Of a DNA stretch of 22,667 nucleotides, positions 1-22,667 are shown in pieces. The DNA lies in the IMG/VR virus record IMGVR_UViG_3300035120_000042, positions 1 through 22,667 of that record; one strand, written 5' to 3'. Position numbers and translations under genes: made by a program. This DNA comes from a virus. The stretch's first letter is position 1. Each line of letters starts with the position of its first letter. Below the pieces are notes generated by a model that was given only the letters and a program-made list of their open reading frames with translations, was not told where the DNA came from and ran no database searches.

Positions 1-1505
1 TGTGCCGGTTTATCGAGCGGTTGCCGCACACCAAAGGCGCCTGGGCGGCGCGGCGCGAGACGATCCGGCTCGAGGGCTGGCAATGCTTCGTGCTGGTCAA
101 CGCTTACGGCTGGCTGCGCAAGTCGGATGACAAGCGGCGCTTCCGCGAGGTGGTGACGATCGTTCCGCGGAAGAACGGCAAGAGCATCCTGTCGGCCGGC
201 GTCGGGCTGTACATGCTGTGCGCCGATGGCGAGCACGGGGCGGAAATATACTCGGGAGCCGGCACCGAGAAACAGGCGTGGGAAGTATTCCGGCCAGCGC
301 GGCAGATGGCCGAAGGGCGACCGGACCTGCGCCAGCATTTCGGGATTGCGGTCAATTCGTCGAACATCAACATCGTCGGCAACGGGTCGCGGTTCGAGCC
401 GATGATCGGCAAGCCGGGCGACGGCGCGATGCCGAGCTGCGCGATCATCGACGAGTACCACGAGCACGACAGCGCCGATCAATACGACACGATGCTGACC
501 GGCCAAGGCGCCCGCGAGCAGCCGCTGATGTGGGTGATCTCGACCGCGGGCGACAACCTGGCGGGCCCGTGCTTCGACAAGATTTTGACATGCCGGAAGA
601 TCCTCGAAGGCGTCATCGAGGACGACGAGAAGTTTTTCATCGAGTACACGGTCGATCCCGAGGACGATTGGACCGATCCCGCGGCGATCGCCAAGGCGAA
701 CCCGAACCTCGATGTGTCGGTGTCGGCCGAGTTCCTGCTGGCCCGCCAGCGGGAAGCAGTGCGCAACACTCGCGAGCAGGGCCGGTTCAAGACCAAGCAC
801 CTGAACCTTTGGGTCAACGCCCGCGCGGCCTACTTCAACATGCAGAGTTGGACGGCCTGCCGTAACCCGGAGCTGCGGCTCGAGGACTTCGAGGGGCAGC
901 GCTGCAAGATCGCGCTGGATTTGGCCTCGAAGCAGGACATCGCCGCGATGCAGATCCTGTTCGACCTCGGCGACGGCTCTTTCGCGACGTTCGGGCGGTA
1001 CTACCTGCCCGAGGACGTGGTCGAGGAGCCGGGCAAGGACCATTACCGCGGCTGGGCGCTGGCCGATCCGCCAAAGCTGATCCTGACGCAAGGCAATATG
1101 ATCGACTTCGGGCGGATTGAGGAAGACCTCGACGACATCAGGCGGAAGTACACCGTCGAGGAGATCACCTTCGATCCGGCGCAGGCGACGATGCTGATGA
1201 CCCGGCTGATGGCGAAGGGCGCCAACGTCTCGGAGTTTCAGCAGACCGCCGCCAATTTCACCGAGCCGATGAAGCAAGTGGCGGCGCTGATCGACGCCGG
1301 CCGCCTCAAGCACAATTGCGACGCCAACGACCCGATGACTTGGATGATGTCCAACGTCACCGCGCGGCTCGACGGCAAGGACCAGGTCTTCCCGCGCAAG
1401 GAACGGCCCGAGAACAAGATCGACGGGCCCGTGGCGCTGATCATGACCATGCGGCTGGCGATGATCGAAGTGCCGCCGATCAACATCGCGACGCTGATCG
1501 CCTAA
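1..1505 (+). CDS. phage terminase large subunit (5' end outside window)
   Basis: This is the ATP-driven DNA packaging motor and headful or cos nuclease, which docks on the portal. The frame is open from base 3 with no start in the window, so the N-terminus is missing; the TTG at 21 is probably internal, because the residues before it (CRFIER) continue the FIERLPHTKG motif usual in Terminase_1 proteins. Counting from that TTG, the Walker A motif VPRKNGKS is at 48-55, Walker B AIIDEYHE at 141-148 and the coupling motif STAG at 174-177. The RNase H-like nuclease has acidic residues at D300 (ALDLASKQD), D385 (TFDPAQA) and D469 (KIDGP). Both ATPase and nuclease halves look intact. The small terminase subunit would be expected upstream, outside the window. 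The family assignment is firm; the packaging mechanism (cos or pac) cannot be read from it. Confidence 0.95.
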   Translation, partial: CRFIERLPHTKGAWAARRETIRLEGWQCFVLVNAYGWLRKSDDKRRFREVVTIVPRKNGKSILSAGVGLYMLCADGEHGAEIYSGAGTEKQAWEVFRPARQMAEGRPDLRQHFGIAVNSSNINIVGNGSRFEPMIGKPGDGAMPSCAIIDEYHEHDSADQYDTMLTGQGAREQPLMWVISTAGDNLAGPCFDKILTCRKILEGVIEDDEKFFIEYTVDPEDDWTDPAAIAKANPNLDVSVSAEFLLARQREAVRNTREQGRFKTKHLNLWVNARAAYFNMQSWTACRNPELRLEDFEGQRCKIALDLASKQDIAAMQILFDLGDGSFATFGRYYLPEDVVEEPGKDHYRGWALADPPKLILTQGNMIDFGRIEEDLDDIRRKYTVEEITFDPAQATMLMTRLMAKGANVSEFQQTAANFTEPMKQVAALIDAGRLKHNCDANDPMTWMMSNVTARLDGKDQVFPRKERPENKIDGPVALIMTMRLAMIEVPPINIATLIA

Positions 1506-1524
1506 ACCCAATAGGTGCTGACAT

Positions 1525-2406
1525 ATGCCTGTGCTTGCCGTAGTCATTCCCGATCAAGGCACAATATCCGAGACAGTCGATCTCACGGGAGTTACCGCGG
1601 TCGTCGGCCTTATCATGCCGAATGACTGGACCGCGGCGGTGGTGACCGTGCAGGGGTCGGCGGATGGTGCTTTCTTTCATGATCTGATCGACGGCTTCAC
1701 CGGGAATGCACTTAGTTTCAACGTCCGGCCGGATTCGATGGGTATGATCAATCCCAACCGGCTGCGCAGTTGTGCAGCTATAAAATTGCGCTCCGGCACT
1801 CGGGACAATCCGGTGGTGCAGCAAGCGCTGCGCGAGTTCGGGCTCGTCGTAGAGGGGAATGTGCCATCACAGCCGGGCACAGGTACTTCTGCGCATGTAA
1901 TCGAGGATACCACCAACGGTTTTCACGGTATCGAGCAGTCGTTTCAAGCTCCGGGGCCGATGGCTTGCGCGATCACGGTTTGGCTGAAGTCGGACACAAG
2001 GCAAGCGGGCCTCGAGATATTCAACGGCGATGGCGGCGCGCGGGTGTATTTTGATCTCGCCGCCAACGAAATCTATGCCAATTCCGTCTACGGCGCCGGC
2101 TTTTCCGTCTTTGACCTCGCCGTCGAGGGGCCAGGTCCGAACGGCTGGTGGAAGTGCACCGCCTCGAACAATCTGACTCCGATCAGCGCTGCCCAGACGC
2201 TACGAATCGGGATGGACAAGGACAAGACTGGGTCCATCGCGTATCCCGGCGACGGCGCGAGTTTCGTGCAGGTCTGGCAACCCTCGCTGACGCTAGACGG
2301 CGGCGACAATGTTCTGCTCAGCGCGGACGATCTGACCAATCCGGCGTGGCAGCCGCGTGGCGCGTCGGTGGTGAACTTTCCTGACGATGTTCTTCCGGCA
2401 CCATGA
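1525..2406 (+). CDS. putative head-fibre/decoration protein with jelly-roll glycan-binding-like domain
   Basis: The product has 293 residues. Residues 1-115 form a beta-rich domain of a kind I recall in Rhizobiales phage structural proteins (motifs VTVQGSADG and KLRSGTRDNP). Residues 125-265 resemble the phage head-spike-fibre or carbohydrate-binding jelly roll: an ITVWLKS strand, a GWWKCT motif, and YPGDGASFVQVWQPSL, which matches the usual YxGDGxxGxxxWGAQLE ending. After it comes NVLLSADDLTNPAWQP, which looks like the opening motif of the same domain, as if a second copy began and was cut off. A weak Shine-Dalgarno (AGGTG, 1513-1517) precedes the ATG. The stop overlaps the protease start as ATGA. 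One 60-base line near 1741 is 53% GC, lower than the terminase gene, so it may be a later insertion. Glycan binding and head location are inferred. Confidence 0.55.
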   Translation: MPVLAVVIPDQGTISETVDLTGVTAVVGLIMPNDWTAAVVTVQGSADGAFFHDLIDGFTGNALSFNVRPDSMGMINPNRLRSCAAIKLRSGTRDNPVVQQALREFGLVVEGNVPSQPGTGTSAHVIEDTTNGFHGIEQSFQAPGPMACAITVWLKSDTRQAGLEIFNGDGGARVYFDLAANEIYANSVYGAGFSVFDLAVEGPGPNGWWKCTASNNLTPISAAQTLRIGMDKDKTGSIAYPGDGASFVQVWQPSLTLDGGDNVLLSADDLTNPAWQPRGASVVNFPDDVLPAP

Positions 2407-4373
2407 GTTCGCCATCGTTCGAGGCACCACAAATGATCCGCACCAAGCAAACCGCGGCGCCGCCGCCGAACGGCGACCCGCTGGAATTTGTCATGAGCGA
2501 CGACAGCGTCGACCGCATGGGCGACATCATCGAGGCCGATGGCTGGCTGCTCGACAACTTCCGCAAAAACCCGATCGCGCTCTTCGGGCATAACGCCGCC
2601 TTCCCGATCGGCAAGTGGAGCGAGGTCACCGTCCGTGGCAACCAGTTGATCGGCCGGTTGCAGTTGATGGACCCGGTTTCCGACCGGATGCGCGAGGTTC
2701 ACGCGGCAGTGGACGCCGGTGTTTTGCGCGCCGTCTCGGTCGGTTTTCACCCGAGCAAGTATGAACCGATTGAAGGCTCGAAGACCGGCGGCCTCCGCTT
2801 CACCGAGCAGGAGCTCGTCGAATGCTCGTTGGTCTCAGTACCCGCTAACCCGAATGCCCTCGCCCTGGCGAAGGCGCTCGGTATCTCTCCGCAAGGGCAG
2901 CGATTGATCTTCGGCGTGTCCGCCGATGGTGATCAAGAGCTGCGCCGACGCGGCTTTCATGGCGTGTCCGCCTCACAAGTCCCGCGAAAGCCTCAAGCCA
3001 TGAACCAACTCAGCGATAGGATTCAAACCGCGCAGGCCGAGCTCGTCGGTCTACAGGACCAATTGACCGCAACCGAGGATCTGACCCAGACGGCAGATCT
3101 CACCCAACGCATCGAGGAGATCAAGGACCAGATCTCGATCTACGCCCGCGCCGAGCGGGCGCTCGGCAGCGAGAGCGAGGCGATCACCGTCCCGGCCTCG
3201 CGCACGACCGTGCTGCCGCCCGGCTCGACACTCCCGGCGGCGGGGCCGAAGACTTGGGCTATGCCGAAGAAGCAGGAGGAGCCCGGCTACCTGTTCATCC
3301 GCCATTGCGTCGTCAGGGCGCTGTCGCATATCCAGAAAAAGCCCGAGGATCAGATCCTCGCCGAGCATTACGGGGATCGTGGTGACTTCGAAGTCACGAA
3401 GACCGTGCATGATTGGTATAGGCGGGCCGCCACCGCTCCCGCGACGACGACGACAACCGGATGGGCTGCCGAGCTTGCGCAGATCCAGTACGGCGAGTTT
3501 TTCGACATCCTGATGCCGGAGGGTATCTATCGGCCGCTCGCAGCGAAGGGTTTTCGCGCGACGCTCGGGCGATATGCGACGCTGTCGATGCCCACTCGTT
3601 CGGCGACGCCGACCGTGGCGGGGTCGTTCGTCGGCGAAGGGGCGCCGATCCCGGTCCGCCAGGCGGCGTTCCTCCCGGTCACCATCGGCCTCAAGAAGAT
3701 GGCGATCATCTGCTCTTACACGCGGGAGCTCGCCGAGCACTCGACGCCGCAGATCGAGGGGTTGCTGCGTAAGCTGATCAGCGAAGACACCGAAGTCGCG
3801 GTCGACACGACGCTGATCGACAACGTCGCGTCGTCGGCCATACGGCCTGCCGGGTTGCGCAATGGCGTGTCTGGCCTGACGGCGACTACCGGCGGCGGTT
3901 TTGCTGCTCTTCTCGGCGACATCAAGCAACTGGTCGGCGTCCTGTCGGCGGCCAATGCCTTGCGCGTCCCGGTCTGGATCATGAACCCGCAGCAGGCGAT
4001 CTCGATCTCGCTGACGATTAATTCCGGCGGGTTCTTCCCGTTCAAAGCGGAGATCGACAGCGGAATGCTGCAAGGTTACCCGGTCATCACGTCCAACACG
4101 GTGCCGCTGGGCACGGTGATAATCCTCAACGCCGACGACTTCATGTCGGTCACCGGGGATGATCCCCGATTTGACGTGTCGGACCAGGCCACGCTGCACT
4201 TTGAGGATACGACGCCGTTGCAGATTGGCACCGCCGGCAGCCCGCCGACCGTTGCGGCGCCCGTCCGCAACCTGTTCCAAACCGACAGCCTCGCGCTGCG
4301 GATGATCCTGCCGATGAACTGGGCGATGCGCCGAACCGGCGTCGTCGCGTGGGTTTCGAGCGTCACTTGGTAG
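2403..4373 (+). CDS. prohead protease-major capsid protein fusion (HK97 type)
   Basis: One 656-residue frame holds two normally separate proteins. Residues about 28-160 are a Peptidase_S78 prohead protease with H63 (FGHN), S112 (RAVSVGF) and the conserved ELVECSLVSVPANP segment near 138-150. Residues 200-260 are charged and likely coiled coil, like the delta scaffold domain. From about 345 to the end is the HK97-fold capsid protein, including FVGEGAPIPV at 409-418. Maturation presumably cuts before the capsid part, near the ATAPATTTTTG stretch (343-353), releasing scaffold and protease. The ATG at 2403 overlaps the previous stop as ATGA but has no clear ribosome site. The in-frame ATG at 2433 (M11) has GAGG eight bases upstream and may be the true start. 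Another in-frame ATG at 3000 (M200) could begin a capsid-only product, but its upstream sequence is weak. Assignment of both halves is firm. Confidence 0.93.
   Translation: MSSPSFEAPQMIRTKQTAAPPPNGDPLEFVMSDDSVDRMGDIIEADGWLLDNFRKNPIALFGHNAAFPIGKWSEVTVRGNQLIGRLQLMDPVSDRMREVHAAVDAGVLRAVSVGFHPSKYEPIEGSKTGGLRFTEQELVECSLVSVPANPNALALAKALGISPQGQRLIFGVSADGDQELRRRGFHGVSASQVPRKPQAMNQLSDRIQTAQAELVGLQDQLTATEDLTQTADLTQRIEEIKDQISIYARAERALGSESEAITVPASRTTVLPPGSTLPAAGPKTWAMPKKQEEPGYLFIRHCVVRALSHIQKKPEDQILAEHYGDRGDFEVTKTVHDWYRRAATAPATTTTTGWAAELAQIQYGEFFDILMPEGIYRPLAAKGFRATLGRYATLSMPTRSATPTVAGSFVGEGAPIPVRQAAFLPVTIGLKKMAIICSYTRELAEHSTPQIEGLLRKLISEDTEVAVDTTLIDNVASSAIRPAGLRNGVSGLTATTGGGFAALLGDIKQLVGVLSAANALRVPVWIMNPQQAISISLTINSGGFFPFKAEIDSGMLQGYPVITSNTVPLGTVIILNADDFMSVTGDDPRFDVSDQATLHFEDTTPLQIGTAGSPPTVAAPVRNLFQTDSLALRMILPMNWAMRRTGVVAWVSSVTW
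2421..2424 (+). promoter_or_regulatory. ribosome binding site favouring the protease-capsid start at 2433
   Basis: GAGG lies eight bases before the in-frame ATG at 2433. The first ATG of the frame, at 2403, has no purine-rich motif in front of it and would depend on coupling with the upstream gene through the ATGA overlap. Both starts remain possible; the conserved protease domain begins after either one. Confidence 0.4.
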
Positions 4374-4395
4374 CACGACGGTACACATGGCGTAT

Positions 4396-4421
4396 TCCGG
4401 CGCAGTGGTTGCTGCGCCGGA
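4396..4421 (+). terminator. perfect 10-bp GC-rich hairpin after the capsid gene (attenuator or mRNA-stability element)
   Basis: TCCGGCGCAG at 4396-4405 pairs without mismatch with CTGCGCCGGA at 4412-4421 across a 6-base loop (TGGTTG). It sits in the 72-base gap between the capsid stop and the next gene, one of the few gaps in the window. There is no U-tract after the stem (ATCGTCACC follows), so a classical rho-independent terminator is unlikely. A partial terminator, RNase-processing barrier or 3' stabiliser that sets capsid mRNA level apart from downstream genes fits better. The stem is seen directly; its function is inferred. Confidence 0.55.
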
Positions 4422-4433
4422 TCGTCACCAAAC

Positions 4434-4438
4434 AGGAG
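4434..4438 (+). promoter_or_regulatory. strong Shine-Dalgarno for the Ig-like decoration gene
   Basis: AGGAG stands seven bases before the ATG at 4446, just downstream of the hairpin. A strong independent ribosome site suggests the following protein is needed in quantity, as a capsid decoration protein would be. Confidence 0.6.
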
Positions 4439-4445
4439 CACGCTG

Positions 4446-5006
4446 ATGACGACCGAAGACCAGTACCGCGCCGACCAGAAAGTTCGCGCCGAGCTGACCG
4501 AGCAGACGCTGAAGGTGACATCGCAAAGCCAGCCGACGCCAACGCAGGAGGAAAACGACCTGCTCCGGCTCGGGCTGATGCACCCGGACGAAAAGGTAAA
4601 CCCTGACAATCCGGAGATGCCGTCGCTGGCGGTCCAGCAGGCGATGGTCGAGAAAGCACAACCGGCCGCTAGTCATCAGCCAGTGCGTCCTGGCGGCGGC
4701 GCACCGGCTGCGGGCGCACCGACCAATCGCGACGTGCCGCACCTCCAGGGGAATGGCGCCGTTGGCGAGACGCTGACCTGCACCAAGGGGAACTGGAACG
4801 GCGAGCCGACGAGCTACGCTTACGCCTGGAAGAGCAACGCCGCAGCGGTCGGTGGCACCGGAGACACCTACACGGTCGCCGAGAGCGACGTCGGGCATAG
4901 CATCACCTGCGTCGTGACGGCGACCAATGCCGCCGGCTCGACGACCGCACCGCCGTCAAACGCTGTCGCGGTCAACGGAGCGAGTCGCGGGGCAGCCCGG
5001 CGGTAA
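4446..5006 (+). CDS. putative Ig-like capsid decoration protein
   Basis: The 186-residue product has a polar N-terminal part (1-75), a Pro/Gly/Ala linker (about 76-93) and a C-terminal domain (about 94-178) with the pattern of bacterial and phage Ig-like folds: GETLTCTKGNWNG, YAYAWK, YTVAESDVGHSITCVVTATN. The two cysteines in LTC and ITC are placed as in Ig sandwiches. Ig-like domains are common on phage capsid and tail surfaces, where they bind surface glycans weakly. Its place directly after the capsid gene, with its own strong ribosome site, fits a decoration protein: the N-terminal part would bind the capsid and the Ig domain would face out. The fold call is fairly good; the location on the capsid is inferred from gene order. 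No signal peptide is seen. Confidence 0.6.
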   Translation: MTTEDQYRADQKVRAELTEQTLKVTSQSQPTPTQEENDLLRLGLMHPDEKVNPDNPEMPSLAVQQAMVEKAQPAASHQPVRPGGGAPAAGAPTNRDVPHLQGNGAVGETLTCTKGNWNGEPTSYAYAWKSNAAAVGGTGDTYTVAESDVGHSITCVVTATNAAGSTTAPPSNAVAVNGASRGAARR

Positions 5007-5012
5007 AGCTCG

Positions 5013-6431
5013 GTGGCGCAATCGACTGCCCTAGAGCGGGTACGAAGCGCGGCGAGCCGTATCTTCCGGCCGCGCCTCAAGGAAGCCATCGGCGGCGGCT
5101 GGCGGCTGCCGCTCGGTGGCGGCTTTATCCCCGCCACTTGGCCGACGAACTGGTGGCAATCCGGCCATAACCCGCTGCCCTATGGCGGCTCGGCGGTGGT
5201 CTACGCCTGCCGCTCAGCCTATTCGCAAACGATCGCGATGTGCCCACCCGCGCATTGGCAGAGCGACGGCAAGGGCGGCCGCGAGCGGGTGAAGACCTCG
5301 GCGCTGTCGCGCGTCCTGCGGCGCCCTAACACCTATCAGTCGCCCTCGGACTTCTTTCTCTACTTGACCGATTGCCTCTACGGCGAGGGCGCGGCCTTCG
5401 GGCTGGCGCTACGCAATGCGCGTTTTGAGATCACCGAAATTCACCTGATGAACCCGCGGCACTGTTGGCCGCGCGTCGCACAGAACGGCGAGGTTTTTTA
5501 TACGCTCGCCGGCAACCATGTCGTCGAGCGCTTATTCGCCGACAACCAGGTGTTCCTCGAAAGCGTCCCGGCGCGCGATGTCCTGCATGTGCGGCTGCCC
5601 GACCAGCGCTATCCGCTGCGCGGCATCCCGCCGCTCGAATCGGCACTGCTCGAACTCGGGGTCTCAAGTGCGATGATGGCGCAGGCGCTGGCCTACGCCA
5701 GCAACCAGGGACGGCCGAGCGGCGTCCTGCAAACCGACGCGAGCTTCCACGCCAACCCCGAGGCGGTGCGGCAGCTCCGCGCGAGCTGGAACGAGCAGAC
5801 CCAAGGCATCAACGTCGGCGGCACGCCGATCCTGACGGACGGGCTGAAGTGGGCGCCGGCGGTGATGAACAGCCGCGACGCGCAGCTTGCCGAGGTACTG
5901 CAAATCTCCGACCAGCGTATCGCTACCGCGTACCGCGTACCGCTGCCCATGCTCAGCCTGATGAACAGTCAGGGGCCACAGGCGTCGACCGAGAGCCTGA
6001 TGGCGCAATGGGTGTCGACCGGCCTCGGTTTCGCCGCCAATCACATCGAGGACGCGTTCGGGCGGCTCTTCGCGCTCGCCGGCTGGCCGGACGATTACCT
6101 CGAGCTCGATCTCGAAGCGCTGTTGCGGGCCAATTTCAAGGATAGGATCGCGGCATTGGCGCAGGGCGTGCAGGGCGGGATCTTCAGCCCCAACGAGGCC
6201 AGGGCAAAAGAAGATCTGCCGGCGATGGCGTTTGGCGACGAGCCGCGCGTCCAGCAGCAGGTCGTCCCGCTCAGCGCGTGGGCCAAGGCGCCGCCGGCGA
6301 CACCCGCACCCAACGCGCCGGCCGCCGCGCCACCAGCGGACGCTCCCGCAGCCGACGATGGGAGTGGCGATGCCGTCGATCAATCCAAGGCCCTCACCGC
6401 CCGGTTCCGGCGACGCGCAGCAGCCCAATGA
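5013..6431 (+). CDS. HK97-family portal protein
   Basis: The portal forms the dodecameric ring at one capsid vertex through which DNA is packaged and to which the neck attaches. The GTG start at 5013 follows the previous stop by six bases and gives 472 residues, a usual length for the family. Recognisable stretches are [53 protein letters not shown], and the helical core [18 protein letters not shown] with [17 protein letters not shown] near the end, all of which follow HK97 portal sequences. The last 60 or so residues are Pro/Ala-rich and then basic. The gene normally lies directly after the terminase; here it is downstream of the capsid gene. Its stop overlaps the next ATG as ATGA. Confidence 0.93.
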
Positions 6432-7300
6432 CGACCACAATCTCGCCGCTTGAGGCGCTCGCCGACGAGCTCGGCGACTTCGCCGCGCGCATCGAGCGCG
6501 ACCTGAAGCTGTCGGTCGGCACCATGCTCGCCGAGCTTCGGGAAGAGATGTCCGCACTGCGAGCCAGCCGGGCCGAAACCGAGTTGCGCCTCGATCGCGC
6601 CGTGGCGGCAAAACTCGCTGAGTTACAGGATGGGCCACAGGGGCCGCAGGGCGAGCGCGGGGAGCGGGGAGAAGCTGGGGAGGCTATCGAGGGGCCGCCA
6701 GGCGTTCAGGGCATTCCTGGGCCGCCTGGCGCGCCCGGCGAGGCCGGTGCCCGAGGGGAACCCGGTCCGATCGGCGAAACCGGACCCGCCGGCCCACCCG
6801 GAGAAGCCGGCCCGCCGGGGAAGTTTATCCCGCCGAAGGCGTGGGCGAAGGGCATCCACTACGAGTGCGCGCTGGTCACGCATGGCGGCTCGACTTGGTG
6901 CGCGGCTCGGGATACCGCCGAGGAACCGCCGCACGACGATTGGATCGTCGTCGCGGCCTGCGGCGAGGCTCCCTACGTCGGCGATGTTCTCGGACTTTTT
7001 GACCCGAAAGGTGCGTATCGGAAGTTCGACCTGGTCACGTTCAACGGCAGCGAGTGGCGGGCCAAGCGGGATAATCCCGGCCCGCTGCCGGGCGACGGCT
7101 GGCAATTGGCGGGGCAGGCCGGCAGCCGCGGCAAGTCCGGAGACCGCGGGGAACGCGGCGACCGCGGTCCGGCCGGTCCATCGATCATCGATTGGGCGAT
7201 GAAGGGCTATCATGCGGTGCCGATCATGAGCGACGGTAGCCTCGGGCCAGCGCTCGATCTGCGCGAGGTGTTCGAGCTCTACCATGCCGAGCGCGTCTGA
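6428..7300 (+). CDS. collagen-like structural protein with two chitin-binding-like modules
   Basis: The start is placed at the ATG overlapping the portal stop (ATGA), giving 290 residues. Residues 1-65 are charged and probably coiled coil. Residues 69-131 are Gly-X-Y triplets with one interruption (EAIEG), and residues 229-250 are a second Gly-X-Y block. Between them are two modules of roughly 40 residues: [21 protein letters not shown] with a following DDW, and [20 protein letters not shown] with a following DGW. Their Y-D/L-V-x-W spacing recalls CBM5/12 chitin-binding folds used in phage fibres. Collagen-like regions in phage proteins usually form trimeric stalks. A neck whisker or head fibre is plausible given its place between portal and connector. 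Residues 251-290 look globular. The repeats are directly visible; the binding role is inferred. Confidence 0.7.
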
Positions 7301-7956
7301 TGCCGACCAACCCGCGCTACCAGCTCAGCCGCGTGATGGTGCCGGCGACGAGCCTCGCGCTGGTGACCCTCGATCAGGCCAAGGTCGCTCTCGGCATCGA
7401 CTTGGCGGATACCTCGAAGGACGCCCTCGTCCAGCAATACATCGACCAGATATCGGCGGCGATCGACAGGTATTGCGGCCGCACCTTTGCCCGCCAGACC
7501 TACCGCGACCAGAACCGCTACGTCTGCAACTGGCTCAATCCCGGCGACCCGCTGCTGACCCGGCAATGGCCGATCCCGCTGGACGACGGCGGCTTGCCGG
7601 TGCTGACGGTGACCGAAGAAGGCACCGTCGTCGATCCCGCACAGTGGGAGGTCGACACCGAGGCGGGCTCGATCTATCGGCTCGACGCCTCGGCGATGAT
7701 GTACTCGTGGACGAGCAACCTGATCGTGCTGGATTACGACGCCGGCTACGACGTGATCCCGGCGGACGTGCAGGGCGCGGCGCTGCAATACCTCTCGCAG
7801 CAATGGTTCACCGACATCCGCGACCCGACTTTGCGCAGCGAGACGATCCCCGATGTCATCAGCCAGACCTATGCGGACCCGTCGGCCGGCGGGTCAACCG
7901 CTGTCCCGCTTGGCGTGCGTGATTGGCTAACACCCTATCGCCGGTGGTTTGTATGA
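7300..7956 (+). CDS. gp6-like head-tail connector protein
   Basis: Connectors of this family form a ring under the portal. The 218-residue product starts at an ATG sharing one base with the previous stop (TGATG). The N-terminal part has the family signature: LVTLDQAKVALGI at about 21-33, a helix YIDQISAAIDRYCGRTF at 47-63 and a following QTYRDQ. The C-terminal region has AGYDVIPADVQGAALQYLSQQWF, also typical. It is followed with an ATGA overlap by the head-tail adaptor, the usual order in HK97-like phages. Confidence 0.88.
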   Translation: MPTNPRYQLSRVMVPATSLALVTLDQAKVALGIDLADTSKDALVQQYIDQISAAIDRYCGRTFARQTYRDQNRYVCNWLNPGDPLLTRQWPIPLDDGGLPVLTVTEEGTVVDPAQWEVDTEAGSIYRLDASAMMYSWTSNLIVLDYDAGYDVIPADVQGAALQYLSQQWFTDIRDPTLRSETIPDVISQTYADPSAGGSTAVPLGVRDWLTPYRRWFV

Positions 7957-8297
7957 GCCCGCAGGAGATGATCGCCAGCCTCGACGCGGCGCTCGCCCGC
8001 TACGGCCAGATGGTGACGCTTCAGCGCACCGCGATCGATGCGTCGAGCGGCGCCATCACCATCAGCGAAGAGGTGACCTGTGCCGCCAAGGTCCGCCCGT
8101 TCGGGCCGCAGGATCTGGAGGCCGGCGAGGTGCAGGATATCCAGGTCGTTCTCAGCCCGACCGGGATCGGCGCTTTCGGCATTCCCAACCGCGACGACCG
8201 CATCCTGATCGGCAGCAATCCCAGCAACGCCGAGCAGATCGCGCCGCTCTACTACGGCGGGCAGCTCGTCCGCGTGAACCTGCTCTGTCGGGGATAA
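7953..8297 (+). CDS. putative head-tail adaptor (stopper) protein
   Basis: The 114-residue product lies directly after the connector with an ATGA overlap. I chose the ATG at 7953 because the frame open from 7923 would overlap the connector by more than 30 bases. Family features are YGQMVTLQR near the N-terminus, a central VRPFGPQDLE stretch and the C-terminal YYGGQLVRVNLL. The size and all-beta pattern agree with SPP1 gp16 or HK97 gp7-like stoppers. The call rests mainly on size, order and these weak motifs. Confidence 0.7.
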   Translation: MSPQEMIASLDAALARYGQMVTLQRTAIDASSGAITISEEVTCAAKVRPFGPQDLEAGEVQDIQVVLSPTGIGAFGIPNRDDRILIGSNPSNAEQIAPLYYGGQLVRVNLLCRG

Positions 8298-8302
8298 CGC
8301 CC

Positions 8303-8464
8303 ATGATTATCGAGATCCTCTTCGTCGTCTGCTTGTTCCTGTGGGCGCTCACGCTTCTCCCGTTCCCGCCGCTGGCGCCCTATGCCCGTGGGTCAGACTT
8401 CCTGGCTTTTGTCTCGGTCCTCCTGCTCGGCTTGTTCATTTTCCTGCCGGGGTTGCGGGGGTAA
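8303..8464 (+). CDS. small two-helix membrane protein of unknown function
   Basis: The 53-residue product is almost entirely hydrophobic. Helix one spans about residues 2-20 (EILFVVCLFLWALTLL) and helix two about 33-49 (FLAFVSVLLLGLFIFL), joined by a Pro-rich loop. Its stop (TAA, 8462-8464) directly abuts the ATG of the next gene, and it begins five bases after the adaptor stop, so it is translated within the neck operon. A membrane protein is unexpected between neck genes. It could be holin-like or an exclusion protein, but nothing in the sequence decides this. Confidence 0.65.
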   Translation: MIIEILFVVCLFLWALTLLPFPPLAPYARGSDFLAFVSVLLLGLFIFLPGLRG

Positions 8465-8923
8465 ATGCCCGATCAGCGCGAGGCGATCCTGTCGCGGCTG
8501 GTGGCGGTGTGCGGCGAGGTCGAGGGCATCAATGCGGTCGGCCGCAACACGCTCGATGTCTCCGAGATGCTGCGCCCGGCAGTGATCGTGCTCGACGGCT
8601 CGGAACAGATCGTCACGGCAGCGCTGACGGATTACCGGGCGCCGACCGTAACGAAGCGGCAGATCATGCAGCTCGTGCCGCAGATCATCATCGCCCTGCG
8701 CGGCAACACCGGCGCCGAGGGCGGCACGCTGCTGACGCTCTACCGCAACCGGGTGCTGGCGGCGATCCTCAACGATGCGGCGCTGCAAGCCAGCGTCACC
8801 AGCAACGGCGGCATCCGTTACACCGGCTGCGTGGTGCCGCCACCGGACGCCGAGGGGCGGGAGTTCCGCATCGACCTCAACCTCACGTTCACCTACACCT
8901 TCGACTTGAGCGGGCTGCAATGA
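8465..8923 (+). CDS. putative tail terminator/minor tail protein
   Basis: The 152-residue protein sits where the tail terminator (lambda gpU or DUF3168-like) is found in HK97-like phages. It starts with a helix (REAILSRLVAVCGEVEGI), has alternating beta segments, and ends with FRIDLNLTFTYTFDLSGL, a strand pattern common in tail terminators. This protein caps the finished tail tube and contacts the neck. The assignment depends on position and secondary-structure pattern more than on a distinctive motif. It overlaps the next gene by four bases (ATGA). Confidence 0.6.
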   Translation: MPDQREAILSRLVAVCGEVEGINAVGRNTLDVSEMLRPAVIVLDGSEQIVTAALTDYRAPTVTKRQIMQLVPQIIIALRGNTGAEGGTLLTLYRNRVLAAILNDAALQASVTSNGGIRYTGCVVPPPDAEGREFRIDLNLTFTYTFDLSGLQ

Positions 8924-9387
8924 TCGACTTCAAGATCAAGGTCGACGACACCCGCGTCCAACTGATGCTCGACCAATTCCCGAAGAAGCTGCAAGCCAAC
9001 ATCGCCGCTAGGCTCGACGTGCTCACCACCGAGCTGCAAGCCAAGGTGCGCGCCGCCGAGCCGCACCGCACCGGCCGGCTGCAAGCGGAGACCAAGCGCT
9101 TTGTCGACCAGCGCGAGAACTGGGTGCGCGGCCGGGTGCGCGTTCTCGGGCCTGGCGGGCGCGGCCACAACGTCGCCGCCGCTGCGCTCGAATACGGCGC
9201 GCATCGCAGCTTTCCGGTGAGGGGCTATCGCCGCGGCGGGGGGTCGGTCGTGGCTTATCGCCGGCACGCCAACATCGCTGAGCGGCGGTTCCTGCGCGGC
9301 GCGGCCGAGGGCATGCGCGCCAAGGTGCTTGCCGAATTGCAGCAGGCGATAGCCGACACGATCGCCGACGTCAAACCCACTCGCTGA
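8920..9387 (+). CDS. HK97 gp10-like neck/tail protein
   Basis: The start at 8920 overlaps the previous stop (ATGA) and gives 155 residues. Hallmarks are PHRTGRL at 48-54 and LEYGAHRSFPV at 90-100, followed by a basic, glycine-rich loop and a C-terminal helix (RFLRGAAEGMRAKVLAELQ). These match the HK97 gp10 family of neck or tail-completion proteins. It is followed by a 13-base gap with a strong ribosome site for the tail tube gene. Confidence 0.82.
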   Translation: MIDFKIKVDDTRVQLMLDQFPKKLQANIAARLDVLTTELQAKVRAAEPHRTGRLQAETKRFVDQRENWVRGRVRVLGPGGRGHNVAAAALEYGAHRSFPVRGYRRGGGSVVAYRRHANIAERRFLRGAAEGMRAKVLAELQQAIADTIADVKPTR

Positions 9388-9388
9388 T

Positions 9389-9393
9389 AGGAG
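9389..9393 (+). promoter_or_regulatory. strong Shine-Dalgarno for the major tail protein
   Basis: AGGAG lies seven bases before the ATG at 9401, in one of the few non-overlapping gaps. Most neighbours start by translational coupling. A separate strong site here fits the need for many copies of the tail tube subunit. Confidence 0.65.
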
Positions 9394-9400
9394 AACACAG

Positions 9401-9940
9401 ATGTCGTCACCTGAGCCGCGCACCCCGACGCCCGGCACCTTCAACGTCTTCGGCGCCGACCAGATCCTCGCCAAGGTGAAGTTCACCGGCGCCAACGCGA
9501 TTGGCCCGCTGATCGAAATGGAACTGACCAATGTAATGTTCAGACCGGGGAACCCGATCGGGCTCATTCAAGACGAGTGGGGACAACTGCACCTCACGGG
9601 CGAAGTGCTGGCCGACGAAACCGGCATCTTCGGCACCGTCACCCATCCCGACACGACTCTCGTATCGCCGCTTACCGATATGTACTACCTCGGCAAGGGT
9701 GTCGTCGAAATCCAACTCGCCTCGGATACCGGCGGCACCTACCGCGATGTCGGCAACGCACCGACTTTTGAATTTGTCCCGGCCGTCACCACCTTGCCGC
9801 ACTATTCCTCGCGGCACGGCGTCAGGGTGAAAGATTTGGAGATCATCCACGAGAAGTCGGCGAGCCTCAACCTCATCCTCGACGAGTTCACCTACGACAA
9901 CCTGATGCTGGTGTTCCTCGGCGTGCCTACGGTCCCGTAA
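9401..9940 (+). CDS. major tail tube protein
   Basis: The 179-residue protein occupies the tube-protein position: after gp10-like and before the chaperone and tape measure genes. The sequence is rich in beta strands and carries LTNVMFRPGNPIGLIQDEWG and a C-terminal helix-strand segment (DLEIIHEKSASLNLILDEF), as in tube proteins that stack as hexameric rings. A strong ribosome site precedes it. No individual motif is diagnostic, but position, size and translation signal agree. Confidence 0.72.
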   Translation: MSSPEPRTPTPGTFNVFGADQILAKVKFTGANAIGPLIEMELTNVMFRPGNPIGLIQDEWGQLHLTGEVLADETGIFGTVTHPDTTLVSPLTDMYYLGKGVVEIQLASDTGGTYRDVGNAPTFEFVPAVTTLPHYSSRHGVRVKDLEIIHEKSASLNLILDEFTYDNLMLVFLGVPTVP

Positions 9941-10401
9941 TGGTCTCGCTCGTCGACATCGTCCCGCAGAAGCGCACGGTGCAGATCGCCGCCGGTGAAC
10001 TGGAGCTGCACGGCCTCGGCCTGCGTCAGATCGCCAGCCTGTTGCTGCAATTCCCCAGCCTGCGCAACCTGATCACCGAAGCCGCGCCCAGCGTCGACTT
10101 TGCCGAACTGCTCATCCTGGCGCCCGATGCCATTGCCAGCATCATCGCCGAGGCGGCAGGACAACCCGAGGCGACCGAGGCCGTCGCCGAGGGCAACCTG
10201 CTAACACCCGACGAAATACTCGACTGTCTAACGGCGATCCAGGGACTCACATTTCCGCGCGGTATCCGCCCTTTATTGCAACGCCTGGGGCTCGGCGGCC
10301 CCGACGACAGCGTGCCCGTCCCGGCTGGCAAGGCTCCGGCTACGAGTACGCCGCCGCCGCCGAGCAGCTCATCGCCGCCGGACATGATGGCTGCCGAGTG
10401 A
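9940..10401 (+). CDS. tail assembly chaperone (lambda gpG-like position)
   Basis: This 153-residue product begins one base inside the tube gene's stop (TAATG). A mostly helical body (about 20-125) is followed by a Pro/Ser-rich tail (PATSTPPPPSSSSPP). Its place directly before the small gene at 10401 and the tape measure corresponds to lambda gpG, which coats the tape measure during tail assembly. The -1 frame is open through its last part and runs into the next gene, so a longer G-T fusion made by frameshifting is possible. Confidence 0.65.
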   Translation: MVSLVDIVPQKRTVQIAAGELELHGLGLRQIASLLLQFPSLRNLITEAAPSVDFAELLILAPDAIASIIAEAAGQPEATEAVAEGNLLTPDEILDCLTAIQGLTFPRGIRPLLQRLGLGGPDDSVPVPAGKAPATSTPPPPSSSSPPDMMAAE

Positions 10402-10553
10402 TGGACTACACACCGATACAGCTCCAGGCGTTTCAGTTTATCGCGCAGCGGCGCCGGGGCCGCGAACTCGCCGAGCAGTTGCACACCAACTTGCTCGCCG
10501 CCAGGGGCGACGAAAAGGCGATTCGCACCCGCCTCAAGGAATTGGAAGACTAG
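10401..10553 (+). CDS. small tail assembly protein (gpT-like)
   Basis: The 50-residue frame starts at an ATG sharing one base with the chaperone stop (TGATG) and ends immediately before the tape measure ATG. It reads as a compact charged helical protein (YTPIQLQAFQFIAQRRRGRE, then LAARGDEKAIRTRLKELE). I recall similar short proteins before the tape measure gene in Rhizobiales prophages. The same frame is open upstream through at least 10242-10400 and reads plausibly (GYEYAAAAEQLIAAGHDG), so in vivo it may be the C-terminal part of a -1 frameshift product instead of a free protein. Confidence 0.7.
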   Translation: MDYTPIQLQAFQFIAQRRRGRELAEQLHTNLLAARGDEKAIRTRLKELED

Positions 10554-12290
10554 ATGGCCGACAATCTAAGCATCAACATCGTCGCCGATACCTCAAAGGC
10601 GCGCGCCGAGATGGAGTTGCTCAACGCCAAGATGCGGGCAACTCAAAAGGAAATCAAAGCGACCTCAGACGTGGCGCAGAAAACCGCCGACCCGGCGGCC
10701 ATCGCCAAAGTGCGAACCCTGAGCGCAACCTATGACGGGATGTCAAAGCAGGTCGCGCGGCTGCGCAAGGAAGTTAACGCGACGACCAAGGCCGTCGAGG
10801 GGTTTCACCACGCAGCGCACCCGCATGAATTCTATCTTGTCGAAAACAGCCTGAAATCGCTCAGCGGTGCGTTTCAAGCAATCGGTCACAATATTATCGG
10901 GGCGAAAGGCGCGATTGCTGGCTTTGCCGTCGCGTTGGGTTTCGAGAAAGTGCGCGACATCGTCAACGAGGTGTCGGAGAGGCTTGGCGAACTGAAGAAA
11001 CAAGCGGGCGAGATCGGGATAAAGCCGATCGCCTTGCAGGCCGCGCAAGAGGTCGTGACCGGGATCGGCGAGGAAGCCGACATCGCGACCAAGGCGATGC
11101 AGGGCATGAACGCGCAAATTGAGGCGGCGCGCCAGAAGTCGATCATGCCGCCGGGGCAGGTCAGCGTTTTCAAGGGCGGCGCGGGCACCACGCGCGTTGG
11201 CGTGCCGGGCGGCCCCGGCGTCCAGGTCGGCCGCGGTGGCGTCGAGCAACCGCGCGATTTCAGCGACCCGCTGGCGATGATCGGCGCCAGCCTGTCGGAC
11301 ATCCCCAATAATCGGCTCGCACAGTTGCAAACTTACACCAGACAGCTTCAGGCCTTTGTCAATGCCGCAAAGACGTTCGATCCGACAGCGCTGAACATCA
11401 TTTCAAAGACGTTGTTCGCCGGCGTGCCGGCAGACTCGATGCTCAAGGCGGCGCCGGCCTTGCTAAAACAGTGGAAAGCGCAGATCGCGGATCTTGAGCA
11501 GGCCCAGCGCGGCGCCACCGACGAAACGTTGAAGCAGGACGAGGAGCTGCGCGCGTCGAAGGACAAACTATCGAAGTCTTATAGCGAGGCGGCAGCTATT
11601 GTCGCCAACACCCTGCGGCCGGCGCAGTTAGCCTTTAACGACGTGCTTTCCACCGCTCTTACGCGTGACGCGACCCAATTCCAGACCGATATCGCGAATT
11701 TGACGCACGCGTGGCAATCGTTCTGGACCGAGATGACAAGTATCGCCTCGGCTGCGGCGAGCAGCATTCAATCGATCTTTCAGGGCTTGGCAAGAGCGAG
11801 CAGCGCCGTGTCGGCTGGCCTTGCCAATCCCGGCAGCAACATTTCGGAGCCGTTTGGCGGCGGCATCAGCGGTGCCATCGGCGGCGCACTTCCTGGCGAT
11901 TACAGTGCGGACACGGGCGGATTTGCCCGCGGCGGCTTTGTGCGCGGCCCCGGCAGCGGCACCAGCGACAGCATCCTGGCGCGGCTCTCGGCCGGCGAGT
12001 TCGTGGTCAATTCCGCGCGCGTGCGCCAGGTCGGGCTCGGCTTCCTCCAGCGCCTCAACGGCTTTGCCGATGGCGGCTTCGTCGGCCCGGCGCCGCTGCG
12101 CTTCGCCGCCGGCGGCCTGGTGCCATCTGCCGGTGGCGGCCGGGCGGTGCATCTGCACCTCGGGGGCGGCAGCTTCGCGCTCGCCGGCAGCGGCAGCGTC
12201 GTCGATGCGCTGGTCAGCGCCGCGCACTCCCAGCAGATCCGCTCGGCCGGGGTCAAGCCCTCCTGGTTTGCGGCGCGGCCTGGCGGATAA
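10554..12290 (+). CDS. tail tape measure protein
   Basis: The 578-residue product sets tail length and probably enters the host with the DNA. The N-terminal 80 residues are charged and coiled coil (VADTSKARAEMELLNAKMRA). Hydrophobic helical stretches follow (IIGAKGAIAGFAVALGF near 113-130; AASSIQSIFQGLARASSAV later). The C-terminal third has the Gly/Phe pattern typical of these proteins: GGFARGGFVRGPGSGTSDS, then LSAGEFVVNSARVRQVG and FADGGFVGP. If about 1.5 angstrom per residue applies, the tail would be near 87 nm, rather short for a siphovirus. The gene begins directly after the preceding stop. Confidence 0.9.
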   Translation: MADNLSINIVADTSKARAEMELLNAKMRATQKEIKATSDVAQKTADPAAIAKVRTLSATYDGMSKQVARLRKEVNATTKAVEGFHHAAHPHEFYLVENSLKSLSGAFQAIGHNIIGAKGAIAGFAVALGFEKVRDIVNEVSERLGELKKQAGEIGIKPIALQAAQEVVTGIGEEADIATKAMQGMNAQIEAARQKSIMPPGQVSVFKGGAGTTRVGVPGGPGVQVGRGGVEQPRDFSDPLAMIGASLSDIPNNRLAQLQTYTRQLQAFVNAAKTFDPTALNIISKTLFAGVPADSMLKAAPALLKQWKAQIADLEQAQRGATDETLKQDEELRASKDKLSKSYSEAAAIVANTLRPAQLAFNDVLSTALTRDATQFQTDIANLTHAWQSFWTEMTSIASAAASSIQSIFQGLARASSAVSAGLANPGSNISEPFGGGISGAIGGALPGDYSADTGGFARGGFVRGPGSGTSDSILARLSAGEFVVNSARVRQVGLGFLQRLNGFADGGFVGPAPLRFAAGGLVPSAGGGRAVHLHLGGGSFALAGSGSVVDALVSAAHSQQIRSAGVKPSWFAARPGG

Positions 12291-12291
12291 A

Positions 12292-12759
12292 ATGGCGGCG
12301 CCCTATTTCATCACCGCGCTCGACATCCGCTTTGACTTGTCGGCCGTGGCGCCGGGCGTCAACCCGTGGTCGGCGCGCGGGCTGCACGGCACGCTGCGGC
12401 CGATCCCGATGGCGACCGGCAGCGACAAGCTCGCCCGGACCGTCAACGGCAGCCTGATCGACATTTCCGCGCCGCAGATGCGCAAGTACCAGCTCGACGT
12501 TGCCGGCAGTGATCAGGCGCCGCCCGCGCTCGACGGCCTGTGGGTCGGCATGATGGTCAACGTCGCCTCGCACGTCGAGCTGGCCTATCTGACATCGACG
12601 GGTATCGCCGGGCGTCCCGCAGTCCCCGGCAGCGTCCGCACCGAAGACGACTTCACCTACTACTGCCCGCAATTCATCATGCTGGTCGTCGACTTGCAGA
12701 TCGAGCGCGCGGAGTGGGATGCCCAGGTCACCTGGTCGCTCACGCTGGAGGAAGTCTAG
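12292..12759 (+). CDS. conserved phage tail protein of unknown function
   Basis: The ATG at 12292 lies one base after the tape measure stop and gives 155 residues; longer upstream frames would overlap the tape measure gene. The protein is beta-rich, with LDIRFDLSAVAPGVNPWSAR near the start and a distinctive C-terminal FTYYCPQFIMLVVDLQIERA. Its place between tape measure and hub-like protein is that of a distal tail protein, the adaptor that joins tube and tip. The sequence alone does not prove that role. Confidence 0.6.
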   Translation: MAAPYFITALDIRFDLSAVAPGVNPWSARGLHGTLRPIPMATGSDKLARTVNGSLIDISAPQMRKYQLDVAGSDQAPPALDGLWVGMMVNVASHVELAYLTSTGIAGRPAVPGSVRTEDDFTYYCPQFIMLVVDLQIERAEWDAQVTWSLTLEEV

Positions 12760-15561
12760 GTGCCCGGCCCCGTGTACTTCGCCTGGACTGGCGGCGCGAT
12801 CGAAGAGCAGGTGACCCTCGTCACCAACGGCACGACGCACGGTGTCTTGTTCGAGTTGGCGACGATTGTCGGCGACACCAACCCAGGCATCGCTCAGGTC
12901 ATTAATGTCGCGAGCACCGACAGCCTCCAGCAGGACGCCGGCTATCACATCACCGGGCCGGGCCTCGACGCCTATTTTATTTACGACAACGCCACCACGC
13001 TGAGCGGCCTGCCGAATTCGCTCAATCTGACCTCCGCGCCGACATCGGGAGAGAGGTCAGGGGATTTCACAACGACCAAAGCCGTGCCGATCGGGACCGT
13101 GCTCGGCACCGTGAGCCACGGCAGCTATACGGTGGCGTTGGACGCCGGCGATCTGCCCGCCGGCATCTACGGCATTCAGGGCACGGGCGTCGGCGAGACC
13201 AACGTTCCGATCGGCACCACCGATGGCACCTCACACACCACCGGCGGCGGGGTAACGCTGATCGGCAGCGCGTATCTCAACTATGACGGCAGCGGGCACG
13301 GCACGATGTACATCATCGCCGCGACCCCGCACACAAGCACGCGGATCGGCGATTTGCCGCCACACCTGCTTGAGACCTTTACGACGTACAGCATCGCCTC
13401 TCAACCCGTCAGGGCGACGACCTCGGGCATATTCCCGATGGTGATCAGCGGCTTCCCCGTCGAAGACCCGAAGAGCATCACCGCAATCCCGTCCAGCGCG
13501 TTGATGAGCCTGACGCCGGGCCTCACCTACAACATCACCGGCAATGGCATCGCTGTTGGCGCGACGTTTGTGGCGCCGAGCAGCGGCAGCTCGATCGAAC
13601 TCGACCTGAACGCCACCGCATCGGAGATCAATGCGATCTTGACCATCACCGGGCCGCGCACGCCGACCGCGCCGTTTGATCCCGCTGTCCACAACCGGTT
13701 CGACGAGGAGATCATCAGCTTTGACATCAGCCAGGACGAGGGCAGCTTTGCGACGCTGACCGTGCAGCTCAAAAACCCCGCTATCGGCCTCCTGGCGCTC
13801 GGCAGATATCTCTGGTGCTGGCTGAGCTATGACCAGGCGTGGAGCCCCGCCGGAAATACGCCGAGCCTCGTGCCGCTCTTTAACGGGCGACTCATAGGCG
13901 TGCCGAAGTTACAGGCCGGCGAGATCGTCGAGCTTCAGTTTCTCGCCCGGCCGGACGACTTCAATGCCCAGAAACAGTCGTGGGCAACATCGCTGCAAGT
14001 CGCGCCCTATTACGATCCGGTGTGGATCGCCAGGCCACCCAATCCCGACACGGTGCTAGAGACTTATTCCGCGTTGTGGCACATCGACCGCGTGAGCCTC
14101 GGGGTGTCGATCAGCGATATTCTCGACGGCGAGGACGGCATCATCGATATTGGCGAGGATATCTCCTTATACAACAATTTCAGTCTGTCTTACGGCCAGC
14201 CGCCTCTGGTCTCGACGATGGTGACCGGCACGGTGACCTGGGCGCAGCAGGCCGAGGGCAGGATCGACATCACCCAGCCGATCCTCGATGCGTTTAAGGA
14301 CCAGGGGTCATATTACAAATGGGTCTTTCCGGTGACCTATTGGGGAACCGGCGGCGGCGGGCTCATCCAGACGCTCTCCGGCAACGGTCTCAAATCGGAT
14401 TGGCCAAAGCCGGGAACAAGTATCGGCGGCGGCTGGTCGCTCAGCACGTTGCTCGACGGTGACGGCATCCCACTGTGCTACATCATCGATGCCGTCATGG
14501 ACGGCCAGGTCAGCTACAACGTCACTTATGAAGCACAGACGCCGCCAGCGAGCCAAGCGGGGAGCACGACCGAGCAAAGCAACGTCAATATATTTCTCCA
14601 ACCAACCAGCACCTTCGTCGCGCGCTTCCCAATGAACGTCTACAAGATTCGGATGGTGCTCGAGTACAGGGCAAATCGCAAACGCACGGAAGTCGTGACG
14701 GCGGTAGTAACCGCGGGGGTTCAGCGCGAGCTATCCGATTCCGCCGAGAGCGACCGCGAAACCATCAGCCTCAGTTCCGACTTTATCGATAAGGCGGTCG
14801 ACCCTGACGGGAGCATACCGATCGGCAACGTCGCCTATCGCTCGTATTTCCAAACCGCGCGGGGCAACGTCTCGTTCGAGTACCTGCTGCTCGCGGCCAG
14901 GGCAAAGATGCGCGCCAGGGCGCGGGCCGTCGATATCACCTTCGCTGTCCCGTGGCAGCGGGCGATGGCGATCACGCTGCGCCACAACGTACAATTAAGC
15001 GATCGCCGCCTGCCGGGCGGCGGCGCTCTCGGCAAGGTCAAGAGCTACAAGCTGAGTTGCGCGACCGGCGGCATCATGCTCGGGGAGTTCACCATCGGCT
15101 GTGCTATCGGCACCGGCGATGCGATCAGCCCACAAACCGGCGTCAATGCCTATGTCGAAGATGCTTATGTCGACCTGGGCTACCAGACCGTGACCGGGGC
15201 GCAGATCACGCTGAGTGAAACGGCAGACCTCGCCTATCAGACCCTCGACGACTTCGCCGTCATCGATGACGGCCTGGATCTCACGCGCCTGGTCGGAGCG
15301 CAGGCGGTGAACGAATGCGTCGTCACCAACCTTTTTACCGAGCAATTGCCGGCGCTGCTTGCCTACAGCCAAACGACGGCACCGACAAACGGCAATCCGC
15401 TCAAACTCATGGAGACCATGAAAACCACCGTCACGCTCGACCTGAAGCCGGTGCAGGGTTCTGAATTTTCAACGGCTTTCTTTCCCGCGGTGACGCCGCT
15501 GGTGTTGCCAAAGACGATCGATCTGTCCGCATCTACGCCGGGAGAAATGACCCATGCCTGA
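12760..15561 (+). CDS. large tail hub-like (tail tip) protein with inserted beta modules
   Basis: The GTG start abuts the previous stop and gives 933 residues. Residues 4-9 (PVYFAW) and the segment from about 306 (FDPAVHNRFDEEIISFDISQ) match the beginning of a tail protein family I recall from Rhizobiales prophages, where these two pieces are nearly adjacent. Here about 300 residues lie between them, including two similar beta modules (GYHITGPGLDAYF and LTYNITGNGIAVGATF). The conserved core continues with PLFNGRLIGVP, QFLARPDDFNAQK, WHIDRV near 438 and DILDGEDGIIDIGED. The C-terminal 150 residues are beta-rich. Position and length fit a tail hub or tip protein that seals the tube and carries fibres. 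The following gene overlaps by eight bases. Confidence 0.7.
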   Translation: MPGPVYFAWTGGAIEEQVTLVTNGTTHGVLFELATIVGDTNPGIAQVINVASTDSLQQDAGYHITGPGLDAYFIYDNATTLSGLPNSLNLTSAPTSGERSGDFTTTKAVPIGTVLGTVSHGSYTVALDAGDLPAGIYGIQGTGVGETNVPIGTTDGTSHTTGGGVTLIGSAYLNYDGSGHGTMYIIAATPHTSTRIGDLPPHLLETFTTYSIASQPVRATTSGIFPMVISGFPVEDPKSITAIPSSALMSLTPGLTYNITGNGIAVGATFVAPSSGSSIELDLNATASEINAILTITGPRTPTAPFDPAVHNRFDEEIISFDISQDEGSFATLTVQLKNPAIGLLALGRYLWCWLSYDQAWSPAGNTPSLVPLFNGRLIGVPKLQAGEIVELQFLARPDDFNAQKQSWATSLQVAPYYDPVWIARPPNPDTVLETYSALWHIDRVSLGVSISDILDGEDGIIDIGEDISLYNNFSLSYGQPPLVSTMVTGTVTWAQQAEGRIDITQPILDAFKDQGSYYKWVFPVTYWGTGGGGLIQTLSGNGLKSDWPKPGTSIGGGWSLSTLLDGDGIPLCYIIDAVMDGQVSYNVTYEAQTPPASQAGSTTEQSNVNIFLQPTSTFVARFPMNVYKIRMVLEYRANRKRTEVVTAVVTAGVQRELSDSAESDRETISLSSDFIDKAVDPDGSIPIGNVAYRSYFQTARGNVSFEYLLLAARAKMRARARAVDITFAVPWQRAMAITLRHNVQLSDRRLPGGGALGKVKSYKLSCATGGIMLGEFTIGCAIGTGDAISPQTGVNAYVEDAYVDLGYQTVTGAQITLSETADLAYQTLDDFAVIDDGLDLTRLVGAQAVNECVVTNLFTEQLPALLAYSQTTAPTNGNPLKLMETMKTTVTLDLKPVQGSEFSTAFFPAVTPLVLPKTIDLSASTPGEMTHA

Positions 15562-16012
15562 CGGTTTTGAATACATCGTCCGCCCCTATCAGTCGCCGAA
15601 CGCGAACGGCACAACGATCATCCCGTCGACGCCCGCCATCAGCGCGCAGCGCGCCACCCTCACCTGGGGATCAACGGCCCAGATGCCGTTACCTGAAATC
15701 GCCAGCGTCAACGTTGCTTGCTGCACCGAGGCGCTGAAGGAAAAGACCCGCGTTAGCCAGCCGATCCGGGTTTATCAGGACGGCGACCCGAACAGCGCGT
15801 CATACGTCGATCTCGCACGGCCGCACCAGATGACGCTGCAGAAAAAGGACACCACGCAATGCCTGCCCGACGATTTCGACCAGATCTCGATCGTCGCCGC
15901 GTCATTGACTGCGTTCGACGCCGAAATGGACGCGCTGTTTGCGCCCTTCGATTCGACCGACCAGCACTGCAAGGCATCGTGGACGTTTACGCACGGGGCG
16001 CCGACGCCGTGA
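15554..16012 (+). CDS. unknown tail-associated protein
   Basis: The 152-residue product overlaps the hub-like gene by eight bases. It begins with DGFEYIVRPYQSPNANGTTI and contains RVYQDGDPNSASYVDLARP and, near the end, DAEMDALFAPFDSTDQHCKASWTF. I recognise no domain. The beta-rich pattern and strict linkage to the hub-like gene suggest a tail-tip component. The tight overlap shows it is co-translated. Its stop overlaps a GTG start as GTGA. Confidence 0.65.
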   Translation: MPDGFEYIVRPYQSPNANGTTIIPSTPAISAQRATLTWGSTAQMPLPEIASVNVACCTEALKEKTRVSQPIRVYQDGDPNSASYVDLARPHQMTLQKKDTTQCLPDDFDQISIVAASLTAFDAEMDALFAPFDSTDQHCKASWTFTHGAPTP

Positions 16013-16227
16013 CAATAACCTGGACGCCTGGTCTCAAGCCGGCGTCATTTCGCGGCGACCCGCCCGATTACATCGAGTCGCCGGTGGAGCAGATCGTCGA
16101 CGTGCATTGGGGCGGGCTGGCGGTGCACTTCGGCGCCAAGGACGGGCCGCCGAAACCTAAACCGCCGCCCTCGTCGCTCCCGCTGCCGGGGACAATGAGA
16201 ACGCGGGTCATCAAGACAGTTCAATGA
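16009..16227 (+). CDS. small unknown tail-region protein with Pro-rich segment
   Basis: The GTG at 16009 overlaps the previous stop (GTGA) and gives 72 residues; a longer frame upstream would lie inside the preceding gene. The protein has a globular N-terminal part (PVEQIVDVHWGGLAVHFGAK), then a Pro/Lys segment (PPKPKPPPSSLPLP) and a short basic end. Its stop overlaps the next ATG as ATGA. These flanking overlaps argue that it is a real gene despite its size. No function can be assigned. Confidence 0.6.
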   Translation: MTITWTPGLKPASFRGDPPDYIESPVEQIVDVHWGGLAVHFGAKDGPPKPKPPPSSLPLPGTMRTRVIKTVQ

Positions 16228-17582
16228 GTTATCTACAACTCGACAATGGCATCGATGACTTCTCGAAGGTGGTGATCTCGCTGTGGTTCCGTATTCCGCA
16301 ATCGTCGATCGACAGCAAGATGGCGAACCTTGGCGGGGATTTTCTCCCACGCACAATTCCTCTGCTAACCTTTGGCGTCCAGCAGGTTGATGTGGGTTAC
16401 CAAGGCATCGAGCAACTTGTCTCGGTTTACCATTTTTTCGTGTCCGATGGTTTAGGCAATCCGGCGGACGTCACTGTCCCGCCGTTTGCGACTTATGATT
16501 TTCCGACGTACCAGCCCGGCGACGCCATACCGGTCGACCCATCCTATATCGGGCTCGATGTCTATCCCGATGGTGACAGGAACTCTGTCAGCCTGAGTTT
16601 CAATCTGCAAACGGCGGCCGTTGGCAGTATTTCGTGGGCTCAGTTCAATCGCAGCCGTGTCGACATTTACAATGATCAGGGGGGAGGCGAGATCATGATC
16701 CCGGGGTCCGGCTGGTCAGCCGGGTTGTCGTATCCCATGTTCACCACCCTTGTAGACACCTCATACGCCCTGACAGGACAGCCGGAATTTTTCCTCGTTC
16801 AGTCGTCGATCAGGATCACGCCGAACCACTGGCACCACCTGCTGCTATCGTTCGATCTCGACAACGCTTGCGTGACGCACGGGCCGCCCGTTGGCGTGTT
16901 CGATGCCACTACCACTGATGGGACGGATAGTGCCTGCCATCTGTGGTATGCGATCGACGACGTGAATTACAATGACGCGACCTACGACTTGGCTCCATTT
17001 GATGTCGGAGGTTCCGACCTGAATGCGATCCTCACCCAAAATGGTAATCGCGTCGCCACCTCTTTAACCGGCTTTCCCTTCAACTGCACGGTTCCGCCGG
17101 CGACTTATAGCTTTGGCCCATCGGTCATTCCGGCGCACGGGGCAGCGTTGGGCGTCCCGGCGTCCGAGGACTATGTAGACAGCATCTACCCGGTTGAGAT
17201 GGCCGAGATGCAAGTCTTCGCCGGCGTCTCGCTTGATACCAGCATCGAGACCAACCGCCGCGCGTTCATCACCAAGGACGGCACGCCCGCGGACCCTCTG
17301 AAGAAACCCAATCCCCCGCCGCCGGTTCCTCTGCCGCCCGGCTGGGTTCCGCCGCTAAAAGGACCGCAGGAGCTGCTCGGCAAGAATGCCGACATTCTGC
17401 TCCACGGCAGCGGGAACTGGATCAACGGCACGAACACCGGCAAGGTGATCAAGCTGAACGAGATCGGCAAGCCGTCTGCCGTTCCTGCCGAAAAGTTCGC
17501 GCCGACCGGATCGATCGTCGCCTATTCGCCAGACCCGAGCCTGCACGGCGCGCAATCACCGCCGCCGCCACCGCCGCTTTAG
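16224..17582 (+). CDS. LamG/concanavalin A-like tail protein
   Basis: The 452-residue product has the features of laminin G-like or concanavalin A-like lectin folds. There is an opening strand VVISLWFRIPQ near 16-26, then ITPNHWHHLLLSFDLDNA near 198-215, then WYAIDDVNYNDATYD, and a closing VEMAEMQVFAGVSLDTSIE. The NxWHHLLLSFD motif is the usual LamG edge strand. Residues about 355-380 are Pro-rich (PNPPPPVPLPPGWVPP), a hinge to a C-terminal part of about 75 residues ending in a run of prolines. Such proteins in tail operons are candidates for glycan binding at the cell surface. Its start overlaps the small upstream gene (ATGA). The fold call is good; the ligand is unknown. Confidence 0.7.
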   Translation: MSYLQLDNGIDDFSKVVISLWFRIPQSSIDSKMANLGGDFLPRTIPLLTFGVQQVDVGYQGIEQLVSVYHFFVSDGLGNPADVTVPPFATYDFPTYQPGDAIPVDPSYIGLDVYPDGDRNSVSLSFNLQTAAVGSISWAQFNRSRVDIYNDQGGGEIMIPGSGWSAGLSYPMFTTLVDTSYALTGQPEFFLVQSSIRITPNHWHHLLLSFDLDNACVTHGPPVGVFDATTTDGTDSACHLWYAIDDVNYNDATYDLAPFDVGGSDLNAILTQNGNRVATSLTGFPFNCTVPPATYSFGPSVIPAHGAALGVPASEDYVDSIYPVEMAEMQVFAGVSLDTSIETNRRAFITKDGTPADPLKKPNPPPPVPLPPGWVPPLKGPQELLGKNADILLHGSGNWINGTNTGKVIKLNEIGKPSAVPAEKFAPTGSIVAYSPDPSLHGAQSPPPPPPL

Positions 17583-17592
17583 ATAGGCCAGA

Positions 17593-18573
17593 ATGGACCC
17601 CATCGTTTTCAGAACCCTCGGTCCGTGGGGCGCGGGCAAGGGCGCCAACCTTTTACCAAATGAAGTAGACAGCAACTTCTGGGCGCTCGCTCAGTCGATT
17701 TTCGACCTACAGAACGATCCGGCGGTTCCGAACGGCATCGCGGCTATCACGGTGTCGGGCACTCAAATGACCATCACGCTGATGGATGGTCAGGTGCTCG
17801 GGCCATACACGCTGCCTGTGCTGACGTTCCGCTGGCGTGACGAATGGCTGCCCGCGACGATTTATGCCGCGCTCGATGTCGTCAAGGTCACCGATCTCGG
17901 CATCTACATGTGCCAGATCACACATACCAGCGGCGACACGTTCGATGGCGCTCTCACCGACAGCACTGGCGCGGCTGTCTGGCTGCAACTGTTCGGCTCG
18001 GCCGATGCCAGCCTCTCGACGCTCCCCGACGTGCACCTGACGGATCTGCAAGACCGCGACTTCCTGCAATGGGTCGCTGCGGACAACGCCTGGGAGAATG
18101 TCGCGCTCGGCGGCATCGACCTGATCGCAATCACCTCGCCGCAGCCGTTCGACACGCTGAGCTACAGCAGCAGCTCGGGCAAGTTCGAGAACCACCGCCC
18201 GAAATACGTCATCGGCGCCTATGTGCCGGGCACGCTGACCGCGTCGCAGAACCTGCTGTTCCACAAGTTCTCGAATGCGGTCACGCTGCCGGCGAACCTC
18301 GGCGCCTGGCTCGGCCACACCAGCGAGGCGGGCGCCGCGACGGCGGCCACGGCATCGACGGTGATCATGCTCGCCCAGGCTGTTGCCGGCGCACCGACGA
18401 CCTTCGCCAATGTCGCGACGATCACCTTTGCCGCGGGCTCTGTCACCGGGTCGATGTCGGCACAGGCGGCGATCAGTTTCGCGCAGGGCGACATCCTGCG
18501 GATACGGGGGCCGGCATCACCCGATGCGACCTTCGGCGATCTTCACCTGACCCTCGTGGGGTATGAGAGCTAA
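17593..18573 (+). CDS. modular tail fibre protein
   Basis: The 326 residues divide into a probable tail-attachment N-terminus (LGPWGAGKGANLLPNEVDSN, 9-28), a small module at about 81-135 with YAALDVVKV and YMCQITHTSGDTF that resembles chitin-binding-like fibre modules, and a shaft motif (DVHLTDLQDRDFLQWVAADN, 146-165). A C-terminal domain from about 204 begins YVIGAYVPGTLTASQNLLFH and ends LRIRGPASPDATFGDLHLTL. The C-terminal domain is of a type I recall in Rhizobiales phage tail proteins. The motifs show a mosaic fibre. Whether it binds a receptor itself or carries another protein is not decided. Confidence 0.7.
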   Translation: MDPIVFRTLGPWGAGKGANLLPNEVDSNFWALAQSIFDLQNDPAVPNGIAAITVSGTQMTITLMDGQVLGPYTLPVLTFRWRDEWLPATIYAALDVVKVTDLGIYMCQITHTSGDTFDGALTDSTGAAVWLQLFGSADASLSTLPDVHLTDLQDRDFLQWVAADNAWENVALGGIDLIAITSPQPFDTLSYSSSSGKFENHRPKYVIGAYVPGTLTASQNLLFHKFSNAVTLPANLGAWLGHTSEAGAATAATASTVIMLAQAVAGAPTTFANVATITFAAGSVTGSMSAQAAISFAQGDILRIRGPASPDATFGDLHLTLVGYES

Positions 18574-18576
18574 GCC

Positions 18577-19236
18577 ATGACAGGATTTACCGACCGCACC
18601 TCGCAAGGCATCCTCGCTCACATCGTTGGCAAGACCGCCCTGTACACGCTGCCGACAGCCTACGTCGGGTTGTTCACGGCAGTCGGGACCGATGCGGGAA
18701 CCGGGTTCACCGAACCGGCGGTCGGTGCTTACGCGCGAGTGGCAACCGCAGCCGCCGACTGGGCCGCACCCTCGGGCTCGGCGCCGTCGCAGATATCCAA
18801 CGCCAACACGCTGACCTTTCCCACCGCGACGGCCGACTGGGGCAGCATCATGGCGTTCGGGCTCTACGACGCCAGCTCGACCGGCAACCTGTTGGCCTGG
18901 GATTTCTTTGGCGCTTACAACTGGCTGCCGGCGACCGTTAGCGCAGCCTCGCCGGCCGTGATCACCGCCAAGGCCCACGGATACATTGTCGCCGACCTGG
19001 TGGAATGGTCGATCGAATATGGCGGCACGAACCCGACGTTCTCAGCGAGCAGCTTTACCGGCGTGCTCGCGGTAAACACGGCGAGCACCGACACCTTCAC
19101 CGTCACGAACGCGTCGGCTGTCGTGAACGCATCGGCGACCGGGAACGGCATGGTGCGAAAGATCCTGCCGCAGTCCATTACCAATGGCTCCTCGGCGGCC
19201 TTCCCGGCGGGGTCGCTGATCATCCGGTCGTCGTAA
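18577..19236 (+). CDS. phage tail fibre-type protein with inserted beta-barrel module
   Basis: The 219-residue product has the pattern of a common tail protein family: a helix at the start (GILAHIVGKTALYTLP), a strand YVGLFTAVGTDAG at 29-41, GAYARVA at 50-56, FPTATADWGSIMAFGLYD at 81-98 and an end FPAGSLIIRSS. Members are usually about 130 residues. Here a module at about 118-196 interrupts it, with VITAKAHGYIVADLVEW and TDTFTVTNAS, resembling the small beta-barrel modules (aHGl..Gd.V, ...ttFtv) found in tail fibres. It starts three bases after the previous stop. The family match is from memory. Confidence 0.65.
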   Translation: MTGFTDRTSQGILAHIVGKTALYTLPTAYVGLFTAVGTDAGTGFTEPAVGAYARVATAAADWAAPSGSAPSQISNANTLTFPTATADWGSIMAFGLYDASSTGNLLAWDFFGAYNWLPATVSAASPAVITAKAHGYIVADLVEWSIEYGGTNPTFSASSFTGVLAVNTASTDTFTVTNASAVVNASATGNGMVRKILPQSITNGSSAAFPAGSLIIRSS

Positions 19237-19241
19237 AGGAG
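19235..19241 (+). promoter_or_regulatory. ribosome binding site deciding a GTG start at 19249
   Basis: AAAGGAG begins inside the upstream stop codon and its AGGAG core ends seven bases before GTG at 19249. No ATG with a comparable site is nearby, so this supports the GTG start of the next gene. Confidence 0.65.
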
Positions 19242-19248
19242 CGCTGTT

Positions 19249-20775
19249 GTGGCCGATTGGTATACGAGCAGCGCCGCCTATGCTGGGCTTACCGCGTTCG
19301 TCGCAAGCCATGCCTACAGCATCGGCGACATCGTGGTCCCGACCGCGCCGGCGCTCAAGGCCAAGTGGGTTTTCAGGTGCACCACGGCGGGGAGCAGCAG
19401 CACCGAGCCGACCTGGCCGACTGCGAACAACGCCACGATCACGACGGGCGGGGCGACCTTCACGAACGTGACCGGCCAGTCGAGCTACGCCTGGGGCGCG
19501 GCGGCGGGCGACATTCCGACTCTGCTTGGCGCGGTCGGCACGTTCCGCTTTGCCGCAGGCGACCGGATGTTCGTGTCGAGCGATCACAGCGAGACGCAGA
19601 CATCGCAGTCGGTCTATGGGTCAGGCTCCGCCACCGCCGGGTACAGCTCCGGGCAGGTTCTTTCGGTCAACCGCGCCGGCAGTGTGCCGCCGGTTGCGGC
19701 CGACCTGACGGCGGGTGCTACGGTTACGGTGACCACCAACGCGCTCGTCCTGGAGGCAACTTTCCCCGTATATCATTATGGTGTTAATTACATAAACACC
19801 GGCAGCTCTACCAATTCGATTATTGTCAACAACATTGGCGTCAAGACAACTTACCTAGATAGCTGTCAACTGTACCTGAACTCCGCAAGCCCTAATCTTC
19901 GTATCTTGGCTACCGTTTCCGCAAGTCTTGTCTTGCAGAACTCCACGCTGCGCTTTGGAGCGACTTCGCATGGGTTCGGGGCGACATCCAATGCAAGCTG
20001 GGAAATACTTTGGCTGAACACGGCAACCGCGCTTGCCGGCGCGACATTCCCGGCGACCCTGTTTGTGCCGCAGACCGTTCCGATGCTCGTGACCGCGCGC
20101 GGCGTTGATCTGTCGGCGGTGACCGGTACGCTGGTGCAGAATGGCGTAGCCGTTGGCAGCAAGTTCCTGTTCGACAGTTGCCGCATCGCCTCTGGCGTTG
20201 TGCGGCTTTCCACCACGGGAACGACCAACACCCGCGACCTCGTCGAGCTGATCAACTGCTACGACGGCACCTCGATCCTCAACGAGAGCTACCAGCCGGC
20301 GGGATCGGTTGTCACCGAGCGGACGATCACCTTGAGCGGTGGCGCGACCGACGATGTCGGCACCTTCTCGCACAAGCTGGTGTCGGGCACGAACGTCGAT
20401 AAATGGGTCAACCCGCTGTTCGGCTTCTGGATGGATGTGGAGAACACGGCGGTCGGCTCATCGAAGACCGCGACGGTGGAGATCATTTCCAGCCTGACGC
20501 TGAACAACGACGACATCAGTTTGGTGCTCGAATACCAGGGCACCTCGGGATCGTCGGTCGCCAGCTTCGCCAACACGCTGCCGGCAAATGTGCTGACCAC
20601 GAACGCCCCCGTGACCACATCGACCGTGACGTGGAACAGCTCGCCCGCGACGCCGCAGAAGCAGAAGCTGGTGGTCACCTTTACCCCGCGGGTCGCCGGT
20701 CGGGTGCGCGGCCAGGTCCGGCTCGGGCGCGCATCCACGACCGTCTATGTGAACCCCGTCATCGCCATCACCTGA
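19249..20775 (+). CDS. putative receptor-binding/tailspike-like protein
   Basis: The product has 508 residues from a GTG start with a strong ribosome site. Residues 1-78 form a fibre module of the type YSIGDIVVPT...VFRCTTAGSSSTEPTWP. Residues about 130-370 have short alternating beta segments with many Asn, Ser and Thr, as in right-handed beta-helix proteins (for example NSIIVNNIGVKTTYLDSCQL). Residues about 375-508 look like two beta-sandwich parts, the last containing KLVVTFTPRVAGRVRGQVRL. This suits a receptor-binding or spike protein. Bases 19741-19920, in the helix-like part, are only 46% GC by hand count against about 70% near 20641. No catalytic residues could be assigned. Confidence 0.6.
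   Translation: MADWYTSSAAYAGLTAFVASHAYSIGDIVVPTAPALKAKWVFRCTTAGSSSTEPTWPTANNATITTGGATFTNVTGQSSYAWGAAAGDIPTLLGAVGTFRFAAGDRMFVSSDHSETQTSQSVYGSGSATAGYSSGQVLSVNRAGSVPPVAADLTAGATVTVTTNALVLEATFPVYHYGVNYINTGSSTNSIIVNNIGVKTTYLDSCQLYLNSASPNLRILATVSASLVLQNSTLRFGATSHGFGATSNASWEILWLNTATALAGATFPATLFVPQTVPMLVTARGVDLSAVTGTLVQNGVAVGSKFLFDSCRIASGVVRLSTTGTTNTRDLVELINCYDGTSILNESYQPAGSVVTERTITLSGGATDDVGTFSHKLVSGTNVDKWVNPLFGFWMDVENTAVGSSKTATVEIISSLTLNNDDISLVLEYQGTSGSSVASFANTLPANVLTTNAPVTTSTVTWNSSPATPQKQKLVVTFTPRVAGRVRGQVRLGRASTTVYVNPVIAIT
19741..20010. other. low-GC patch inside the putative receptor-binding gene
   Basis: Hand counting gives 82 G or C in the 180 bases 19741-19920 (46%), while the 60 bases from 20641 contain 42 (70%). 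The reading frame continues unbroken through the patch. It covers residues about 165-255 of the spike-like protein. A recent exchange by recombination is the simplest explanation. Confidence 0.6.
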
Positions 20776-20776
20776 T

Positions 20777-21460
20777 ATGGCGACAGCCGTCCTATCTGCG
20801 TCAAGGGCAGGAGTCGGGTCGGCAGTAGCGTCGGGAGTGGCCAGCGGCGCGTTCCAGCTCGTCGGCGTCGGGACGGTCCAGACCGCGGCAACGGTTGTCA
20901 GCCTTGCCGCCACGGGCTCCGCGGCGAGCCAGGCAACCGCCGCACTCACCATCCACGTTCGGCCGCGCGCGACCAATGTGCTATCCGCGTCGAGGGCGGG
21001 AACAGGCTCGTCGGCCGTCACGCTCGCTGAAGCGGCGTCCATCTGGGATGCCGGCAGCAGCACCTGGGACACAGGCGGCAGCACCTGGGACGGGTCGGCG
21101 GCCGGCGGTGGTGTGTCGCACATCGTCGGGGTTGGGATCGTCGCACCGCCTGGCGCTGCACCCGGTGGGATCACGCTCGGCGCCACGCTCACAGCAACAA
21201 GCCAGGCACGAGCTGCACTCGCCCGCCATATCACGCTCGCTGGGCAGATCGCCGCCACCTCAAGGGCGTCGGCGCGCCTGCCGCGCACGATCTTGCTGGC
21301 CGGATCAATTACTGCTCAGGCGAAAGCGCAGATGGTGACCGCAGCGACGCGCCCAGTGATGCGGGGCGCGATCCGCGGGACGAGCAGCGGCAGGGCGAAT
21401 GCGATCATCACGTTTCCCAGCCCGCAACGCAGACAGACCGAGGTCTCGATCATCACTTAG
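20777..21460 (+). CDS. repeat-rich Ala/Ser protein in the tail fibre cluster
   Basis: The 227-residue product is dominated by Ala, Ser, Gly and Thr and carries several internal repeats. VLSASRAGVGS (5-15) recurs as VLSASRAGTGS (68-78). From about residue 130, imperfect units of roughly 20 residues follow one another (ITLGATLTATSQARAALARH, ITLAGQIAATSRASARLPRT, ILLAGSITAQAKAQM). Residues 88-108 hold three heptads around Trp-Asp. Alternating hydrophobic and small residues suggest a beta-solenoid or fibrous shaft. There is no signal peptide or membrane helix. It starts one base after the previous stop. The frame is certain to be open and in operon phase, but function is unknown; a fibre or fibre-associated protein is the best inference. 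Confidence 0.6.
   Translation: MATAVLSASRAGVGSAVASGVASGAFQLVGVGTVQTAATVVSLAATGSAASQATAALTIHVRPRATNVLSASRAGTGSSAVTLAEAASIWDAGSSTWDTGGSTWDGSAAGGGVSHIVGVGIVAPPGAAPGGITLGATLTATSQARAALARHITLAGQIAATSRASARLPRTILLAGSITAQAKAQMVTAATRPVMRGAIRGTSSGRANAIITFPSPQRRQTEVSIIT
21038..21100 (+). repeat. three 21-base in-frame repeats encoding a Trp-Asp heptad
   Basis: Three consecutive 21-base units at 21038-21058, 21059-21079 and 21080-21100 encode SIWDAGS, STWDTGG and STWDGSA. Units two and three share AGCACCTGGGAC exactly. The array could expand or contract by slippage without breaking the frame. Confidence 0.8.
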
Positions 21461-21475
21461 CGAGAAGGGCAGGCG

Positions 21476-22093
21476 ATGACATCAGCGATCGACGCCAGTA
21501 AGCCGGTGGCCGGCAGTCCGACGACACAGAGCGTGCGGGATAACTTTGCCGCCGCGGCGTCGGAAATCAGCGCGCTGCAAGCCGTAACGGTTGGCGGTCC
21601 CTATCTGCCGCTTGGCGGCACACTAACAGCCAATTTTTCCTGTAATGACATTACGGTCGGCGGTAGCGGCGGGGTCGCCGGCAACTTGACCCTGTCCGGC
21701 AATCTCGGCGCGAACCACGGCACCTTTGGCGGCAATCTCGGCGTCGGGCTGGTGGTGTCGGTCTCTGGCAACATCAATTGCGCTGGCACCGTTACCTGCA
21801 ACAACCTCGTGCAAACCTCGGATGACCGGGTCAAGGCAGACGTCGAGCCGCTCGCCGCCGGGACCACGCTCGATGCTATCAAGGGTCTGCGTCCGGTTAG
21901 CTACTTCCTGCGGGATAGCGAGCAACGCTCGTTCGGGTTTCTCGCCTCCGAGATCGCGCAGACCCCATTGCACGGGGCGGTTTATCACAATGAAGCGGAC
22001 GGTCTCGATTACGTCAGCTATAGCCATCTCCTGGCCGCGGCGATCGGCGCGATCCAGCAGCTTGAGGCGCGGCTCGCGGCGCTCGGTGGCTGA
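21476..22093 (+). CDS. tail fibre with C-terminal S74 intramolecular chaperone (self-cleaving)
   Basis: The 205-residue product has an N-terminal attachment segment (DASKPVAGSPTTQSVRDNF, 6-24), a short Gly-rich beta shaft at about 60-112 (for example LTLSGNLGANHGTFGGNLGV) and a C-terminal Peptidase_S74 domain. The S74 signature is TSDDRVK at 114-120, giving the catalytic pair S115 and K120; cleavage is expected just before S115. SFGFLASEIAQTPLHGAV (152-169) and YVSYSHLLAAAIGAIQQLEA (179-198) complete the family pattern. S74 domains make fibres fold as trimers and then cut themselves off. After cleavage only about 114 residues would remain, which is short. A purine-rich site (GAGAAGGGCAGG, 21462-21473) precedes the ATG. 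Confidence 0.85.
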   Translation: MTSAIDASKPVAGSPTTQSVRDNFAAAASEISALQAVTVGGPYLPLGGTLTANFSCNDITVGGSGGVAGNLTLSGNLGANHGTFGGNLGVGLVVSVSGNINCAGTVTCNNLVQTSDDRVKADVEPLAAGTTLDAIKGLRPVSYFLRDSEQRSFGFLASEIAQTPLHGAVYHNEADGLDYVSYSHLLAAAIGAIQQLEARLAALGG

Positions 22094-22667
22094 CGACCGG
22101 TCGACGCTTCTCGCCCAGCTCTTCGGGTATATCGACCGTCCTTGGCGGGTCGTGGCCATCGTCGTGCTGTTCCTGGTCGGCGGCGCGGGATGGGTCGCGT
22201 ATGAGCAGCGGGACGAGCTGCTCGAGGCGTGGCTCACGCCGGAAAGCGCCGCGCTCAACACCGCGGATGTGCCGGCGGCGCTCGAAAAGCTGGTCGATGA
22301 GTCCGAGGCGGACCTGGTCCAGATCTGGGCTGTCGACCTCGGGAGCAATTCGCAGCGTTTCCTCGCGGCCCGGCGGAAGGACGGCGAGCGGCCAATTATC
22401 CCGTCACCGCGGCGACTGCCCGTCATCGTGACGACCTCCGATGTCGAGGCGCTGGTGCACGTCCTCAACGGGCGCCCGGCTTGCGTCGACACGGCGGATC
22501 GCGCCGCGCCGCTGGTGCGCCGCCTCGCCGATCGCGGCATGAAGCGGGTTTGCGCGATGCCAATCCCGCCGAGCCCCGAGGCGTTCGTCGGGGTGATCTA
22601 TCTCGCCTGGCTGGAGCCTGCCGGGGCCAGTGCCGAGGATGTGGCACTGGCGGCCGCGCGCGAGGTC
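22086..22667 (+). CDS. membrane-anchored protein with GAF-like soluble domain (3' end outside window)
   Basis: GTG at 22086 overlaps the fibre gene by eight bases; the frame stays open to the last base, giving 194 residues so far. Residues 22-40 (VVAIVVLFLVGGAGWVAYE) form one membrane helix after a short N-terminus, so the rest is on one side of the membrane. Residues about 62-180 have a pattern that reminds me of GAF-type folds: ALEKLVDESEADLVQIWAVD, then VLNGRPACVD, then GMKRVCAMPIPPSPEAFVGV and IYLAW. Position right after the fibres is where holin and endolysin genes often lie. The gene could be a lysis-linked or signalling membrane protein. The membrane helix is clear; the GAF likeness is tentative and the function is unknown. 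Confidence 0.6.
   Translation, partial: MADDRSTLLAQLFGYIDRPWRVVAIVVLFLVGGAGWVAYEQRDELLEAWLTPESAALNTADVPAALEKLVDESEADLVQIWAVDLGSNSQRFLAARRKDGERPIIPSPRRLPVIVTTSDVEALVHVLNGRPACVDTADRAAPLVRRLADRGMKRVCAMPIPPSPEAFVGVIYLAWLEPAGASAEDVALAAAREV

Follow-up and report, generated by a model that had tools for sequence, protein, structure and literature searches.

The window, a whole 22,667-nt stretch of phage DNA, has a single open frame (positions 2403 to 4373, + strand; 656 aa plus stop) that encodes an S78 protease, then a coiled-coil linker, then a capsid protein of HK97 type, stop-free across both domains. The protease-capsid fusion is confirmed as real. Very probably, this frame comprises two nested genes: a start at 2433 would give a protease-scaffold-capsid chain and a start at 3000 a scaffold-capsid chain, the two co-assembling with the protease inside, followed by self-cleavage. 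This reading is backed by sequence comparison: the frame is fused, its internal start is conserved, and in the family that start has a ribosome-binding site; we infer from it the synthesis of both products, their ratio, their co-assembly, the location of the protease inside and its self-cleavage. What is new here is the comparative evidence that the fused frame hides a second gene. Fusions of this kind had been described in the first-pass annotation as known but uncommon: known they are (phrog_617, NF045541), but they are not uncommon within this family, since two scans of viral contigs with sequence patterns confirmed at least 583 and at least 564 relatives (of which the best 80 per scan were examined).

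The protease domain occupies approximately residues 28–165 (2484..2897, + strand), with H63 and S112 invariant, and Pfam places Peptidase_S78 (PF04586) at residues 58–153 (31.2 bits against a cut-off of 21). It is followed by a linker (2898..2999, + strand; residues 166–199) of variable peptide sequence, in which synonymous-codon conservation is the highest within the gene. An overlapping gene in another frame was ruled out: over a 180-nt stretch, each of the five other frames is interrupted by stops in at least 33 and up to all 47 of the 47 rows. Beyond the linker lies a coiled-coil, delta/scaffold-like region (3000..3272, + strand; about residues 200–290), with helices predicted at 202–223 and 227–255 in a low-confidence model, which presumably acts as scaffold. 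The HK97-type major capsid domain follows at about residues 350–656 (3450..4370, + strand, limits approximate), where Phage_capsid (PF05065) is found at residues 392–595 (57.3 bits against a cut-off of 24.2) and a profile match to the capsid chain 8gta_A was obtained (E 2.6e-07). The phrog_617 ‘major head protein’ spans residues 25–656 (E 7.8e-83). The earlier description of these domains as fused is right. The structure predicted from 23 sequences was poor (mean pLDDT 46.8) and only its helix pattern was used; in a structure comparison of this low-confidence model, HK97 chains ranked top, with a best E of 0.086. H63, S112 and M200 did not vary among 23 aligned sequences, the window counted.

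A stop hidden by a sequencing error between 2880 and 3000 had been raised as a caveat. It is excluded, since the linker is open in 80/80 viral-contig relatives of 57–100% identity (the best 80 of 127 confirmed relatives). The lone stop among these 80, in L022, falls on the fourth codon of the match and so not in the linker; this row was trimmed so as to start past an upstream stop. Among full-length loci from bacterial genome assemblies (L082–L104), 22/23 are open. The exception is L103: it is split by a TAG four codons before the Met matching M200, an AGGAG overlaps that stop, and the stand-alone capsid gene begins at this equivalent Met. Protease and capsid are thus not separate in all relatives; the closest ones are fused (80/80 of the best 80 of 127) and the split ones are more distant. 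The count of fused frames omits L105–L110, which have the protease part only or an early-stopping frame. Rows are related, so that p-values and counts here and below overstate independence, and at least 3 of the 156 further loci used below duplicate frames of the first set.

Comparison supports the ATG at 3000 (3000..3002, + strand; M200) well as an internal start, with a predicted product of 457 aa (residues 200–656). This codon is kept in 81/81 close rows while most surrounding residues vary. In 47 representatives (<95% identity), residues 197–199 and 201 are only 26–30% identical, residues 195–196 68% and residues 202–203 45–53%. Mets 31, 527, 634 and 638 are likewise invariant in these representatives, but they are inside conserved protein stretches. 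At the codon aligned to M200, the 156 further loci have ATG (143), the alternative start codon GTG (10) or another codon (3); the last three have an ATG one codon off, as read by eye, bringing the ATG total to 146/156. Grouping these loci into 124 clusters (<95% identity) gave 119 ATG and 5 GTG. Where no Met is present in or beside the column, Val is always encoded by GTG (10/10 in the 156-locus set; also L085, which has CGAAAG upstream), compared with 33% of Val codons in the frames of the 156 loci. The likely start Met was picked by eye in one comparison.

A weak Shine-Dalgarno-like (SD) box, GAAAG (2986..2990, + strand), is located 9 nt before this ATG. The first-pass annotation had proposed a possible internal start with a weak upstream signal; the signal is indeed present at −4.3 kcal/mol, weak in the window alone but clear across the family. 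An SD-like motif precedes 121/156 internal starts against 144/2310 other in-frame ATGs, the searched-for motif being absent at the remaining 35/156, and mean pairing energies in these loci were −6.6 and −3.4 kcal/mol, respectively. In a 73-row set, from which L087 (a near-copy of L086) and the split L103 were omitted, the mean was −5.4 kcal/mol compared to −3.3 for 1081 other ATGs and −3.7 for 4380 random codons. On energy alone, four Mets of the window outscore M200 (M555, −6.6; M89, −5.2; M287, −5.0; M96, −4.7 kcal/mol). The motif is kept near a fixed spacing from the M200 codon, and the nucleotides upstream of M200 are conserved more than the residues they encode: the R195 codon is CGA, creating GAAAG, in 30/47 representatives, whereas CGA makes up 11.5% of Arg codons. 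L067 was omitted from the DNA alignment (46/47 representatives), and the synonymous-codon conservation analysis applied a separate threshold to exclude pairs that are too closely related. With rows taken singly, synonymous recoding was significant (p ≤ 0.05) in only 10/73.

The outer start is probably at 2433 and not, as first annotated, at 2403. A start codon lies 18–20 codons upstream of a conserved FVMSD motif in 45/47 representatives (window included), and the ATG at 2433..2435 (+ strand; M11) fits, giving a full-length product of 646 aa. Among the last four candidates listed, 0/46 other representatives have a start codon at the distance of 2403. L002–L006 are identical to the window, so 2433 is common to all five. 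GAGG (2421..2424, + strand; −5.9 kcal/mol against the 16S rRNA tail) is its likely ribosome-binding site. Outer and internal SDs are about equally strong, and the product ratio is therefore not predictable from them.

Translation from 2433 would produce the protease-scaffold-capsid chain, and translation from 3000 the scaffold-capsid chain, probably the main building block; long and short chains would co-assemble via their common scaffold and capsid parts. As established for HK97, the scaffold end points inward in an HK97-type procapsid, and long chains would therefore bring the protease inside, where it would excise itself and the scaffold once assembly is done. Since the internal start is supported by comparison, the 1:1 protease:capsid ratio that had been expected unless there was internal initiation or rapid self-cleavage is unlikely, and the concern probably unfounded. 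Should phages indeed use the internal start, a large gene family carries the wrong annotation, and there is a simple explanation of how the protease gets into the head at the right dose: a minority of capsid chains bring it in.

A single polyprotein, in which the protease cleaves itself soon after translation and a 1:1 ratio is tolerated, could also account for a continuous frame and for an internal SD that is weak in the window alone, and S78 proteases are indeed known to cut procapsid proteins. It is nevertheless improbable, as it leaves unexplained why the Met never varies while the linker around it does, why GTG alone replaces it and why an SD-like motif precedes it near a fixed spacing. 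Nested translation, too, would be compatible with self-cutting in the linker. Even less probable is that a need of the protein, for a helix start or a cleavage site, and not use as a start codon, preserves Met200. Its location at the N-terminal end of the predicted coiled coil and the four other invariant Mets of the frame would agree with such a role, whereas the use of GTG for Val in rows that lack a Met at this column and beside it (10/10; L085), upstream nucleotides better conserved than residues and the position of this Met as first codon of the split L103 capsid gene argue for a start codon.

The strongest synonymous-codon constraint of the gene falls in the linker, mainly on two small hairpins, each a stem-loop-stem repeat GGC-GTGTCC-GCC (copy 1, 2913..2924; copy 2, 2961..2972; both + strand) with identical loops. 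In a test without match filter, the two 6-nt loops of any one phage tended to be alike, but loops of different phages differed. Some stem changes are compensated, keeping complementarity, and rare codons are retained at the hairpins. In the 43 rows whose two copies have unlike stems, the loops agree at 6/6 (12 rows), 5/6 (25) or 4/6 (6), in a set filtered for complementary stems, at least 4/6 loop match and the same frame; this filter inflates the stem counts as well as the loop match of 5.1/6 within genomes against 3.6/6 between them. We tentatively propose, at somewhat less than even chance, that the linker contains a new cis-acting RNA (or DNA) element whose matched loops would be read by one sequence-specific partner, probably a phage protein or RNA, which would adjust capsid output at the internal start against that of the protease form. 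The loop would be a fast-changing, phage-specific code, with both copies staying matched. Control elements of this kind within a coding region would be new, and their pattern of evolution unusual.

Alternatively, the twin hairpins may be a functionless by-product, either short repeats that slippage or gene conversion keeps alike, or the scars of an old insertion. This is the less likely reading, with perhaps one chance in a few. Consistent with it, repeat changes among 42 pairs at 80% or more identity were shared by both copies in 60 cases and confined to a single copy in 74, close pairs (>90% identity) differ mostly in a single copy, and both the copy-to-copy spacing and the distance to the start vary. 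Yet stems change while staying complementary, loops agree across differing stems (the filtered 43 rows), and codon constraint is strong with rare codons kept. Programmed bypassing, with ribosomes hopping from the first repeat to the second, would fit matched repeats that open with a Gly codon, as known bypass sites do. However, in a scan not tied to reading frame, 102/105 repeat pairs were in the same codon phase (3 were not) and the frame is open between the copies; a ribosome hop is thus unnecessary and hardly credible. Other repeat searches used whole codons only and return multiple-of-3 spacings by construction.

Returning to the proposed element, Rfam gave no accepted match in window positions 2700–3200, the one hit (E 0.44; 14.4 bits against a gathering score of 100) lying on the opposite strand at 3131–3200. 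Single-sequence RNA folding of the linker was unconvincing (z −1.74 and −0.60 for two window stretches, +0.65 for L009). Across 8 viral records (minus the last 569 bases of G010), which are possibly incomplete, and 80 kb of one bacterial genome, no third copy or complementary partner recurred at a consistent position. Scattered repeat matches were seen, for example an exact one in G003 at 39141 and several that differ at a single base, and likewise in some loci. Complements of the loop were depleted nearby, not enriched (2/52 within 300 nt against a permuted mean of 6.3, sd 2.1). A peptide-level reading of the repeats as two G-x-x-A protease sites was rejected because the codons themselves are constrained (GGC, GCC, rare CCA/TCA) and the stem is retained even in some rows whose peptide reads A-x-x-G. 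Correlations that would make the repeats track one protein domain were weak (largest partial r 0.18).

The same protease-linker-capsid frame is found in phages of the phrog_617 major head protein kind, Pseudomonas IME307, Escherichia JLK-2012, Salmonella SP-016 and Rhizobium RHph_X2_26, with the large terminase directly upstream of the fused gene and the portal downstream. Their fused proteins are 25–31% identical to that of the window over 61–96% of the query, and each fused gene is annotated as one protein. In all four GenBank phages a Met at the scaffold start follows an SD (IME307, AGGAGG; SP-016, AAAAAAGGA; RHph_X2_26, AAAGGAG; JLK-2012, AAGGA). A whole-codon repeat search detected no twin hairpins in L120–L123. 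Pseudomonas PAJU2 appeared as a similarity-search match only. NCBIfam NF045541, prohead protease/major capsid protein fusion protein, is by name the same kind of fusion and matches window residues 53–246 (E 8.4e-13); at 47.8 bits against a curated cut-off of 525, the window frame is not a member. The thaumarchaeal proviruses NCAV2-Pro1 and NitIsl-Pro1 share a prohead protease fused to the capsid protein but are archaeal, unlike the window phage, and the portions of the article consulted mention no internal start for them (PMC6563490). Within the open literature, an internal start in such fusions is undescribed in the titles and abstract openings returned by full-text searches, which does not imply its absence from print.

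HK97 has the same S78 protease (gp4), delta-type scaffold and HK97-fold capsid, the latter two joined in gp5 with the scaffold N-terminal, but its protease gene is separate, unlike the fusion in the window. In lambda C/Nu3 and herpesvirus UL26/UL26.5, a protease-scaffold chain is accompanied by a nested, in-frame product without the protease. The conserved in-frame internal start of such a nested protease/scaffold arrangement is present here, as judged from the DNA alone. The nested product of lambda and herpesvirus is scaffold alone, whereas here it would be scaffold plus capsid.

The frame at 2403-4373 of the 22.7-kb virus record runs for 656 codons without a stop and carries PF04586 (S78 protease) and PF05065 (HK97-type capsid protein), each above the curated cut-off, confirming the first-pass annotation, which had placed protease and capsid in one reading frame. 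Its residues 25-656 match phrog_617 'major head protein' (E 7.8e-83), and a match to the NCBIfam model 'prohead protease/major capsid protein fusion protein' lies far under cut-off. Since these two models exist, and a prohead protease-capsid protein fusion is stated for two archaeal proviruses in PMC6563490, the fusion is of an already known kind.

The same annotation had named, as a refuting possibility, a sequencing error hiding a stop in the linker between protease and coiled-coil scaffold-like region (residues 166-199; 2898-2999). Such an error was excluded: the linker is open in 80/80 viral-contig relatives (the best 80 of 127; 57-100% identity). Assembled bacterial genomes (among others Bradyrhizobium, Sphingomonas, Ensifer, Mesorhizobium and Devosia) gave 23 full-length loci, L082-L104, and 22 of these have an open linker too. 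Six loci of the bacterial scan were not counted, carrying the protease part only (L105-L109) or an early frame stop (L110). Judging from these relatives, the fusion is no error. The sole exception, L103 (Parahaliea mediterranea), is the clearest case of the split form: it has a TAG inside the linker, an AGGAG that overlaps this stop, and after four codons the aligned Met. Of the phrog_617 matches in sampled genomes (6 of 274 and 18 of 289), stop-free frames in L144, L150, L151, L157 and L159 have the same layout as judged by eye (the L159 match covering the first part of the family only); the layout of L145 is doubtful, and others, e.g. L155, L160 and L169, are split by stops just upstream of a Met. 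The simplest reading would be that fused and split forms have one common capsid start, the fusion being merely without the stop.

A possible internal capsid start at the ATG at 3000 (M200) is supported by its conservation. Position 200 is Met in 81/81 rows (the window and the best 80 of 127 relatives). Flanking residues 197-199 and 201 show merely 26-30% identity among 47 representatives (<95% identity), in which the four other invariant Mets all lie inside conserved stretches. In 156 additional loci from two further scans (best 80 of 583 and best 80 of 564 relatives), the site holds ATG in 143, GTG in 10 and another codon in 3 (L190, L284 and L323, with an ATG one codon off by eye); clustering gave 119 ATG and 5 GTG among 124 clusters. 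L085 is a further GTG case. Since the GTG rows form groups, the eleven cases were taken to stand for about five or six changes. Because Met-less rows carry GTG, an alternative start, though GTG makes up 33% of Val codons in the frames of the 156 loci, this pattern argues for site 200 being kept as a start codon rather than as a required methionine.

A purine block lies 9 nt upstream of this site, GAAAG in most of 46 rows and CAGGA in others, with a few departures; the R195 codon is CGA in 30/47 representatives (CGA being 11.5% of Arg codons). Pairing energy with the 16S rRNA tail averaged -5.4 kcal/mol at the internal start in 73 rows (the 47 representatives plus 21 genome loci, L117 and four GenBank phages); the means were -3.3 for 1081 other in-frame ATGs and -3.7 for 4380 codons drawn at random. 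For the 156 loci, the means were -6.6 and -3.4 kcal/mol at internal start and other in-frame ATGs, respectively, and a Shine-Dalgarno-like motif preceded 121/156 internal starts versus 144/2310 other in-frame ATGs. The upstream signal in the window is itself weak, as noted earlier (-4.3 kcal/mol, a value bettered at four other internal Mets), and only 10/73 rows taken one at a time gave a significant result for synonymous recoding. The argument for the putative internal start rests on conservation. A Met with a Shine-Dalgarno-like motif also occurs at the scaffold start of the GenBank phages IME307, SP-016, RHph_X2_26 and JLK-2012 (25-31% identity).

The outer start is probably not at 2403, where it was previously placed. 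An ATG, GTG or TTG lies 18-20 codons upstream of FVMSD in 45/47 representatives, in the window at 2433 with GAGG upstream. The 2403 ATG shares bases with the stop that ends the frame before it (ATGA), but among the candidates listed none of the other 46 representatives has a start at its distance. With starts at 2433 and 3000, predicted lengths are therefore 646 and 457 aa. Two starts in the frame are supported by comparison of the relatives.

Gene order at 21-6431 is terminase, unmatched frame, protease/capsid, unknown, portal. The portal is downstream of the capsid gene in the window and the four GenBank phages, in which the terminase is directly upstream of the capsid gene; in the window a 293-aa frame (1525-2406), which matches neither Pfam nor PHROG at E 0.001, lies between terminase and capsid. 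A frame with collagen-like Gly-X-Y repeats (6278-7300; similar in L117) follows the portal gene, and 21476-22093 encodes a protein with a C-terminal Peptidase_S74 intramolecular chaperone domain. Among the 47 representatives, identity correlated at 0.58 between protease and capsid and at 0.85 between scaffold and capsid (window residues 25-165 versus 200-290 and 350-656); L028 and L052, for example, are 92% identical in the protease and 68% in the capsid. These values suggest partly different histories and hence an exchange near the linker.

The linker additionally holds a paired element. The 17 top 7-codon windows for synonymous conservation in the gene all fall within codons 162-196, mainly owing to a pair of 12-nt units (in the close set GGC-GNG-NNN-GCC; 2913-2924 and 2961-2972 in the window, both GGC-GTGTCC-GCC). 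RNAalifold on the linker alignment returned exactly these two hairpins and none other, the second with one extra outer pair; the covariation term of the prediction is small (-0.29 kcal/mol). By our reading of the best pairs listed, the units occur in 68/73 rows (L020 stem imperfect) and are missing in L101 and the four phages (L120-L123). A strict frame-independent scan retrieved them in 105/156 loci versus 1/156 in a control stretch, and 102/105 pairs share one codon phase. Among the 47 representatives, the 6-nt cores differ within one phage by a mean of 0.70 mismatches of 6 (identical in 22/47) versus 2.58 between phages of <65% identity (identical in 1.4%), a match reached by 0/10,000 shuffles; a third codon encoding the same residue in both copies is the same codon in 30/30 cases. 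Similarity of the 12-mers between genomes barely tracks protein similarity (r 0.12-0.22), yet the two copies track one another (r 0.65), and near relatives frequently differ in just one copy.

As judged from the aligned units, stem changes are compensated. In 164 distinct copy-1 units, which come from rows selected for complementary stems, pair 2-11 is G-C in 119, C-G in 42 (possibly one lineage), T-A in 2 and A-T in 1, and pair 3-10 is C-G, once G-C; the outer pair of copy 1 lacks this pattern in the same units. Altered stems in L033, L039, L084 and L088 are visible without this filter too. In 43 rows the copies differ in stems and agree in loops (6/6 match in 12). The loci and genome records searched held neither a third copy nor a partner at a consistent position, and no Rfam family matched the linker. 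In our judgement, the loops are most likely recognised by one partner. That the hairpins control the internal start is a guess drawn from position, weakened because in L091, L094, L096, L097 and L100 the second hairpin lies farther off, its first codon 26-27 codons ahead of the start rather than about 15.

Taken together, the fusion is of a known type, and a hidden second gene within it is well supported by the comparative data. Expression of both predicted products, their ratio, co-assembly and processing are what we infer: long protease-scaffold-capsid chains and short scaffold-capsid chains would co-assemble. In HK97-type capsids the scaffold at the N-terminus faces inward, so the protease would land inside the head, where it would probably later cut away itself and the scaffold. 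In its working, with no kinship claimed, the frame would resemble lambda C/Nu3 and herpesvirus UL26/UL26.5.
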